This document shows, in pieces, positions 1-64,000 of a stretch of DNA of 64,000 nucleotides. The notes beneath the pieces were generated by a model. It worked only from the letters and a program-made list of their open reading frames with translations, was not told the DNA's origin and searched no databases. Every line of letters starts with the position of its first letter. Within the stretch, counting starts at the first letter, position 1. Position numbers and translations under genes: made by a program. The DNA comes from Streptomyces paludis (GTDB lineage Bacteria > Actinomycetota > Actinomycetes > Streptomycetales > Streptomycetaceae): assembly GCF_003344965.1 (NCBI RefSeq), contig NZ_CP031194.1, positions 62,001-126,000 on the forward strand, read 5' to 3'.

Positions 1-738
1 GTTGAAGAACAGCACCGGGGAGATCATCGGGAGGGTGATGTTCCAGAACCGGCGCAGCGGTCCGGCGCCGTCGACCTCGGCCGCCTCGTAGAGCGAGCGC
101 GGCACCTGCTTGAGCCCGGCCAGGAAGATCACCATGGGCGCGCCGAACTGCCAGACCGTGAGCGCCACCAGGCTGTAGATGATCCAGTCGGGGTCGCCGA
201 TCCAGCCGCCGACGTCCATGCCGAACAGCCCGCGCTGGACGCGGTCCACGATGGCGTCGTCCGAGAAGATCGCCTTCCAGACGATGGCGATGGAGACACT
301 CGCGCCGATCAGCGAGGGCGCGTAGAACGCGGCGCGGTAGAACGCCTGGCCGCGGCGCTGCTGGCTGAGCAGCAGCGCCACCCCGAGCGCGGCGGCCAGC
401 TTGAGCGGGGTGCCGATGATCACGTACCAGAGCGTCACCGAGACCGAGTGGCGCCAGCGGGCGTCGGCGAACATCTCGGTGAAGTTGCCGAGGCCGACCC
501 ACCGCGGCGCGTCGAAGAGGTTGTAGTCGGTGAAGGCGAAGTAGAGCGAGGCGGCCATCGGGCCCGCGGTGAGCAGCAGGAATCCCGTGATCCAGGGGGA
601 CATGAAGAGATAGCCGGCCAGGTTGTCCCGGTGGCCGCGCCGCGGTGCGGCGGGGCCACCGGGGCCGGAGCCCGGCGGGGAGCCTTCGGGGAGGTGCTCC
701 GCCGCAGCGGGCCGTCTTGTCGCCACGGTGGATCCCAT
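1..738 (-). CDS. Sugar ABC transporter permease, MalF type (partial)
   Basis: Inner-membrane subunit of a carbohydrate ABC importer. It is cut by the window edge after 246 codons, so the C-terminus is missing. After a Gly/Pro-rich cytoplasmic tail of about 38 residues the first membrane helix starts near residue 40. Close to the cut end lies the cytoplasmic EAA loop (EAAEVDGAGPLRRFW, followed by NITLP), the permease contact for the ATPase. The ATG overlaps the stop of the upstream binding-protein gene by one base (TGATG), so the two are translationally coupled. A second permease probably follows outside the window. No ATPase gene is visible; Streptomyces sugar importers usually borrow a shared MsiK-type ATPase. 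Confidence 0.9.
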   Translation of the reverse strand, partial: MGSTVATRRPAAAEHLPEGSPPGSGPGGPAAPRRGHRDNLAGYLFMSPWITGFLLLTAGPMAASLYFAFTDYNLFDAPRWVGLGNFTEMFADARWRHSVSVTLWYVIIGTPLKLAAALGVALLLSQQRRGQAFYRAAFYAPSLIGASVSIAIVWKAIFSDDAIVDRVQRGLFGMDVGGWIGDPDWIIYSLVALTVWQFGAPMVIFLAGLKQVPRSLYEAAEVDGAGPLRRFWNITLPMISPVLFFN

Positions 739-2021
739 CAGAAGCCGATGGCCGTCTTCGACTCGGTGAAGAACTGCTTCACCGCGTCGTCCACGGACCG
801 TGTGCCCAGGGCCAGTTCCTCGGCGAGGCGCAGGAAGGCGGACTCGGCGACATCGGCGCCGGCCGGATGCGGGGTGATGGGCTCCAGCACACCGGTGTCG
901 ACGAGCTGCTTCTCGTAGGCGGCGATGTCCTTGCCGACCTGGTCGGTGGGCTGGAACGCCTCGTTCTGCGCGACGGTGGCGGGCACCCCGCGGTCGTAGC
1001 CCATGATCTTGGCGACCTCGGGGTCGTGCACCATGAAGTCGATGAACTGGGCGACTTCCTTGGGGTGCTTGGTGCGCTTGGAGCCGCTCAGCATCAGCGA
1101 TCCGAGGTACTGGCCGGTCTTCTTGCCGTCGGTGGTCGGGATGGGCGCGAGGCCGTACTCGCTCTTGCCCTCGGAGGTGTAGCGCACGGTGAAGTTGTCC
1201 CAGGTGAACTCGCAGCCGGCGATCTCGGCGGCCAGCGCGGACTTGGGCCTGACCTGCGCGACCTTCTTGGGGTCGGAGTAGAGGCCCGACTTGACGCCGG
1301 CGTACCCCTTGGTCCACCACTCCTTGAGGTCGGCCTCGGTGAAGCCGAGGGCGTCCGTGGTGAAGAACGCCTTGCCGTGCTGGCGCAGATAGAGGTCGTA
1401 GAGGTACATGACCCCGTAGCCCCCGCTGTCACCGGCCCGGCCCGTGGTGTCGCGGATCTTCGCCAGCGCCGCGTCGAAGTCGTCCCAGGTCCAGCCGGGC
1501 TTCGGGCTGACGCCGGCCTTCCGGAACACCTTCTCGTCGATGACCAGGGCCATCGAGTTGCTGCCGACCGGGACACCGAGGAGCTTGCCGTCGACCTCGC
1601 CGAAGGTCTCCAGTCCGGCCCGGAAGCCGTCCATGCTCAGATGGCCCGCCTTGACCTGGGCGTTGAGGTCGAGCAGGACGTTCTTCGCGTCGTACTTGCG
1701 CAGGAAGCCGATGGCGTTCTGGAAGACGTCGGGCGGATTGCCGCCGGATGCCTGGGTGTTGAACTTCTTCCAGAAGTCGAGGTAGGGCTGGAAGTCCGTC
1801 TTGACCTTGATCTTCGGGTACTTCTTCTCGAAGAGCGCGATCGTCTCGTTGATACGCTTGGCCCGGTCGTCGGAGCCCCACCACGCGTAGCGGATGGTCA
1901 CCGTCCCGTCGCCCGATCCGCTGCCCGATCCGCAACCGGCCGCCGTCAGGCCGAGAGCGGCCAGTGAGCCGCCCGCGATCTTGAGCAGGCCGCGCCGGTC
2001 AACACTCCCGGATGTAGGCAC
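738..2021 (-). CDS. Extracellular sugar-binding lipoprotein (ABC transporter)
   Basis: Family-1 solute-binding protein that captures a sugar or oligosaccharide for the adjoining permease. The N-terminus has a twin-arginine (DRRGLLKIAG) followed by a hydrophobic stretch and the lipobox-like TAAGC, so it is probably a Tat-exported lipoprotein. I prefer the GTG at 2021 because GGAG lies 7 bases upstream; an ATG at 2042 would add seven residues but has no Shine-Dalgarno sequence. Length (about 427 aa) is normal for the family. Two AAGCGCTT operators sit just upstream, suggesting LacI-type carbon control. It is divergent from the GntR/aldolase/dehydratase genes, so it probably feeds that pathway. 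The ligand cannot be read from the sequence. Confidence 0.9.
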   Translation of the reverse strand: MPTSGSVDRRGLLKIAGGSLAALGLTAAGCGSGSGSGDGTVTIRYAWWGSDDRAKRINETIALFEKKYPKIKVKTDFQPYLDFWKKFNTQASGGNPPDVFQNAIGFLRKYDAKNVLLDLNAQVKAGHLSMDGFRAGLETFGEVDGKLLGVPVGSNSMALVIDEKVFRKAGVSPKPGWTWDDFDAALAKIRDTTGRAGDSGGYGVMYLYDLYLRQHGKAFFTTDALGFTEADLKEWWTKGYAGVKSGLYSDPKKVAQVRPKSALAAEIAGCEFTWDNFTVRYTSEGKSEYGLAPIPTTDGKKTGQYLGSLMLSGSKRTKHPKEVAQFIDFMVHDPEVAKIMGYDRGVPATVAQNEAFQPTDQVGKDIAAYEKQLVDTGVLEPITPHPAGADVAESAFLRLAEELALGTRSVDDAVKQFFTESKTAIGF

Positions 2022-2054
2022 AGTTCTTCTCCAGTCGCTCATTGAATCGTTTTA

Positions 2055-2068
2055 GGTAAGCGCTTGCC
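2055..2068. promoter_or_regulatory. LacI-type operator (AAGCGCTT core)
   Basis: Near-perfect 14-bp palindrome GGTAAGCGCTTGCC with one mismatched pair, centred on the CG step typical of LacI-family operators. It lies about 35 bases upstream of the binding-protein start. The same AAGCGCTT core recurs at 2121-2130 and 5573-5580. The regulator is not identified; neither LacI gene in the window is adjacent. Confidence 0.5.
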
Positions 2069-2120
2069 GGAATAGTCACGGAACCGCGGGCCTACGTCAA
2101 CGGCTGGGACAACATCAGTC

Positions 2121-2130
2121 GAAGCGCTTC
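2121..2130. promoter_or_regulatory. LacI-type operator (GAAGCGCTTC)
   Basis: Perfect 10-bp palindrome in the divergent promoter region between the binding-protein gene and the GntR gene. It shares its core with the site at 2055-2068, so both may be bound by one LacI-family repressor that controls transport and catabolism together. Confidence 0.5.
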
Positions 2131-2234
2131 TGCGCCCCGGCAGCCGGGCCGGGCCGGCCCGCACATCACTTCTGCGCGAAGCATTGACGAAACACCACCG
2201 TCGCCTTAGCTTCATCGGCGTCGTACTTCGTACG

Positions 2235-2244
2235 TCATATATGA
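2235..2244. promoter_or_regulatory. Palindrome at the GntR gene start, possible autoregulatory site
   Basis: Perfect AT-rich palindrome TCATATATGA, 11 bases before the GTG start of the FCD-GntR gene and striking in this GC-rich DNA. Its position suits autoregulation or an extended promoter element. This is inference from position and symmetry only. Confidence 0.3.
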
Positions 2245-2254
2245 GACACGAGAT

Positions 2255-2920
2255 GTGAGAGCGCCGATGGCCTTCGCCCCGAGTCCGATCCCCTCCCGCA
2301 CCCAGTACGTCCTCGAAGCGATCAAACACTCCATCCTCACCGGGGGACTCACCCCGGGGCAGCCACTGGTGGAGGCCGAACTCGCCGCGGGTTTCGGTGT
2401 GTCGAAGACACCGGTGCGCGAGGCGCTCAAAACACTGGCCGGCACCGGTCTGGTCGTCATGAGCCAGTTCAAGGGCGTCACCGTGCGCACGGTCGACGCG
2501 GCCATGGCCCATGAGGTCTACGACGTACGGATGCTGCTCGAACCGGAGGCACTGCGGCGCTCGCTCGCCCGCCACGCCTCGCTGGAGGCCGCGCGGGAGG
2601 CGCTGGTCAGAGCGGACGAGGCGGCCGACCGGGCCGAACGGTCCCTGGCCAACCGGGAGTTCCACCGGGCGCTGTATCTGCCCTGCGGCAATCCGCTGCT
2701 GGCCCGGATGCTGGACGAGGTACGCGACCAGGCGGCCCTGGTGTCCACCGTCGCCTGGGCCGCCGTGCCCTCCTGGGAGCGGGAGGCCGCCGAGCACCGC
2801 GAGATCCTGCGGCTCGCCCTCGCAGGTGACGCCGACGGCGCCGCCCGTGCTCTGCACGATCACATCGCCTCCTTCGTACAACGGGCGTTCCCCGAGGAGA
2901 CCACGCATGACCAGCACTGA
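2255..2920 (+). CDS. GntR family regulator, FadR/FCD subfamily
   Basis: 221 aa DNA-binding regulator. The N-terminal winged helix-turn-helix (about residues 10-75) contains the family pattern SKTPVREALKTL. The helical C-terminal FCD ligand domain shows EFHRALY and the HREILRLALAGDADGAARALHDHI helix that supplies metal/acid-binding histidines. FCD regulators usually sense sugar acids or keto acids, which suits the next two genes. The start is GTG 2255; an ATG four codons downstream is possible. It overlaps the following aldolase-family gene by 14 bases, so regulator and enzymes are co-transcribed. Confidence 0.9.
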   Translation: MRAPMAFAPSPIPSRTQYVLEAIKHSILTGGLTPGQPLVEAELAAGFGVSKTPVREALKTLAGTGLVVMSQFKGVTVRTVDAAMAHEVYDVRMLLEPEALRRSLARHASLEAAREALVRADEAADRAERSLANREFHRALYLPCGNPLLARMLDEVRDQAALVSTVAWAAVPSWEREAAEHREILRLALAGDADGAARALHDHIASFVQRAFPEETTHDQH

Positions 2921-3818
2921 TCTCACGCAGTCACGGGACGCGCTCGCCGAGGTGGTGGCGATCCCGGTGACCCCCTTCACCGCGGACGACACCCTCGACA
3001 CCGACGCCCACCGGCTGCTGCTGCGCCGGCTGCTCGACGGCGGTGTCCGCACCGTCACACCGAACGGAAACACCGGCGAGTACTACGCGCTCGCCCCCGA
3101 CGAGCGCCGTGCCGTCACCGAGCTGACCATCGAGGAGGCCGCCGGGCGCGCCACCGTCCTGGTCGGCATCGGCCTCGAAGTACCGGCCGCCATCGCCGCC
3201 GCCACCCACGCCCGCGACGCCGGGGCACAGATGGTGATGGTCCATCAGCCCGTACACCCCTATGTGTCGCAGGGCGGCTGGATCGACTACCACCGCGCCA
3301 TCGCGGAGGCCGTCCCCGAGCTGGGCGTCGTTCCGTACATCCGCAACGCGCAGCTCGCCGGGGAGTCCCTGGCGGCCCTCGGCGAGCTGTGCCCCAATGT
3401 CATCGGCGCGAAGTACGCCGTACCGGACGCCGCGCGGTTCGCGGCCTTCGCGCGGGACGCGGGGCTGGAGCGGTTCGTCTGGGTGGCGGGGCTCGCCGAG
3501 CTGTACGCGCCCTCGTACTTCGCGGGCGGGGCGACCGGCTTCACCTCGGGTCTGGTCAATGTGGCGCCGGCCGTCTCGCTGGGAATGCTGGAGGCGCTGC
3601 GGGCCGGGGACTACGCGGGCGCCATGAAGGTGTGGGAGCAGATCAGGCCCTTCGAGGAGCTGCGCGCGGCGCGCCAGTCTGCCGACAACGTGACGGTGGT
3701 CAAGGAGGCGCTGGCGGCCCTCGGACTGTGCCGCCGCGATCTGCGCCCGCCGAGCCGCGCGCTTCCGGAGGAGCAGCGGGCCGCCGTGGCCTCGCTCGTC
3801 GCGGGGTGGGCGATATGA
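2907..3818 (+). CDS. Dihydrodipicolinate synthase family aldolase/dehydratase (DapA superfamily)
   Basis: 303 aa class I (Schiff-base) TIM-barrel enzyme. The Schiff-base lysine is K169 in VIGAKYAVPD, the active-site tyrosine is probably Y144 in VPYIRN, and the pyruvate-carboxylate loop is GNTGEYY at 54-60. Members next to IlvD/Edd dehydratases process 2-keto-3-deoxy sugar acids, either by retro-aldol cleavage to pyruvate or by dehydration. That is the likely role here rather than lysine biosynthesis, because lysine DapA genes lie elsewhere and lack this context. It overlaps both neighbours (14 and 4 bases). The exact substrate (pentonate, hexonate or uronate derivative) is unresolved. Confidence 0.88.
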   Translation: MTSTDLTQSRDALAEVVAIPVTPFTADDTLDTDAHRLLLRRLLDGGVRTVTPNGNTGEYYALAPDERRAVTELTIEEAAGRATVLVGIGLEVPAAIAAATHARDAGAQMVMVHQPVHPYVSQGGWIDYHRAIAEAVPELGVVPYIRNAQLAGESLAALGELCPNVIGAKYAVPDAARFAAFARDAGLERFVWVAGLAELYAPSYFAGGATGFTSGLVNVAPAVSLGMLEALRAGDYAGAMKVWEQIRPFEELRAARQSADNVTVVKEALAALGLCRRDLRPPSRALPEEQRAAVASLVAGWAI

Positions 3819-5545
3819 CCGTACGGCCGGAAGAGCTGCGCAGTCACCAGTGGTACGGCAGCGGGATCGCGTCGGGGCTGCGGTCCTTCAGCCACCGGGC
3901 CCGCACCCGCCAGCTGGGCTATCTGCCCGAGGAGCACCTGGGCAAGCCGGTCATCGCCGTTCTCAACACCTGGTCCGACATCAACCCCTGCCATGTGCAT
4001 CTGCGCGAGCGCGCCCAGGCGGTCAAGCGCGGAGTGTGGCAGGCGGGCGGGTTCCCGCTGGAGTTCCCCGTCTCCACCCTCTCCGAGACCTTCCAGAAAC
4101 CCACGCCCATGCTCTACCGCAACATGCTGGCGATGGAGACGGAGGAGCTGCTGCGCTCCTATCCGGTGGACGGCGCGGTGCTGCTGGGCGGCTGCGACAA
4201 GACGACACCGGCGCTGCTGATGGGCGCGGCCAGTGTGGATCTGCCGGCGGTGTTCGTGCCGGCGGGACCGATGCTGCCGGGGCACTGGCGCGACGAAGTG
4301 CTGGGCTCGGGCACGGACATGTGGAAGTACTGGGACGAGATGCGGGCCGGGCTGATCGGGGAGACCGAGCTGGCCGAGCTGGAGAACGGTCTGGCGCGCT
4401 CCCCCGGCACCTGTATGACCATGGGCACCGCGTCCACCCTCACCGCCGCCGCCGAGGCGCTCGGGGTCAGCCTGCCCGGCGCGTCGTCCATCCCGGCCGT
4501 GGACTCCGGACATGAGCGGATGGCCGCCGCGTCCGGCAGCCGCGCCGTCGAGCTGGTGTGGTCCGGTCTGCGCCTCTCCCAGCTGCTGACCAGGGAGGCT
4601 TACGAGGACGCGGTGGCCACCGTGCTGGCGCTGGGCGGCTCGACCAACGCGGTGATCCATCTGATCGCGATGGCGGGACGCTCCGGGATCCGGCTCACCC
4701 TGGACGACTTCGACCGGATCGCGCGGACCGTGCCGGTGCTGGCCAACCTCCGTCCCGGCGGGCGGTATCTGATGGAGGACTTCCACTTCGCGGGCGGGCT
4801 GCCGGCCTTTCTGACCCGGCTGACGGACGTCCTGCACCTGGACCGGCCGACGATCGCGCACACCACCTTGCGGGAGCAGCTCGACGGGGCGCTCGTACAC
4901 AACCCGGATGTCATCCGCGAGCGGGACGAGGCACTCGCGCCGGAGGGCGGGGTGGCGGTGCTGCGCGGCAACCTCTGTCCGGACGGCGCGGTCATCAAAC
5001 ACATCGCCGCCGACCAGCGACTGCTCAAACACACCGGGCCCGCTATGGTCTTCGACGACTACCGGACGATGCAGCGCACCATCAACGACCCGGCTCTCGC
5101 GATCACCCCCGACCATGTGCTGGTACTGCGCAACGCGGGCCCCAAGGGCGGGCCCGGAATGCCCGAGTACGGCATGCTGCCGATCCCCGACTACCTGCTC
5201 AAGCAGGGCGTACGGGACATGGTGCGGATCTCCGACGCCCGGATGAGCGGCACGAGTTACGGCGCGTGTGTCCTGCACATCGCGCCCGAGTCGTACATCG
5301 GCGGCCCGCTCGCGCTGGTCCGCACCGGGGACCCGATCACCCTCGATGTCGAGGCCCGCAGCCTCCATCTGCACATCACGGACGAGGAGTGGCAGCGGCG
5401 CGCGGCCGAGTGGACGGCGCCGCCCGAGCGGTTCGGGCGCGGCTACGGCGCCCTCTACAACGAGCAGATCACCCAGGCCGACACCGGCTGCGACTTCGCC
5501 TTCCTCGCCAGGCCGGGCGAGGTGCCCGATCCGTACGTGGGCTGA
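3815..5545 (+). CDS. Sugar-acid dehydratase, IlvD/Edd family (arabinonate/xylonate dehydratase-like)
   Basis: 576 aa Fe-S dehydratase that removes water from an aldonate to give the 2-keto-3-deoxy acid for the preceding DapA-family enzyme. The three cluster cysteines are C59 (SDINPCH), C127 (GGCDKTT) and C200 (PGTCMTMGT). The base-serine loop MSGTSYGACVLH is present. Cysteine spacing and length match pentonate/hexonate dehydratases more closely than branched-chain IlvD. Coupled to the previous gene by ATGA overlap. The precise aldonate is an inference; the surrounding pectin genes make arabinonate, galactonate or a related acid plausible. Confidence 0.88.
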   Translation: MTVRPEELRSHQWYGSGIASGLRSFSHRARTRQLGYLPEEHLGKPVIAVLNTWSDINPCHVHLRERAQAVKRGVWQAGGFPLEFPVSTLSETFQKPTPMLYRNMLAMETEELLRSYPVDGAVLLGGCDKTTPALLMGAASVDLPAVFVPAGPMLPGHWRDEVLGSGTDMWKYWDEMRAGLIGETELAELENGLARSPGTCMTMGTASTLTAAAEALGVSLPGASSIPAVDSGHERMAAASGSRAVELVWSGLRLSQLLTREAYEDAVATVLALGGSTNAVIHLIAMAGRSGIRLTLDDFDRIARTVPVLANLRPGGRYLMEDFHFAGGLPAFLTRLTDVLHLDRPTIAHTTLREQLDGALVHNPDVIRERDEALAPEGGVAVLRGNLCPDGAVIKHIAADQRLLKHTGPAMVFDDYRTMQRTINDPALAITPDHVLVLRNAGPKGGPGMPEYGMLPIPDYLLKQGVRDMVRISDARMSGTSYGACVLHIAPESYIGGPLALVRTGDPITLDVEARSLHLHITDEEWQRRAAEWTAPPERFGRGYGALYNEQITQADTGCDFAFLARPGEVPDPYVG

Positions 5546-5572
5546 GCCGGCCACCTCACACACCGTCTGCGA

Positions 5573-5580
5573 AAGCGCTT
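5573..5580. promoter_or_regulatory. LacI-type operator upstream of the permease operon
   Basis: Third copy of the AAGCGCTT core, in the context GCGAAAGCGCTTCACC, 26 bases before the ATG of the first sugar permease. It marks a probable promoter in the 60-base gap after the dehydratase gene and ties the two halves of the island to one regulator. Confidence 0.5.
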
Positions 5581-5605
5581 CACCCACGGAACGGAGAAGC
5601 AAGTC

Positions 5606-6571
5606 ATGGCCTCAGCTGTGGCGCAGGACCAATCAGGCGCGCCGCCCCGGGCACCCGTCCCGCCGGCCGCCGAGAAGCCGGCCCGGCGTACGGGAATATC
5701 GGACCGCCGCCTCCCGTATCTGCTCATCGCCCCCGCCGGGCTGCTCATGCTGGGCTTCATCGCCTATCCGATGCTCAGTGTCTTCTACTACAGCCTCCAG
5801 AACTACAACCCCACCAAACCCTGGCGGAACGGCTTCGCGGGACTCGACAACTTCCGGCGGATCTTCACCGACGACCCGCTGTTCTGGGACAGTCTCGCCT
5901 TCAGCGCCAAGTGGGTCGCCGCCGAGGTCTCCCTCCAGCTGGCCTTCGGACTGATCCTGGCACTGCTGGTGAACCAGACCTTCGTGGGCCGGGCCGTCGC
6001 CCGCGCCCTGGTGTTCTCGCCCTGGGCGGTCTCCGGTGTGCTGACCACGACCATCTGGCTGCTGCTCTACAACCCCTCGACGGGCGTGGGGCGTTACCTG
6101 GCCGACGCGGGCATCGGAACGTACGGCTCCTCCGTGCTCTCCGACACCGGCACCGTGTTCTGGGCCGCCGTACTGGCCGAACTCTGGCGCGGCGTACCGT
6201 TCTTCGCCATCCTGATCCTCGCCGACCTCCAGTCCATCCCCGGCGATCTCTACGAGGCCGCCTCGGTGGACGGCGCCAACCGGTTCCAGCAGTTCTTCCA
6301 CATCACCCTGCCCCATCTGCGGGACGCGATCATCCTGTCCACCCTGCTCCGCGCGGTGTGGGAGTTCAACAACGTCGATCTGCTGCTCACCCTCACCAAG
6401 GGCGGGCCCGCCGGGGTCACCACCACACTGCCGCTGTATGTCGCCGTCACCGGCTTCGAGGCACACGACTTCGGCTACGCGACGGCGCTGACCACCGTCG
6501 CCTTCGGCATCCTCCTCTTCTGCTCCATCCTCTATCTGCGCCTGAGCAAGTTCGGAGGCGACCGCAAGTGA
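5606..6571 (+). CDS. Sugar ABC transporter permease, MalF/UgpA type
   Basis: 321 aa inner-membrane permease with six predicted helices; the first is around LLIAPAGLLMLGFIAYPML. The EAA loop reads EAASVDGANRFQQFFHITLP. It pairs with the next gene (4-base GTGA overlap) and probably with the binding protein at 10941. No ATPase is encoded nearby. The start ATG is preceded by a GGAG-containing stretch. The operator at 5573 suggests it opens a transcription unit running through the oxidoreductase and PmoA-family genes. Confidence 0.92.
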   Translation: MASAVAQDQSGAPPRAPVPPAAEKPARRTGISDRRLPYLLIAPAGLLMLGFIAYPMLSVFYYSLQNYNPTKPWRNGFAGLDNFRRIFTDDPLFWDSLAFSAKWVAAEVSLQLAFGLILALLVNQTFVGRAVARALVFSPWAVSGVLTTTIWLLLYNPSTGVGRYLADAGIGTYGSSVLSDTGTVFWAAVLAELWRGVPFFAILILADLQSIPGDLYEAASVDGANRFQQFFHITLPHLRDAIILSTLLRAVWEFNNVDLLLTLTKGGPAGVTTTLPLYVAVTGFEAHDFGYATALTTVAFGILLFCSILYLRLSKFGGDRK

Positions 6572-7479
6572 CCGCCGCCATCGCCGAGAAGGGCGCACCC
6601 GCCGCGCCGGCCCCCGGCACCGCACAGCCGCCGCCCGTACGCGGGCGCCGCCGCCGGCGCGAGCGCGCCTTCGACGAGGTGCCGCGGTGGCAGATCTATC
6701 TGCCGCTCGGCCTCTATCTCCTCTTCACCCTGGTGCCCTTCTACTGGATGCTGCTCTTCTCGCTGCGCCCCGCGGGCTCCGACTCGCTGGTGCCGTGGCC
6801 GATGACCTTCGACCACTTCGCGAAGGTGTGGAACGAGCGGGCGTTCTCCGTCTTCTTCCAGAACAGCGCCCTGATCGGGGTGGGCACCCTGATCTGCACG
6901 ACGGGCGTCGCGCTGGCCGGCGGCTACGCGCTGGCCCGCTTCGACTTCCGGATCAAGCAGGGCTTCATGCTGGCGCTGCTGTGCTCCCAGTTCATCCCGG
7001 GCGCCCTGATGCTCGTGCCGCTCTTCCAGATCTTCAAGAACCTCCAGCTGATCAACTCCCCGCTGAGTGTGGTGATCGCGGAGACGGTGTTCCAGCTGCC
7101 CCTGTCGATCATCCTGATCAGCGGCTTCATCAGGAATGTGCCGTACTCGCTGGAGGAGGCCGCCTGGGTCGACGGCTGCTCACGGCTCCAGGCGTTCCGT
7201 ATCGTCGTCCTGCCGATGCTGCGGCCCGGTCTGATCGCCGTCGGCTCGTTCGCCTTCGTGCACAGCTGGAACCACTTCCTGTTCGCGCTGATGTTCCTGA
7301 TGGACGGCGACAAGCAGACGATCCCGGTCGGGCTGTCGACCCTGATCGGGGCCGACAGTGTGGACTTCGGGGCGCTGGCCGCCGGCGGTGTGATCTCGGC
7401 CGTGCCGGTGGTGATCGTCTTCGCCTTCATCCAGAAGTGGCTGATCAGCGGATTCAGCGCGGGGGCGGTGAAGGGATGA
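6568..7479 (+). CDS. Sugar ABC transporter permease, MalG/UgpE type
   Basis: 303 aa partner permease starting at a GTG that overlaps the previous stop. An Arg-rich cytoplasmic tail (about 35 residues) precedes the first helix. The EAA loop is EAAWVDGCSRLQAFRIVVLP, which places it in the MalG-like CUT1 group for oligosaccharides. It overlaps the next gene by 4 bases. With 5606-6571 it should form the heterodimeric membrane channel of one importer. Confidence 0.92.
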   Translation: MTAAIAEKGAPAAPAPGTAQPPPVRGRRRRRERAFDEVPRWQIYLPLGLYLLFTLVPFYWMLLFSLRPAGSDSLVPWPMTFDHFAKVWNERAFSVFFQNSALIGVGTLICTTGVALAGGYALARFDFRIKQGFMLALLCSQFIPGALMLVPLFQIFKNLQLINSPLSVVIAETVFQLPLSIILISGFIRNVPYSLEEAAWVDGCSRLQAFRIVVLPMLRPGLIAVGSFAFVHSWNHFLFALMFLMDGDKQTIPVGLSTLIGADSVDFGALAAGGVISAVPVVIVFAFIQKWLISGFSAGAVKG

Positions 7480-8624
7480 GCCTGCCCGTCGTCCTCGCCG
7501 GGGCGCGCGGCCACGGCCGCTCGCATCTCGTGAACATCCGCCGCCTGGAACAGGCCGGGCTGGTACGGCTCGTGGGAATCTGCGAGCTGCGCCCGCTCGG
7601 CGCCGAGGAGCTGGAGGGCTTCGGCGAGCCGGCGCAGTCCGCCGACCTCGGTGAGCTGCTGGACCGTACGGGGGCGCGGCTGGCCGTGATCTGTACCCCG
7701 ATCCACACGCACACGGAGCTGGCGCTGACCGCCGCCGCGCGCGGTGCGCACACCCTGCTGGAGAAGCCCACCGCGCCGTCGTTCGCCGAGTACGAACGGC
7801 TGCTGGCCGGGCTCGCCACGTACGGCACGGCCTGTCAGATCGGTTTCCAGTCACTGGGCTCGCTCGCCGTGCCCGCGATCGGGGAGCTGATCGCGGACGG
7901 TGCGATCGGGACCGTGCGCGGGATCGGCGCCGCCGGGGCGTGGGCGCGCGACGAGGCGTACTACACCCGCGCGCCCTGGGCCGGGCGCCGCACCCTGGAC
8001 GGGCGGGACGTCGTGGACGGGGTGCTGACCAATCCGCTGGCCCACGCCCTGGCCACGGCGCTGCGCATCGACGGCTCCGACGGGGCGGGCGATCTGGCCG
8101 GGGTGGAGCTGGAGCAGTTCCGGGCCAATGACATCGAGGCCGACGACACCACCTGTCTGCGGCTGCGCACGGCCCGCGGCACCCGGATCACGGTGGCGGT
8201 CACCCTCTGCGCGGAGGAGCCCGGGGAGCCGTATGTGGTGGTCCACGGGACGAGCGGCCGGATCACCTTCTGGTACAAGGAGGACCGGGTGCTGGTGCAG
8301 CGGGTCAACCGGGGCCCCGAGCAGATCGTGTACGCGCGCACCGATCTGCTGGAGAACCTCGTCGCGCGGGTGACCGAGGGCGACGAGCTGCTCGTACCGC
8401 CGGAGCGGACCGGTGCCTTCACCCGGGTCGTCGAGTCCGTACGGACGGCGCCGCTGCCCGTACGGCTGCCACCGGACGCCTGGTACGGCGCGCCGGGCGG
8501 GCAGGGGCCGCGCCGGGTCGTACGGGGCGTGGACAAGCTGGTGGCGCGGAGCGCGGAGTCCCTGGCCACCTTTTCCGAGCTGGGCGCGGGCTGGGCCGCG
8601 CCCCCTGCGGAGGTGCACTCATGA
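7476..8624 (+). CDS. Gfo/Idh/MocA family NAD(P)-dependent oxidoreductase
   Basis: 382 aa cytoplasmic sugar dehydrogenase-type protein. The Rossmann-fold glycine motif is degenerate (GARGHG, residues 9-14), and the family signature EKPTA is at 96-100. The C-terminal half is the expected alpha/beta substrate domain. It is coupled on both sides by ATGA overlaps between permeases and a PmoA-family gene, so it probably oxidises, reduces or epimerises the imported sugar or its acid. The substrate is not readable from sequence. Confidence 0.88.
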   Translation: MSLPVVLAGARGHGRSHLVNIRRLEQAGLVRLVGICELRPLGAEELEGFGEPAQSADLGELLDRTGARLAVICTPIHTHTELALTAAARGAHTLLEKPTAPSFAEYERLLAGLATYGTACQIGFQSLGSLAVPAIGELIADGAIGTVRGIGAAGAWARDEAYYTRAPWAGRRTLDGRDVVDGVLTNPLAHALATALRIDGSDGAGDLAGVELEQFRANDIEADDTTCLRLRTARGTRITVAVTLCAEEPGEPYVVVHGTSGRITFWYKEDRVLVQRVNRGPEQIVYARTDLLENLVARVTEGDELLVPPERTGAFTRVVESVRTAPLPVRLPPDAWYGAPGGQGPRRVVRGVDKLVARSAESLATFSELGAGWAAPPAEVHS

Positions 8625-9598
8625 GGAGCCGGCCGAGCGTTTCCCCGGTCGCCGGGGCGACGGTGCTGCACTGCGACGATCTGGCCGTGGCGACCTACGC
8701 CCACCGTACGGACCGGCCGCACCGGCCGAACCGGGCGGACCGTACGGACCTGGCCGACCGGGCCGACCGGGCGTCGCTGCCGACGGCGACGGCGACGGTC
8801 GCCGCCCCGGCGCACGCGGCGCGTCCGTATCTGCATCCCGTGCGGACGCTCGGCGGGGTCACGGTGACGGAGCTGCGGCCCGCCGACCATCCCCACCATC
8901 TGGGGGTGTCCATGGCGGTGCCGGATGTCGCCGGCACCACCTTCCCGGGCGTCAACTTCTGGGGCGGGCGCACCTATGTGCGCGACCGGGGGCCCGTGGA
9001 GCTGGACAACCACGGTACGCAGGAGCACACCGGCTGGCTGCTGCGGGACCCCGACGGCTGTGTGCAGGAGCTGTCCTGGTCGCGCCGGGGCCGGGAGCTG
9101 CTCAGGGAGCGGCGGACGATCAGCGCGCTGGCGCTCTCGGACCGGGCCTGGTCCCTCGACTTCACCTCGGCGCTGACCAATGTGTCCGGCGAGGATCTGT
9201 CGGTGGGCAGCCCGGCGACCAACGGGCGTCCGGGGGCCGGTTACGGCGGCTTCTTCTGGCGGGCGCCCCGGCCGGGTCCGGACGAGCCGGCGCCGGACGT
9301 GTTCACCGGGGCCGCGACGGGCGAGGAGGCGGTGCACGGGCGCAGCGCCGACTGGCTGGTGCTCGCGGGGCGGGGCTGGTCGCTGCTGTTCTGCGGCGGG
9401 AACGCCGAGACCCGGGCGGACCCGTGGTTCGTCCGCACCACCGAGTATCCGGGGGTGGGCTCCTCGCTGGCGTGGGAGCGGCGGCTGCCGCTGCCCGCGG
9501 GCGGGACCACCGCCCGGCGGGTGATCACCGTCGTGGTGGACGGCCGGCTCGACCGGCCGGCCGCGGCGGCCCTGGCCCGCAGGGCGGTGACCGCCTGA
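8621..9598 (+). CDS. PmoA / DUF6807 family protein
   Basis: 325 aa protein of the family annotated PmoA or DUF6807, recognised by DHPHHLGVS (about residue 90), NFWGGRTYV and the late FFWRAP block. No signal peptide, so probably cytoplasmic. Biochemical function is unknown; the family is often next to Gfo/Idh/MocA dehydrogenases and sugar importers, as here, suggesting a sugar-modifying role. Oddity: residues 28-50 are an Arg/Asp-rich imperfect repeat (DRTDRPHRPNRADRTDLADR), probably an expanded loop. Confidence 0.75.
   Translation: MRSRPSVSPVAGATVLHCDDLAVATYAHRTDRPHRPNRADRTDLADRADRASLPTATATVAAPAHAARPYLHPVRTLGGVTVTELRPADHPHHLGVSMAVPDVAGTTFPGVNFWGGRTYVRDRGPVELDNHGTQEHTGWLLRDPDGCVQELSWSRRGRELLRERRTISALALSDRAWSLDFTSALTNVSGEDLSVGSPATNGRPGAGYGGFFWRAPRPGPDEPAPDVFTGAATGEEAVHGRSADWLVLAGRGWSLLFCGGNAETRADPWFVRTTEYPGVGSSLAWERRLPLPAGGTTARRVITVVVDGRLDRPAAAALARRAVTA
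8702..8773 (+). repeat. In-frame degenerate repeat inside the PmoA-family gene
   Basis: Imperfect tandem copies of a CCGTACGGACC / CCGACCGGG-type 9-12 bp unit, encoding an Arg/Asp-rich low-complexity stretch. It resembles the short intergenic repeats elsewhere in the window. Confidence 0.5.
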
Positions 9599-9646
9599 GC
9601 GCCGTTCCGCCGCGCCGTACCCGAATCCTGTGAGGAGAGAGCCGCA

Positions 9647-10813
9647 ATGACGCACTCGCACCCGCACACCGACACCACTACTCACACTGACACCGGCACC
9701 GGCACCACTGCCGGCTCTGACACCGGCACCCGCTCCCTCGCTTCCGCGCGCACCGCGGCCGTCGGCCTGGCCGCGCTCGCCGCGCTGCTCGCCCCCTTGG
9801 TCTCCGCGCCGTCGGTGGCGATGGCCACCGAGCGGTCCGCCGGGGCCGTCCTGCACGTTCCCGCCGACTACCCCACCGTCCAGTCCGCCGTGGACGCCGT
9901 GCCGGCCGGGAACACCGAGCCGGTGACGATCGCCCTCGCCGCGGGTACCTACCGGGAGCAGGTCCGGATCCCGGCGACCAAGCCGCATCTGCTGCTCAAA
10001 GGCGCGTCGCGGGACCGGTCGCGTACGGTCATCGTCTTCGACACGCCCAACGAGTACGGCGGTTCCAGCGGCAGCGCGACCGTGCTGATCGCGGCGAGCG
10101 ATGTCACCGCCCGCGATCTCACCTTCGTCAACGACTTCGACGAGGCGGCGCACGACGTGGCCAACCCGCAGGCGCTGGCGATGAAGACCACCGGGGACCG
10201 GATCGTCTTCGAGAACACCGCCTTCAAGGGCAACCAGGACACCCTGATGACGGACAGCCCGGCGCTGACCCGGCTGAGCCGGGTCTATGTCCGCGACTCG
10301 TACATCGAGGGCGATGTGGACTTCCTCTACGGGCGGGCCACCACGGTCGTCGAACGCTCCCTGATCAAGGCGCTCAGCCGGGGCTCGGACACCAACAACG
10401 GCTATCTGACGGCCGCTTCGACCTGGAAGGACAACCCGTACGGTTTCCTCATCACCCGTAGCCGGGTGATCAGCGACGCGCCCGCGGGGACCTTCCATCT
10501 CGGCCGGCCCTGGCATCCGGGCGGCCAGCCGGACGCGATCGCGCAGGTGCTCTTCCGTGACACCGAACTGCCGGCCGCCATCAAGTCCGAGCCGTGGGCG
10601 GACATGAGCGGCTTCTCGTGGAAGGACGCCCGGTTCGCCGAGTACCGCAACTACGGTCCGGGCGCGGGCATCACGCCCGACCGCCCGCAGCTGACGGACG
10701 CCGAGGCGGCGGTCCACGAGGTCGCCGACTATCTGGCGGGCCCGGACGGCTGGGCGCCGCAGAACTCCGTACGTGCCCATGGCACGGCTCACGGACACAG
10801 CGCACACCACTGA
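9647..10813 (+). CDS. Secreted pectin methylesterase (CE8)
   Basis: 388 aa beta-helix pectinesterase that removes methyl esters from homogalacturonan outside the cell. A strong GAGGAG lies 8 bases before the ATG. An unusual Thr/His-rich leader (about 30 residues) precedes the signal-peptide core near 35-60. Family motifs are present in order: GNQDTL and GDVDFLYG (the catalytic aspartate blocks) and HLGRPW (substrate-binding Arg/Trp). The C-terminal tail is His/Gly-rich and runs into a simple-sequence region. De-esterified pectin would be the substrate for lyases or hydrolases. Confidence 0.92.
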   Translation: MTHSHPHTDTTTHTDTGTGTTAGSDTGTRSLASARTAAVGLAALAALLAPLVSAPSVAMATERSAGAVLHVPADYPTVQSAVDAVPAGNTEPVTIALAAGTYREQVRIPATKPHLLLKGASRDRSRTVIVFDTPNEYGGSSGSATVLIAASDVTARDLTFVNDFDEAAHDVANPQALAMKTTGDRIVFENTAFKGNQDTLMTDSPALTRLSRVYVRDSYIEGDVDFLYGRATTVVERSLIKALSRGSDTNNGYLTAASTWKDNPYGFLITRSRVISDAPAGTFHLGRPWHPGGQPDAIAQVLFRDTELPAAIKSEPWADMSGFSWKDARFAEYRNYGPGAGITPDRPQLTDAEAAVHEVADYLAGPDGWAPQNSVRAHGTAHGHSAHH

Positions 10814-10909
10814 CACCACGGCTGACACCACAACTGACACTCACCGCACCACTGACATCCACCACACCACTGGCATACACACCGCCACTGGCACTCACCG
10901 CACCGCTGA
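10801..10909. repeat. Degenerate CACCACTGACA-type repeat tract
   Basis: The gap between the pectin methylesterase and binding-protein genes is almost entirely imperfect copies of a 10-12 bp CAC-CAC-TGACA unit. A related composition appears at the start of the esterase gene (about 9660-9720). It reads through as Thr/Asp/His-rich in one frame, but I see no start with a ribosome site, so I treat it as non-coding. Confidence 0.55.
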
Positions 10910-10940
10910 TTCAGATCATTTCGACAGAGAAGAGCCGGCC

Positions 10941-12293
10941 ATGAGTATCCGAACGACTTCCAGCAGAGCCCTGTCCCCCAGAGGGCGGACGGCCGCGGCC
11001 GTCTCGCTCGCCGCCGTCCTCGCCCTCACCGCCACCGCGTGCGGCGACGACGGGAGCGGCGGTGGCAGCGAGGGGTCCGGCAAGGGCGAGATCACCCTCT
11101 GGGACAACAACACGGGTGAGCGCCGGGACATCTGGGCGCAGATCATCAAGGACTTCCAGAAGGAGAACCCGGACATCCGGGTCAAGTACGTGGGGATCCC
11201 GATCGACCAGGTCCAGGCGAAGTACGACACGGCGATCGACGGCGGCGGGCTGCCGGACGTCGGTGGTGTGACCACCGCGTACCTCTCCAACCTGGTGGTA
11301 CGGGACGTCCTGGAGCCGGTGAGCGACCGGATCGACTCCAGCGGCCTCAAGGGGAAGCTCGTCCCGACGATGGTGTCCGGGGTGAAGGCGGCCGGCGGCC
11401 AGGGCGACGAGATGTACTCCGTGCCGACCTCCAGCAACAACGGCACGCTCTGGTACCGCACGGACCTGTTCGACGCGGCCGGGCTGGAGGCTCCGACCTC
11501 GTGGGCGTCGTTCTACGCGGCGGCCGAGAAGCTCACCGCGGCGGGGAAGAACAAGTTCGGCTACACCATCCGCGGCGGCGCGGGCTCGATCGCTCCCGCG
11601 ATGGACGCGATGTACGGGCAGTCCGGCATCTCGGAGTTCTGGGACGGCGACAAGACCACCGTCAACGACCCGAAGAACGTCGAGGCGCTGGAGAAGTACG
11701 TCGCCCTGTACAAGAAGGTGACACCGTCCGCCGACGTCAACAACGACTTCATCAAGATGGTCGCGCAGTGGGACAACGGCACGATCGGCATGCTGACCCA
11801 CAACCTCGCCTCGTACCAGAACCATGTGGAGGCGCTCGGCAAGGAGAAGTTCAAGGGCCTGCCCTACCCGACGCAGGAGGACGGCTCGCGCGTCCAGGTC
11901 TCCAACCCCGTTGACGGTCTGGGTCTGTTCAAGAACAGCAAGAACAAGGCCGCGGCCTGGAAGCTCATCGAGTTCGCGGCCTCGCACAAGTCCAACAGCG
12001 CGTGGAACGCGTCGGCCGGCTCCATCCCGGCCAACACCGACGCCGCCGCCGACGCCTGGATCCAGGACGCCGAGCCGACCGCCGCCGCGATGAAGGCGCT
12101 CAGCGACGGCAGCACGAAGATCGTGAACCTTCCCTACTACCTGCCGGACTGGAACACCATCAGCAAGTCCGGCAACGAGCCCAACTTCCAGAAGGTGCTG
12201 CTCGGCGACATGTCCGCGAAGGACTTCGCGGACAAGCTCGCCAAGGAGCTGAACGCCGCCCAGGCGGAGTGGCGGGAACAGCAGAAGGGCTGA
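10941..12293 (+). CDS. Extracellular sugar-binding lipoprotein (ABC transporter)
   Basis: 450 aa family-1 solute-binding protein. Signal peptide with lipobox LTATAC gives a lipid-anchored cysteine near residue 33, followed by a Gly/Ser linker. The mature part has the usual two-lobe pattern (ITLWDNNTGERRDIW at the start; NGTLWYRTDLFDAAGLEAPTSW later). Most likely the receptor for the permease pair at 5606-7479, which lacks one of its own. Lying between pectin methylesterase and rhamnogalacturonan acetylesterase, it probably binds pectin-derived oligosaccharides. Confidence 0.92.
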   Translation: MSIRTTSSRALSPRGRTAAAVSLAAVLALTATACGDDGSGGGSEGSGKGEITLWDNNTGERRDIWAQIIKDFQKENPDIRVKYVGIPIDQVQAKYDTAIDGGGLPDVGGVTTAYLSNLVVRDVLEPVSDRIDSSGLKGKLVPTMVSGVKAAGGQGDEMYSVPTSSNNGTLWYRTDLFDAAGLEAPTSWASFYAAAEKLTAAGKNKFGYTIRGGAGSIAPAMDAMYGQSGISEFWDGDKTTVNDPKNVEALEKYVALYKKVTPSADVNNDFIKMVAQWDNGTIGMLTHNLASYQNHVEALGKEKFKGLPYPTQEDGSRVQVSNPVDGLGLFKNSKNKAAAWKLIEFAASHKSNSAWNASAGSIPANTDAAADAWIQDAEPTAAAMKALSDGSTKIVNLPYYLPDWNTISKSGNEPNFQKVLLGDMSAKDFADKLAKELNAAQAEWREQQKG

Positions 12294-12339
12294 CCTCCGC
12301 GCTTCCCCCGACCGTCCCAGGAAAGTGAGGCACACCGAC

Positions 12340-13173
12340 GTGTCCATCTCCCGACGACAGGCCGCCGCGGCGCTCTCCGCGCTGCCGCTGGCCGCGATGA
12401 CCGGGTCCGGTACCGGGGTGGCGAGCGCCCCGGCCCGTCCCCGGAGGACCGTGCACATCGCCGGGGACTCCACGGCCGCCGACAAGTACGCGCGCGCCGC
12501 GCCGGAGGCCGGCTGGGGCATGGCGCTCCCCTTCCTGCTCGGAAAGGGCATCGCCGTCGCCAACCACGCGGTGAACGGCCGCAGTTCGAAGAGCTTCATC
12601 GACGAGGGACGGCTCACCGCGCTCCTCGCCGTGGTCCGCCCCGGCGATCTGCTGCTCGTCCAGTTCGGCCACAACGACGAGAAGGCCGACGATCCCGCCC
12701 GCTACACCGAGCCCTGGTCCACGTACCAGGACTGTCTGCGGCGGTATCTGAAGGGGGCCCGCGACGCCGGGGCCCGGCCGGTGCTGCTCACCTCGGTGGA
12801 GCGCCGCAGGTTCGACGCGGCGGGCGGCGCGGTGCCCACCCACGGTGAGTATCCCGCGGCGGTGCGCGCGCTGGCCGCCGAGGAGCGGGTGCCGCTGCTG
12901 GACAGCCAGGCACAGTCGCTGGCGCTGTGGCAGCGGCTGGGGCCCGAGACGACGAAGTCGTACTTCAACTGGCTGCCGCCGGGCGAGTCGCCGAACTATC
13001 CCAGCGGTGTCTCGGACAACACGCACTTCCGTCCGACGGGCGCCGTGGCGGTCGCGCGGCTGGTGGCCCGCGCGCTGCGGGACGAACGGGTGCTGGCACC
13101 CGGCGAGTTGCGCCGGCTGGACGAGGAGATTCCGGAGTCCTGGCTGAGCTGGCTCGACAACCCGGTCGCGTAG
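12340..13173 (+). CDS. Rhamnogalacturonan acetylesterase (SGNH hydrolase, CE12-like)
   Basis: 277 aa secreted esterase that removes acetyl groups from rhamnogalacturonan. GTG 12340 is chosen because GTGAGG sits 9 bases upstream; another GTG at 12325 has no proper spacing. The N-terminus carries SRRQAAAALSALPL, a Tat-type signal. SGNH blocks: nucleophile S44 in GDSTAADKY, G80 in NHAVNGRS, N112 in QFGHND, and the D226/H229 pair in SDNTHF. Downstream of the pectin binding protein and facing the rhamnogalacturonan lyase gene. Confidence 0.9.
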   Translation: MSISRRQAAAALSALPLAAMTGSGTGVASAPARPRRTVHIAGDSTAADKYARAAPEAGWGMALPFLLGKGIAVANHAVNGRSSKSFIDEGRLTALLAVVRPGDLLLVQFGHNDEKADDPARYTEPWSTYQDCLRRYLKGARDAGARPVLLTSVERRRFDAAGGAVPTHGEYPAAVRALAAEERVPLLDSQAQSLALWQRLGPETTKSYFNWLPPGESPNYPSGVSDNTHFRPTGAVAVARLVARALRDERVLAPGELRRLDEEIPESWLSWLDNPVA

Positions 13174-13187
13174 AGCGGTATGCGGGG

Positions 13188-13230
13188 CGTGCTGTCCGGG
13201 GAGCGGTGGTTTCTCTCCCCGGACAGCACG
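13188..13230. terminator. Strong hairpin between convergent genes
   Basis: Perfect 16-bp inverted repeat (CGTGCTGTCCGGGGAG and its complement) around an 11-base loop, between the ends of the convergent acetylesterase and lyase genes. No clear T-run, as is common in Streptomyces; probably a bidirectional terminator. Confidence 0.8.
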
Positions 13231-13260
13231 GGTCGGGTCAGGACGGGTCAGCCGGCCACG

Positions 13261-14994
13261 TCAGGTCAGCAGGTCCAGGCAGTCGAAGGAGGTGCCGGGG
13301 CTCAGGAAGCCGGAGCCGGTGGAGCCGCTGACCACGTTCACCTTCAGCACGTTGTACTGGCCCGTGTCCGTCTGCCAGGCGGAGGCGGGCACGCTGTAGG
13401 TGAAGGTGTTGTTGTTGCCGCGGTAGGAGCCGGTGGTGAGCGAGCGGGTGGAGGGCTGGGTGGGCGGTGAGGGGATCGCCGACACCCAGCTGTTGACGGT
13501 GATCCGGGGGCGGGCGTTGATGTAGGCGGTGGTGACCCCGATCCGCAGGGTGTGCGCGGCGGCGGCCTGGGCCGCGGTGAGCCTGAAGTAGACGAGGATC
13601 CCGTCGTTGACGCCCGACCAGATGTAGCAGGGGAAGGACGCCGTCTCGCCGCTGCCGATCACCACGTTCCCGGTCCAGGCGGCGGCCCGTATGTCCGAGG
13701 GGTGCGCGTACGTCATGAGCTGGGCGTTCTTGAAGCCGGCCGGTGTGCCGCTCCAGTTGTTGATGCGCCAGATCGCCGGGGCGGCGCTCGGGTCGTTGGT
13801 GATCGTGAGGGTGTTGAGGGCCGTGGCGTTGCCCGCGGTGACGGTCACCGAGGTGGTGTGCACGGCGAGTTCGCCCTTGTAGACGGTCAGTGTGTAGGTG
13901 CCGGGCAGCATGTTGGGGCAGGAGTACGCGCCGTTGGACGCGGCGGCCGGGGCCCAGTACTGGGCGTTGGCGTTGGCGAAGCCCACGGTGTACGGGTAGG
14001 CGGTGTCCCGGCCGGCGATGCCCACGCCCGCGACCCGGCCGCGGGCGCTCCTGCCGACCCAGCCGGAGATCCCGAGGCCGTCCACCCAGGAGGTGTCGAG
14101 ATTCGCGGCGTACAGCGAGGAGGCGGGCGCGCCGCCGTTGGTGAAGCTCAGGACGTACGGGCCCTGGAGGCCGAAGCGTTCGGCCTCGGTCTGGGCCTGG
14201 TTGTAGTGCAGGATCTCGTAGAGTCCGACGCCGTTCTCGTTGGCGTGGCGCAGCAGTGAGCGGTAGAAGGGGCCGCCGGACGCCTTCTCGTGGTTGCTGC
14301 GGACCATCCAGAGGCCGACCGAGCCGGTGGTGTAGCCGATGTAGTCGTAGTCCATGACCCGTACGCCCGAGTAGTGCTTGGAGCGGGTCTGGCCGCCGGA
14401 CTGCCGGTAGACGTCGGACGCCTCGATGACGGCGTCGGACGACTCCACCCAGCCGTCGGGGGCGTTGTTGGGGAAGATGCCGGGCTTGAGCCGGACGATG
14501 TAGCGGGTGGCGGTGAACGAGGTGTCGGCCTTGTTGGTCCAGAGGTACACGTTGTTCTCACCGCTGCGGGCCGCGTAGTAGTGGCGCAGTGTGCCGTGGA
14601 CGACGGAGACGAGGATGGTGGAGCCGGACTGCGCGATGCTGACGGTGGAGGCGCCGAGTCCGGACTCGACGTGGGAGTGCGCGCCTCCGTACCCCTCGTA
14701 CTCGGTGGTCCCGTAGACCAGTGAGGTCAGGTCGCCGGTGCTCTTGGAGACCTTGAAGACGAGGCTGGCGCCGGTGCTGATGACGTAGTTCGCGCCGTCG
14801 TCGGTGTAGCCGAAGGCCGCCGCCAGCGCGGGGGTCGCGGTGAGTCCGGTGACGGCGGCTCCCGCCGCGACGGCTCCGGCGGCGGTGGCGCCGAGGACGG
14901 CGCGGCGCGAGGGGTGCCGGCGGGCGGTGGCCGTCGGCTCGGCGGACACCGGATCCGCGGTCGCCGGACTCGTGGTCGGAGGGTCGGTAGCCAT
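13261..14994 (-). CDS. Secreted rhamnogalacturonan lyase (PL4-like)
   Basis: 577 aa enzyme expected to cleave the rhamnose-galacturonate backbone of RG-I by beta-elimination. ATG 14994 follows GGAG by 7 bases. Residues 28-60 form a Tat signal (SRRAVLGATAAG). The N-terminal beta-sandwich is the catalytic part, with the conserved block NHEKASGGPFYRSLLRH (H235 a candidate catalytic residue). A short Fn3-like carboxypeptidase-regulatory domain and a C-terminal galactose-binding-type sandwich follow, the usual three-domain PL4 layout. Exact catalytic lysine not assigned. It is paired functionally with the acetylesterase. Confidence 0.85.
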   Translation of the reverse strand: MATDPPTTSPATADPVSAEPTATARRHPSRRAVLGATAAGAVAAGAAVTGLTATPALAAAFGYTDDGANYVISTGASLVFKVSKSTGDLTSLVYGTTEYEGYGGAHSHVESGLGASTVSIAQSGSTILVSVVHGTLRHYYAARSGENNVYLWTNKADTSFTATRYIVRLKPGIFPNNAPDGWVESSDAVIEASDVYRQSGGQTRSKHYSGVRVMDYDYIGYTTGSVGLWMVRSNHEKASGGPFYRSLLRHANENGVGLYEILHYNQAQTEAERFGLQGPYVLSFTNGGAPASSLYAANLDTSWVDGLGISGWVGRSARGRVAGVGIAGRDTAYPYTVGFANANAQYWAPAAASNGAYSCPNMLPGTYTLTVYKGELAVHTTSVTVTAGNATALNTLTITNDPSAAPAIWRINNWSGTPAGFKNAQLMTYAHPSDIRAAAWTGNVVIGSGETASFPCYIWSGVNDGILVYFRLTAAQAAAAHTLRIGVTTAYINARPRITVNSWVSAIPSPPTQPSTRSLTTGSYRGNNNTFTYSVPASAWQTDTGQYNVLKVNVVSGSTGSGFLSPGTSFDCLDLLT

Positions 14995-15043
14995 GGGGGG
15001 ACTCCAACGGTAGGCGGGTGCGGGGGGCTTGGGGCGTGGGAAC

Positions 15044-15076
15044 GCGGAGGGAGGGTGAGTACGCACCTCCCTCCGC
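15044..15076 (-). terminator. Hairpin downstream of the 1525-residue protein gene
   Basis: 11-bp perfect inverted repeat (GCGGAGGGAGG with CCTCCCTCCGC) around an 11-base loop, about 100 bases past the stop of the large gene and before the lyase start. Probably terminates the former and separates the two transcription units. Confidence 0.65.
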
Positions 15077-15176
15077 ATCCCCTGGTCGCCGCCGCCCGCG
15101 CCTTGGTTGCCGCGGGTTCAGAAGTTTTTTCCGAGACCGGTGGGGCGGGTGGGGCGGACCCGGTACGGGGAAGGTG

Positions 15177-18100
15177 TCACTCCTCGTCGGGCAGGTAGGA
15201 CCAGAACTCCACCTCCCCCAGGTTGACCCGCCCGTCGTGGTTGTCGTAGATCCGGATTCTGCGGTACGAGGCCGTGCGGCCGAGCGCGACCTCGTACCAC
15301 TGGGCGGCACTCACACCGCTGATGGTGTGCAGGTCGGTCCAGGTCAGGCCATCGTCGGAGCCGCGGAACACCGTGCCGTTGGCGCGGGCCAGCTGGCCGG
15401 CGCGGGGGTGGAAGCGGATCTTGTCGATGGTGATGGGGCCGGCCGTTCCCGCGTCGATGTCGACCCAGCTCTCGGCGGCCAGTGTGTCGGTGTAGGTGGC
15501 GGGGTCGCCGTCGAAGAGCCGCCAGCCGTTGGACGCCTTGGTGCCGGTGCCCGGCCATTCGACGGTGGACGCCTCGACCATGTCCCTGGTGACCGAGAAC
15601 CGGGTCAGCAGGGTGTCCGTGGAGACCAGCAGGGCGTACGCGGCGTAGACCGCGTCGACGCGTGTCTCCTGGTCGCCGCCCGCGCGCTCGATCCGGTCGA
15701 TCTCGGCGGTGAAGGCCGCGTAGCTCTTCTTCGTCCAGGCGGCCCGGTCGGTCGCGCGGGCGCGTGCGATGACCTCGGCCAGGGTTTCGGCGACCGCGAG
15801 GGCGCTGTCCTCGGAGACCCGGGTGCCGCCGTCGGCGAGGGTCGCCACGACCTTGAACCAGCGCTTGCCGTGGCGCAGTTCCTTCTCCGTGTAGGAGCGT
15901 TCGCGGGTGCCGGTGACGGCCTTCTCCCAGCCGGCCGGGCGGGTGCGCGGGTCGGTGGCGGCGGTCTTGGCGTCGGCGGTGCGGTGGACGGTGAAGGCGA
16001 CGGCGTCCTCGGGCTTGTTCCAGGCGACGGTGAAGCGGTCGGCGGTGTGTCCGGCCACATACGGCCGGAGCGCGCCGCCGGCCGTGCCGGTCACCTTGAC
16101 GGCGGTGAACACCGCGCTGCCACTGGACGCGACGCCCGCGTGCACCGCGTACGGGAACGGGGTGAAGAGCGCGCCGACATAGGTCCAGGTGGTGCCGTCG
16201 GCGGAGGCGTGGGCGATCACCTGGTGGGTCTCGTAGTCCCGGACCAGCCGCAGATGGGGGTGGTCGGCGGCGGTGAAGCCGGAGATCCCGGCGTCGAGCG
16301 GGGAGCGTATGTCGTCCTGCCAGTCGTGGCGGCTGTCGCGGGTGCGGTTGGCCAGGACGAGCTTTCCGGTGGCGTCGGCGCCGAAGTAGAGGTAGCGGGT
16401 GTCGGGGTGGAGGCGGTCGCGGAGCATCAGCCCGGTCAGCGCGCCCCGGCGGTCGTCGACGCGGGCGGTGACCGTACCGCTGCCGGCCAGGACGCGGCTG
16501 ACGAGCAGCAGGGAGTCCTCGATGTCGCGGGTGGCGACCATGTAGTCGTCGCCCTCGCCGAGTCCGGTGCCGTCGCCGCCGGTGACGGCGATGGTGGCGC
16601 CCCCGCCGGAAGTGGTGCTGTGGAGGGAGGTGGTGCCGCGCCGCTGGGAGCCGAGCCTGTCGTCGCGCCAGCCGGTGCCGGTCAGCCGCCGGGACACGGG
16701 CGCGTCGAGGGTGACGGCGGCGCGCCAGGAGGACCAGCCGGTGCCCGCGCCGTTGACGGCGGTGACGGTGTAGAAGTACCCGCTGCCCCGCTGGACCTTG
16801 GTGTCGTGCCAGGCCAGTCCGGTGAGACCGGTGGCGACGGTGGTGTACGGGCCCTCGGCGCGGGGCGCCCGCTTGACGGTGTAAGTGGCGGCCCCGGCGG
16901 TGGGCGTCCACGCGACGGTGATCGAGGTGTCGGCCGGCAGGGCGGTCACGTACCGTACGACGGACGGCAGTGGCGCGGTGGTGGCGGTGTCGGAGAGTTT
17001 CAGGACGACGGCGGTGAAGGGCTCGACGGTGATGTGTCCGCCGGTGATCCGGAGGTTCTTGCCGGAGACGAGGTCGAGGACGGTGGACCCCCGGTGGTTC
17101 GCGGGGACGGCGAGCCGGTAGGTCTGCTTGTTGCCGTACGCGGCGCGGGTGGTGTTGACACCGAAGAGATAGGTGCCGTAGCGGGCGGTGAGGAAGTCGG
17201 TGTAGCCGGAGAAGGGGGTGTCGGCCTCGAAGTTCTCGCGGCGGACCGTACCGATGCCGGGCTGGTACGCGATGGGGCAGATCTCCCCGGCGAGCGCCTG
17301 CGGGGCCCAGTTGTCACCGGTGTTGATGTCCTCCATGAAGTCGGCGTCGATGGCGTCCATCCGGGCGTAGTAGTCCCGGTACTGGAACAGCCCGTTGGTC
17401 TGGATCTGCACGACGTGTTCATGGGTCGGTGTGATGACGTGCAGCCGGCCGTTGCCGGCGACGCCGCGGTTGCTCTGGTAGAGCGAGCCGAAGATCCGGG
17501 TGTCGCCGTCGCGCAGCGAGACGAACATGTTGTCGACGTCGATCCAGGCGAAGCGCTGGTAGTCCGTGTCCCGTACGCCCAGCGCGGTGAGTTCGCCGCC
17601 GGTGTAGGCGCGGAAGTCGGTCTGCGGCATGACCTTGCCCGCCTGCGCCGTACCCAGGCGGCTGTGCCGGGCGCGCCCGCCGGTGAGGTGGGCGTAGGTG
17701 TCGGGGAGCCGCAGATCGGCCTTGGGGTTGGCGGTGACCTGGGCGAATCCGTTGAAGTACTGGCGGTCGGCGAGCTGTTGCTGGGCGAAGCCGACGGCCT
17801 CGCGGGCGTACTCCCAGTAGGGCGCCCACTCGGAGCCGCGGTAGCGCTCCGCGTGCCGCGCCATGTGCGGCTCGAAGCCCGAAGTGAACAGTGACTGGCC
17901 CTCGTTGATGCGCGGGCCGTAGGCGGGGATGCCCGGCCAGTACCAGTTGCGCTCGTCGATGGAGCCGATGATCCGCATGACGCGGTTGCCCTTGTCGTCG
18001 ACGGACGCGTAGCGGGTGTAGCCGCGGGCGTGGACGTTGCGCAGCGCCAGTTTGAGGATGCGGTCGTTGAGTTCCTCGTCGCCCCGGTGGCCCCAGGTCC

Positions 18101-19754
18101 TGAAGAAGTACTCACCGATGTAGCGGGACGCCTCGCCGTAGTTGCCGACGTAGGTGTTCTCACGGGTGAGTCCGGCGGCGGTGATGCCGGTGTAGTGCTT
18201 TCCGTACGGCAGCCGCCGGACGACGTGGCCGGCGCGGTCGAGCTTGCTCTTCGCGAGGCCCTTGCCGACGATGTTGACGTACGCGTCGGTGAAGCGCGCG
18301 GTGCCGTCGTGGTAGAAGAGCGAATGGAACAGGTCCAGTTCCTCCTCCTCGGGCCCGACCAGGACCTCTTCACCGAGGAACGGTACGAGGCCGAGCGCCT
18401 CGCCCAGGATGGCGTGGCTGCGCGCCCGGCCCTCGTAGAAGGCGGAGCCGATCACCCGCAGGCCCTCGTGGGCCTTCCAGGCGCCCTCGTACGTGTAGAA
18501 CATCTGGTTGTAGATGTACGAGAGGCGGGAGCGCGCGAAGTCGAAGTTGGCCTTGAGGCAGCGGCCCCAGGCGGCGCGCCGGGTGAGCCGCCCGCCGTCG
18601 AGGTCGACGCCCTTGATCGAGTCGGCGCCGTCCTGTGTGCCGGTGGTGAACTCCTCGTCCAGGAAGGCCGTGAAGGCGTCGGCGCCGTACACCTCCGGGT
18701 CGGCGATCACGTTCTCCACGAGGTAGAGGGCCTCGCCGAGGGCGCCGTAGTAGCCGCCCCAGTCGCCCTGGTGGCCGCCGCGCAGCACGAGCCGGGTGTT
18801 GCCGTAGTAGTCCTTGACGTGGTTGTCGACGCTCTTGAAGATCCGCAGCAGGGCGGCCCGGCGTTCCGCGGCGGTGGCCGCGGGCGACCACTCGGTGGTC
18901 AGCGCCTGTGCGTAGTAACGGAGTTCGTCAACATAGCGGACGATGGACATCCTGCCGGTGGCGGCCGCGTCGACCTGGGCCGAGAGCCGGTTGAAGAGGG
19001 CGATCTGGGTGGTGCGGAAGCCGTCGACCAGCTTCTGTTTCTCGGTGTCGGAGAGGTCGTCGGCGAGCGCGGTCGGCGGCCGGTAGGTGGTGAGGTTCTC
19101 GCCGGAGAGGTCGAGCCGCGCGTCGGTGTGGGTGTACACACCGTAGTAGGGGCGGGAGTTCTGGGTGACCTTGCCGGAGAAGCTGCCCTCGTACGTCCGC
19201 AGGGTGATCTCGGCCCGGGACCGGCCGCGGGTCATCTCCAGGGGCAGCAGCACCGTGGAGTAGTGGAAGCGGCCGGGCACCTGGCCCGAGAAGCCGAAGC
19301 TGATGGCCGGTGTGTCGTGGTTGCGGCGGTAGCCGATCTGCTCGCCGTTGATGTAGGCGAGCGTGGTGTAGGCGGAGCCGTCGTCGCCCCACAGCTTCAG
19401 GGTGAGGTAGTTCTGCGCCTGGGGATCGGTGCGCAGGGTGAAGCGCAGCTCACCGCCGCGCGCCGCGACCGGGTCGAGCGGGGTGGCGGTCCGGGCCTTG
19501 ACCCCGTTCCCGCCGGTGACGATCTCGCTGCCGTCGGTGGTGAATCCGTGGGCGGCCTCGGAGGCGGTGTCGCCCAGGACGAGTCTGTCGATCAGCCCCG
19601 CCGGCTTCGGCCCGGCGGGGCCGGTGGCGGTGGCGGACTCGGCGGCGTACGCGGCGGGCGCCGACTGCCAGAGCCAGCCGCTCGCGGCCGCGGCGGCGCT
19701 GCCGGCACCGGCTATCTGGACGAAGTTCCGGCGGCTGAGTTCTGCGCTCGGCAT
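15177..19754 (-). CDS. Giant Tat-exported multidomain carbohydrate-active protein
   Basis: 1525 aa. A Tat signal (SRRNFVQIAGAGSAAAAASG) ends near residue 38. Rough order from sequence texture: beta-sandwich 55-215; a long helical region 220-700 resembling the (alpha/alpha) toroid of polysaccharide lyases, rich in Tyr/His/Asn (GGHQGDWGGYYGALGEAL, NYGEASRYIGEYFF); beta-rich segment 720-880; Fn3 about 890-985; LamG-like or concanavalin-type sandwich about 990-1175; a second Fn3-like domain; a FIVAR helical domain about 1280-1335; a C-terminal F5/8-type-C carbohydrate-binding domain about 1345-1520. Catalytic family not recognised. The pectin context suggests rhamnogalacturonan or side-chain cleavage, but a glycosaminoglycan-type lyase or a hydrolase is also possible. 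Confidence 0.8.
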   Translation of the reverse strand: MPSAELSRRNFVQIAGAGSAAAAASGWLWQSAPAAYAAESATATGPAGPKPAGLIDRLVLGDTASEAAHGFTTDGSEIVTGGNGVKARTATPLDPVAARGGELRFTLRTDPQAQNYLTLKLWGDDGSAYTTLAYINGEQIGYRRNHDTPAISFGFSGQVPGRFHYSTVLLPLEMTRGRSRAEITLRTYEGSFSGKVTQNSRPYYGVYTHTDARLDLSGENLTTYRPPTALADDLSDTEKQKLVDGFRTTQIALFNRLSAQVDAAATGRMSIVRYVDELRYYAQALTTEWSPAATAAERRAALLRIFKSVDNHVKDYYGNTRLVLRGGHQGDWGGYYGALGEALYLVENVIADPEVYGADAFTAFLDEEFTTGTQDGADSIKGVDLDGGRLTRRAAWGRCLKANFDFARSRLSYIYNQMFYTYEGAWKAHEGLRVIGSAFYEGRARSHAILGEALGLVPFLGEEVLVGPEEEELDLFHSLFYHDGTARFTDAYVNIVGKGLAKSKLDRAGHVVRRLPYGKHYTGITAAGLTRENTYVGNYGEASRYIGEYFFRTWGHRGDEELNDRILKLALRNVHARGYTRYASVDDKGNRVMRIIGSIDERNWYWPGIPAYGPRINEGQSLFTSGFEPHMARHAERYRGSEWAPYWEYAREAVGFAQQQLADRQYFNGFAQVTANPKADLRLPDTYAHLTGGRARHSRLGTAQAGKVMPQTDFRAYTGGELTALGVRDTDYQRFAWIDVDNMFVSLRDGDTRIFGSLYQSNRGVAGNGRLHVITPTHEHVVQIQTNGLFQYRDYYARMDAIDADFMEDINTGDNWAPQALAGEICPIAYQPGIGTVRRENFEADTPFSGYTDFLTARYGTYLFGVNTTRAAYGNKQTYRLAVPANHRGSTVLDLVSGKNLRITGGHITVEPFTAVVLKLSDTATTAPLPSVVRYVTALPADTSITVAWTPTAGAATYTVKRAPRAEGPYTTVATGLTGLAWHDTKVQRGSGYFYTVTAVNGAGTGWSSWRAAVTLDAPVSRRLTGTGWRDDRLGSQRRGTTSLHSTTSGGGATIAVTGGDGTGLGEGDDYMVATRDIEDSLLLVSRVLAGSGTVTARVDDRRGALTGLMLRDRLHPDTRYLYFGADATGKLVLANRTRDSRHDWQDDIRSPLDAGISGFTAADHPHLRLVRDYETHQVIAHASADGTTWTYVGALFTPFPYAVHAGVASSGSAVFTAVKVTGTAGGALRPYVAGHTADRFTVAWNKPEDAVAFTVHRTADAKTAATDPRTRPAGWEKAVTGTRERSYTEKELRHGKRWFKVVATLADGGTRVSEDSALAVAETLAEVIARARATDRAAWTKKSYAAFTAEIDRIERAGGDQETRVDAVYAAYALLVSTDTLLTRFSVTRDMVEASTVEWPGTGTKASNGWRLFDGDPATYTDTLAAESWVDIDAGTAGPITIDKIRFHPRAGQLARANGTVFRGSDDGLTWTDLHTISGVSAAQWYEVALGRTASYRRIRIYDNHDGRVNLGEVEFWSYLPDEE

Positions 19755-19777
19755 GGCGGAGTCTTCCCTTCCTGGCT

Positions 19778-19793
19778 TAGAAATCGGTCTCTA
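19778..19793. promoter_or_regulatory. LacI-type operator TAGAAATCGGTCTCTA
   Basis: 16-bp imperfect palindrome (6 of 8 paired positions), 24 bases upstream of the start of the giant enzyme gene. It matches the inferred consensus TAGAAACCGGTTTCTA, also seen beside the LacI gene at 22024-22039 and 22126-22133, so that repressor probably controls the enzyme. Confidence 0.55.
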
Positions 19794-19932
19794 CGGAAAG
19801 TAGGCCGGGGCGACAACGATGAGCAAGATGTCGTACCGGAAAAACTTCTGTCACCCGCTGGTTACGCCGATGTGCCAAGGTGCACCGAGGATTTCGGGCT
19901 GATGACGAATCAGGGGTACGGCCGATACTGTC

Positions 19933-19948
19933 TAGAGACCGGTTGCAC
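19933..19948. promoter_or_regulatory. Second TAGARACCGG-type half operator
   Basis: TAGAGACCGGTTGCAC keeps the left half of the consensus and a weak right half. It lies between the giant enzyme gene and the alpha/beta hydrolase gene, about 155 bases from the site at 19778, a spacing that could allow looping. Confidence 0.4.
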
Positions 19949-19964
19949 AATCCGGCTCCGGCCA

Positions 19965-20012
19965 TACCCTCGTCCGTACCGGCGTTCGTACCCTCGTCCG
20001 TATCGGCGTCCG
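19965..20012 (+). repeat. Two tandem 24-bp direct repeats
   Basis: Two adjoining 24-base units, each starting TACCCTCGTCCGTA and differing at two positions, in the leader of the alpha/beta hydrolase gene. One of several short tandem repeats found just before genes in this window. Confidence 0.7.
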
Positions 20013-20054
20013 CGCCGCGGAACCGGCGTGACGCGGGCGGTTCCTTGGGGCACC

Positions 20055-20885
20055 ATGACCGGCATGCCCCGGATCATGGTGAACGGCGTCGACCTCCACT
20101 ACAGCGACCTGCCCGCGCCGCGCGCGGACAGCGGCCCGGCGCTGCTTCTGGTGCACGGCTGGGGCGGGGACGGCGGCGAGTGGGAGCCGCACCGCCGCGC
20201 GTGGGCGGGCCGCCGCCGGGTCCTCGTCCCGGATCTGCGCGGCCACGGCGCCTCCGCCGCGCCTCCCGACGGCTACGGCCCCCGCGACTTCGCCGCCGAC
20301 CTGGCCGGGCTGCTCGACGCGCTCGGCACCGGACCGGTGATCGCCGTGGGGCACTCGATGGGCGGCCAGGCCGTGACGGCGCTCGCGGTGGAACACCCGC
20401 GTCTCGTACGGGCGTTGGTCGTGCTCGACCCGGCGTACGGCGCGGACGCGGCGGAGGCCGCGCGGCTGCCCGGCGAGCAGGCGGCGCTGCGCGCGGAGGG
20501 CGCGCCGTGGGCCGTGCGTTTCGTCGGCGGGGCGTTCCGTACCGGGACACACACCGAGGCGCGCGCCCGGCACGAGCGGCTGATGGCCGCCATGGACCCG
20601 GAGGTCCTGCTGCGCTGCCGCGACGGCATGTATCTGGCCCCGGACGCGTTCGGGCTCCGCCCGGCGGCCCGCCGGTATCTGGCCCGCCGCCGCTGCCCGG
20701 TGCTCGGTGTGTACTCCCACCCGGCCGGCGCGGACTGGGAGCGCGCCACGGACGCGCCGGCGGGCTCGCGCACCGAACTCTGGGCGGGCCACGGCCACTT
20801 CCTCCACGAGGAGGACCCCGGCCGGCTGGTCGCGCTCGTCGACGACTGGTCGGCCGGGCCGGCCGCGACGGCCCCCGCTCCCTGA
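20055..20885 (+). CDS. Alpha/beta-fold hydrolase
   Basis: 276 aa cytoplasmic hydrolase. Oxyanion-side motif HGWGGDG near residue 34, nucleophile S101 in GHSMGG, and a late histidine in GHGHFLHEEDP. ATG 20055 follows GGGG by only 4 bases; an ATG three codons later is possible. Divergent from the giant enzyme and sharing its operator region, it may act on the same substrate (ester or lactone), but the substrate class cannot be read from the sequence. Confidence 0.85.
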   Translation: MTGMPRIMVNGVDLHYSDLPAPRADSGPALLLVHGWGGDGGEWEPHRRAWAGRRRVLVPDLRGHGASAAPPDGYGPRDFAADLAGLLDALGTGPVIAVGHSMGGQAVTALAVEHPRLVRALVVLDPAYGADAAEAARLPGEQAALRAEGAPWAVRFVGGAFRTGTHTEARARHERLMAAMDPEVLLRCRDGMYLAPDAFGLRPAARRYLARRRCPVLGVYSHPAGADWERATDAPAGSRTELWAGHGHFLHEEDPGRLVALVDDWSAGPAATAPAP

Positions 20886-20890
20886 CTCTC

Positions 20891-20946
20891 CGGTCTCCCC
20901 CGGCCTCTCCGGCTTCTCCGGCCTCTCTGGCTTCTCCGGCCTCTGT
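20891..20946. repeat. CCTCTCCGGCTTCTCCGG tandem repeat
   Basis: Imperfect tandem copies of an approximately 18-bp unit (with a 9-bp sub-unit CTTCTCCGG) fill the whole gap between the convergent hydrolase and LacI genes. No clear hairpin is seen. Confidence 0.6.
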
Positions 20947-20948
20947 CT

Positions 20949-21980
20949 TCAGGCGGGCGGGGCCGAACTGGCCCGGAGCGTCAGCCGCGTGGGGAGTTCG
21001 GTACGGTCGGCGGCCGGCCGGTCGCCGGCCATGAGGCCGGCCAGGAGGCGGAGCGCCGTCCCGGACATGTCGGAGAGCGGCTGACGGACGGTGGTCAGCG
21101 CGGGCGCGGCCCAGCGCGCCTCGGGCAGATCGTCGAAGCCGACCACGCTCAGATCGCCGGGGATCCGCAGTCCGCGCGCGGCGGCCGCCTCGTACACCCC
21201 CAGCGCCATCGCGTCGGAGCAGACGAAGACGGCGGTCGGCGGTTCGGGGAGGGCCAGCAGGCCCAGGGCGCGGAGGCGGGCCTCGGTGGCGGAGAACCGG
21301 GCGTATGTCTCGTACTCCTGGCGGCGCGGCACGCCGGCCGCCGCGAGCGCGGCGCGGTGCCCCTCCAGCCGGTCGCGCCCGCACAGCGCGTTCCGGTGGC
21401 CGCCGACGAAGGCGATACGGCGGTGGCCGAGCGCGAGCAGATGACCGGTGGCGCGCGCCGCGCCGCGCACGTTGTCGGCGCCGACCGAGATCACGCCGGG
21501 CGGCGGCTCGGCCAGCGGATCGATCATGACGTAGGGGATCCGGCGCTGCTCCAGCCACGCGTACTGGGACGGGGTCAGCTCGGCCAGATGGAAGAGCACC
21601 CCCGCCGAGCCGCGCGCGGCCAGCCGGTGCAGCCGCCCCCGTTCGGGTCCGCACCCGCGCGACCGGGCGAGCCCCGCCGAGACCACGATCTCCAGCCCGG
21701 CCCGCTCGGCCGCCGCCTCCACCCCGTGCAGCACCGCCGCCGTCCAGGTGCTGTCCAGCGCGTGCACCACCACGTCCACCAGCGATCCGGCAGCGGGCGC
21801 GGCACCCCGGGGCCGGGGGACATAGCCGAGCCGGTCCAGCACCTCGGCAACCCGGCGACGGGTCTCGGGGGCCACGTCCTCCCGGCCGTTCACCACCTTC
21901 GAGGCCGTGGGCACGGAGACCCCGGCCTCTCTGGCGACGACCGCCAGTGTCGGTCCCGCCGCGGCGCCGGTCCGCGTCAT
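20949..21980 (-). CDS. LacI family transcriptional repressor
   Basis: 343 aa. The N-terminal helix-turn-helix and hinge read LAVVAREAGVSVPTASKVV and RRVAEVLDRLGYVPRP. The periplasmic-binding-protein-like sensor follows, with the usual GHRRIAFVGG and FDDLPEARWAAPALTTVRQP blocks. Operators of the TAGAAACC type at 22024-22039 and 22126-22133 lie just upstream of its own gene and at 19778 before the giant enzyme, so it probably represses both until a sugar inducer binds. Confidence 0.9.
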   Translation of the reverse strand: MTRTGAAAGPTLAVVAREAGVSVPTASKVVNGREDVAPETRRRVAEVLDRLGYVPRPRGAAPAAGSLVDVVVHALDSTWTAAVLHGVEAAAERAGLEIVVSAGLARSRGCGPERGRLHRLAARGSAGVLFHLAELTPSQYAWLEQRRIPYVMIDPLAEPPPGVISVGADNVRGAARATGHLLALGHRRIAFVGGHRNALCGRDRLEGHRAALAAAGVPRRQEYETYARFSATEARLRALGLLALPEPPTAVFVCSDAMALGVYEAAAARGLRIPGDLSVVGFDDLPEARWAAPALTTVRQPLSDMSGTALRLLAGLMAGDRPAADRTELPTRLTLRASSAPPA

Positions 21981-22023
21981 CGGTTCCCCTCTCCGTCGCT
22001 GTCTCCGTCGTCTCGCCGTCGTT

Positions 22024-22039
22024 CAGCAATCGGTTTCTA
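22024..22039. promoter_or_regulatory. LacI-type operator, autoregulatory
   Basis: CAGCAATCGGTTTCTA, with a perfect right half of the consensus TAGAAACCGGTTTCTA, about 45 bases upstream of the LacI start codon. Confidence 0.5.
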
Positions 22040-22125
22040 GGCTACGACCGGGCAACTGATCGCGTGAAGCCCTCGGAACGAAGGGGTGAAGGTCTCCCCT
22101 GCCCATCGGCACCTATACGCCCCTC

Positions 22126-22141
22126 TAGAAACCGTTCTCCG
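22126..22141. promoter_or_regulatory. LacI-type operator half-site
   Basis: TAGAAACC is a perfect left half of the same consensus, followed by a degenerate right half (GTTCTCCG). It lies 87 bases from the 22024-22039 site in the LacI upstream region. Confidence 0.45.
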
Positions 22142-22380
22142 CAGAAAGAGAGCGCTTCGGGATCAGGTGGCGGGAGGCCGGGGGCGCACCCATGACAGCC
22201 AACCACCCACCGGCGTACGCTGGTTGGACCCGGCGAGCGGCGTGACCGCGTGAGAGCGGCGGTTCCGGGCCAACCGGGGCCCGGAGCGCCCCGGCCCGCC
22301 GGGCCCGGAACCCGGCCTTGCCGCGCCCGCCCGGTCCGTGCGGGTACGGCGGGTGCGCCCGGACGGCCGCCGTACCGGCG

Positions 22381-22551
22381 GTGCGCACCGGCGCGTCGAT
22401 ACGGAACACACCCTTCCGGGGCGCCGGGCAAGACACATTCAGGACTTTTCACCCCGGTCCGGATATCCGCGACGCCGGCCGGGGCGTGCTGGCGACCTTG
22501 GAGACGCTGCCGCCACGATGGCGGCGGAACTCCCCGAGCGTGCGCTCATGA
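22381..22551 (+). CDS. Weak candidate small ORF (possible precursor peptide)
   Basis: 56-codon frame from a GTG, with mostly G/C third positions, ending ETLPPRWRRNSPSVRS. It lies about 120 bases upstream of the HExxH gene on the same strand, where a RiPP precursor is often found. Against it: no Shine-Dalgarno site at the GTG and no recognised leader or core motif. An upstream TTG at 22318 could extend it to 77 residues. Treat as a hypothesis only. Confidence 0.15.
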   Translation: MRTGASIRNTPFRGAGQDTFRTFHPGPDIRDAGRGVLATLETLPPRWRRNSPSVRS

Positions 22552-22672
22552 CGTTGTACCCGACGCCGACGGGGAGCAACACGCGCCGTCGCACCGCGCG
22601 GTGGGCCTCCGGGTCCGCCGCGCGTCCCGTGCCCGGGCCACGGTCCCGGGCGGAGAGGGGAGTTGACGCACG

Positions 22673-23854
22673 ATGCATGTCGAGGCCGATGTACGCGGGG
22701 CCGTCGAGGACCGGCGCGAGGTGCTGGAGCGGATACGCGCGGTGCTCGACCGGGTGGAGTTCGCCGGGGCGGTCGAGACGGCCGAGTCGGGCGGGGCGGC
22801 CGAGTCGGGCGGGATCGCCGGGATCGCTGCCGCTGCCGCTGCCGGGTCCGGCACCGCCGCCGGGGCCGGGGCGCGGGCGTCCGCGCCGCCGATGTCGGCC
22901 TCCGTGTCCGATGACGTCCTGCGCCGGCCCGCCGCCATGGAGGCGGTGCACACCGCACAGCGCGCGCTGCGTTCGGGAGCGTCGGCCGCCCGGTCGCGGG
23001 CCGAGCTGGGTTCCGTACTCGACCTGCTCGCCGGCTTCGGGCCGCCGGCGTTCGGCCCCACCGGGCCCCAGGACCATCTGCGGCGCAGTGTGTCGCGCGC
23101 GCTGCGGTCCGCGGCCCCGCGCCGGGGCCGTGACGGTACGCCGGTCACCGCGCGGGTCGTCGCGTGGGACGCGGATCAGCGGCAGGTGCTGGTCAGCGCG
23201 GTCGCCCTGCTCACCGACGTCTGGCCCGAGCTGGTGGGGGAACTGGCCGAGACGGTCACCGAGGTGGCGCTGCTCGACGGCGACGCCCTCGACCGCTTCA
23301 CCGACTTCACCGTGCACGGCGCGGTCCTCGTGCACCGGAACCGGCTCACCACGGGCGCCTCGGGGCTGCCGGGGCCGGTGCGCTGCGCGGAGGCGCTCGT
23401 CCACGAGGGCGCGCACAGCCGGTACGACGCGGCGGCCGTGGCGCGGCCGTTCCTGCTGCCGGAACCGGCGGGCGGCGGTGGCGGAGGAGGAGGTGGCGGC
23501 ACGCCCGGCCGGACGGATCCGGGCGCGCTGCTGGTCACCACTCCCCTGCGGGCCGACCCCCGCCCGCTGAGCGGACTCGTCCGGCGGACCGTGGCCCTGG
23601 CGCGCTGTGTGCTGCTCTACCGCAGAATCGCCGCGCTCGGCACGCCCGGTACGCCCGGCGCACCCGGCACCCTGGAGGCGGCGGCGGTCGCGGCGCGGGA
23701 GGCCCGGCTGACCGCGTCCGCGCGGCAGGCGGTGGACACACTGACCGCACACTCCGGAGCCCTCACGGACGCCGGACGCGCGCTGCTCGACGAGTGCGCC
23801 GCCGTATCGCGGGAGCGCGAAGAAGAGCGGAAACAGGAGCAGGAGCGGCCATGA
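22673..23854 (+). CDS. aKG-HExxH-type peptide hydroxylase-like protein
   Basis: 393 aa. The family signature is ALVHEGAHSRYDAAA, with metal-ligand candidates H244 and H248 and E245, followed after a linker by the second family block RADPRPLSGLVRRTVA (about 292-307). Proteins with this domain are RiPP enzymes; characterised relatives hydroxylate peptide side chains using iron and 2-oxoglutarate. The ATG is fixed by an in-frame stop three codons upstream, and GGGGAG lies 10 bases before it. Oddities: an Ala/Gly-rich N-terminal insert (about 40-75) and a run of ten glycines (267-276). It is coupled to the YcaO gene by ATGA overlap. Confidence 0.82.
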   Translation: MHVEADVRGAVEDRREVLERIRAVLDRVEFAGAVETAESGGAAESGGIAGIAAAAAAGSGTAAGAGARASAPPMSASVSDDVLRRPAAMEAVHTAQRALRSGASAARSRAELGSVLDLLAGFGPPAFGPTGPQDHLRRSVSRALRSAAPRRGRDGTPVTARVVAWDADQRQVLVSAVALLTDVWPELVGELAETVTEVALLDGDALDRFTDFTVHGAVLVHRNRLTTGASGLPGPVRCAEALVHEGAHSRYDAAAVARPFLLPEPAGGGGGGGGGGTPGRTDPGALLVTTPLRADPRPLSGLVRRTVALARCVLLYRRIAALGTPGTPGAPGTLEAAAVAAREARLTASARQAVDTLTAHSGALTDAGRALLDECAAVSREREEERKQEQERP

Positions 23855-25062
23855 GAGCTTCCAGCACACCACGCGCCTCCGGCACCCCGGTCACGGCATG
23901 GGCGCCGCGGGTCTTCACCCCCTATCCGGATCAGCCGGGGCTGCTGCTCGCCCGGGTCGCCGCGCGCTCGGCGGTGTTCGAGGGCACGAGCGGCGCGGGC
24001 GGCGCGCCCGTGCTCGTCGGCAGCGCCGCCGGCCACGACCGGGACCTGGTCACCACCGGCGCCCGGGGCGAACTGCTGGAGCGGATGGGCAATGTGCTCG
24101 CCGGGCGGGAGGCCGAGGCCGCCGCCGGGATCGTCGCCACGTACGACGAACTCCTGCGCCGGGGCGTGCCGGTGCGCAGACCGTCCATCCGGCCACGGGC
24201 CCGCCGGCTGTGGATCCGCGCGCGGACGACCGGCGGTGAGGAGCGGTACGTCCCGGCCGCCGCCGTCTTCCTGCGCCACCGCCCGCCGACCGGGTGTGCC
24301 CCCGAGCCGTCGGCCGGCTCCACCGGTGTCGCCGCGCACCCCCACCGTGTGGCGGCGGCTCGGCACGCCGCCTGGGAGGTGCTGGAGCGCGATCTCGTAC
24401 GGCGCAGCTGGTACGGGCTCGCCGCCGGCCGGCCCCGGTGGATCGAGGCCGGCGCGCCCGCCGCGCTGGCCGGCGCGGTCCGCGCCCGGGGGCTGGCCAC
24501 GACGGCGTTCCTGCTGCCCGCGCCGTCCGGCACCGCGTGCGCCGTGGTGTGTCTGCACCGGCCGGACGGTACGGGGCAGGCGTTCGGGGCGCGCTGCGGT
24601 CCGTCCGACGCCCTCGGCACACTGATCGAGAAGGCGGCGTACGAGGCGGTCATGGTGCGCTGGAGCATGGAGAGCCCGGCCGCGCGCCGTACCTGGGACC
24701 AGTGGCGCGGCATCGGCCCGCCGACCACCGCCGTACAGCACGCGCTGTGGACCTACCACCGGCAGGACAGTCTGGCGCTGTGGAACGTACGGCGGGAGCC
24801 GGCGGTACGGGACGGCTGCCGGGCCCGGGACGGAGACCCTGCCGGGGACGGCGGCCGGGCCCGGGAGGGCGACGGGCACCGTGCCCGTACGGATCCGCTC
24901 GGCGTTCTGGCCGAACACACCGGCCAGGAGGTGCTGTTGGCCGAGACGTCCGGGAAGCCCGCCCGGGACGCCGGGGTCCGGGTGGTGCGGGTGCTCGCAC
25001 CCGGCACACTGCCACTGCCCTCCGGTCCGGGCCCCGGCCACCCCCACCCGTTCGGTCAGTGA
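23851..25062 (+). CDS. YcaO-domain protein (RiPP backbone-modifying type)
   Basis: 403 aa. YcaO hallmarks in order: GARGELLERMGN (70-81), WEVLERDLVRRSWYGL (175-190), LIEKAAYEAVMVRW (258-271), and a C-terminal VVRVLAPGT followed by a Pro/Gly-rich tail with PHPFG. YcaO enzymes use ATP to activate peptide backbone amides, giving azolines, thioamides or amidines. No E1-like partner or dehydrogenase is encoded nearby, so thioamidation, amidine formation or a partner acting in trans are all open. The short Asp/Arg/Gly-rich insert near 306-335 is unusual. Overlaps the HExxH gene by 4 bases. Confidence 0.8.
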   Translation: MRASSTPRASGTPVTAWAPRVFTPYPDQPGLLLARVAARSAVFEGTSGAGGAPVLVGSAAGHDRDLVTTGARGELLERMGNVLAGREAEAAAGIVATYDELLRRGVPVRRPSIRPRARRLWIRARTTGGEERYVPAAAVFLRHRPPTGCAPEPSAGSTGVAAHPHRVAAARHAAWEVLERDLVRRSWYGLAAGRPRWIEAGAPAALAGAVRARGLATTAFLLPAPSGTACAVVCLHRPDGTGQAFGARCGPSDALGTLIEKAAYEAVMVRWSMESPAARRTWDQWRGIGPPTTAVQHALWTYHRQDSLALWNVRREPAVRDGCRARDGDPAGDGGRAREGDGHRARTDPLGVLAEHTGQEVLLAETSGKPARDAGVRVVRVLAPGTLPLPSGPGPGHPHPFGQ

Positions 25063-25131
25063 CCGGTGGGGATCCTCGTCCACGGGCACCCGGGCCGACC
25101 GGACGCCCTCGTGGCGCACGTACAGCCGTGA

Positions 25132-25177
25132 CCCGGCCGGACGCCGTCACCCGGCCGGGCATCGTCCGCCCGGCCGG
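25132..25177. repeat. Three spaced CCCGGCCGG copies in a convergent gap
   Basis: CCCGGCCGG occurs at 25132, 25150 and 25169 (18-19 base spacing) between the convergent YcaO and DNRLRE-protein genes. The self-complementary last copy could contribute to a weak terminator. Confidence 0.4.
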
Positions 25178-25185
25178 GCTCGTGC

Positions 25186-27066
25186 TCAACGGTAGGCGGG
25201 AACGGCCCAGTTGGTCTTGTAGCGCCGGTCCTCGACGGAGTACTGGCCGAACGACTCCGCACCCGCGGGCGAGATCAGCCGGATCCGCGCCGTCTCCCAG
25301 TTCCTGGTGTTCGGCCGGGTCTGGGTCTCCGGGCAGCCCTGGGAGCAGGTGGACATCACCCGGCCGGTGGCCGGGTCGTTGCTGATGCCCTTGATCAGGG
25401 TGCGCTGGGTGATCTGCGTCCGGTTGGCGTAGTCCGTGCACCAGTGCTTCTCCGCGCCGGCCACGTACTGCGGCAGCGGCCAGGCGCCGCCGGAGCCGGT
25501 GTAGCAGGTGGCGCGACCGCTCTTGGAGAACTGGACGATGCCGCCGTTGGCGCCGATCCAGAAACGGTCGGTGTCACCGTGCACCGGGGTGATGTCATGG
25601 CCGTACGCCCTGCCGGTGGCCGACTGCTTGGGCAGGCTCCAGGAGTCCCCCCACTTGAGCCTGCCGTTGAGGTAGTCGTACCGCACCAGGACGTCGGTGC
25701 CGATGGCCCACAGCGAGTTGGTGTCCGGGTCGTAGAGGACCTCGTGCGCGCCTTCGAGGGAGGTCGTCTGGAGCGGTGTGGCGCTCCAGTTGTTCGGGGT
25801 GCCCTGGGACTTGGAGTAGAGGGCGATACCGCCCGCGATGCCCCCGCCGAAGACATGGTCCGCGGTGGCGACGGCGACGGTGCCGTCCGGGAACATCTCG
25901 GCCCCGTGGATGCCTCCGAAGCCCGTGTTGACCGCCCAGCGGTAGCCGGCGAGCGCCGGATAGGGGATCACACCGACGAACTGGCTGGCCCGGTCGGCCG
26001 CGACCAGCACCGTCCCGCCGTAGGTGCCGCCCGGTCGCAGCTTGTGCGAGACACCGCCCTCCCAGGCCGCGCCCTTCAGTGTGGTGTCGAAGACCGAGTG
26101 GTACGCGTCGGGCAGCCACCGCTGGTACGGGCCCGAGCTGGGCCACACCTGCGGGCTGGCGGAGTCGAGGAACTCCAGCGCCGCGTGCGCCCCCGGATAG
26201 CCGCCCGGGTAGGACTCGCCGTACGCGTTGCCCGAGATGATCGGTGTGGAGCCCGAGTTGAACTCCACCTCCAGTGTCGGTGTGTTGTACGCGGCATGGC
26301 ACGCGTAGTCCGTCGACAGCGAGTTCATCGAGCAGAAGTCCTTGTACCCGCTGCTGACATCCTCCTGCGCCGAGAAGCGGATGCCGTAGTTCGGGAACGA
26401 GCTGTCATTGGCCCATGACCGCACCCAGTCGGTGACGTCGATACGGTGGATACCGTTGGACGCGGCCGGGTTGGTCTTGTTCGGCACGTCGGGGCAGTTG
26501 GGATGACCGAGACCGAACCAGGTCCCCTTGCCCGCGCCGACCGTCGGCTGATTGGCCCAGTTGACCGTGGACTGGTCCCACGGCTGGGTCACCGGGTACA
26601 CGCCCATCCACGCCTTCGCGTCGCAGTCCGAGACGAAGGAGTTGTAGACGCGGAGTGTGGCCTTGGTGATCGGGGCGCCGCGCAGCTTGGACACGTCGAA
26701 GCGCATGAAACTGCGGTACTTCGTCACTCCGTTGTCGGGCGTGCCGACGTGCAGGAGGTGTCCCTGCGAGTGATCGGCGTTGTTGGCGTTGGTGATGTAC
26801 GTGTCCTGGAGCCGCTTGATGATGTTGCGCGGCCCGGTCTGCGCCATGGGGGACACCGTGGGGGTGGCCGCCAGCGCGGCGGCGGTCGACACCGCCGACG
26901 ACACCGCCGACGACGTCGCCGCCGTACCGGACCCGGACTCGGCCTCCTGGGCCTGGGCCGTGACGGGCACGAGCAGGGACGCGAGAAGCGCCACACCGCC
27001 GCCCGCCGCTGCCAGGGATCCCCTCAGGGATCTCTTCATCGGATGCCGTGGGTTGTACCGGAACAA
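25186..27066 (-). CDS. Secreted DNRLRE-domain protein with beta-propeller-like C-terminus
   Basis: 626 aa exported protein. The signal peptide covers about residues 11-40 (GGGVALLASLLVPVTAQAQ). Residues about 80-270 match the DNRLRE domain (DTYITNANNADHSQG; WAWM-type beta-sandwich; IHRIDVTDWVRSW), typical of cell-surface and wall-degrading proteins. The rest (about 285-620) has repeated Gly-Trp/Asp beta-strand patterns like a propeller (GGIHGAEMFPDGTVAVA), similar to DUF6528-type proteins. No catalytic motif found. TTG 27066 has AGAGG upstream; ATG 27039 is the alternative start. Function unknown, probably glycan binding or structural. Confidence 0.75.
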   Translation of the reverse strand: MFRYNPRHPMKRSLRGSLAAAGGGVALLASLLVPVTAQAQEAESGSGTAATSSAVSSAVSTAAALAATPTVSPMAQTGPRNIIKRLQDTYITNANNADHSQGHLLHVGTPDNGVTKYRSFMRFDVSKLRGAPITKATLRVYNSFVSDCDAKAWMGVYPVTQPWDQSTVNWANQPTVGAGKGTWFGLGHPNCPDVPNKTNPAASNGIHRIDVTDWVRSWANDSSFPNYGIRFSAQEDVSSGYKDFCSMNSLSTDYACHAAYNTPTLEVEFNSGSTPIISGNAYGESYPGGYPGAHAALEFLDSASPQVWPSSGPYQRWLPDAYHSVFDTTLKGAAWEGGVSHKLRPGGTYGGTVLVAADRASQFVGVIPYPALAGYRWAVNTGFGGIHGAEMFPDGTVAVATADHVFGGGIAGGIALYSKSQGTPNNWSATPLQTTSLEGAHEVLYDPDTNSLWAIGTDVLVRYDYLNGRLKWGDSWSLPKQSATGRAYGHDITPVHGDTDRFWIGANGGIVQFSKSGRATCYTGSGGAWPLPQYVAGAEKHWCTDYANRTQITQRTLIKGISNDPATGRVMSTCSQGCPETQTRPNTRNWETARIRLISPAGAESFGQYSVEDRRYKTNWAVPAYR

Positions 27067-27233
27067 ACGATTCCACCTCTTCCGCTTTAAAACATGATCA
27101 AAAATGACAACGGGGTAGCTTTACACATCCTGTTGGGGCGGGAAAAGAGAAATTTTCTTCTTCTCGGCGACGCCCGATCGAGAAGGGGCCCGGGCCGAGC
27201 GCAACCGCGCCGTACGGCGGCCGCAACACGCGG

Positions 27234-27258
27234 GAAACAGTTTCAACAGAAAGTTGAA
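27234..27258. promoter_or_regulatory. Palindromes upstream of the nucleobase permease
   Basis: GAAACAGTTTC (27234-27244) overlaps an inverted repeat TTCAAC-AGAAA-GTTGAA (27242-27258), 53 bases before the permease start. Likely an operator or a leader hairpin; no known purine-riboswitch core was recognised. Confidence 0.4.
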
Positions 27259-27310
27259 TGGCCCCGCTGTACGGACCGCTCCTCCCCCTCCCCCCACCTG
27301 GAGGCATCCC

Positions 27311-28726
27311 GTGTCACAGGCCCCCGCACAGCCCGCCGCGCCCGACCGCCACCCCGTCGACCAGCTGCTGCCGCCCGCCCGGCTGGGGCTGCTCGGCATC
27401 CAGCATGTGCTGGTGATGTACACCGGCTGTGTCACCGTGCCCCTGGTCTTCGGCGCCGCGGTCGGCCTCGACACCGCCACCATCGGGCTGCTGATCAACG
27501 CCGATCTGCTGGTGGCCGGGCTGATCACACTGCTCCAGGCGCTCGGTGTCGGGCGCGTCCTCGGCGTCCGGCTGCCGGTGGTCGCCGGGGCCACGTTCGC
27601 GTCCGTGACCCCGATGATCCTCATAGCCGGCGAGTACGGGCTGCCCGCCGTGTACGGCTCCATGATCGCCGCCGGGGTCTTCGGGCTGCTGGTCGCGGTG
27701 CCGTTCGCCCGCGCCGTACGGTTCTTCCCGCCGCTGGTGAGCGGCACGGTGATCACCGTCATCGGGCTGTCGCTGATCGGGGTCGCCGCCGGTCTCATCG
27801 CCGGCCCCGACCCGGCCGCCAGGGACTACGCGACCCCGAGCCATCTCGCCCTGGCCGGCGGGATCGTCCTGCTGATCGTGCTGATAAGCCGCTTCACCCG
27901 GGGGCTCGTCGCCCAGCTCGGTGTGCTGCTCGGTCTGGTCGGCGGGACGCTGGTGGCGATACCGATGGGGCTCACCGACTTCTCCTCGGTGGGCCACGCC
28001 GACTGGTTCGGGGTGACCTCGCCGTTCCACTTCGGCGCCCCGGAGTTCCCCGCCGCCGCCGTGATCTCGATGTGCATCGTGATGCTGGTGATCTTCACCG
28101 AGTCCACCGCCGACATGCTCGCCGTCGGCGAGATGACCGGCCGGCCGCTCACCTCGGGCGATCTGGCCCGGGGGCTGGCCGCCGACGGGATGTCCGGCAT
28201 CCTCGGCGGTGTCATGAACAGCTTCCCGGACACCGTCTTCGCGCAGAACGTGGGACTGGTCGGGATCACCGGCATACGCAGCCGGTACGTCGCCGCCGTG
28301 GCCGGTGGGGTACTGGTGCTGCTCGGGCTGGTCCCGAAGCTCGGCGAGATCGTCGCGTCCCTGCCCGGGCCCGTGATCGGCGGCGCGGGTCTGGTCATGT
28401 TCGCCACCGTCACCGCCGTCGGTGTCAACACCCTGCGCAAGGTGCGCTTCGAAGGCACCGACAACCTGCTGATCGTCGCGGTCTCGATCGGTGTCGGCAT
28501 GCTCCCCGTCGCCGCCCCGACGATCTACCACGCCTTCCCCTCCTGGTTCCAGATCATCGCGGGCAGCGCGATCACGAGCGCGACCCTCACCGCCTTCCTG
28601 CTGAATCTCCTCTTCCATCACACCGGCCGGCGCGACGGCGACGACGGGCCCGGGACACCGGAGGAGACACCGGAGAGGAAGCCGTCGGCCGTAGCACCCG
28701 TCACCGCCGATACGGTTTCCCATTGA
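27311..28726 (+). CDS. NCS2-family nucleobase:cation symporter (xanthine/uracil permease type)
   Basis: 471 aa membrane protein with about 14 hydrophobic segments. The carboxylate of the substrate site is in TESTADMLAVGEMTG, and the NCS2 signature QNVGLVGITG is present. GTG 27311 is chosen because GGAGG lies 6 bases upstream. It imports a purine or pyrimidine base, or urate, by proton symport; the precise base is uncertain. The following TetR gene may regulate it. Confidence 0.88.
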   Translation: MSQAPAQPAAPDRHPVDQLLPPARLGLLGIQHVLVMYTGCVTVPLVFGAAVGLDTATIGLLINADLLVAGLITLLQALGVGRVLGVRLPVVAGATFASVTPMILIAGEYGLPAVYGSMIAAGVFGLLVAVPFARAVRFFPPLVSGTVITVIGLSLIGVAAGLIAGPDPAARDYATPSHLALAGGIVLLIVLISRFTRGLVAQLGVLLGLVGGTLVAIPMGLTDFSSVGHADWFGVTSPFHFGAPEFPAAAVISMCIVMLVIFTESTADMLAVGEMTGRPLTSGDLARGLAADGMSGILGGVMNSFPDTVFAQNVGLVGITGIRSRYVAAVAGGVLVLLGLVPKLGEIVASLPGPVIGGAGLVMFATVTAVGVNTLRKVRFEGTDNLLIVAVSIGVGMLPVAAPTIYHAFPSWFQIIAGSAITSATLTAFLLNLLFHHTGRRDGDDGPGTPEETPERKPSAVAPVTADTVSH

Positions 28727-28797
28727 GCGTTACTGAGTTACGGTTCTGGGTGAGGAACCAGTACGCCCGCACCAGGGCCGGAGCAGGGAGGCCGACG

Positions 28798-29463
28798 ATG
28801 GCAGCCGCGATCCGGAGCGCGACATCGGACGCTCCCGCACCTGACGCTCCGGCCGTTCCGGCCCCGCCGGCGGCCCCGGCCCCACCGCGGACACGGCGCA
28901 GCCGGCTCACCCCGGAGCGCGAGGCCGAGCTGTACGAGGCGGTGCTCGACCTGCTGCGGGAGGTCGGCTACGCGGCCCTCACCATGGACGCCGTGGCCGC
29001 CCGTACCCACTCCAGCAAGGCCACCCTCTACCGGCAGTGGGGCACCAAACCGGACCTGGTCGTCAAGGCGCTGCGGCACGGCACACCCGTCACGGTCGTC
29101 GACATCGACACCGGCTCGCTGCGCGGCGACTTCCACGCCATGGTGGGACGGCTGGGCGACGGACGGATGGAGCGGGACGCCGCGCTGATGCGGGGGCTGC
29201 TCCAGGCCGCGTACGAGGCGCCCGATCTCTCCCGGGCGCTGCGGGACCTGTTCATCGACCCGGAGCTGAGCGGGCTGAGCACCCTGCTGGCGCGGGCCGT
29301 CGAGCGGGGTGAATTCGCCGCGGACAAGCCCGCGTTGGCGTATGTGCCGCACCTGCTGATCGGCGCGGTCATCGCGCATCCGCTGATCGAGCGGCGGACG
29401 GCCGACCGCGACTTCCTCCGCGACTACATCGACGCGGTCATCCTGCCGGCCCTCCGCGGCTGA
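28798..29463 (+). CDS. TetR family transcriptional regulator
   Basis: 221 aa. An Ala/Pro-rich N-terminal extension of about 30 residues precedes the TetR helix-turn-helix (LTMDAVAARTHSSKATLYRQWGTKPDLV). The C-terminal helical ligand domain belongs to the TetR_C_11-like type. GGGAGG lies 6 bases before ATG 28798. A small inverted repeat (GGTTC/GAACC, about 28742-28759) just upstream could be its operator or the permease terminator. The neighbouring NCS2 permease is the nearest candidate target. Confidence 0.88.
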   Translation: MAAAIRSATSDAPAPDAPAVPAPPAAPAPPRTRRSRLTPEREAELYEAVLDLLREVGYAALTMDAVAARTHSSKATLYRQWGTKPDLVVKALRHGTPVTVVDIDTGSLRGDFHAMVGRLGDGRMERDAALMRGLLQAAYEAPDLSRALRDLFIDPELSGLSTLLARAVERGEFAADKPALAYVPHLLIGAVIAHPLIERRTADRDFLRDYIDAVILPALRG

Positions 29464-29483
29464 CCGCGCCGTCCCCTCCGTAC

Positions 29484-29524
29484 ACACCACCACCGGTGCC
29501 GGCACCGGCACCGGCCCGTGGTGT
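29484..29524. terminator. Hairpin between convergent TetR and protease genes
   Basis: ACACCAC and GTGGTGT arms enclose a GC-rich stretch with repeated CACCGG. It overlaps the last base of the protease stop region and may terminate both genes. Confidence 0.5.
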
Positions 29525-30636
29525 CAGGCGAACTTCTCACTCATCGCCGTGTAGATCTCCTTCGCCACCGAGCCGAGCCGCGGACCGGCGAGCCAGGTCT
29601 TGGCGCTCGGGCCGATGGACGTGTTGCTGACCAGTACGGGCAGGCCGTTCGCGTCCTGGACGAACCAGCCGCCGCCCGAGGCGCCGCCGGTCATGGTGCA
29701 GCCGATCCGGTAGAGCGAGGGCTCGTCCGCCCTGATGGAGAGCCGGCCCGGGTTGCCCTGGCAGGTGAACATGCGCTCACCGTCGAAGGGCGTCTCCGCC
29801 GGATAGCCCCAAATACCCATCGAGGAAATGCCGTTGGCCGCGGGCGCGTCGAACCTGACCCCCGCGGCGCCACCGACGGCCTCCTCCAGCGAGAGATTCG
29901 CGTCGGTCCCGGACGGCGGCTTGACGTGCAGTACGGCGAAGTCGAACGGCGCGCCCTTGCCGCCCCTCGGGCCGCCCCGCTCGATCCACTGCGGCGACGT
30001 CTGCGCCCAGTCGGCCCACCAGATGCCGAAGGGCGCGACATTGTCGTTGTTCCCGGCCTGGCCGCGGAAGGCCGTGTTCGCCAGGGCCTGGTCGTTGTAG
30101 GAGGGCACGAAGACGATGTTGCGCAGCCAGCCGCCGCTCGCGCCGGAGTGCACGCAGTGGCCCGCCGTCCAGACGAGGTTCGAGGCACCGGGGTTGGCCG
30201 GGTCCGCCACCACGGTCGCCGAGCACACCGAGGGCCCGTCGGGGGTGTCGAAGAAGAGCTTGCCGACCGTCGGCGCGGTGTCGCTGTACGGCGCGGCCAC
30301 CGGTTCCGCGAAGACCGGGGACGGCTCGGGGTCGGACACGCCCTCCTCCCCGATGTCATCGGTCACCGGCTGGTCCTGGCTGACGCCCCGGCGCATCCGG
30401 TCGGGCTTCCAGAGCCCGTCGATCACCGGGTTGATGAAGTCGGCGGCCTCCCGGACCCACTGCGAGGGATCCCAGTCCCGCCAGCCGCCCTCCTGCCAGC
30501 TCCGCGCCGCGCCCGGACCGGCGGCACCGGCCTCGGTGACATCGCCGGGCCCCGCGCAGGCGGAGACGCACAGCGACAGCAGGGCGAGCACGCAGGCCAG
30601 CGCCCTCACCGGACGGGGGCGTTGCCTGGAGCGCAT
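29524..30636 (-). CDS. Trypsin-like serine protease, lipoprotein
   Basis: 370 aa. ATG 30636 follows GGAGG by 9 bases; a longer frame upstream lacks a ribosome site. The signal peptide ends in the lipobox LCVSAC, so the enzyme is probably membrane-tethered. Catalytic triad blocks: WTAGHCVHS (His), DFAVLHV (Asp) and GGASGGGW (Ser). An about 110-residue pro-region separates the lipobox from the protease domain. Possible role in surface proteolysis; no linked substrate gene. Confidence 0.88.
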   Translation of the reverse strand: MRSRQRPRPVRALACVLALLSLCVSACAGPGDVTEAGAAGPGAARSWQEGGWRDWDPSQWVREAADFINPVIDGLWKPDRMRRGVSQDQPVTDDIGEEGVSDPEPSPVFAEPVAAPYSDTAPTVGKLFFDTPDGPSVCSATVVADPANPGASNLVWTAGHCVHSGASGGWLRNIVFVPSYNDQALANTAFRGQAGNNDNVAPFGIWWADWAQTSPQWIERGGPRGGKGAPFDFAVLHVKPPSGTDANLSLEEAVGGAAGVRFDAPAANGISSMGIWGYPAETPFDGERMFTCQGNPGRLSIRADEPSLYRIGCTMTGGASGGGWFVQDANGLPVLVSNTSIGPSAKTWLAGPRLGSVAKEIYTAMSEKFA

Positions 30637-30733
30637 GGATCGGTTCCTCCGGTCGGTCTTCGGGCCGCGAACTTCAGGAGCTAGTACGGGGATCGGCCCG
30701 TTTCGTTTCAATGTGCCGGCGCGTTTCCCCGCG

Positions 30734-32536
30734 TCAGCCCACGGCGGTGACCAGTCCCCGCAGCAGCAGTCCGCAGCCGAGGAAGAGGACCACGGCCGCC
30801 GTGCTGAGCGGGGCCAGCCGCTGGGCCAGCGTCACGAGCCGGCCGCGCGGCCTGGCGGCGAGCCTGCGGGTCGTGGTGTCGCGCAGCCGTACCACGGCGA
30901 AGCCGGCGCCCGCGAGGGTCAGCGCCAGTCCGACCCCGTACGCCACGACCAGCAGGAAGCCGAACCACGCCTGGCCGAGGGCCGCCGCGCCGACCAGGAC
31001 GACGACGGCGGAGGGGCTGGGGACGAGACCGCCGGCGAAGCCGAGCAGGATGATGCCGCGCAGACCGGGCGCGGGCGGGATGTGGGAGTGACCGTGCCCG
31101 TGGTCGTGCCCGTGGCCGTGACCCTGGTCGTGTCCGTGACCGTGACCGTCGTCATGGGCCTTGGTGTGACCGTGGGTGTGGTGGGTGTGTTCCCGCGCGG
31201 ACTCGTGCCGGGGGCCGGCCTCCGTCAGGGTGGCCACGGAGCCCTCGGCGTGCTCGTGCTCGTGCGCATGCCCGTGTGCGTGCTCGCCTCCATGCTCCTT
31301 GCCGTGCTCGTGGGCGGTCGCGAGCACCGGCACGCGCTCCTTGTCCCGCTGCTCCTCGTGGGCGGCATCGTGACCGTCAGCGTGGTCGTGCCCGTGGCTG
31401 TGACCATGGCCGTGATCGTGCCCGTGCCCGTGGTCGTGGCCATGCCCGTGGCTGTGCCCGTGCGGGAGGTGGCGCCGCCGCCAGGCCCGCCGCAGCAGCA
31501 GCGCACCCGCGATCATGACCAGCGCGCCGCTCGCGATGCCCAGCCAGGACACCACCGTGGGCGCCGCCGCCGAACCCGCCGTGATCAGGGCGCCGAGGGC
31601 GAAGACACCCATCGTGTGCGTCATCGTCACCGAGGCGCCGAGGGCCAGTACGTCCCGCAGGGAGTTGCGGCCTCCTGCCGTGGCGGCGGCGGCCATCATG
31701 GTCTTGCCGTGTCCGGGGGCCAGCGCGTGCATCGCGCCGAGCAGGACGGACGCGCCGAGCGCGAGGGCCGCGAAGCCGAAGGTCAGTTCGTGCCGGGCCA
31801 CCAGCCCGGTCAGGGCCTGCGCCCAGCGGTCCGCGCCCCGCGGCAGTACGCCCGCCACCGGCGAGCCGCTCCGGTCGTTCTCCCCCGTGGTCAGCGCCGG
31901 ACCACCGGTCCGGGCCTCGAAGGCGGCCGACCGGACGGCGGGCGGAGAGGAGAGCAGATCGTCGGGGTAGGCGGTCAGCCGCCGCGAGGTGGTCTCCTCG
32001 GGCACGTCCGACCCGTCGACCGTCATCAGGTCACCGCGGGCGGTGATCTCCCGCCACCCCTCGGCCGCCCCGACACTCGCCGGGCGGTACGAGAGCCGCA
32101 GCCGCTCCGCCTCCGGCAGCACCGCCGTCAGCTCGCAGGTCACCCGGAGCGTGTCCAACCCGGCCTGGCCCGGCCGGACTTCGGCCTTCGCCTCGCCGGT
32201 GGCGACGGCGATGGCGGCGCCTCCGTCCACGGTGAGCCGGGCGTCCTTCGCCGCCGTGGCACAGCGCGCGCCGGCCCAGGCCGACAGTTCGGCCGCCGAG
32301 AGCTTGTCGTCCCCGTCGGTGTCGATGCGCTTGCGCTCCTGGGCCGCCGGGATCTCGGCCAGGTCCTCCACATGGTCGACGCGCAGCTCGCCGGGCGCGA
32401 CCACGAGACCGTCGTACTGGTTGACACTGAAGTTCCCGAGCGGGTGTGCCTGCGCCGCCTGGGCGGGCAGCAGCGCCAGCGCGGTCCCCGCCACCAGCAC
32501 GGCGAACGCGGAGGCGGCGGTACGGCGGCGGGTCAC
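30734..32536 (-). CDS. NicO/HoxN-type nickel-cobalt transporter with His-rich loop
   Basis: 600 aa. A signal peptide precedes an approximately 230-residue extracellular domain that includes an EF-hand-like acidic stretch (DTDGDDKLSAAEL). About eight membrane segments follow, with the NicO signature HALAPGHGKTMM and a matching second block GFAGGLVPSPSAVVVL. Between the two halves lies a loop of over 100 residues dominated by HGH/HDH repeats, a typical Ni/Co/Zn-binding region. GTG 32536 overlaps the previous stop (GTGA) and has GGGAGG upstream. Metal specificity and transport direction are not settled. Confidence 0.85.
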   Translation of the reverse strand: MTRRRTAASAFAVLVAGTALALLPAQAAQAHPLGNFSVNQYDGLVVAPGELRVDHVEDLAEIPAAQERKRIDTDGDDKLSAAELSAWAGARCATAAKDARLTVDGGAAIAVATGEAKAEVRPGQAGLDTLRVTCELTAVLPEAERLRLSYRPASVGAAEGWREITARGDLMTVDGSDVPEETTSRRLTAYPDDLLSSPPAVRSAAFEARTGGPALTTGENDRSGSPVAGVLPRGADRWAQALTGLVARHELTFGFAALALGASVLLGAMHALAPGHGKTMMAAAATAGGRNSLRDVLALGASVTMTHTMGVFALGALITAGSAAAPTVVSWLGIASGALVMIAGALLLRRAWRRRHLPHGHSHGHGHDHGHGHDHGHGHSHGHDHADGHDAAHEEQRDKERVPVLATAHEHGKEHGGEHAHGHAHEHEHAEGSVATLTEAGPRHESAREHTHHTHGHTKAHDDGHGHGHDQGHGHGHDHGHGHSHIPPAPGLRGIILLGFAGGLVPSPSAVVVLVGAAALGQAWFGFLLVVAYGVGLALTLAGAGFAVVRLRDTTTRRLAARPRGRLVTLAQRLAPLSTAAVVLFLGCGLLLRGLVTAVG

Positions 32537-34023
32537 GATCCCTCCCGGGGCTCGTCGGTGTCTTCGGCGGCGTTGGTGTTCTTGCCGGCCTTGCCTGCCT
32601 TGGTGTCGCCGGACAGTTCGGCCAGCGCGGCCCGGGCGTCGCGCGCGCCGGTGGGCGAGAAGCCCGGGTTCAGGGCGAGCGCGGCGCGCAGATCGCGGCG
32701 CGCGGCCCGTTCGTCGCCGAGGGCGTGCTCGATCATGCCCCGGTGGAAGAGGAACGACGCGTTGCGGTAGCCGGGCGACGCGGCCGTCGCCTTCTTCGCG
32801 TAGGTCAGCGCCTCGCGGTGCTTGCCGCTCGCGTACAGCGCCCAGCCGAGCGCGTCCGCCGTGTGCACGCTCTCGCGCCGGGACCACTCGGCGCGCGCCG
32901 CCTTCAGCGCCTCGGCCGCGTCGCCGTGGTCGGCCTCGATGAGGGCGGACTCCAGGTCGGTGGCGACGCCGTTGGCACGGGCCAGCCTGGTCCAGGTGGC
33001 GACGAGATCGTAGTTCTCCGCCGCCTTCTCCTTCTCCCCGTTGACCTCGCGCAGTTCACCGAGCGCGGCGAGCTGGCCCGGCAGCGGGAAGCGCCGTACG
33101 ACCTCGTCCAGATCGCGCAGCGCGCGCTGGTCGCCGCCCTGCGCGGCGTAGGTACGGCCGCGGCCCTCCAGCGCCGGCAGATAGTCCGGGTCGGCGCGCA
33201 GCGCGGTCTTGTAGTGGCCGAGCGCCCTGGCGTACTGCCCCTGGCTCCAGGCCAGTTGGCCGAGCGCGGTGGCGACGTACGCCACATCGGCGGTGCTGTA
33301 CGCGGAGTCCGCGGCGCGCAGCAGCACCCGGCGCGCGCCCGCGACATCGCCGCGCAGCTCCGCCACGTACGCGTACCGGGTGAAGACGGGGATGCCGGGG
33401 CGGCGCTGGTCGGCGAGGCGCACCGCGCGCTCCGCCTCCTCGTAGCGGCCGAGTTCGACGAGCGCGTCGACGCGGGTGGAGAGCGCGCGTTCGCTGTACG
33501 GGTTGACGCGCAGCGCCCGGTCCGAGGCGCGCAGCGCGGTCGGGAAGTCGTGGCGGGCGGCGGCCAGCGCGGCCCGGCCGGCGAGCGCGATGTCGTTCTC
33601 GGCGGCGGGGCGCAGCGCGAGCGAGCGGGTGAACGCCTTCTCTGCCTGCGGATAGCGGGTCGGGTCGCCGCTGGTGCGGGCCTGCTCGACGTAGGCGGCG
33701 CCCAGGGTCGCCCACCCGGTGGCGTCCTTGGGCCGTGTCTTGAGGTGTTTCTGGAGGCTTTCGATGCCTTGCGCGAGGTTCCCGGTGCCGAGCTGGTCGA
33801 CGGGGGCGCCGCCCGTCACCAGGGGCGTGGAGGACGCCGTCGTGGAGCTGTCCGCTCCGCCGCCCGCGCCGATGACCACCGAGGTGGCGGTGAGCCCGAG
33901 GGCCAGTGCCACGACCGCCGCGACGCGCCGGCGGGGACGCGGCTGGGGCCGCGGCTCCCGCTCTGGCTCCGCCGCCGGCTCGCCCTCACTCCGGCGGGCG
34001 AGCCGCGGCTTCCGTACGAGCAT
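32533..34023 (-). CDS. Tetratricopeptide-repeat protein, membrane-anchored
   Basis: 496 aa. A short basic cytoplasmic tail with one transmembrane or signal helix (VAAVVALALGLTATSVVIGAG, about residues 35-55) is followed by at least ten TPR-like helix pairs (for example ATGWATLGAAYVEQA, ALGQLAWSQGQYARALGHY). TPR proteins scaffold protein complexes; here it sits between DUF4331 and NicO genes, probably assembling them at the membrane. It overlaps the NicO gene by 4 bases. No enzymatic motif. Confidence 0.82.
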   Translation of the reverse strand: MLVRKPRLARRSEGEPAAEPEREPRPQPRPRRRVAAVVALALGLTATSVVIGAGGGADSSTTASSTPLVTGGAPVDQLGTGNLAQGIESLQKHLKTRPKDATGWATLGAAYVEQARTSGDPTRYPQAEKAFTRSLALRPAAENDIALAGRAALAAARHDFPTALRASDRALRVNPYSERALSTRVDALVELGRYEEAERAVRLADQRRPGIPVFTRYAYVAELRGDVAGARRVLLRAADSAYSTADVAYVATALGQLAWSQGQYARALGHYKTALRADPDYLPALEGRGRTYAAQGGDQRALRDLDEVVRRFPLPGQLAALGELREVNGEKEKAAENYDLVATWTRLARANGVATDLESALIEADHGDAAEALKAARAEWSRRESVHTADALGWALYASGKHREALTYAKKATAASPGYRNASFLFHRGMIEHALGDERAARRDLRAALALNPGFSPTGARDARAALAELSGDTKAGKAGKNTNAAEDTDEPREGS

Positions 34024-34036
34024 CAGTCTCGCCTTC

Positions 34037-34106
34037 CTCGGTGTGTACTCGGTGTGCTCTCGGCACGTTCCGGTGTGCTTCCGGTACGTGCCGGTGTGTT
34101 CCGGAT
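34037..34106. repeat. Degenerate CGGTGTGT / TTCCGGTGTG repeat
   Basis: Six or so imperfect copies of an 8-20 base unit built on CGGTGTG, immediately upstream of the TPR gene. It reads as Thr/His-rich in the extended TPR frame but lies before the chosen start codon. Confidence 0.5.
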
Positions 34107-34121
34107 GGTTGTCAGGGGGGC

Positions 34122-34165
34122 GGCCCGGCAGCGTCGTGAGGGGGGACGGACAACGCTGCCGGGCC
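34122..34165 (-). terminator. Hairpin after the DUF4331 gene
   Basis: Perfect 13-bp inverted repeat (GGCCCGGCAGCGT and its complement) around an 18-base loop, about 60-100 bases past the DUF4331 stop. It may partly terminate or attenuate transcription into the TPR-NicO genes. Confidence 0.65.
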
Positions 34166-34223
34166 GGCGGAGTGCGGGGGTACCGCCGTACCACCGTCTC
34201 GCCGTATCGCCTGACGGACGGGG

Positions 34224-35765
34224 TCAGTTCATCCAGGAACCGCTGCCGGCCCGGCGGCGCGAGCGCAGCCAGACCATGCCGCCGCCGACCAGCAGCGCCA
34301 CCGCGGCACCGGAGGCCGCCGAGACCATCATCAGGGTGTCGTTGTTCCACGACGCGGCGAACGAGGTCATGGAGCCGGTGAGGCCGGACGACTTGGTCTC
34401 GGCGCCACCACTGCGCGGGTCGGAGCCGGAGTGGGGCAGGGCCACGTACGGGAACTTCTTCTCGAAGCTCTTGTCGTTGGCGTCCACACCGTCGCTCAGG
34501 TCGACCTTCTCGCCGAGGAGCGCGCCCTCGACGACCTGGAGGGCGATGTCGACGACGTCGTCGGTGAGCCGGCGTCCGTTCGGGAAGCCCGCGTTGTCAC
34601 CTTCGAGCACACCGAGCCGCTTGGGGTCCTTGGCCGGCTTGATGGAGGTGTTGAGACGCAGCATCTCCGAAGGGGTCACGTTCGGGGGCTGGTTGAGGTC
34701 CTTGACACCGGTCAGGAACACCGACACGAGGTCGTTGCGCGGCTCGGCCGGGGCCTTGATCTTGTAGATGGCCTCGATGAGCTTGGGCAGCTCGGGCTCG
34801 GTGACGTTCTTCAGGAAGTCCGCGTCGTTCTCGGGCGAGGACGCGTTGAACTTGTCCTTGTCCTTGAGCGGGTTGACGACCTCGTTGACCAGCGGCATGC
34901 CGAGGCGCGACACCTGGGTCCACTCGCCGTAGGCGTTCTGGCGGGAGGTGGTCGAGTAGATGCCGACGATCGGCTGCTTCTTCGACTGGCGGATCTGGGA
35001 GGTCGGCACCTGAAGGGCGATCGTGTTGACGTTGTAGCCCTTGAGCGTGTCGTTCCCGACCTCCGAGAGGTCGGCGCCGTACAGCAGGTCGAAGACGCGC
35101 AGATCGAGGAAGAACGAGTCGTCGGCCTGGCCGGCGAAGGTCTTGATCCCGCCGTTGAGGCGCTTGATCGCCTGGTCGCGCAGGGTCTGGTAGTGCGGCA
35201 TGGACGCCTTGCCGACGTTCGAGGGGGCGACCGGCACGTTCTTCGCCAGCTGGTACGTCGAGACCTCCTTGCCGTTCTTCAGCTGGATCAGCTCGATGTT
35301 GTACGTCTGGGTGAAGTTGAGGGTCTCGTCGTAGAGGCTCTTCACCACACCGGTGTTGTACAGGAAGGTGTGTTCGTTCTTCCGGTGGTCGTTGAAGGTG
35401 TACCGGTAGATCAGGTCGTCCTTGGCGTCACCGTCGTTGTCGATGTGAATGTCGTAGCGCGCGTCCTTGGCGAACGGGAAGAAGTTCGGGCCCCCGGCCG
35501 GCTCCTGGAAGGGCAGCCAGTTCGCGATGATTGTGGTGGTGTTGGGGCTGTCGGGGCTGACGAACGCGTACACGTCCGTGTTGTCGAGCTGCGGCTGCCC
35601 GGAGATCAGGGGCGCCTCACGGTGGCTGGAGGCGTTCGCCGTGCCCGGCGCGAGCGCCGCCACGCCGACGGATGTGAGCCCTCCCGCGGCCAGCGCGCCG
35701 CACGCGAGCATCGCGATGCTCTTCCGTGCTCGCCATGCCCGCTCGTTTCTGGTGTCTGTGGTCAT
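34224..35765 (-). CDS. DUF4331 family exported protein
   Basis: 513 aa. Signal peptide (MLACGALAAGGLTSVGVAALA) followed by the DUF4331 start SSHREAPLISGQPQLDNTDVYAF, which is strongly conserved in this family, and ending in a transmembrane helix (about 480-505) with an RSRRR stop-transfer motif. ATG 35765 has AAGGA 8 bases upstream. Function unknown; the metal-rich neighbours suggest an envelope metal or redox role. First gene of the DUF4331-TPR-NicO set. Confidence 0.88.
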   Translation of the reverse strand: MTTDTRNERAWRARKSIAMLACGALAAGGLTSVGVAALAPGTANASSHREAPLISGQPQLDNTDVYAFVSPDSPNTTTIIANWLPFQEPAGGPNFFPFAKDARYDIHIDNDGDAKDDLIYRYTFNDHRKNEHTFLYNTGVVKSLYDETLNFTQTYNIELIQLKNGKEVSTYQLAKNVPVAPSNVGKASMPHYQTLRDQAIKRLNGGIKTFAGQADDSFFLDLRVFDLLYGADLSEVGNDTLKGYNVNTIALQVPTSQIRQSKKQPIVGIYSTTSRQNAYGEWTQVSRLGMPLVNEVVNPLKDKDKFNASSPENDADFLKNVTEPELPKLIEAIYKIKAPAEPRNDLVSVFLTGVKDLNQPPNVTPSEMLRLNTSIKPAKDPKRLGVLEGDNAGFPNGRRLTDDVVDIALQVVEGALLGEKVDLSDGVDANDKSFEKKFPYVALPHSGSDPRSGGAETKSSGLTGSMTSFAASWNNDTLMMVSAASGAAVALLVGGGMVWLRSRRRAGSGSWMN

Positions 35766-36135
35766 CTCGCCCGTCCTTCGTCCGTCATCGCGCACGTCCT
35801 GCTTGCTTGCCCGTCCCATACGTACGCGGAGGCCGTCTTGTTCGGCGTTGATCGCGAGAAGCTGCGTGGATCACTCCGCCGGTGGGGCCGCGCACGTCGC
35901 ACAAATACCGTCGGACAGTGACGAGACGGACGCGTCCGGCGCGGGCCGGAATCGACCGATCACACCGGCTCTGACCTGCGAAAACACTGGTTCGGGCGGG
36001 TGGGATGGTTTCCTCGCGCGGCTGTTCTTCGCCGAAGATGAAATTCTTGCCGCGCGGGCCCGCCGATCGCCCTCGACGGCGGACCCGGCGCACAAGAGAT
36101 ACGACGGGGTGACGGCCGGCCCGGCCGGGGTACGG
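35766..36135. other. 370-base gap upstream of the DUF4331 gene
   Basis: Contains the 3' flank of the WYL regulator gene and presumably the DUF4331 promoter. The AT-richer patch near 36020-36050 (GAAGATGAAATTCTT) is the best promoter candidate. No coding potential, repeat or known RNA motif seen. Confidence 0.4.
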
Positions 36136-37152
36136 TCACCCGGACGCGGCGTCGGCGTAACGGCGCGCCAAGTGTGCGAAGGCGTTCCTGAGTTCGGCCG
36201 GTCCGACGACCTCGATATCGGCGTCGAACCGGCCGATGGCGGCGGCCAGACCGGCCCATGACCACGAGCCGAGGACGAGCCGGCAGCGGTCCGGGCCGAG
36301 CTGCTCGACCAGTCCGTCGCGCGCGTAGCGCGAGACGACGGCGGCGGGCAGATGGAGGATCACCTCGCCGCGGCAGGGCCAGCCGCCGGAGCCGTCCGCG
36401 CCACCGGACCCGTCGAAGCCGTCGAAGCCCCGGAATCTGCTGTTCACGAAGGCGGCGACATCCCCGCCGGGCAGCGCGCGCGGGGTGAACCGGGGGCCGG
36501 TGGGAACGCGCGGGGTGATGCGGTCGGCGCGGAAGATCCGCCAGTCCTCCCGGTCGAGGTCCCAAGCGACGAGGTACCAGCGCCCGCCCCGGGTGACGAG
36601 ATGGTGGGGCTGCGTCCGGCGCGCCCGGGACCGCGCCGGATCGTCGTCCGCGCCCGGCGCGGAGACGGAGGCGTAGTCGAAGCGCAGCGTCTCGCGGGCG
36701 TGTACGGCGGCACCGAGTGCCATGAGCACACCGCTGTCGGCGCGCGGTCGCGTGCCCTCGGCGGGTCCGTCCACGGTGGTGACGCGGAAGGTGTCGATAC
36801 GGTGGCGCAGCCGGGCGGGCATGACCTGCCGGACGGTGGTCAGGGCGCGCGCCGCGGCTTCCTCGATACCGGCGCCGCTGGTGGTGGCGGCCTGGAGTGC
36901 GACGGCCAGGGCGACGGCCTGCTCGTCGTCGAACAGCAGCGGCGGCAGATCGGCGCCGGCGTCGAGCCGGTACCCGCCGTCGGGCCCTTTGAAGGCCACG
37001 ATGGGATAGCCCAGCTCCCGCAGCCGGTCGACATCGCGGCGCACGGTGCGCGGGCTGATCTCCAGCCGCTCCGCCAGGAGCGCGCCGGGCCAGTCCCTGC
37101 GTGCCTGGAGCAGCGAGAGCAGGGCGAGCAGTCGTGCTGAGGTCTTCGGCAT
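36136..37152 (-). CDS. HTH/WYL-domain transcriptional regulator (YafY type)
   Basis: 338 aa. N-terminal winged helix (LALLSLLQARRDWPGALLAERLEISPRTVRRDVDRL) and central WYL domain with RGGRWYLVAWDLDREDWRIFR. Such regulators often sense nucleic acid fragments or control damage responses. Divergent from the DinB-family and AlkZ-like genes, which it may control. ATG 37152; the shared promoter lies in the 160 bases to the DinB gene. Confidence 0.88.
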   Translation of the reverse strand: MPKTSARLLALLSLLQARRDWPGALLAERLEISPRTVRRDVDRLRELGYPIVAFKGPDGGYRLDAGADLPPLLFDDEQAVALAVALQAATTSGAGIEEAAARALTTVRQVMPARLRHRIDTFRVTTVDGPAEGTRPRADSGVLMALGAAVHARETLRFDYASVSAPGADDDPARSRARRTQPHHLVTRGGRWYLVAWDLDREDWRIFRADRITPRVPTGPRFTPRALPGGDVAAFVNSRFRGFDGFDGSGGADGSGGWPCRGEVILHLPAAVVSRYARDGLVEQLGPDRCRLVLGSWSWAGLAAAIGRFDADIEVVGPAELRNAFAHLARRYADAASG

Positions 37153-37228
37153 GGCTCCATTGTCGCGCCGAGTAGCGGACACATCCTGGCCGCTACCGCT
37201 GCGACTGTGGGCCGTACCGGAGAAACCC

Positions 37229-37273
37229 GGGCCGGTACGACCCGGGCCCGTACGACCCACGCCCGTACGACCG
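37229..37273 (+). repeat. Three tandem 15-bp repeats
   Basis: Units GGGCCGGTACGACCC, GGGCCCGTACGACCC and ACGCCCGTACGACCG directly adjoin, 39 bases before the DinB gene, in the leader between divergent genes. Copy number may vary between strains; may also be an operator array. Confidence 0.65.
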
Positions 37274-37311
37274 GACCCACCGTCCGCCGTCCACCGAAAG
37301 GACCGATCACC

Positions 37312-37884
37312 ATGACCACCACCCCCGCCTCCCCCGCCGACGCCGAGCGGGCCGACCTGCTCAACGAGCTGGCGACCGCGCGCGCCGCCCTGACCGCCAC
37401 CGTGAGCGGACTCGACGACGGGCGGGCCGGCGAGCGGCCCACCGTCAGCGCGCTCTGTCTGGGCGGGCTGATCAAGCATGTCGCGTCCGTCGAGGAGTCC
37501 TGGCTGCGCTTCGTGCTCGACGGTCCGTCGGCGATGCGCTTCGACCTGCCCGAGGGCGTCACCTGGGCCGACTTCATGGCCGGGACCGCGCGTGAGTTCC
37601 CTCGGTGGGCGATCGAGCGCGAGGCCGACTTCCGGATGCGGCCCGGCGAGACGCTCGCCGGGATCCTCGCGCGGTACGAGCGGGTCGCCGCCCGGAGCGA
37701 GGAGATCATCGCCTCCGTACCGGACCTGTCGCTGACGCATCCGCTGCCGGAGGCGCCCTGGAACGCGCCGGGCGCGGAGCACAGTGTGCGCCGGGTGCTG
37801 ATCCATGTCATCGCCGAGACCGCCCAGCACGCCGGGCACGCGGATATCCTGCGCGAGACCCTCGACGGCCGGAAGGCGACGTGA
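37312..37884 (+). CDS. DinB-family protein (DUF664 type)
   Basis: 190 aa four-helix metalloprotein of the DinB/YfiT superfamily. Candidate metal histidines lie in LIKHVASVEESW (helix 2) and IAETAQHAGHADILRE (helix 4). In actinobacteria relatives are mycothiol-dependent detoxifying transferases. AAAGGA lies 9 bases before the ATG. Coupled to the AlkZ-like gene by GTGA overlap, suggesting shared damage or detoxification function under the WYL regulator. Confidence 0.82.
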   Translation: MTTTPASPADAERADLLNELATARAALTATVSGLDDGRAGERPTVSALCLGGLIKHVASVEESWLRFVLDGPSAMRFDLPEGVTWADFMAGTAREFPRWAIEREADFRMRPGETLAGILARYERVAARSEEIIASVPDLSLTHPLPEAPWNAPGAEHSVRRVLIHVIAETAQHAGHADILRETLDGRKAT

Positions 37885-39017
37885 GCCGGCCGGCCGTGCT
37901 CTCCACCCGGGCGCTCAACCGCGCCACGCTCGCCCGGCAGTCGCTGCTCGATCGCGCCGGGCTGCCGGTCCTCGACGCCGTCGCGCGACTGGGCGGCCTC
38001 CAGGCGCAGGAACCGCAGGAGCCGTTCGTCGGGCTCTGGTCGCGGCTGCGGGCGTTCGACCCGGAGTCGCTCTCCGGCCTCCTCGTCGGACGGCGGGTGG
38101 TGCGGACGCATCTCATGCGCCGCACCGTCCACCTCGTCACCGCCGAGGACGCCCTGGCATGGCGGGCGCGCCATGACGCGATGCTGCGGCAGCGGGTGCT
38201 CGGTGTGTACGGCGGCGAGCTGGCCGGGACGGACCTCGACGCGCTCGCCGCGGCGGGCCGGGCGGTCATGGCCGACGGCGAGCCCCGCACGATGGCCGAG
38301 CTGACGCGGGCGCTCGGTGAGGGCCCGGGGGCCGGCCCCGTGTCGGAAGCGGCACCGGGTCCCGGGGCGCGGGCGCTGGGGGAGATGCTGGTCGCCGCCC
38401 TCGTGCCGATGGCGCAGCTGCCGCCGCGCGGGCTCTGGCGGACCCGGGCGGGCGTACGCAATGTCATGCTCTCGTCCTGGCTGGGCCGCGAGATCGACCC
38501 GCTCTCCCCCGACGGCTCCGACCCGGTGGGCCAGGCGCTGGTCCGGCGCTATCTCGCCGCGTACGGGCCCGCCTCCACGGCCGATCTGCGCGCCTGGTGC
38601 GGTCTCGCCGGGCTGCCGGCCGCGGTGGCCGCCGTACGCGAGGAACTGGTCGCCTTCCGCGACGAGCGGGGCCGGCGGCTGCTGGACCTCCCCGGCGCGC
38701 CGCTCCCCGACCCGGACACGCCCGCTCCGGTACGGTTCCTGCCGGCGTTCGACAACGCGATCCTCGGTTACCAGGACCGCGGGCGGATCATCGACGACGT
38801 CCATCGGGGCCTGTCGGTGACCGGCGCGCGCGTCGTCCTCGTCGACGGCCGGACGGCCGCGACCTGGACCGTCCGGGACGGCGCCGTGCTCGTCACCCCG
38901 CTGCGCCGGCTCTCCCCCGCCGACCGTACCGAAGTCGCCGAAGAGGGAGGGCGGTTGGCGTCGTTCCTCTCCGACGGCGGGAGCGATCACGTACGCGTCG
39001 AGGCGTTCGCCGGGTGA
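37881..39017 (+). CDS. Winged-helix DNA glycosylase-like protein (AlkZ/AlkX, HTH_42)
   Basis: 378 aa. The early block LGGLQAQEPQEPF carries the QxQ motif (Q41, Q43) that is catalytic in the AlkZ/AlkX DNA glycosylase family; RTHLMRRTVHLVTAEDA is the next family block. Members remove crosslinked or alkylated bases and some protect antibiotic producers. The start GTG overlaps the DinB stop. Whether it acts on self-made or environmental alkylators is unknown. Confidence 0.8.
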   Translation: MSRPAVLSTRALNRATLARQSLLDRAGLPVLDAVARLGGLQAQEPQEPFVGLWSRLRAFDPESLSGLLVGRRVVRTHLMRRTVHLVTAEDALAWRARHDAMLRQRVLGVYGGELAGTDLDALAAAGRAVMADGEPRTMAELTRALGEGPGAGPVSEAAPGPGARALGEMLVAALVPMAQLPPRGLWRTRAGVRNVMLSSWLGREIDPLSPDGSDPVGQALVRRYLAAYGPASTADLRAWCGLAGLPAAVAAVREELVAFRDERGRRLLDLPGAPLPDPDTPAPVRFLPAFDNAILGYQDRGRIIDDVHRGLSVTGARVVLVDGRTAATWTVRDGAVLVTPLRRLSPADRTEVAEEGGRLASFLSDGGSDHVRVEAFAG

Positions 39018-39026
39018 GCGGCGCGT

Positions 39027-39680
39027 TCATCCGGCGAGGAGGTCCGCCACCTCGGCGTCGAAGAGCAGCCCGGGGTCGAAGCCCATCCCGTTGAAGTGGC
39101 CCGCGAGTTCGAGGGACAGGACGCCGTGCAGCCGGGTCCAGAAGGTCAGGGCCCGGTGGACGGCCGGGGTGGGCGCGGGGCTCCCGTCCGCCCACTGCCG
39201 GTGGTCCTGGAGATGGGTGTCGAAGGGGGACGCGGGCCGGTCCGCGCCGAGCGCCGCGCAGGCGTCCAGCAGCGTCGCCATGATCTCGGCGGCGATCGCG
39301 GTGATGTCGTCGGGCGCGTGGTAGCCGGGGACGGGGGTGCCGTAGACGAGGAAGTAGCGGTGGGGGTCCGCCAGCGCCCAGCCGCGCAGGGCGTGCGCGA
39401 GCGCGGTCGCGTCGGCGCCGGCCCCGGCGGCCGCCCGGAAGGTGTCCGCGAGGCTTCGGTAGGCGTCCCTGATCAGCTCGGTGATCAGCTCGTCGCGGCC
39501 CGCGAAGTAGCGGTAGAGCGCGGGCCCGCTCATGCCCATCCGCTTGGCGATCGCGTTGAGGGAGAGCGCGGACGCCCCCGCCGTGGCGATCTGCTCCCAC
39601 GCGCGTTCCTTGATCTCCCCGCGCACCTGGGCGCGGTAGCGCTCGCGAGGGGTCTCCGTGCCCGTGCCCGTATCCGCCAT
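39027..39680 (-). CDS. TetR family regulator (WHG domain type)
   Basis: 217 aa. Helix-turn-helix LSLNAIAKRMGMSGPALYRYFAGRDELI; the C-terminal part has the TetR_C_WHG texture (HRALTFWTRLHGVLSLELAGHFNGMGFDPGLLF). Convergent with the AlkZ-like gene (9-base gap). The AT-rich upstream region with two CTATCRCTCC repeats is its likely operator. Confidence 0.88.
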   Translation of the reverse strand: MADTGTGTETPRERYRAQVRGEIKERAWEQIATAGASALSLNAIAKRMGMSGPALYRYFAGRDELITELIRDAYRSLADTFRAAAGAGADATALAHALRGWALADPHRYFLVYGTPVPGYHAPDDITAIAAEIMATLLDACAALGADRPASPFDTHLQDHRQWADGSPAPTPAVHRALTFWTRLHGVLSLELAGHFNGMGFDPGLLFDAEVADLLAG

Positions 39681-39719
39681 GGCCTGCCGTCTTCCGTCCG
39701 TCTCCGCGTCAGAAATATA

Positions 39720-39748
39720 CTATCGCTCCAGTGAGAGCCTATCACTCC
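39720..39748. promoter_or_regulatory. Direct repeat CTATCRCTCC upstream of the TetR gene
   Basis: CTATCGCTCC (39720-39729) and CTATCACTCC (39739-39748) are 19 bases apart in an AT-rich patch 40 bases upstream of the TetR start, with a small inverted repeat (GCTC/GAGC) between. Probable TetR operator region. Confidence 0.45.
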
Positions 39749-39904
39749 CGTCATCCTTCAGGAGGACGGAGCCGGGGCGGCTCGTGCGTTTTCAGCAGGG
39801 GAAAGTACCGGCAGACGCAGGATGTCGTTAAGTTGTCGGCTTGTCAGTATTGACTGCCGTCGCCCCGTCACGGTGGACGGAGAGGTGGACGGAAAGAGAG
39901 CGCG

Positions 39905-41110
39905 ATGAGCACCCCCTGGCAGCGCCACCTGGCGGCACATCCGCGGGGTGTGGACATCACGATGGTCCTGGTGCTGTTCGCCGTCGCCGTCGGTGGCAGT
40001 GCGCTCACGGGATCCGCCTTCGGGAGGCACCTGCCCGTCTGGCTCGCGGTGCTGCTCTCCGCCGTCTCCGCCACCGCGCTGCTGGGCCGCCGCACCCATC
40101 CCCGTACGGTCGTGGTGGTGACCGCGCTCAGCGCCGTGTGCGAGGGCGCGGTGGGATATCTCCTCACTCCGCTGTCGCAGGCTCCGCTCATCGTGGCGCT
40201 GTTCTCGCTCGGGCTGCGCACCGACCGCAGGACCACCCGGATCTACGCCGTGGTGACGCTCGCGCTGCTGATCGTCACGGCCCTGTTCGCCGACCCGCTC
40301 AGTCACAATCTGCTGCTCACGACCCTCAACCCCGTCGCCTGGGTGTTCCTGCCCGCGGTCCTGGGCAGCGCCGTCCAGCTGCGCCGGGCCTATCTCGCGG
40401 CGCTGCGGGCCCGCGCCGAGCACGCCGAGCAGACCCGCGAGGAGGAGGCCCGCCACCGGGTCGCCCAGGAGCGGATGCGTATCGCCCGGGAACTGCACGA
40501 TGTCGTCGCCCACCACCTGGCCCTGGCCAACGCCCAGGCCGGTACGGCCGTACACCTCCTGGCGACCCGTCCCGAGCAGGTACGCGGCATGCTCGAAAGC
40601 CTGGCGGAGACCACCTCGTCGGCGCTGGTCGAGATGAAGGCCACCGTCGGGCTGCTGCGCCAGGACAACGAGGCGGACGCACCGCTGGGGCCCGCGCCGG
40701 GACTTGGGCAACTCGACGATCTGGTCGCGGCGTTCACCGCCGCGGGGCTCTCCGTCCGTACCACCGTCGAGGGCGGTCCCCGGCCCCTGCCCGGCGGTGT
40801 GGACCTGAACGCGTACCGGATCGCGCAGGAGGCGCTGACCAATGTCACCAAACACTCCGTCACCCGCTCCGCGGACGTGCGTCTCGTCTACCGCTCCGAC
40901 CGGCTGACACTGACGGTCACCAACGACGGCACCGGCGCTCCGGCCACGCCCGCCCCGGGGCGCGGCTTCGGTCTCATCGGTATGCGGGAGCGCGCGCAGT
41001 CCGCCGGTGGGACCCTGTACGCCGGCCCCCGCCCGGGCGGCGGTTTCGAGGTGATCTGCACACTGCCGCTGCGGCGCCGTCAGGAGGAGGGTGAAGCAGG
41101 GGGCTCCTGA
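39905..41110 (+). CDS. Two-component sensor histidine kinase (NarL/DesK-type, HisKA_3)
   Basis: 401 aa. Four to six membrane helices occupy about residues 18-160, with no large extracellular domain, so it probably senses a membrane-linked signal. Phospho-acceptor H198 lies in ARELHDVVAHHLA; the ATPase domain shows NAYRIAQEALTNVTKHS (N box) and GFGLIGMRER (G box). Oddly, no response regulator gene adjoins it; the next gene is convergent. Confidence 0.9.
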   Translation: MSTPWQRHLAAHPRGVDITMVLVLFAVAVGGSALTGSAFGRHLPVWLAVLLSAVSATALLGRRTHPRTVVVVTALSAVCEGAVGYLLTPLSQAPLIVALFSLGLRTDRRTTRIYAVVTLALLIVTALFADPLSHNLLLTTLNPVAWVFLPAVLGSAVQLRRAYLAALRARAEHAEQTREEEARHRVAQERMRIARELHDVVAHHLALANAQAGTAVHLLATRPEQVRGMLESLAETTSSALVEMKATVGLLRQDNEADAPLGPAPGLGQLDDLVAAFTAAGLSVRTTVEGGPRPLPGGVDLNAYRIAQEALTNVTKHSVTRSADVRLVYRSDRLTLTVTNDGTGAPATPAPGRGFGLIGMRERAQSAGGTLYAGPRPGGGFEVICTLPLRRRQEEGEAGGS

Positions 41111-41117
41111 GCGGGGA

Positions 41118-41978
41118 TCACGCGCGGAAGTCGGCGATCCACCGCGCGGTGGCCCCGAGTCCGCCGAAGGTGTAGAAGTGCAGCTTCAGAACGCCGTGGC
41201 GCCGCGGGTCGTACCCGCTCGCCAGGTCGTGGAGAAAGCGGTCGGGGCCGGCCGTGCCCATCAGGTTGGTCAGCGAGAATCCGTACTTCCTCACGATGGA
41301 GGTGCTCGTGCCGACGCCGAAGCGCGTGGCGTACGCCATCAGCCGCTTGGCGCCGGCGGGACCGGGCACCCCGACACGCACCGGTGCCTCGATGCCCCGG
41401 GCGCGCAGGGCCTCGACCCAGGTCAGGACCGGGCCCGCGGCGAAGCCGAACTGGGTGATGACATCGCCGGACAGCCCCTGCTCCGCGAGGGCCGCCGTCT
41501 TCTCCGCCAGCGCCGACCAGAGCACCGGACCGGCGATGGCGGGATGCCCCTCGGGGTAGCCGCAGATGCCGACGTGCCGCACGCCGTACGTCCGCAGGAG
41601 CCCGGACCGGATCAGCGCGAGGGAGTCGTCGTACGGGCCGTGGGGCGTGGTGGGGTCGCCGGCGACGACGAAGACGTTGTCGGCCGTGCCGTCGGAGCGC
41701 AGTGCGGCGAGCAGCTCCACCAGCTCCGCCTGTGAGCGCAGCCGGCGGGCCGACAGATGCGGTACGGGGACGTACCCGAACCGGCGCGCGGCCCGGGTGG
41801 CGGCCAGCCGCTGCGCCGGGTCCTCGTTGCCGAGGAAGGTGACGTTGATCCGGGTACCGGCCGGAATGAGTGCGCGGGCCTCTTCGAGCGCGGGGGCGTC
41901 CTTGCCCGTCATCTCCAGGGAGAAGTCCGCCAGCAGCGGGACGACGGCCGGGGCGGCGGCCGTGGAGAGGGGATCCAT
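41118..41978 (-). CDS. Methylenetetrahydrofolate reductase family protein
   Basis: 286 aa flavin TIM-barrel. It reduces 5,10-methylene-THF to 5-methyl-THF in one-carbon metabolism. Expected blocks: FSLEMTGKD (catalytic-Glu region), VFVVAGDPTTPHG (flavin binding), GICGYPEGHP and DVITQFGF. It is short and divergent from housekeeping MetF, as often seen for catabolic paralogues feeding methyl groups released from demethylation. Convergent with the kinase gene. Confidence 0.82.
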   Translation of the reverse strand: MDPLSTAAAPAVVPLLADFSLEMTGKDAPALEEARALIPAGTRINVTFLGNEDPAQRLAATRAARRFGYVPVPHLSARRLRSQAELVELLAALRSDGTADNVFVVAGDPTTPHGPYDDSLALIRSGLLRTYGVRHVGICGYPEGHPAIAGPVLWSALAEKTAALAEQGLSGDVITQFGFAAGPVLTWVEALRARGIEAPVRVGVPGPAGAKRLMAYATRFGVGTSTSIVRKYGFSLTNLMGTAGPDRFLHDLASGYDPRRHGVLKLHFYTFGGLGATARWIADFRA

Positions 41979-42345
41979 CGTGCGCGTTGCTCCTCGTCCT
42001 GGGGGTGCTTGTTCCGGGTTCCTTGCCGTGTTCTCCCTGGGGCACGGAGTGCCACCCGGGAACGAAGATACGCGGTGGGGTTCCGCGCACCCCGGCCCGG
42101 GCGGCCTGACGTGAATTCGCCGTCCCGCCGCGCCCGTCCGTACCGGCCCCCGTATCGCCCGGGTAACGGGGACCGGCCCGGTGCGTTATCTGAAACACGC
42201 CCTTGACGTGGGGTTTTCCTGTCCGTTCAGCTCTCGCTCAGGTGCTGTTTTTGTTCAGTGTCAATTTCTATTGCTCCCGAATCTGTCCGGCCCCATCGTG
42301 TAGCCATCGCATATCGGCCACGTACCGAACGGGGCGCCACCACTC
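41979..42345. other. 367-base divergent intergenic region
   Basis: Separates the MTHFR-like gene from the RraA-led gene series. It holds a GGCAC-GGA-GTGCC hairpin (42041-42053) on the MTHFR side and an AT-richer stretch around 42203-42280 (TTGACG at 42203) that probably contains the promoter of the rightward series. I see no recognisable riboswitch and no gene. Confidence 0.4.
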
Positions 42346-43080
42346 ATGTCTCAGATCACCATCGGCCCTGATTTCCAGCGGCCCGGCCCGGAGCTGGCCC
42401 GGTCGTTCGACGGCCTTCAGGTCTCGGCTCTCGGCCATCTGACCGACTTCGGATTCCCGCGCGGGCTACGGGCGGTGACCACCGCCCGGCGGTTCGCCGG
42501 ACCGGCGCTCACCGTCCGGATCCCGCATCTCGACTCGACCGCCGTACATCTGGCCATGGAGCGGGTGCGCCCCGGCGATGTCGTGGTGATCGACCAGAGC
42601 GGCGACGAGCTGCGGTCCTCCTTCGGCGGCACACTCGCTGCCGTCGCGGCGGCCCGGGGCGCCGTCGGCGCCGTGTGCGACGGCTCGACCAACGACGTGG
42701 ACGAGATCGACGCGCTGGGGTTCCCGGTGTACTCGCGCGGAGTGACCGCGCTGACCACACGGATCCTCGGGCTGGAGGGCGCCGTGAACGTGCCGGTGTG
42801 TGTCGGTGGCACCGTCGTCCTCCCGGGCGATCTGGTCTTCGGCGACGAGGACGGCGTCGCGGTCGTCGAGGGACGACACGCCGCCGCCACCGCCCGCCGA
42901 CTGCGGGAATTCCAGGAGCGGTTCGCCGAGGCGGACTGGCTCGCGCGGATACGCGACGGAGTGCCGCTGGCCGAGCTGAGCGGCGCCGCCCGCTTCGCGC
43001 CCGCGCCCGGACCCGCCGCCGGGGCCGGAACCACTGCCGGAACCACCGCCGCCGCCACCACCGCCCGGGCCGGCCGATGA
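42346..43080 (+). CDS. RraA-like protein (HMG/oxaloacetate aldolase superfamily)
   Basis: 244 aa. The fold is recognised by HLDSTAVHLAMERVRPGDVVVID, SSFGGTLAAVAAARGAVGAVCDG and VNVPVCVGGTVVLPGDLVFGDEDGV. In class II pyruvate aldolases of this family the metal-site block reads DGxxRD; here it is DGSTND, so the catalytic arginine appears to be replaced by asparagine. It may be a non-aldolase regulator or act on another substrate. Ala/Thr/Gly-rich C-terminal tail. ATGA overlap with the nitrilase gene. Confidence 0.8.
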   Translation: MSQITIGPDFQRPGPELARSFDGLQVSALGHLTDFGFPRGLRAVTTARRFAGPALTVRIPHLDSTAVHLAMERVRPGDVVVIDQSGDELRSSFGGTLAAVAAARGAVGAVCDGSTNDVDEIDALGFPVYSRGVTALTTRILGLEGAVNVPVCVGGTVVLPGDLVFGDEDGVAVVEGRHAAATARRLREFQERFAEADWLARIRDGVPLAELSGAARFAPAPGPAAGAGTTAGTTAAATTARAGR

Positions 43081-43925
43081 CGTACCGCATCCGGGTCGCC
43101 GCCGCGCAGTTCGCGCCGGTCGAGGACTGGCGCACCAACCTCGCGCGCTGCCGTGAGCTGGTCGACCGGGCCGCGGCCGAGGGCGTGGAACTGCTCGTCT
43201 TCCCCGAGGCGTCGATCGCCCGGCTGCCCGACGGCGCGCGCGCCGTCACCGCGGCCCAGCCGCTGGACGGCCCCTTCGTCGCCGGACTGCTGGCGCACGC
43301 CGCGCCGCATCCGATGACGGTCGTCGTGGGCACCCTGGTCCCCTCGGACGACGGCCGGGCCTTCAACACCCTGGTGGCGGCGCGCGGCGGCGAGGTCGTC
43401 GCCACGTACCGGAAGCTGCACCTGTACGACGCGTACGGCATCCGGGAGTCGGACTCGATCGCCCCGGGGCAGCAGCCCGCCGTGACCTTCACCGTCGGTG
43501 GTCTCACGGTCGGCCTCATGACCTGCTACGACGTACGGTTCCCGGAGCTGGCCAGGCTGCTGGCGGAGCGGGGCGCGCAGTTGCTGGCGCTGCCCGCCGC
43601 GTGGTTCGACGGGCCGCTGAAGCGGGTCCACTGGGAGACCCTCTGCCGGGCCCGCGCGATCGAGAACACCTGCTATCTGGTGGGGGCGGGCGCGGCCGGC
43701 CCCCACCGTGTCGCCGACAGCCTGGTCATCGACCCGGCCGGCGCCTTTGTCTCCCGGCTCGACGACGGAAGGGGGCTGGCCGTCGCGACGGCCGACTCGG
43801 ACGAGGTCGCGCGGGCCAGGGCCCTCTCCCCCCTCATGAAGCAGCGGCGCTTCACCATCAATCCCGTACCGGTCCCCGCGGACCGGGCGGGCTCGGCGAC
43901 CTCGACACCGAATGGGGAACACTGA
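43077..43925 (+). CDS. Nitrilase-superfamily carbon-nitrogen hydrolase
   Basis: 282 aa cytoplasmic amidase or nitrilase. Catalytic triad E44 (FPEAS), K113 (YRKLHLYD) and C150 (GLMTCYDVRFPE). It hydrolyses an amide or nitrile C-N bond; most small members are omega-amidase or aliphatic amidase-like. Position between an RraA-like gene and an amino-acid-type importer suggests it acts on the imported compound. Confidence 0.88.
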   Translation: MTYRIRVAAAQFAPVEDWRTNLARCRELVDRAAAEGVELLVFPEASIARLPDGARAVTAAQPLDGPFVAGLLAHAAPHPMTVVVGTLVPSDDGRAFNTLVAARGGEVVATYRKLHLYDAYGIRESDSIAPGQQPAVTFTVGGLTVGLMTCYDVRFPELARLLAERGAQLLALPAAWFDGPLKRVHWETLCRARAIENTCYLVGAGAAGPHRVADSLVIDPAGAFVSRLDDGRGLAVATADSDEVARARALSPLMKQRRFTINPVPVPADRAGSATSTPNGEH

Positions 43926-43926
43926 C

Positions 43927-44952
43927 ATGAGCAAATCCACCGGAGCCCGTACAACCGCGGTCCGCGCGGCCGGAATCCGTACCGCCGGAGTCCGTACCGC
44001 CGGAGTCCGCGCGGCCGTCGCGGCGGTCGCGCTGACGCTCTCTCTCGCCGCCTGCGGCTCCTCCGCCACCGGGAAGCCGGCGGACGGCGCGTCGGACCGT
44101 ACCGGAGGCGGCGGCGCGGCCACCGGCGACGCGGCCAACTCGGCGGCCACGGCCGACTCCGCCCTGCACGACGCGCTGCCCGAGAAGGTCAGGAAGGCCG
44201 GCGAACTGGTCGTCGTGATCCCCGGCACCAACCCGCCGTGGTGGGAGAAGTCCGGCGGCACCTACACCGGAGCCGCCGCCGACCTGGTCAACCAAGTGGG
44301 CGCGATCCTCGGGGTGAAGGTGCGGTACGTCGCCGTGCCCGACCTCGCGGGCGCCTTCGCCGCCGTCGCCTCGGGACGGTACGACGCGGGGTTCAACCCG
44401 TACGGTGACACCGGGAAGTCCGCCAACACCGACATCGTCGACGTGGTCCAGGAGATCGTCCCGTTCCTGGTGCCCAAGGGGAACCCGAAGAAGATCGACG
44501 GGCTCGGCGCGCTCTGCGGTACGTCGGTCTCCGCCCTGGGACCGGCCGGCGCGGGCTCCGCGTACGCCATTCTCACCGAGCAGTCCGCGGCCTGCGAGAA
44601 GGCCGGCGACCCGGCCGTCCGTATCGTCGCGGTCAAGGGGGTGCCCGACGGGATCCTCGCGGTGAAGTCCCGGCGCGCCGACGCCTTCTTCGGCTCGGGC
44701 GCCGCGCTGTTCCACTACGCGAAGACCTCCGACGGCGCGCTCGAAGTGGTCGCCACCGAGGCCGACACCGGCTTCTCCAACCTCTACCAGGGGATGATCG
44801 TCCCCAAGGGATCGCCGCTCGCCGAGCCCGTGCTCGGCGCGTTCAAGAAGATTTTCGACAGCGGTGACTACGCCCGGATCATGAAGGGCGCGGGTCTCGA
44901 ACGGGAGATGCTGGACGCGCCGGGCATCAACCTCAAGAAGCAGGTGTCCTGA
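43927..44952 (+). CDS. Amino-acid-type ABC substrate-binding lipoprotein
   Basis: 341 aa family-3 binding protein. GGGGA lies 8 bases before ATG 43927. Signal peptide with lipobox LSLAAC; the N-terminus contains four imperfect repeats of a TAGVR-type unit. Mature start GELVVVIPGTNPPWWEKSGG resembles polar amino acid and opine receptors. Coupled to the permease gene by a TGATG one-base overlap. Confidence 0.9.
   Translation: MSKSTGARTTAVRAAGIRTAGVRTAGVRAAVAAVALTLSLAACGSSATGKPADGASDRTGGGGAATGDAANSAATADSALHDALPEKVRKAGELVVVIPGTNPPWWEKSGGTYTGAAADLVNQVGAILGVKVRYVAVPDLAGAFAAVASGRYDAGFNPYGDTGKSANTDIVDVVQEIVPFLVPKGNPKKIDGLGALCGTSVSALGPAGAGSAYAILTEQSAACEKAGDPAVRIVAVKGVPDGILAVKSRRADAFFGSGAALFHYAKTSDGALEVVATEADTGFSNLYQGMIVPKGSPLAEPVLGAFKKIFDSGDYARIMKGAGLEREMLDAPGINLKKQVS
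43951..44022 (+). repeat. 15-bp repeat in the lipoprotein signal peptide
   Basis: Repeated GGAGTCCGTACCGCC-type units, encoding IRTAGVRTAGVRAA in the n-region of the signal peptide. Another short in-frame repeat near a gene start. Confidence 0.5.
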
Positions 44953-46052
44953 TGGCCGCGTCCGGGACCGGACCGGCGGCGGTCGGTACGGCGGCCGTAC
45001 GGGACGAGAGCGACAGCGGCAGCGGCGCCGTCCTTGTCGACGGCGGTGGTGTGGAGGGCGGTGTGGAGAGCGGCCCGGTGGATGTACGGGACGCCGCCCG
45101 GCCGCCCCGGCCGTGGACCTGGGTCGCGGCGGTGGCCGCCCTGGTGCTCGCCGCCCAGTTCGCGACGATGCTGGTGCGCAACCCGAACTTCGAGTGGGAT
45201 GTCGTCGGGCACTACCTCTTCAGCGCGGAGATCCTCCGGGGGCTGCTGACCACCCTGTACATGACGGTGATCGCGATGCTGATCGGCATTGTCTTCGGCG
45301 GGGTGCTCGCGGCCTGCCGGGTCTCGGACAATCCGGTGCTGCGGCTCTTCGCCGGTGGCTATATCTGGGTGTTCCGGGGCACTCCGCAACTGGTGCAGCT
45401 GGTGTTCTGGTTCAATATCGCCCTGCTGGTGCCGACGCTCGGTCTCGGCGTGCCCTTCGGCCCCACCTTTCTCCAGGCGGACGCCAACGCGGTGATCACC
45501 CCGTTCCTCGCGGCGATCGTCGGGCTGGGGCTGCACGAGGCCGCGTACCAGGCGGAGATCTACCGGGCGGGTCTGCTCTCGGTGGACGAGGGGCAGATCG
45601 ACGCGGCGCGGTCGGTGGGTATGACACCGGGCGCGGTGTTCTTCAAGATCCAGCTCCCGCAGGCGATGCGGTTCATCGTGCCGCCGACGTTCAGCCAGAT
45701 CATCGGGATGACCAAGGGCACCGCGCTGGTCAGTGTGATCGGCGGCGCCGAGCTGCTGTTCGCCGCGCAGGAGATCTACAGCAGCACCTTCCAGACCATC
45801 CCGCTGCTGATCGTGGCGTGCGTCTGGTATCTCGTCGCGACGACGGTGCTCAACTTCGTCCAGTACTTCATCGAGGCCCACTACGCCAAGGGCGCGGTCC
45901 GCGTGCCGCGGAGCGGGATCCAGGCGCTGGCCGCCCGGCTCCTGGCCCGGCGGACGGCGGCACAGACGGCACAGGTGGCTCAGACGGAACGGACCGCGGA
46001 CCGCGCGCCCGACGACGAGCACACGCACGGCAAGGAGCGGGACCATGGGTAA
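44952..46052 (+). CDS. Amino-acid-type ABC transporter permease
   Basis: 366 aa HisM-type membrane subunit. A long disordered N-terminal tail (about 55 residues, Gly/Val-rich) precedes the first helix. The conserved family blocks are WVFRGTPQLVQLVFWF and EAAYQAEIYRAGLLSVDEGQIDAARSVG. Single permease, so it probably forms a homodimer. A basic Ala/Arg tail overlaps the ATPase gene by 8 bases. Confidence 0.9.
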   Translation: MAASGTGPAAVGTAAVRDESDSGSGAVLVDGGGVEGGVESGPVDVRDAARPPRPWTWVAAVAALVLAAQFATMLVRNPNFEWDVVGHYLFSAEILRGLLTTLYMTVIAMLIGIVFGGVLAACRVSDNPVLRLFAGGYIWVFRGTPQLVQLVFWFNIALLVPTLGLGVPFGPTFLQADANAVITPFLAAIVGLGLHEAAYQAEIYRAGLLSVDEGQIDAARSVGMTPGAVFFKIQLPQAMRFIVPPTFSQIIGMTKGTALVSVIGGAELLFAAQEIYSSTFQTIPLLIVACVWYLVATTVLNFVQYFIEAHYAKGAVRVPRSGIQALAARLLARRTAAQTAQVAQTERTADRAPDDEHTHGKERDHG

Positions 46053-46812
46053 CCGGCTGCTGGAGGTCACCGGGCTGCGCAAGAGCTTCGGCGCCACCGA
46101 GGTCCTCAAGGGCGTGGACCTGCACGTCGACGAGGGCGAGACCGTCGCGGTACTCGGCCGGTCGGGGTCGGGCAAGTCCACCCTGCTGCGGTGCGTCAAC
46201 TGTCTGGAGCTGCCGACCGGCGGCTCGATCACCCTCGACGGCGAGCTGATCGGCTTCGAGCGGCACCGGGGCGGCGCCCGCCGGCTCACCGAGCGCCGGA
46301 TCGCGGTCCAGCGCCGCCGGATGGGCATGGTGTTCCAGAACTTCCATCTGTTCCCCAACTGGACCGTGCTGCGCAATGTCACCGAGGCGCCCCGGCGCAA
46401 CCGGGGGCTGTCCCGGCCGGACGCCGAGCGGCTCGGCATGGAGCTGCTGGACCGGGTCGGCCTCGCCGACCGCGCCGCCTCGTACCCCCGGCAGCTCTCC
46501 GGCGGCCAGCAGCAACGGGTGTCGATCGCCAGGGCGCTGGCGATGGAGCCGCGTCTGCTGCTCTTCGACGAGCCGACCTCGGCCCTCGACCCCGCCAATG
46601 TCGAGGAGGTCACCTCGGTCATGCGCGATCTGGCCGGGGCGGGGGCCACGATGATCGTCGTGACCCACGAGATGGAGTTCGCGCGCCGGGCGGCGAGCCG
46701 GGTGGTGGTGATGGACGACGGACTCGTCGTGGAGGACGGCCCGACCGGTTCGGTGTTCGGGAACACCCGCAGCGCGTTCATGCGACGGTTCCTCCAGCAG
46801 CCGGACACATAG
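46045..46812 (+). CDS. Amino-acid-type ABC transporter ATPase
   Basis: 255 aa nucleotide-binding subunit. Walker A GRSGSGKS (38-45), signature LSGGQQQR, Walker B LLLFDEPTSALDP and H-loop VVTHEM are intact. It completes the three-component importer with the two preceding genes. Confidence 0.95.
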   Translation: MGNRLLEVTGLRKSFGATEVLKGVDLHVDEGETVAVLGRSGSGKSTLLRCVNCLELPTGGSITLDGELIGFERHRGGARRLTERRIAVQRRRMGMVFQNFHLFPNWTVLRNVTEAPRRNRGLSRPDAERLGMELLDRVGLADRAASYPRQLSGGQQQRVSIARALAMEPRLLLFDEPTSALDPANVEEVTSVMRDLAGAGATMIVVTHEMEFARRAASRVVVMDDGLVVEDGPTGSVFGNTRSAFMRRFLQQPDT

Positions 46813-46848
46813 GCGAAGCGGAGCCGGTACGGCGCGGTGGGGCGTCGA

Positions 46849-46931
46849 GCGGTACGGCACACCACAGCGCGGCACAGCAGGGCGCGGCACGGCCCAGCAC
46901 AGCGCGGCACGGAACGGAGTGGAGCGGCACG
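46849..46931. repeat. Degenerate CAGCGCGGCAC tandem repeat
   Basis: Most of the 119-base gap before the MocR gene is imperfect copies of an 11-bp CAGCGCGGCAC / GAGCGGCAC unit, ending right at the start codon, so it carries the ribosome site (GGAG 7 bases before the GTG). Confidence 0.6.
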
Positions 46932-48263
46932 GTGACGGACAGGCCCAAGTACGACGCGCGGTGGTTCTCGGCGCACATCGACGATCCGAGCGCGCGCACG
47001 CTGGCCTCCCAGGTCGCCCGGCTGATCCGGGCGGGCGATCTGGTCCCCGGCGACCGGCTGCCCCATGTCCGTTCGCTGGCGGCCGAGTTGAGGATCAGCC
47101 CGGGCACCGTCTCCTCGGCCTGGGCACTGCTCAAACGGCGCGGGCTGCTGGTCGGCCGGGGCAAGTCCGGTACGCGCGTGTCCAGTCCGACGAGTCTGGC
47201 GGCGTCGCTCGGCGGACTGGCCACCCTGGGGCACCAGTTGGACCTGCGGCTGCTCTACCCCGACCCGGCGATGCTGCCCCCGCTGGAGCGGGCGCTGACC
47301 CACGCCGCCCGGCTGGCCCGGCTCGACGAGTACTACGACCGGCCGATCCTGCCCGAGCTGCGGGCGGTGCTGGAGCCCCGGTGGCCGTGTGCCAGCGAGT
47401 CCTTCGTGGTGGCGAACGGCGCCTCGGACGCGCTGTGGTCGACGCTCCAGTCCATCTCCGTACCCGGCGACCGGATCGCCGTCGAGTCCCCGAGCCAGCC
47501 GCAGCTGCTCACCCTGATGACCGATCTGGGGCTGGAGCTGGTCGAGGTGGCGGTGGACGAGCGGGGGCCCGTCCCGGGCTCCCTGCGCGAGGCGCTGAAG
47601 ACCCGTCCGGTGGCCTTCTTCTACCAGCCGCAGGCCCAGGTGCCGACGGGCGCGACACTGCGGCCCCGGCGGGCGGCCGAGCTGGCGGATCTGCTGGTCC
47701 GCTGGCCGGGGACCACGGTGGTCGAGTACGACGACCTGAACGTGCTGGCCGCCGATCCGCTGCCCAGTCTGGGGCACCGGCTGCCGGGCCGTACGGTGGT
47801 GATCCGGTCGTACGAGAAGTCGTACGGCCCCGACCTGCGGCTGGCCGTCGTCGGCGGGCCGCAGAGCGTCATCGAGGGCATCCACGCCCAGATCCGGCTG
47901 ACCCGGCAGTGGACCTCCCGGATCCTCCAGGCGACCCTGGCCTGGCTGCTGGCCGATCCCGGCACCACCCAGCTGCTGGCGGACGCCCGGGACACCTACC
48001 GCGGGCGGCTGCGCGCGCTGGCCGACGCGCTGGCGGAGCGCGGGGTGGTCACCCACGCGTCCGAGGGCTTCTGCCTCTGGGTGCCGGTGGCCGACGAACG
48101 CGCGGCGGTCGAGCGGCTGGCCGCCCACGGGGTGCTGGTCTTCCCGGGCTCCGGCTGCTATCCGCACCACGCGCGCGCCCACATCAGGATCGCCACATCA
48201 CGGCTCGACGGCGACTACGAGGAGCTGGCCGACATCGTCCGGCACGCCCGGCAGACGCTGTGA
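46932..48263 (+). CDS. MocR-type GntR/aminotransferase regulator
   Basis: 443 aa. N-terminal GntR winged helix (about 20-80: VPGDRLPHVRSLAAELRISPGTVSSAWALL) fused to a fold-type I aminotransferase domain. PLP site: aspartate in VEYDDLN and lysine K296 in RSYEKSYGPDLRL. MocR proteins use PLP as effector to control vitamin B6, GABA or amino-acid catabolic genes. It is probably the local activator or repressor of this RraA-nitrilase-ABC series. Confidence 0.9.
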   Translation: MTDRPKYDARWFSAHIDDPSARTLASQVARLIRAGDLVPGDRLPHVRSLAAELRISPGTVSSAWALLKRRGLLVGRGKSGTRVSSPTSLAASLGGLATLGHQLDLRLLYPDPAMLPPLERALTHAARLARLDEYYDRPILPELRAVLEPRWPCASESFVVANGASDALWSTLQSISVPGDRIAVESPSQPQLLTLMTDLGLELVEVAVDERGPVPGSLREALKTRPVAFFYQPQAQVPTGATLRPRRAAELADLLVRWPGTTVVEYDDLNVLAADPLPSLGHRLPGRTVVIRSYEKSYGPDLRLAVVGGPQSVIEGIHAQIRLTRQWTSRILQATLAWLLADPGTTQLLADARDTYRGRLRALADALAERGVVTHASEGFCLWVPVADERAAVERLAAHGVLVFPGSGCYPHHARAHIRIATSRLDGDYEELADIVRHARQTL

Positions 48264-48315
48264 GGCCGGGCGACGCGCTCAGTGACAACCACAGGAGAGG
48301 ACGGGAGGGAACACC

Positions 48316-49149
48316 ATGAGAATTCCCGACGCGGGACCGCTCCCGGCGCTGGCCTGCCCGGCCGACCCGCGGTTCAGCTCGTATCTGTATCTGCCGCGCC
48401 GCCGGACCGGGCCGGTCCCGCTGGTGGTCGCCGTCCACGGCACCGACCGGCGCGCCGAGTCGCTGCGCGACGCGCTCGTGCCGTGGGCCGAGGAGCGCTC
48501 GGTGGCCGTGCTGGCACCGCTCTTCCCGGGCGGGCTGGGGGACGCCGACGACATCGACGACTACAAGTTCCTGCGCACCGCGCACGCCGACTTCGACCGG
48601 GTGCTCCTCGCCATGGCCGACGACGCGGTACGCCGCTTCGGTCTGACGGCGGGCCGATGGGGTCTGGTGGGTTTCTCGGGCGGGGCGCAGTTCGCCCACC
48701 GGTTCCTGCTCGTCCATCCGGAGCGGGTCGCGGCGGCGGCGATCTGCGCGCCCGGCAATGTCACCCGTATCGACCCGGCGGCGCGGTGGTGGCCGGGGAC
48801 CGGGGACTTCGCGGACCGGTTCGGCGCCGCGTGCGATCCCGTACGGCTGCGGGAGGTCGCCGTACAGACGGTGGTCGGGGCGCTGGACGACGGCGCCGAG
48901 CACATCACCCTGGCCCCCGGCGCGCGCTACTGGGCGCCCGGGGCGAACGACGCGGGCGCCACCCGGGTGGCGCGTACGGCGGCCCTCGCGGCGAATCTGC
49001 GGCGGTACGGAATCGGGGTGCGCGAGGTCCGGCTCCCGGGCGTCGGGCATGACTTCGGCCCGATGGTGCCGAGCGTCACCGGCTTTCTGGACGACGCGTT
49101 TCTCACCGCCTTCGCCGCCGAGCACCCACGAGAGGAAGAGACGAGATGA
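48316..49149 (+). CDS. Alpha/beta hydrolase (esterase/PHB-depolymerase-like)
   Basis: 277 aa cytoplasmic hydrolase. Oxyanion block VAVHGTDRR near residue 40, nucleophile S121 in GFSGGAQFAHR, late histidine in PGVGHDFGPM. The fold resembles feruloyl-esterase/PHB-depolymerase-type predicted hydrolases. Coupled to the proline-iminopeptidase-like gene by ATGA overlap. Confidence 0.82.
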   Translation: MRIPDAGPLPALACPADPRFSSYLYLPRRRTGPVPLVVAVHGTDRRAESLRDALVPWAEERSVAVLAPLFPGGLGDADDIDDYKFLRTAHADFDRVLLAMADDAVRRFGLTAGRWGLVGFSGGAQFAHRFLLVHPERVAAAAICAPGNVTRIDPAARWWPGTGDFADRFGAACDPVRLREVAVQTVVGALDDGAEHITLAPGARYWAPGANDAGATRVARTAALAANLRRYGIGVREVRLPGVGHDFGPMVPSVTGFLDDAFLTAFAAEHPREEETR

Positions 49150-50054
49150 GCGACGAGACGACCGGTCGGACGGGTTCCGTGGAGTTCGGCCCGTGGCGCA
49201 CCTGGTACCGCGTCAGCGGCGGGGGCGCGCCGGACGCCGTACCGCTGATCGTGATCCACGGCGGTCCCGGCTGTACGCACGACTATCTGCTGTCCCTCAC
49301 CGATCTGGCCACGCCGGAGCGGCCGGTCGTCCACTACGACCAGATCGGCAACGGCCGCTCCACCCATCTGCCGGACCGCCCGGCCGGGGAGTGGACGGCG
49401 GAGTTCTTCATGGCCGAACTCCAGAACCTGGTGGACCGGCTGGGCTTCTCCTCCTTCGACCTGCTCGGGCAGTCCTGGGGCGGCATGCTCGCCGCCCAGT
49501 ACGCCACGGGCCGCCCGGCGGGGCTGCGCCGGCTGGTCATCGCCAACTCCCCGGCGGCCATGCGGCTGTGGATCGAAGGGGTGGGCCAACTCCGCGCGGA
49601 CCTGCCGGAGTTCGTCCAGGAGACCCTGACCCGGCACGAACGGGCCGGCACCACGGGGAGCGCGGAGTACCGGCTCGCCTCGGAGGTTTTTTACGCCCGC
49701 CATGTGTGCCGGCTGGCACCTTGGCCCGAGGAGGTCGTACGGACCTTCGCGCAGGTGGACGCGGACCCGACGGTGTACCACACCATGAACGGGGTGAACG
49801 AGTTCCATGTGACCGGCACCCTGCGGGACTGGAGCGTGGTCGACGACCTGCCCCGGATCGCCGTACCGACACTGCTCGTGACCGCCCGCCACGACGAGGC
49901 GGCCCCGGTCGCCTACCGCCCCTTCCTGGACCGCGTCCCGGACTGCCGCGAGGCCCACTTCGCCCACTCCAGCCACATGCCCCACGTGGAGGAGCGGGAG
50001 CGGTTCATGGCAAGCGTCGCCGCCTTCCTCGACACCACCCCCGCCCCCGCCTGA
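49146..50054 (+). CDS. Proline iminopeptidase-family hydrolase
   Basis: 302 aa. HGGPGCTHDY and GQSWGGML (S110) are the family hallmarks, with the acid region ARHDEAAPV and late histidine SHMPHVEE. Family members release N-terminal proline or hydrolyse amino-acid amides and peptide-type lactams. As the last gene of the rightward series it suggests that the imported compound is peptide- or amide-like. Confidence 0.87.
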   Translation: MSDETTGRTGSVEFGPWRTWYRVSGGGAPDAVPLIVIHGGPGCTHDYLLSLTDLATPERPVVHYDQIGNGRSTHLPDRPAGEWTAEFFMAELQNLVDRLGFSSFDLLGQSWGGMLAAQYATGRPAGLRRLVIANSPAAMRLWIEGVGQLRADLPEFVQETLTRHERAGTTGSAEYRLASEVFYARHVCRLAPWPEEVVRTFAQVDADPTVYHTMNGVNEFHVTGTLRDWSVVDDLPRIAVPTLLVTARHDEAAPVAYRPFLDRVPDCREAHFAHSSHMPHVEERERFMASVAAFLDTTPAPA

Positions 50055-50066
50055 CCCGGCGCCCCC

Positions 50067-50246
50067 TCAGACCGGCGCGCCGGCCCGCCGTATGTGCAGA
50101 TGCCCGTCCCTGGGGAAGGGCGGCCGCGCCGGGAGGATCCGGTGGAACGCGTATCCGGTCTTCTCCGCGGACTCCGGACCGGGGCCGGTCCGCTTCATGA
50201 CCACGTTGCCGACCAACCGGCCTTCCGGTCCGGGTCGGGTCGATGG
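50067..50246 (-). pseudogene. Truncated GNAT acetyltransferase remnant
   Basis: Downstream of, and in the same frame as, the SnoaL-like gene stop, an open frame reads GRLVGNVVMKRTGPGPESAE then EKTGYAFHRILPARPPFPRDG and HLHIRR. These match the mid-part and the extreme C-terminus of Streptomyces GNAT acetyltransferases, with the acetyl-CoA binding core missing. G/C third positions confirm former coding. The junction falls on a sequence (SAE versus VAEK) suggesting an internal deletion. No start codon with a ribosome site, so probably non-functional. Confidence 0.6.
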
Positions 50247-50249
50247 GGA

Positions 50250-50678
50250 TCAGGCCGCGCGGTTGCCCGCGATGCGTCGTACTTCGACCATGTCCCAGTA
50301 GTAGGGGCGGATTTCGGTGATCAGGCCGTCCTCCAGCAGGAAGCACTCGGCGACCGGCATGGTCCACGGCGCGCCTTCGGAGTCGGTGCCGTACAGCTCG
50401 ACCAGGCCGATCACCCGGTGCGGGCCGTCGGCGACGATCTCCTGGACGGTGAGGCCCTCGATGCCGAGGGCGGCGAAGGTCCGGCCGCCGGCCACGCCCG
50501 CCTCCGGGCCGATCCGGGTGCCCGGCACGGGGTGGCCCGGGGCCTGGGTGACCCGGTAGTCGGGGCTGTGCAGGGGGCCGAGAGCGGACAGGTCGCCGGC
50601 GATGACGCCGTCGTACAGCCGACGGACGGCCTCGCGGTTGCGCTCGGTGGCGGTCTCGGTGGTCTCGGTGCTGGTCAT
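50250..50678 (-). CDS. SnoaL-like / NTF2-fold protein
   Basis: 142 aa. Cone-shaped alpha+beta barrel family recognised from REAVRRLYDGVIAGDLSAL, VGLVELYGTD and EIRPYYWDMVEV. Such proteins are polyketide cyclases, isomerases or ligand-binding proteins. Function not determined. Lies beside a TetR gene with a second SnoaL-like gene on the far side. Confidence 0.82.
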   Translation of the reverse strand: MTSTETTETATERNREAVRRLYDGVIAGDLSALGPLHSPDYRVTQAPGHPVPGTRIGPEAGVAGGRTFAALGIEGLTVQEIVADGPHRVIGLVELYGTDSEGAPWTMPVAECFLLEDGLITEIRPYYWDMVEVRRIAGNRAA

Positions 50679-50718
50679 GGTGGTGGTTCTCCTCTCCTGG
50701 CCGCGACGGTGCGCGGCG

Positions 50719-51375
50719 TTACGGTGCGGCGGTGGCCTGCGTCAGGGCGGGCGGCGCGAGGGCGGCGAAGGCCGCGTCGAGCAGGTCGCCGATGTCGGGG
50801 CGGCCGTCCGCGGCCGTCCAGTGGTCGACCGCGATATCGAGGCAGTCCAGCGCGGCGGCGGCCCTCACCAGCAGGTCCAGCTCCCCGGACCGTACGGGGC
50901 CGGACCGTACGGAGCCGCTGTGGCGGCGCTCGGCCAGGGCGCCCGCGAGGAGCGGGCGCCAGCCGCACTGCTTCTCCAGGTTCCTGGCGTGGAGCGAGGG
51001 CGTCTGCCGGATGAGGAGGGCCGTCGCCAGGGCACCGGCCGGATCACGGCGGTACTCCTCCGCGACGATGTCCAGCCCCCTGCGCAGCGCCGTCCAGTCC
51101 TCCTCCTCCGGGGGACGGGCCCGTACGGTCTCGGCGACCCGTTCGCCCCGGGCGTCGAAGGCGGCGAGGACGGCGTCCTCCTTCGTCTCGAAGTAGCGCA
51201 GGAACGTGTTGCGTGACACCCCCGCCGCCCCGGCCACGTCATTGATGGTCACCCGGTCGAAGCCGTCCCGCCGGAACAGCTCGAAGGCCACCTGCGCCAA
51301 CTGGGCCCGGACGGCGGCCCGGGCGATGTCTCGCGTCTTACGCACGTCTCCGCTCACACCCCGCACTCTACCCAC
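50719..51375 (-). CDS. TetR family transcriptional regulator
   Basis: 218 aa. Helix-turn-helix FRRDGFDRVTINDVAGAAGVSRNTFLRYFETKEDAV. The start is uncertain: GTGs at 51375, 51366, 51357 and 51345 are in frame and none has a clear ribosome site. The palindrome at 51404-51421, in the promoter shared with the SnoaL-like gene, is its likely operator. Confidence 0.85.
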   Translation of the reverse strand: MGRVRGVSGDVRKTRDIARAAVRAQLAQVAFELFRRDGFDRVTINDVAGAAGVSRNTFLRYFETKEDAVLAAFDARGERVAETVRARPPEEEDWTALRRGLDIVAEEYRRDPAGALATALLIRQTPSLHARNLEKQCGWRPLLAGALAERRHSGSVRSGPVRSGELDLLVRAAAALDCLDIAVDHWTAADGRPDIGDLLDAAFAALAPPALTQATAAP

Positions 51376-51403
51376 ATTCCGACTCTATGTGTCACTAGAT
51401 TGA

Positions 51404-51421
51404 CTCATGCACTATCATGAG
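51404..51421. promoter_or_regulatory. Palindromic operator between divergent TetR and SnoaL genes
   Basis: CTCATG-CACTAT-CATGAG, with perfect 6-bp arms (7 of 8 matching pairs in the extended GACTCATG/CATGAGAC), in the 95-base divergent region. Typical position and size for a TetR operator controlling both genes. Confidence 0.55.
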
Positions 51422-51470
51422 ACTCAGTCCCATCAAAGAGATCGAGCACCACCGACACAAGGAGTGCGCC

Positions 51471-51926
51471 ATGAGCACAAGCACGGCCGCGGAGAACAAG
51501 AACATCGCGGTGACCTTCTTCGAGCACCTCATGACCGGGGCCCTCGACGCGGCCCTGGCGCTGGTGGACGAGGACGCGGTCTGGCGGGTCTCGGGCCGGC
51601 CGGACGCCATCCCGCTGGCCGGCGCGTACAAGAAGTCGGAGATCGGCCGGCTGGGCACCCTGGTCGCCGAGGTCATGCCGGGCGGCGTACGGCTGACCCT
51701 CACCGCGGCGACCGCCGAGGACGACCGGGTCGTGATCGAGGGCACGTCCCAGGGGGTCTCCCCGGCGGGAAAGACGTACGACAACCAGATCTGCTTCAGC
51801 CTCGTCGTACGGGACGGGCTGATCCGGTCCGTGCGCGAGTACTACGACACCATCCACGCCAACGACGTCCTGTTCGACCGGACTTACCCCGCCGAGACCC
51901 TCGGCGCCCGCCAGGAGACCGTCTGA
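51471..51926 (+). CDS. SnoaL-like / NTF2-fold protein
   Basis: 151 aa. AAGGAG lies 6 bases before the ATG. Family texture: AVTFFEHLMTGALDAALALVDEDAVW and VRDGLIRSVREYYDTIHA. Same fold as the protein at 50250 but not closely similar. Divergent from the TetR gene and very likely its target. Confidence 0.85.
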   Translation: MSTSTAAENKNIAVTFFEHLMTGALDAALALVDEDAVWRVSGRPDAIPLAGAYKKSEIGRLGTLVAEVMPGGVRLTLTAATAEDDRVVIEGTSQGVSPAGKTYDNQICFSLVVRDGLIRSVREYYDTIHANDVLFDRTYPAETLGARQETV

Positions 51927-52029
51927 CGGGAGCGGGTTCACGGATGGCTCGCGCCGATCCGCGCCAAGGGCAGCCGTTATCATGGGGCCGACCGTCAGGA
52001 AGCCCGGCGTCCCCTGTTGCGAGAGGGCC

Positions 52030-53007
52030 ATGGACCGACCCGCCAAGCGCGCCACCAGCGCTGATGTCGCCCGCGTCGCCGGTGTCTCCCGCACCACCGT
52101 CAGCTTCGTCCTCAACGACAAGCCCGGCCAGACGATCCCGGCGGAGACCAGGCGCCGGGTCCTCGAAGCCGCCCGGAGCCTCGCGTACCAGCCGCACTCC
52201 TCCGCGCGCGCCCTGGCCGCCGGGCGCAGCGACATCGTCCTTCTCTCCCTTCCCGCGATGCCCATCGGCGCGGGCATCAGCAGGTTCATCGAGGAGCTGG
52301 CGACCGCGCTGGCGGAGCACGGGCTGACCCTGGTCACGCATCTGTCGGGGGCGCAGGTGCGACCGCTGCCGGCCGTGTGCGCGAGCGTCAACGCCTCGGC
52401 GGTGATCGGGTTCGAGCCGTTCGACGCCGACACCGCGCGGGCCCTCCATGGCGCGGGCGCCGTGTTCGTGTTCCCGTTCCGTACGGCGGACGCGGACCCG
52501 ATGCGGTCGGTCGGCCGCCTCCAGGCCGCGTATCTGATCGGCCGCGGACACCGGCGTATCGGCTACGCGATGCCGCTCAGCCGGGGACTGCGCGCGATGG
52601 CCGAGGACCGGCTGGACGGCGCGGCCGAGGCGTGCGCCGAGGCCGGGATCGACGCGCCCGTCGTCGCGAGCACGGACCTGGAGGCCGCGACCGCGGCCCG
52701 GGCGGTGAGCGAGTGGACCGCGCGGTCCGTCACCGGGGTCTGCGCCTTCAACGACGAGACGGCGATCGCGGTGCTGGCCGGTATGCGGACACACGGACTC
52801 GCCGCCCCCGCCGATCTGGCCGTGGTCGGGATGGACGACATCCCCACCGCCCGCCTGACGGTCCCGCCGCTCACCACTTTCGCCTTCGCCCTGGCCGATC
52901 TGAGCAGACGCCAGGCGAAGGCGATCGTGGCCGGGCTCGCGGGCGGCGTCCCCAGCGCTCCCCTCGCCGCGATCGCCCCCCGGCTCGTGGAGCGCGCGTC
53001 CGCCTGA
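52030..53007 (+). CDS. LacI family transcriptional regulator
   Basis: 325 aa. HTH and hinge: TSADVARVAGVSRTTVSFVLNDK and RRVLEAARSLAYQPHSSARALAAGR. The sensor domain is short, with GRGHRRIGYAM and VVGMDDIPTARLTVPPLTTF. GAGAGGG lies just before ATG 52030. Convergent with the GH2 gene (35-base gap), whose promoter carries tandem operator-like repeats, so it is the likely repressor of that glycosidase. Confidence 0.9.
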   Translation: MDRPAKRATSADVARVAGVSRTTVSFVLNDKPGQTIPAETRRRVLEAARSLAYQPHSSARALAAGRSDIVLLSLPAMPIGAGISRFIEELATALAEHGLTLVTHLSGAQVRPLPAVCASVNASAVIGFEPFDADTARALHGAGAVFVFPFRTADADPMRSVGRLQAAYLIGRGHRRIGYAMPLSRGLRAMAEDRLDGAAEACAEAGIDAPVVASTDLEAATAARAVSEWTARSVTGVCAFNDETAIAVLAGMRTHGLAAPADLAVVGMDDIPTARLTVPPLTTFAFALADLSRRQAKAIVAGLAGGVPSAPLAAIAPRLVERASA

Positions 53008-53042
53008 GGCGGCCCGAAGAAGCAGTCCGGCGGGGCTGCCGG

Positions 53043-55526
53043 CTATTCGGCGACCGTGACCGTCACCTCGGCCGGCTCGCACCCCGCGGCGGTGGCGGTG
53101 AGGCGGATTCCGCCCGGCCCGGTCGGGCGGACGACCGCGAGGACACGGCCCTGGTACGTACGGCGCTCCTTCGCGTCGAACCGCTCCTCGGTCGACGGAT
53201 CCGCGCTCCCGAACCCGGCGAGCACACCGTCCCCGCCGACCTCGACGCTCACCGTCCGGTCGGCGCCCGTGTGGAGCGTGCCGGCGGCGTCGGTCAGGCT
53301 GAGGGTGATGTACGCGAGATCGCCGCCCCCGGCCGTGATCACCGGCCGGTCGGCCTCGGCGCGCAGCAGCACCGGTCCGGTGGCGGAGCGCAGGACGGCA
53401 CGGCCGCTCTCGGCGCCGTCCCGGTAGGCGACGGCGAGGAGTTCACCGGGCTCGTGGACGGTGTCGTACTCCGTACGGAAGCGGTGGTCCGCGCCGGCCG
53501 GCCGGCGCCCGAGGGAACGGCCGTTGAGCAGCAGCTCCACCTCGTCGGCGTCGCTGTAGACCTCGACGGTGACCGGGGCGCCCTCGAATCCGGGCCAGGT
53601 CCAGCTGGAGACGGTGTCGCTCCAGGCCCAGGGCGTCGAGGCGACGGTCCGCCCGTGGTGCTCCGGGCGCCGGACCGCCAGATACGGCGCGGCGCGCCGG
53701 CCGAAGACGATCTCGCGGTAGTAGGAGGCGGGCCGCCGGTGCCCGGTGATGTCGATGTCGCCGCAGCCCGCCAGCAGATACGGGTACGGGGCGACGAAGG
53801 CGGGCCGGGGGGCGTCGGGGGTGAGGTACTGGGGCCGGCCGATGCCGACCTCGCCCAGGTAGTCCCAGCCGGTCCAGGTGAAGTCGCCGATGACATGGCC
53901 GTACCGCTGGACCAGCCGCCAGTTGCCGTCGATACGGGTCGGGAAGGTCTCCGTGCCCAGGATGATCCTGTTGGGGAAAAGGTCCTTGTCCAGGGCGTAA
54001 CGGCTCTCGGCGTAGTTCATTCCGGCGACGTCCAGCAGGGCGAACGACTCGGCGGTGCGCCGCGAGACCAGCTCGGAGGAGCTGACCGCGTTCATCATGT
54101 CCCCCGGGTCCGCCATGGAGGTGTTGATGCCGCCGCCCTCCTGCGCACCGTCGGCTGCCTTCTCCCCCGCCGACTGCCTCATTTTCGACAGCTCTGCCAT
54201 CACCGCGAGCATCCCGTTGACCGCGTTGGTGACATAGCGCGTACCGTCCAGCGAGCGCACCTTCTCGGCGAGCGCGCGGCCCTGCGCGGCGCCGACGGCC
54301 GAGCCGGTCTCGGGAATCTCGTTGCCGATCGAGTAGAGGATGACGCTGGGGTGGTTGAAGTCCTTGGCGACCATCGCCTCGATGTCGCGCTCCCACCATT
54401 CGGGGAAGCTCAGGCTGTAGTCGAACTCGCTCTTGGCCGAGGTCCACACGTCGAACGCCTCGTCCACGACGAGCATGCCGAGCCGGTCGCAGGCGTCCAG
54501 CATCGCGCGGCTCATCGGGTGGTGGGACATCCGGACCGCGTTGAAACCGGCCTCCTTGAGGATTTCGACGCGGCGTTCCTCGGCGCGGGCGAAGGTCGCC
54601 GCGCCCAGGACTCCGTTGTCGTGGTGGACGCACGCGCCGCGCAGTTTCACGGTCTCGCCGTTGATCCGGAGGCCGCGGCGCGGGTCGAGGCTCAGTGAGC
54701 GGATGCCGAAGCGGGCGGTCGCGGCGTCCACCTCGCCGTCGTCGTCCGTCAGGCGCACACCGCACCCGTACAGCGCGGGTGAGTCCGGGCTCCAGAGGGC
54801 CGGGTCGTCAATGTAGAGGCGCTGGCGGCAGAGCGCGGGCTCGCCGGGCAGCACGGTGATCCTTGATACGTCGCTCGCGACCACCGTCCCGGCGCCGTCC
54901 CGGATCTCGGTGTGTACGTCGACGGTCCGGATCGCGATCGAGTCGTTCTCGACCCTGGTCACAACCTCGGCCACCGCGGTCTCCGGCTCGATGCCGGGTG
55001 TGGTGACCCGGAGGCCGTCGGGTGCGATCCGGACCGGGTCGCCGACGAGCAGCCAGGTGTCGCGGTAGATGCCCGCTCCGGTGTACCAGCGGGAGTCGCG
55101 GTGGCTGCGGGCCTCGACACGGATCTCGTTGTCCTCCCCGAACCGCAGGAAGCGATCGGCGTCGATGAGGAACTGCGAGTAGCCGAAGGGGCGTTGGCCG
55201 GCGTAGTCGCCGTTGATGTACACGGTGGCGTCCCGGTGGACGCCCTCGAACTCCAGGGCGATCCGCCGGCCCCGGTACTCCTCGGGTACGGGGAAGGTCT
55301 TGCGGTACTCGAAGGTCCCGCCGGGGAAGTAGGCCCCCGCGCCACCCTCCGCGCCACCCTCCGCGCCGCCCTCCGCACCGGCACCGGGCGGGACGCGCTC
55401 CTGCCCGAGCATCGCGTCGTGGGGCACGGTCACCGGACGGTACGGGGCCGATTGACCGCCCAGCTCGGCGAAGGGGTTGACCTTCGGCCTGGCCTGCCAG
55501 CCGTCATTGAACGAAACGCGGATCAA
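53043..55526 (-). CDS. Glycoside hydrolase family 2 enzyme
   Basis: 827 aa retaining exo-glycosidase without signal peptide, so cytoplasmic. N-terminal jelly roll (about 1-165), immunoglobulin-like sandwich, TIM barrel with acid/base E403 in YSIGNEIPE and nucleophile E526 in GTETFP, then DUF4982-type and C-terminal Ig domains. Substrate could be beta-galactoside, glucuronide or mannoside; GH2 motifs alone do not decide. A 12-bp triplet repeat inserts Gly/Ala/Glu residues at about 51-63. Regulated probably by the convergent LacI gene through the 55605-55638 repeats. Confidence 0.88.
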   Translation of the reverse strand: MIRVSFNDGWQARPKVNPFAELGGQSAPYRPVTVPHDAMLGQERVPPGAGAEGGAEGGAEGGAGAYFPGGTFEYRKTFPVPEEYRGRRIALEFEGVHRDATVYINGDYAGQRPFGYSQFLIDADRFLRFGEDNEIRVEARSHRDSRWYTGAGIYRDTWLLVGDPVRIAPDGLRVTTPGIEPETAVAEVVTRVENDSIAIRTVDVHTEIRDGAGTVVASDVSRITVLPGEPALCRQRLYIDDPALWSPDSPALYGCGVRLTDDDGEVDAATARFGIRSLSLDPRRGLRINGETVKLRGACVHHDNGVLGAATFARAEERRVEILKEAGFNAVRMSHHPMSRAMLDACDRLGMLVVDEAFDVWTSAKSEFDYSLSFPEWWERDIEAMVAKDFNHPSVILYSIGNEIPETGSAVGAAQGRALAEKVRSLDGTRYVTNAVNGMLAVMAELSKMRQSAGEKAADGAQEGGGINTSMADPGDMMNAVSSSELVSRRTAESFALLDVAGMNYAESRYALDKDLFPNRIILGTETFPTRIDGNWRLVQRYGHVIGDFTWTGWDYLGEVGIGRPQYLTPDAPRPAFVAPYPYLLAGCGDIDITGHRRPASYYREIVFGRRAAPYLAVRRPEHHGRTVASTPWAWSDTVSSWTWPGFEGAPVTVEVYSDADEVELLLNGRSLGRRPAGADHRFRTEYDTVHEPGELLAVAYRDGAESGRAVLRSATGPVLLRAEADRPVITAGGGDLAYITLSLTDAAGTLHTGADRTVSVEVGGDGVLAGFGSADPSTEERFDAKERRTYQGRVLAVVRPTGPGGIRLTATAAGCEPAEVTVTVAE
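55339..55374 (-). repeat. Three tandem 12-bp units in the GH2 gene
   Basis: Three copies of GCGCCACCCTCC (third with one change), in frame, adding three Gly-Gly-Ala-Glu units to a surface loop before the first jelly-roll strand. Confidence 0.65.
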
Positions 55527-55604
55527 GGGAACGTCCTCACTTCGGGGTGTCCATCAGCGCGGGATCGGCGGGGTGCCGCGTCACCGAACGGGCCCCTCCC
55601 CGAC

Positions 55605-55638
55605 TGATGCGCATTAGTGACGCGCGTTAGTACGCTAA
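55605..55638. promoter_or_regulatory. Tandem 13-bp LacI-type operators upstream of GH2
   Basis: TGATGCGCATTAG (55605-55617) is followed without gap by TGACGCGCGTTAG (55618-55630), then a partial third copy TACGCTAA. Each holds a palindromic core (ATGCGCAT, ACGCGCGT) centred on GC/CG. It lies about 80-110 bases upstream of the GH2 start. Confidence 0.55.
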
Positions 55639-55695
55639 ATCCGCCGACCCGGAAGCGACAAGCCACGGGTTTATCACGTTCCCGTAACGGACGAA

Positions 55696-55735
55696 ACGGT
55701 GTGGACCCCCTGCCGGAGCAAGGGGTCCACACCGT
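55696..55735 (-). terminator. Strong hairpin ending the Opp/gamma-glutamyltransferase operon
   Basis: Perfect 14-bp inverted repeat (ACGGTGTGGACCCC and its complement) around a 12-base loop, 24 bases past the stop of the gamma-glutamyltransferase gene and followed by TTTCG on the minus strand. Confidence 0.85.
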
Positions 55736-55758
55736 CTCAGCGCTGCCGGAGGAGGGAC

Positions 55759-57264
55759 TCAGGACACGCCGCGGGTGAGGACCGCGGCCGTGCCGTCCGC
55801 CCTCGGGTCGCTCGCCGCATCGAGTACGCCCGTACGCAGCCGGGCCGTCTGGACGTGGCCCGCCTCGTCGTGCGGGCCCGGCACCTCGGCCACGTCCAGG
55901 CCCAGCCCGCCCGCGACGGCGGTCAGCCGGTCCGCCTCCGGAGTGCCGGGCTCCAGTACGAGGGTGGGCCGCGGCCGGTCGAGGTCCCGGGAGCCGATGA
56001 CCCAGCGCGGGCGGGCCAGCAGCGCCGCCGGGTCCGGGGCGTCCAGCAGCGCGTCGGCCACCTGCGACAGGATCCACGCCTGGGCCCGGCCGCCCTGGCA
56101 GCCGAGCGCCACGACCCGCCCCGGCCCGGTGGCGAGCGCCGGGCACAGGGTGTGCGGCGGCCGTGCCCCGGGACGCAGCGCACCCGGGTGCGCCGGGTCC
56201 AGACTGAACGCCGAGCCCCGGTTGTGCAGCACCACACCGGTCGCCGGGTCCGCGATACCGGATCCGAAGGTCTGGAACACACTCTGGATGAGGGTGACCG
56301 CGCCGCCCTCGTCGTCAACAGCCGTGACGGCCACCGTGTCCCCGGCCGGCTTGGGCCCGGCGGGCAGGGCCGCGAGGTCGCGCTCCTCGCGCAGCAGCAG
56401 ACCGTCGAGGTCGATACCGCCCGCGCGGGGGTCGCCCAGGAGCGCGTCCCGGCTCAGCTCCGCCCGCCGGGCGGCGGTCAGCGGGTCGCCGCTCCCCCGC
56501 TCCAGTACGGCCAGGAGCGCCGCGCCCTGGCTGGGCGGCGGGGCCACCCACCAGGTGACACCGTCACGGGTCGCGCTCAACGGATCGGTGTTCTCGGCCC
56601 GGTGGGCGGCGAAGTCCGCCAGGTCGAGGAGGCTGCCGCGGGCGCGCAGGCCCGTCACCAGGCGCCGGGCGGTCGGCCCGGTGTAGAAGTGGCGCCAGTC
56701 CGCGGCGAGTTCGGCCAGCGTCGCGGCCAGCGCGGGCTGGCGCAGCGTCGCCCCGGCGGGCAGCGGCTCCCCCGCCGGGTCCAGCAGCAGCGCGGCGAGT
56801 CCCGGGTCGGCCCGTACGACATCGAGGCGGTGCCGGATCGCCCGCGCCAGGCCCTCGCTGACGGCGACGCCCTCCTCGGCCAGGGCCGCGGCCGGCGCGA
56901 GCGCCCTGGCGAGCGGCAGGCGCGCGCCGAGGCGGGCGAGTTCCGCCCAGCCGGCGACGGCGCCGGGCACCGTCACCGTGTGCGGGCCGCCGGCGGGCAT
57001 CCGGTCCCCGGCCGCCCGCAGCGGCGCGGGGTCGGTGGCCGCGGCGGCGGCGCCCGCTGACACGATGGCGCGTACGGTGCCGCGCGCGCCGTCGCGGAAC
57101 AGTGCGACGAGGTCGCCGCCGAGGGAGCACTGATGGGGGTAGGCCACCGTGAGCGCGGCGGCGGCGGCGAGCGCGGCGTCGACCACACCGCCGCCCTCGG
57201 CCACCACCCGGCGGGCCGCCGCCACCCCGGCGGGATGGGGTGCGGCGATCGCGATCGAGGCCAT
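55759..57264 (-). CDS. Gamma-glutamyltransferase family protein (cytoplasmic)
   Basis: 501 aa Ntn-hydrolase. The self-processing site that makes the catalytic Thr N-terminus is probably at T310 in GDTVAVTAVDDEGGAVTLIQS; the large-subunit Gly-rich block is VAYPHQCSLGGDLVALF. No signal peptide, unlike classical periplasmic GGT, so it may hydrolyse an intracellular gamma-glutamyl or amide intermediate. The processed-site consensus is degenerate and autoprocessing is unproven. Two-base gap to the cyclase gene; last gene of the operon. Confidence 0.83.
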   Translation of the reverse strand: MASIAIAAPHPAGVAAARRVVAEGGGVVDAALAAAAALTVAYPHQCSLGGDLVALFRDGARGTVRAIVSAGAAAAATDPAPLRAAGDRMPAGGPHTVTVPGAVAGWAELARLGARLPLARALAPAAALAEEGVAVSEGLARAIRHRLDVVRADPGLAALLLDPAGEPLPAGATLRQPALAATLAELAADWRHFYTGPTARRLVTGLRARGSLLDLADFAAHRAENTDPLSATRDGVTWWVAPPPSQGAALLAVLERGSGDPLTAARRAELSRDALLGDPRAGGIDLDGLLLREERDLAALPAGPKPAGDTVAVTAVDDEGGAVTLIQSVFQTFGSGIADPATGVVLHNRGSAFSLDPAHPGALRPGARPPHTLCPALATGPGRVVALGCQGGRAQAWILSQVADALLDAPDPAALLARPRWVIGSRDLDRPRPTLVLEPGTPEADRLTAVAGGLGLDVAEVPGPHDEAGHVQTARLRTGVLDAASDPRADGTAAVLTRGVS

Positions 57265-57266
57265 GG

Positions 57267-57899
57267 TCAGTCCCGGGTGGTGAGAATGGCGCGGGCGAAG
57301 GAGCCGTCGGCGCCGACCAGTTTGGCGGGCAGACAGGCCAGATCGTACGTACCCGGGGGTACGTGGTCGAGGTCGGCGTTCTCCAGGATGAGCACACCGG
57401 CGCCGAGCAGGGAGTGGTGGACGTCCCAGGTGTCGGTGCGGTGGTGGCTCTCGATGGTGAGGTAGTCGATGCCGACGAGTTCGACCTCGTGCGCGATCAG
57501 CCAGTCGGCGGCCTTCGGGGACAGGCCCACCCAGCTAGGGGCGCGCTCGGTCTCCTTGAGCGGACCGGCGGAGTTGGAGGTCTTGAGCAGTACGCGCCGG
57601 TGTCCGGCCGCGCCGCCCTCCTCCAGGTGGTGCGGTTCGACGTCGCCCTCGACATGGGTGAGATCGAGGACGAGCGCGGGCCCGACCAGCGCGTGCAGGG
57701 AGACCTCGTCGATGGGTGTGGCACCGTCGCGGAAGTGCGCGGGGGCGTCGACATGGGTGCCGGTGTGGGCGCCGAGCCGCCAGCGGGTGACGTTGGAGGC
57801 GTCGCCCCGCGCCAGCGACTCGACGGTCTCGACCTCGGGCTTGCGTCCCCAGTGCAGCATCTCGGGGTGGATGGGCAGGGTGATGTCGTAGATCTTCAC
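57267..57899 (-). CDS. Cyclase-family metal-dependent hydrolase
   Basis: 210 aa. The family motif HTGTHVDAPAHF (residues 45-56) carries the metal ligands. Relatives include kynurenine formamidase and isatin hydrolase, which open amide or lactam bonds. GTGA overlap with the preceding creatininase gene and a 2-base gap to gamma-glutamyltransferase place it inside the amide-degradation operon. Confidence 0.85.
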   Translation of the reverse strand: MKIYDITLPIHPEMLHWGRKPEVETVESLARGDASNVTRWRLGAHTGTHVDAPAHFRDGATPIDEVSLHALVGPALVLDLTHVEGDVEPHHLEEGGAAGHRRVLLKTSNSAGPLKETERAPSWVGLSPKAADWLIAHEVELVGIDYLTIESHHRTDTWDVHHSLLGAGVLILENADLDHVPPGTYDLACLPAKLVGADGSFARAILTTRD

Positions 57900-58768
57900 G
57901 CGGTCGCTCCAGGACGGTGGGCCGGGTCGGGCCAGGGCTCGCGGACGGCGGCGGACACGGCGCGGGCGGTGGTGAGCAGACAGCGGTCGAACTCCTCGCC
58001 GCCGTGCTTCGCGTCGGCGTCGGCCACATCGCGGCCCCAGACGCCGGTCTCGCTGACCTGGTCCATCCGGTAGTCCCAGAAGGAGTCCACGTCGAGGTGC
58101 GAGGTGGCCCGGTCCATCCGTACGAGTCCGGGGTGGAGGTGGAGCATGACGGAGGTCTCGAAGAAGTTGGCGTGCATCAGGCCCCGGCCGTACTGGACGT
58201 GTCCGTCGACCTCGGGGCCGGGGTACATCGTCACGTAGCCCAGGGCCCGTACCCGGGCGTCGCGGTGGCGCACACGGAGCTTCTCGGCGGAGACGTCGAG
58301 CGCGCCGTTGTTCCAGATGTGTCCGTTGAGCAGGATGAACTGCCGTACTCCGGAGGCGTACAGGGAGTCGATCACATCCTCGACGACGGCGATCATGGTC
58401 TCGGGGCGCAGCGCGACCGTACCGCCGAAGTCGCCGTGGGAGGCGGAGACGCCGAAGGCGAGCGGCGGCACCACCGGTACGCCGGTCAGCGCGGAGACGC
58501 CGAGGGCGACCGCCCGGCAGATGAGGGTGTCGACGGCGAGCGGCAGGTGCGGGCCGTGCTGTTCGGTGGCGCCGACGGGGATGATCACGGCGTTCCGGTC
58601 GGCGGCGGCGGTCTCGGCCTCCGGCCAGGTCAGCTCCTCCCACCGTACGGGGGCTCCGGAGCCGCCCAGTTCGGCGGCGAGGGAGGCGATGTCCAAGCCG
58701 GTGGGGATGTCCGAAGCGGTGGCCGGGGGGACGGGAACGGCGGTCGGGACGGGGGCGGTTGGGGGCAT
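57896..58768 (-). CDS. Creatininase-family amidohydrolase
   Basis: 290 aa. Metal-ligand block GATEQHGPHLPLAVDT (66-81: E69, H71, D80) and SASHGDFGGT (H111). The usual NGHGGN is NGHIWN here. AAGGA lies 7 bases before ATG 58768. Creatininase relatives hydrolyse lactam or formamide C-N bonds (creatinine, mycofactocin maturation). Context points to catabolism of an imported compound. The Ala/Pro-rich first 20 residues are disordered. Confidence 0.85.
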   Translation of the reverse strand: MPPTAPVPTAVPVPPATASDIPTGLDIASLAAELGGSGAPVRWEELTWPEAETAAADRNAVIIPVGATEQHGPHLPLAVDTLICRAVALGVSALTGVPVVPPLAFGVSASHGDFGGTVALRPETMIAVVEDVIDSLYASGVRQFILLNGHIWNNGALDVSAEKLRVRHRDARVRALGYVTMYPGPEVDGHVQYGRGLMHANFFETSVMLHLHPGLVRMDRATSHLDVDSFWDYRMDQVSETGVWGRDVADADAKHGGEEFDRCLLTTARAVSAAVREPWPDPAHRPGATA

Positions 58769-58797
58769 GCTGCTTCCTTCTCTCTCGCGGCCGGGGC

Positions 58798-59277
58798 TCA
58801 CCACGCGCGCCGGCTCTTGTCGGGCAGCAGGTCGAGGGCCCGGACGGGGACGACCTCGTTCTCCTCGACCGTGGTGATCCAGACGGTCGCGTCCGGGCTG
58901 TAGTCGCTGATCAGTTCCCGGCACACACCGCACGGCGCGATCACCCGGAACCGGCCCGCGGGTTTGATCTGTACGGAGACGACCGCGGTGACCTCCAGCG
59001 GCCGGCCGCCCGGATAGGCCCCGCGGGCCGCGCCCAGGGCGACGCCCTCGGCGCAGATGGAGCTGCGCCGGCAGGACCCCTCCAGATGGACCCCGGTGTG
59101 CACGGCGCCGTCGGCCGTACGTACCGCGGAGGCGACCTCGTGCCGGCCCTCCCGCCAGACACGGCCCAGCAACTCCTGCGCCAGGGTGAGCAGTTCGGCG
59201 TCCTCGGTGCTCATCGAGGCGGGTACGGAGACGGGCGCGGCGATGTCCGCCGCCGCACCGGGGGACGCGGCGCTCAC
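58798..59277 (-). CDS. Cytidine deaminase-like protein (blasticidin-S deaminase type)
   Basis: 159 aa. Zinc-site signature SSICAEGVAL (C75, E77) and PCGVCRELI (C116, C119). Here the first ligand is Cys rather than His, as in cytidine and blasticidin-S deaminases. GTG 59277 overlaps the amidohydrolase stop; a later ATG (residue 22) is possible and would shorten the disordered start. Deaminates a cytosine-type or aminopurine-like ring, so the operon's substrate may carry one. Confidence 0.8.
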   Translation of the reverse strand: MSAASPGAAADIAAPVSVPASMSTEDAELLTLAQELLGRVWREGRHEVASAVRTADGAVHTGVHLEGSCRRSSICAEGVALGAARGAYPGGRPLEVTAVVSVQIKPAGRFRVIAPCGVCRELISDYSPDATVWITTVEENEVVPVRALDLLPDKSRRAW

Positions 59278-60038
59278 GCGGTGATCCCGAGCAGGCGGGC
59301 CATGTTCCCGCCCTCGACGAGCGCGCGGTCCTTCTCGTCCGGTACCGCCTTCGCGATCTTCATGCGCTCCAGGTCGAAGTCGGAGCCGGGCCACTCGCTG
59401 CCCATCAGGATCTTCTCGGGCCCCAGCCGGGCGTAGGCCCGCTTCACATCGCTCATCAGCGTCGCCGAGGTCTCCAGATACACATGGGGCTGCCGCTCGG
59501 CGACGATGATCGCTTCGGGGACGTTCCACACGGCGCCCATGTGGGCGATGACCGTCGGCACTTCCGGGTGGTCGCGGGCGATCTCCTCGATGGCCAGCGG
59601 CGCGCAGAAGGAGTCGTCCAGGGCGTTGACCAGCACCATCAGCCCGCGCCGGGCGCATGCCTCGAACAGCGGGTCCAGCAGGCCGTGGTCGGCGACGTGG
59701 TAGCCGTGCAGGCTGGGGTGGAGCTTGAGGCCCACCAGCCCGGCGTCGGCCATGCGGTCGATCTCCTCGATGGCGTCGTCGGCCTGCGGCAGGACCTGCC
59801 CGAAGCCGAAGAAGCGGTCCGGGTGCGCGGCGACCAGGGAGGCGATGAAGTCGTTCTCGATGCGCTGGGCGAGCGAGCAGATCATGGCCATGTCGACGCC
59901 GGCGGCGTCCATCCGGTCCAGGATGCGCCGCGGTTCGAACGGGGTGTACGGCGGCGGCGCCTCCCCCTTGCGGACGCCGGTGAGGTAGTCCGAGCGTCCC
60001 CGGACGTCCTGAGTGGTGTTGTACGCGTCGATGATCAC
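59274..60038 (-). CDS. Amidohydrolase-2-like protein lacking the HxH metal motif
   Basis: 254 aa TIM-barrel protein. Amidohydrolase-2 blocks are present (FGFGQVLPQ, GLKLHPSLHGY, VIAHMGAV, MGSEWPGSD), but the first strand reads IIDAYNT where metal enzymes read IDAHTH, so both N-terminal histidines are missing. Starts at GTG 60038. It may be a non-metal enzyme, use remaining residues, or have lost activity. Confidence 0.8.
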   Translation of the reverse strand: MIIDAYNTTQDVRGRSDYLTGVRKGEAPPPYTPFEPRRILDRMDAAGVDMAMICSLAQRIENDFIASLVAAHPDRFFGFGQVLPQADDAIEEIDRMADAGLVGLKLHPSLHGYHVADHGLLDPLFEACARRGLMVLVNALDDSFCAPLAIEEIARDHPEVPTVIAHMGAVWNVPEAIIVAERQPHVYLETSATLMSDVKRAYARLGPEKILMGSEWPGSDFDLERMKIAKAVPDEKDRALVEGGNMARLLGITA

Positions 60039-60044
60039 GCGGGT

Positions 60045-61094
60045 TCAGCCTTTCTCTCTGTTGCCGGGAGGGGCACTGGGCACCAGCGGCAGATGGCAGC
60101 GCACGGTCCGGCCGGGCGCGATCTCGCGCGGCTCCGGCATCCGGGTGCGGCACTCGTCCTGGGCGAAGGGGCAGCGGGTCTGGAACAGACAGCCGTCCGG
60201 CGGGTTCGCCGGGTCGGGCAACTCGCCCTCCAGCAGCTGCCGTTCACGCCGTCCGCCGGCCCGCAGCGACGGGACGGAGGAGAGCAGCGCGGCGGAGTAG
60301 GGATGGGCGGGGCCGGCGAAGAAGTCGTCGCGGGACGCGATCTCGATGATCTGCCCCAGGTACATGACGGCCACCCGGTCGGCGATATGCCGTACGACGC
60401 CCAGGTCGTGGGAGATGAACAGCATGGTCAGACCGCGCTCGCGGACCATGTCCGTCAGCAGGTTCAGCACCTGCGCCTGGATGGAGACGTCCAGCGCGGA
60501 GACCGCCTCGTCCGCCACGACGAATCTGGGCGAGGAGGCCAGCGCGCGGGCGATACCGATGCGCTGGCGCTGGCCGCCGGAGAACTCGTGCGGCTTGCGC
60601 CGGCCCGCGTCCGCGCCGAGGCCCACCCGCTCCAGCAGCTCCCGTACGACCGGCTCGGCCTCCGCGCGGCTCGCGCCGCGGGCGCGCAGCAGCGGTTCCG
60701 CGACGATGTCGGCGATCCGGCGCCGGGGGTTCAGCGAGCCGAAGGGGTCCTGGAAGATCATCTGGAGGTCGGCCCTGGTGCGCCGCAGCCGGGGTCCGCT
60801 GAGCCCGGTGATGTTCAGGCCGAGGAAGTCGACGGTGCCGGACACGGGCTCGACCACCCGCAGCAGGGCCCGGCCCAGGGTGGACTTGCCGCAGCCCGAC
60901 TCACCGACCAGGCCCAGCGTCTCGCCCTCGACGATCTCCAGGTCGATGTCGCGCAGCGCCCGGACCCGGCCGCCCGAGCGGCCTCGGTACTCGACGCGCA
61001 GCTTCTCCGCGCGGATGAGCGGGGTCCCGGGCCTGGCCGGCGGTACGGGCCCGGTGGCGGCCGGGGTGACGGATGCGGTGGGCGGCGGGGTCAT
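60045..61094 (-). CDS. Oligopeptide/dipeptide ABC transporter ATPase (OppF/DppF type)
   Basis: 349 aa. Walker A GESGCGKS, signature SGGQRQRIGIARAL, and a degenerate Walker B VVADEAVSALD (usually DEP). The C-terminal cysteine-rich CLFQTRCPFAQDEC segment is the iron-sulfur-like oligopeptide specificity region. ATGA overlap with the OppD gene. Confidence 0.92.
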   Translation of the reverse strand: MTPPPTASVTPAATGPVPPARPGTPLIRAEKLRVEYRGRSGGRVRALRDIDLEIVEGETLGLVGESGCGKSTLGRALLRVVEPVSGTVDFLGLNITGLSGPRLRRTRADLQMIFQDPFGSLNPRRRIADIVAEPLLRARGASRAEAEPVVRELLERVGLGADAGRRKPHEFSGGQRQRIGIARALASSPRFVVADEAVSALDVSIQAQVLNLLTDMVRERGLTMLFISHDLGVVRHIADRVAVMYLGQIIEIASRDDFFAGPAHPYSAALLSSVPSLRAGGRRERQLLEGELPDPANPPDGCLFQTRCPFAQDECRTRMPEPREIAPGRTVRCHLPLVPSAPPGNREKG

Positions 61095-62140
61095 GCGTGC
61101 CCCCTTTCGTTCGGTGCCAGGACGCAGGCGTCCAGATGGCCGGGACCGCCGTACCGGCGCCGCAGCTCGGGCGGCTCCTCGCACGCGTCCCGGGCGTGCG
61201 CGCAGCGCGCGGCGAACGCGCAGCCGCTCGGGCGGTCCACGCCGGTCAGCGGGGTGCCGGGGATGGCGGGCAGCCGGTCGGTGACCGGGCCGTCGATCGG
61301 CGGTACGGAGCCCAGCAGGCCGATGGTGTAGGGATGCTGGGGGTCGAACAGCACCTCGTCCCGCGAGCCCTGCTCCACGATGCGGCCCGCGTACATCACG
61401 GCGACCCGGTCGGCGACCTCCGCGACCACCCCCAGGTCGTGGGTGATGAGGAGGATCGCGGTGCCGTGGTCGGCGCGCGCCCGCTCCAGTACGGAGAGGA
61501 CCTGGGCCTGGATGGTGACGTCCAGCGCGGTGGTGGGTTCGTCCGCGATCAGTACGGCGGGGTCGTTGGCCAGGCCCATGGCGATCATGACCCGCTGGCG
61601 CATACCGCCGGACATCTGGTGGGGCAGGGCGCGGGCGTTGTCGCGGGGGCTGGCGATACCGACCTCGCCGAGCAGTTCCACGGCCCGGTCCATGGCCCGC
61701 GCGCGGGGCATCGCGCGGTGGGCGCGCATCATCTCCACGACCTGGGCGCCGACCCGGTGCAGCGGGTTGAGCGCCGCCAGGGAGTCCTGGAAGACGACGG
61801 CGATGTCCTTGCCGCGGATCGCGCGCAGTTCGCTCTCGGACGCCTCGGCCAGATTGCGTCCGCCGAAGTCCACCTGGCCGCTGATGTAGGTGCGCGGGCC
61901 GCGGTTGAGGCCGACCAGGCTCATGGAGAGCGCGGACTTCCCCGAGCCCGACTCGCCGACGAGCGCCAGGATCTCGCCCTGACGCAGGGTCAGATCCACT
62001 CCGGCGACGGCCGGGAGCCGCCCGGCGGGCACATCGAACGCGACCCGCAGATCACGGATTTCGAGAACGGCGGGCGGCGCTCCGGCGGCCGGCCTCTCCT
62101 GCCCGGTCGCGGCGGGCCCGGTTTTTGCGTGCCCGGTCAC
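61091..62140 (-). CDS. Oligopeptide/dipeptide ABC transporter ATPase (OppD/DppD type)
   Basis: 349 aa. Walker A GESGSGKSA, signature MSGGMRQRVMIAMGL, Walker B LIADEPTTALD, and C-terminal CAFAARCAHARDAC cysteine cluster. GTG 62140 overlaps the alpha/beta hydrolase stop by GTGA. Forms a heterodimer with the next ATPase. Confidence 0.92.
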   Translation of the reverse strand: MTGHAKTGPAATGQERPAAGAPPAVLEIRDLRVAFDVPAGRLPAVAGVDLTLRQGEILALVGESGSGKSALSMSLVGLNRGPRTYISGQVDFGGRNLAEASESELRAIRGKDIAVVFQDSLAALNPLHRVGAQVVEMMRAHRAMPRARAMDRAVELLGEVGIASPRDNARALPHQMSGGMRQRVMIAMGLANDPAVLIADEPTTALDVTIQAQVLSVLERARADHGTAILLITHDLGVVAEVADRVAVMYAGRIVEQGSRDEVLFDPQHPYTIGLLGSVPPIDGPVTDRLPAIPGTPLTGVDRPSGCAFAARCAHARDACEEPPELRRRYGGPGHLDACVLAPNERGHA

Positions 62141-62826
62141 GGTGTGCCGCTCACAGCCGTGGCCGCGGTGTGGACGAGGTCGGCCACCCGCCGGGGGTGC
62201 ACGAGCGTCGTGTAGTGGCTGCCCGGTACGTGCTCGGTGACGGCGCCCATCCGGGCGGCCATGTCCCGCTGCGCGTCCGGGCGCAGGGTGCGGTCGTCGT
62301 CGGCGACCAGATACCAGCTGGGCAGAGTGCGCCAGGCGGGCTTGCCGGTCGGCTGGGTGAAGATACGGTTGTCCGCCTGGCGCCCCTCGGCCTCGACAAC
62401 GGCCCGGTGCGCGGGCGACAGATCGGGGCCGATCTCCGCCCAGAACTCCTCGCTCGCCTCCGACTTCCACTCCCCGTTCGGGCCGCGCCGCATGAACGCC
62501 GAGATCTCGGCGGGTTCGTACCGTTCGACGATGCCGTTGACCGTCTCGCCCTCCTCAGGGCCGAAGGCGGCGACGAACACCAGGCCCCGGACGGAGGGGT
62601 GCTGGCCGGCGTTGGTGATGACGGCGCCCCCGTACGAGTGGCCGACGAGCAGCACGGGTCCCTCCGTCTCCTCAATGGCGGCGGTGGTGTGCGCCACGTC
62701 CTCCGCCAGGGAGGTCAGCGGGTTGGTGACGGCGACGGTCCGGTGTCCCCGGGCGGCGAGCAGGGGCTCGACCTCCGTCCAGGTGGTGGGACGTCCGCCC
62801 GCTCCGTGGACCAGCACGATGTTCAT
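62137..62826 (-). CDS. Alpha/beta hydrolase (EstA/methylesterase-like)
   Basis: 229 aa short hydrolase. N-terminal VLVHGAGG, nucleophile in GHSYGGAV, late SHYTTLVHP. This compact form with a cap of about 60 residues resembles salicylate-methylesterase-like enzymes. It lies between the two halves of the Opp transporter genes, so it probably opens an ester or thioester in the imported compound. Confidence 0.83.
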   Translation of the reverse strand: MNIVLVHGAGGRPTTWTEVEPLLAARGHRTVAVTNPLTSLAEDVAHTTAAIEETEGPVLLVGHSYGGAVITNAGQHPSVRGLVFVAAFGPEEGETVNGIVERYEPAEISAFMRRGPNGEWKSEASEEFWAEIGPDLSPAHRAVVEAEGRQADNRIFTQPTGKPAWRTLPSWYLVADDDRTLRPDAQRDMAARMGAVTEHVPGSHYTTLVHPRRVADLVHTAATAVSGTP

Positions 62827-62831
62827 GCGGC

Positions 62832-63917
62832 TCAGCCCTTCCGTATACGTGGATCGAGGATCATGTAGAGCACGTCCACCGCGTAGTTGACGAGGACGAA
62901 GAGCAGGGCGATGGCGAGCGCGGCGCCCTGCACCACGGGGTAGTCGCGCTGGAGCACGCCCTGCACCAGCAGCCGGCCGACACCGCCGTAGGAGAAGACG
63001 GTCTCGGTGATCACGGAGCCGCCCAGCAGGGACCCGAACTGGAGGCCGAGGACGGTGACGATCGGGAGCCAGGAGTTGCGCAGCACATGCCGCCGGACGA
63101 CCACGCCCTCCGTGAGTCCCTTCATCCGGGCGGTGCGGACGAAGTCGTCGCCGAGGACGTCCAGCACGGAGGCGCGCACGATACGGGTGATGTATCCGGC
63201 CATCGACAGCGCCAGGGTGGTGGCGGGCAGGATCAGATGCTGGATCCAGGGGCCGATCAGTTCGGGACGGTTCTGGAGCACGGCGTCGAGCAGGACGAAG
63301 TTGGTCGTGGGCCGGTAGTCGAGCGAGCTGGGCAGCCGTCCCAGGACGGGCAGCCAGCGCAGCCAGACACCGAAGACGACAATGGCGATCACCCCGAGCG
63401 CGAACCACGGCAGGGAGAAGCTCACGGTCGCCACGGCCCGGGTCGCGGTGTCGATCCAGGTGCCCTTGCGCAGCGCGGCGGCGATGCCCGCGCTCACGCC
63501 GAGGAGTACGGCGACGGTCATCGCCGCCAGGGTCAGTTCGATGGTGCCGGGCAGGGCGTCGCCCAGCATGTGCAGGACGCTGTTGGAGCCGAAGAACGAG
63601 GAGCCGAACCGCAGATGCACCAGGTCGTCGAGGTAGCTGACGTACTGGGTGAGGAGCGGCTTGTCGAGGCCGAGGGCCTCGCCGGCCCGGGCCTCGTTAC
63701 GGGCTATCTCCTCGGCGGTGAGGTTCGTCCCACCGCCCGCGAGGGCGGCGGTGGGTGATCCGGGCAGCAGCCGCATGGCGACGAAGACCAGGGTGGCCAG
63801 CGCGAACATGACGAGCGGGATGCCGAGGAGTCTGCGGGCCATCGCCCGCAGGGTGGCGGTCCGTTCGGAGCCGGTACGGCGCGGACGCCGGACGCGCGGC
63901 AGCGGGAGGGCGCTCAT
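62832..63917 (-). CDS. Oligopeptide/dipeptide ABC permease (OppB/DppB type)
   Basis: 361 aa with about six membrane helices and an N-terminal basic tail. LGLDKPLLTQYVSYL and the ASVLDVLGDDFVRTARMKGL loop are characteristic of DppB. It couples to the partial OppC gene by ATGA overlap and lies 5 bases from the hydrolase gene. Confidence 0.92.
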   Translation of the reverse strand: MSALPLPRVRRPRRTGSERTATLRAMARRLLGIPLVMFALATLVFVAMRLLPGSPTAALAGGGTNLTAEEIARNEARAGEALGLDKPLLTQYVSYLDDLVHLRFGSSFFGSNSVLHMLGDALPGTIELTLAAMTVAVLLGVSAGIAAALRKGTWIDTATRAVATVSFSLPWFALGVIAIVVFGVWLRWLPVLGRLPSSLDYRPTTNFVLLDAVLQNRPELIGPWIQHLILPATTLALSMAGYITRIVRASVLDVLGDDFVRTARMKGLTEGVVVRRHVLRNSWLPIVTVLGLQFGSLLGGSVITETVFSYGGVGRLLVQGVLQRDYPVVQGAALAIALLFVLVNYAVDVLYMILDPRIRKG

Positions 63918-64000
63918 GCGGTGCCCTTCGGGTCGAACGCGTCCCGCAGGTCGTCGCCCACGAAGTTGCAGGCCACGACGGACAGCAGGGTCAGGGTCGC
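63914..64000 (-). CDS. Oligopeptide ABC permease OppC-type, C-terminal fragment
   Basis: Only the last 28 residues are in the window (ending NFVGDDLRDAFDPKGTA). The DDLRDAFDP ending is typical of DppC/OppC. The stop overlaps the OppB start (ATGA). The binding protein and the remainder are presumably beyond the right edge. Confidence 0.8.
   Translation of the reverse strand, partial: ATLTLLSVVACNFVGDDLRDAFDPKGTA

Follow-up and report, generated by a model that had tools for sequence, protein, structure and literature searches.

What does an enzyme predicted to hydroxylate peptides do next to a YcaO protein, and do the two form a working unit of their own? The question arises from two overlapping genes in the window (the whole 64,000-nt stretch of Streptomyces paludis DNA analysed here, 62-126 kb in from an end of an 8.45-Mb contig). 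A sequence-only reading had proposed that they constitute a two-enzyme RiPP-type module with no obvious precursor, in which side-chain oxidation and backbone amide activation could be combined on one peptide. According to the accessible text of the sources, aKG-HExxH enzymes act as hydroxylases on Asp, His, Phe, Gln and Pro (PMC13060819), and YcaO enzymes yield heterocycles or amidines, or thioamides when TfuA takes part (PMC8442711; PMC13174530).

The enzyme pair

The two genes lie where that reading had placed them, as stop-free ORFs that overlap by 4 nt (Table 1). The HExxH product matches the TIGR04267 mod_HExxH profile with 54.7 bits (curated cut-off 40; 48.8 and 62.3 bits for the relatives L030 and L041), and a Pfam profile search matched it to no family. 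It carries HEGAH at residues 244-248 and TPLRADPRPL at residues 290-299, has Ala/Gly-rich insertions, and reads VRR at residues 303-305 where its relatives have FQQ. Its predicted model (mean pLDDT 81.3) matches the solved HExxH domain of ChlB (ChlH, PDB 8s5f). A 17-row HExxH profile also reaches ChlH (E 7.8e-8), with HEGAH aligned to HEHRH and TPLRADPRPL to SPWREDLRPP; searching with the single sequence of the relative L028 missed it. By profile, motif and the fold shared with ChlH, the product is probably a TIGR04267 member, with Fe(II)/aKG-dependent hydroxylation as its predicted activity. The second product scores 65.5 bits against the PF02624 YcaO profile (gathering cut-off 25.7), and its model (mean pLDDT 84.1) matches 6ci7, 6peu and LynD with E between 1e-11 and 1.5e-8. 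Both original assignments have thus stood up to profile searches and to the structure prediction proposed with them.

Table 1. Features of the enzyme pair and its immediate flanks in the window
Feature	Coordinates	Strand	Basis
Precursor-gene relic	22527..22565	+	DNA pattern, six-frame motif, alignment with 6 relatives
aKG-HExxH peptide hydroxylase-like protein, 393 aa	22673..23854	+	TIGR04267, HEGAH motif
Stand-alone YcaO protein, 403 aa	23851..25062	+	PF02624, YcaO fold match
Gap at place of relatives' class I methyltransferase gene	25063..25185	.	None called; then convergent secreted-protein gene

The neighbours called within several kb, named by reading their sequences, are an alpha/beta hydrolase, a LacI-type regulator, a secreted protein and a permease. 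The partner of the HExxH gene is YcaO and not radical SAM, as had been noted, and reading by eye revealed no obvious radical-SAM, E1-like or dehydrogenase gene over the same distance. Elsewhere in the window (13261-19754, minus strand), two large secreted-looking proteins (562 and 1525 aa as called) may act on polysaccharides.

Intact relatives in other actinomycetes

An HExxH gene adjoining a YcaO gene looks rare. TIGR04267 has matches in 70 of 296 Actinomycetes genomes, PF02624 in at least 82; among the matches listed, compared by eye, only the window's two genes lay within 10 kb of each other on one contig, and as many of these genomes are in contigs some pairs could be missed. Searches with the proteins themselves recovered an intact pair at 24 further loci in actinomycetes, the window being excluded from this count. 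Eleven came from comparing the YcaO protein with 199 genomes of the genus (20 matched, 12 at E <= 2.5e-57 including its own). An HExxH alignment searched against 392 genomes of the genus (18 matched, 16 at E <= 1.3e-116 including its own; the weaker two were G297 at 4.6e-67 and G288 at 1.8e-17) added four, and the same alignment searched against 394 genomes of the class added two, its matches there being its own genome, G747, G761 and, weakly, G496. Contig records contributed five named loci (three Streptomyces, one Streptosporangium, one Nocardiopsis), and plasmid records two, from Streptomyces microflavus (L080) and Embleya (L081). Six matches among 150 relatives brought no new locus. Because all 24 were found through these same proteins the sample is not unbiased; their HExxH and YcaO proteins each differ from every other.

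A survey of genome neighbourhoods, suggested with the sequence-only reading, thus returned a single order: HExxH precedes YcaO in 24 of 24 relatives. Since this order is identical throughout the 24 loci, all of them collected through the same proteins, the pairing is on comparative grounds not a chance one. In L078 (8297-10504, from G761, same genus as the window) the two are fused in one ORF of 735 aa. The constant order and the fusion lend support to the idea that both enzymes act on one peptide. The idea of a self-contained two-enzyme module is not supported, as a methyltransferase gene lies 3' of YcaO in every relative (22 of 22 clustered loci, L080 and L081) and is absent beside the window pair.

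Clustering of the neighbours of 22 loci (without L080 and L081; L034 and L037 are truncated at contig ends) recovered YcaO and a class I methyltransferase in all 22, and HExxH in 21 plus the fusion. P450 genes occur in 13 and ferredoxin genes in seven, and, as named by reading, glycosyltransferase-like and epimerase-like genes in 14 each and one sulfotransferase-like kind in six. The usual order is precursor (mostly 24-30 aa, acidic), HExxH, YcaO, methyltransferase, often P450 and sometimes ferredoxin; the L080 record lists HExxH, YcaO, methyltransferase, P450 and aldo/keto reductase. The four-gene core looks like a coherent RiPP family. The L080 and L081 clusters lie on large linear plasmids of Streptomyces and Embleya, one of them typed as mobilizable, which suggests horizontal spread.

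Three loci were set apart from the 24: L072, with an HExxH protein of 29.6 bits (below the TIGR04267 cut-off) and no YcaO; L079, where a radical-SAM-like gene adjoins by sequence reading; and L073, with two HExxH genes and no YcaO profile match. L073 (reverse strand, ~5714-9885) is a possible cousin cluster, holding a 39-aa peptide with C-terminal EIPESYLSHSSQLMQAD, a pair of genes that match TIGR04267 with 75 and 84 bits, next to them a protein that is YcaO-like by eye and has no YcaO match in Pfam or NCBIfam, and a methyltransferase. Weak YcaO matches in G080, G038, G077 and G181 were rejected as members, none resembling the family; at three of these four loci (L106-L108), sequence reading found short Cys-rich peptides nearby.

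A short peptide gene precedes the pair

The flanks of homologous pairs had been recommended as the place to look for a small conserved peptide, and all 24 loci have one: a short ORF (24-50 aa) lies 74-312 nt upstream of HExxH and ends in the motif E(L/I)P(E/D)-(F/L/Y)-x-L-(M/L)-(V/I)-D-(V/I/L)-P followed by 1-3 residues. As called, 22 of the 24 are 24-30 aa long; the others, L078 (41 aa) and L040 (50 aa), are called from GTG codons lacking a GGAG-like site and may in reality begin further in. With the peptides aligned by their motif, all 24 share E(-1), P2, L6, D9 and P11, and L1, E3 and M7 each occur in 23. Ser, Thr and Cys are absent from the 11-residue motif in every peptide. The motif is followed by Ser in 12 peptides, by Asp in 10 and by Gly in two, and the sole Cys in the comparison (L039) also comes after the motif. 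On the Embleya plasmid, the precursor at L081:6725-6805, MNEVIEPVTPEELPELPLLIDLPGDQ, deviates at A5 and M7 and keeps D9 and P11. An NCBIfam search with four of the peptides returned no family.

Could these ORFs be regulatory uORFs or chance occurrences, with the enzymes modifying a protein and no dedicated precursor? The peptides are very short, five of 24 starts are without GGAG or AGGA upstream (19 have one), and the L080 record has no CDS for the peptide, the flanking locus tags RS34495 and RS34500 being consecutive. Set against this are the presence of the ORF in every locus, its invariant residues and its third-position variation: over 17 codons in 22 peptides, variation at positions 1/2/3 is 0.23/0.16/0.39, as in coding DNA. 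Such an origin is very improbable, and we treat the ORFs as putative precursor genes. The pattern [LI]P[ED].AL[ML] has 22 matches in 28 sequences (1.13 million codons), of which 21 fall in called precursors and one in the window.

The state of the window copy

That one match is the only occurrence of the pattern in six frames of the window, and none arose in 200 base shuffles of 22253-22672. A back-translated pattern (up to two mismatches) likewise has one match in the window, at 22527-22550 with one mismatch, where a mean of 0.07 is expected and 7 of 100 shuffles had a match. The sequence there, ELPERALMTLYPT, reads E-L-P-E-R-A-L-M-T-L-Y-P-T (ELPERALM being 22527-22550), and relatives mostly have E-L-P-E-[FLY]-A-L-M-[VI]-D-[VIL]-P-[DSG] at the aligned place. 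Its end would fall ~107 nt 5' of HExxH, inside the range of the relatives. The relic is without the acidic leader, the invariant Asp and any in-frame stop before 23570, and its ATG (22518) has no GGAG-like site. It retains P11 with no indel and could for this reason be a diverged gene. The earlier remark that no precursor is obvious therefore stands for the window, which has a damaged remnant only, and fails for its relatives with their conserved peptide gene.

No methyltransferase or P450 gene is among those called beside the pair. The best match to the L028 methyltransferase in the same genome (43% identity) is ~480 kb away at 567 kb; it sits among unrelated genes and was rejected as the missing partner. 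A second copy of the pair was likewise rejected, since the genome gives one match each for the HExxH and YcaO proteins. Searched with the precursor pattern, the genome gave 11 matches versus 22 for a backward control, and none of the eight loci examined of these 11 weak matches contained the full motif; the pattern has three mismatches to the relic itself, and a diverged precursor elsewhere could therefore have escaped it. TIGR04267 has two further places in this genome (G000:C1:5437509-5438036 and 1096070-1096450), one scoring 169 bits.

The window pair may instead be functional, acting on a diverged or distant peptide and doing so without a methyltransferase. Both ORFs are open and coding-like, and by rough pairwise estimates their dN/dS exceeds that of the relatives only a little, at 0.35-0.50 for HExxH (0.35-0.41 among five relatives) and 0.31-0.45 for YcaO (0.24-0.39); the copy could accordingly still be in use, or its loss could be recent. 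YcaO retains the shared residue at 72 of the 74 columns invariant among 16 relatives, and its two deviations lie within the 0-8 of each relative. The HExxH motif is intact, and the FQQ block is absent from ChlH too, so the VRR change need not inactivate the enzyme. Against continued function, HExxH deviates at 6 of 57 invariant columns (G208R, C251Y, F303V, Q304R, Q305R, V308A), a count that none of the 16 relatives reaches (0-5), the relic has no Asp, no GGAG-like site at its ATG and no stop before 23570, and no methyltransferase is called beside the pair. We consider continued function unlikely; the window most likely holds an orphaned, decaying copy, the odd one out among the loci. In trees from a short search it clusters with five Streptomyces relatives (SH-aLRT 99 for HExxH, 96 for YcaO) and has the longest end branch of the group (0.54 and 0.40; L070 0.49 and 0.32), the long branches of the YcaO tree calling for caution. 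Comparison of the loci thus shows a four-gene core with a conserved putative precursor and one fusion, and in the window an apparently damaged precursor and an absent methyltransferase.

Comparison with known RiPP systems

The family has partial counterparts among known systems. PflC/PosC, PesO and BpmH are aKG-HExxH proteins of RiPP clusters for which the available text mentions no radical-SAM fusion (PMC12636437, PMC13060819, PMC12257519). Unlike the present loci, their clusters hold MNIO enzymes, with no YcaO mentioned in that text. Clusters of the streptamidine type share with the family a stand-alone actinobacterial YcaO and short, often unannotated precursors without Ser/Thr/Cys-rich regions (PMC8442711, as far as available). 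The same text gives their precursors as 31-89 aa and describes a major subset with iron-transporter, hydrolase and dehydrogenase genes, whereas precursors here are mostly 24-30 aa and accompanied by HExxH and methyltransferase genes. Among 15 features of L080 (an incomplete table with three hypothetical proteins) there is no iron-transporter or hydrolase gene, and by precursor length and gene content the present clusters appear to lie outside the streptamidine family.

Azol(in)e RiPPs of the SagD/TruD/LynD type have the YcaO fold in common with the family. They differ in that the window YcaO scores only 59.3 bits against TIGR03604 SagD (cut-off 219.25) and that the conserved precursor motif is without Ser, Thr or Cys. 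An E1-like/RRE partner and a flavin dehydrogenase are absent from the conserved core, HExxH, YcaO and methyltransferase being the only genes in all 22 clustered loci. TfuA is absent beside YcaO, the flanks being HExxH (fused in L078) and methyltransferase in all 22 and in L080. As judged from these genes, the clusters resemble neither azol(in)e (LAP/TOMM) nor thioamidated (YcaO-TfuA) RiPP clusters.

A possible chemistry

With no Ser, Thr or Cys in the conserved motif, ordinary azoline formation is excluded there, and for an oxazoline to form a different enzyme would have to supply the hydroxyl. In the route that we favour, the Fe(II)/aKG-dependent HExxH enzyme would oxidise a residue of the L-(M/L)-(V/I)-D-(V/I/L)-P segment, most likely at the Asp beta-carbon. 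YcaO would then use ATP to activate a backbone amide in the same segment, which the new hydroxyl or another nucleophile could attack, possibly with cyclisation, and the methyltransferase would methylate the resulting product. Hydroxylation of the core followed by YcaO cyclisation is preferred, as an unproven proposal, because an oxazoline needs the added hydroxyl and because phenyl-oxazoles offer a precedent: those of YM-216391-type RiPPs derive from hydroxylated Phe. A study has reportedly described the curacozole cluster and its Phe-specific peptide hydroxylase. More specifically, and only tentatively, HExxH may place the hydroxyl on the invariant Asp, or else on the Val/Ile next to it, and YcaO may close this hydroxyl onto the preceding amide, giving an oxazoline without Ser, Thr or Cys. 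Asp is known as an aKG-HExxH target from the accessible parts of two papers (PMC12636437; PMC13060819).

In the intact family, HExxH may instead cleave the peptide oxidatively, or YcaO may form a thioamide or amidine. According to the text available, aKG-HExxH enzymes can also cleave the peptide backbone, PflC/PosC cutting at a C-terminal ARMD tetrapeptide (PMC12636437), and the conserved segment here is C-terminal as well. YcaO is required for the streptamidine amidine, in a family whose precursors are without Ser/Thr/Cys-rich regions (PMC8442711, in part). Speaking against these outcomes, the conserved core is without a hydrolase, and for a thioamide no TfuA-like gene adjoins YcaO, consecutive tags in L080 being HExxH, YcaO, methyltransferase and P450. 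They form a less probable, though live, alternative to the favoured hydroxylation and cyclisation. Overall, we put at about 0.6 the probability of the following reading: other actinomycetes carry an intact RiPP core, which would work by oxidation, YcaO activation and methylation, and the window has an orphaned and probably decaying copy of it.

Novelty and significance

In the literature searched, mostly without subscription papers and without supplements, aKG-HExxH was not found together with YcaO, and the precursor motif strings did not occur. Among papers naming HExxH, YcaO and RiPPs, those listed describe no such gene pair in their available text, and one paper, on Pseudomonas Os17, came up for TIGR04267 and related names. 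The RiPP family is apparently undescribed, and the supplementary networks of PMC8442711 may list its peptides.

The window copy itself, as an orphan, is of lesser importance than the family to which it points. This family combines a very small precursor with a fixed four-gene core, and some members have P450, glycosyltransferase or sulfotransferase genes nearby. Its natural HExxH-YcaO fusion and its core free of Ser, Thr and Cys make it testable what a YcaO enzyme does without its usual nucleophile, and raise the further question of whether an oxygenase supplies that nucleophile.
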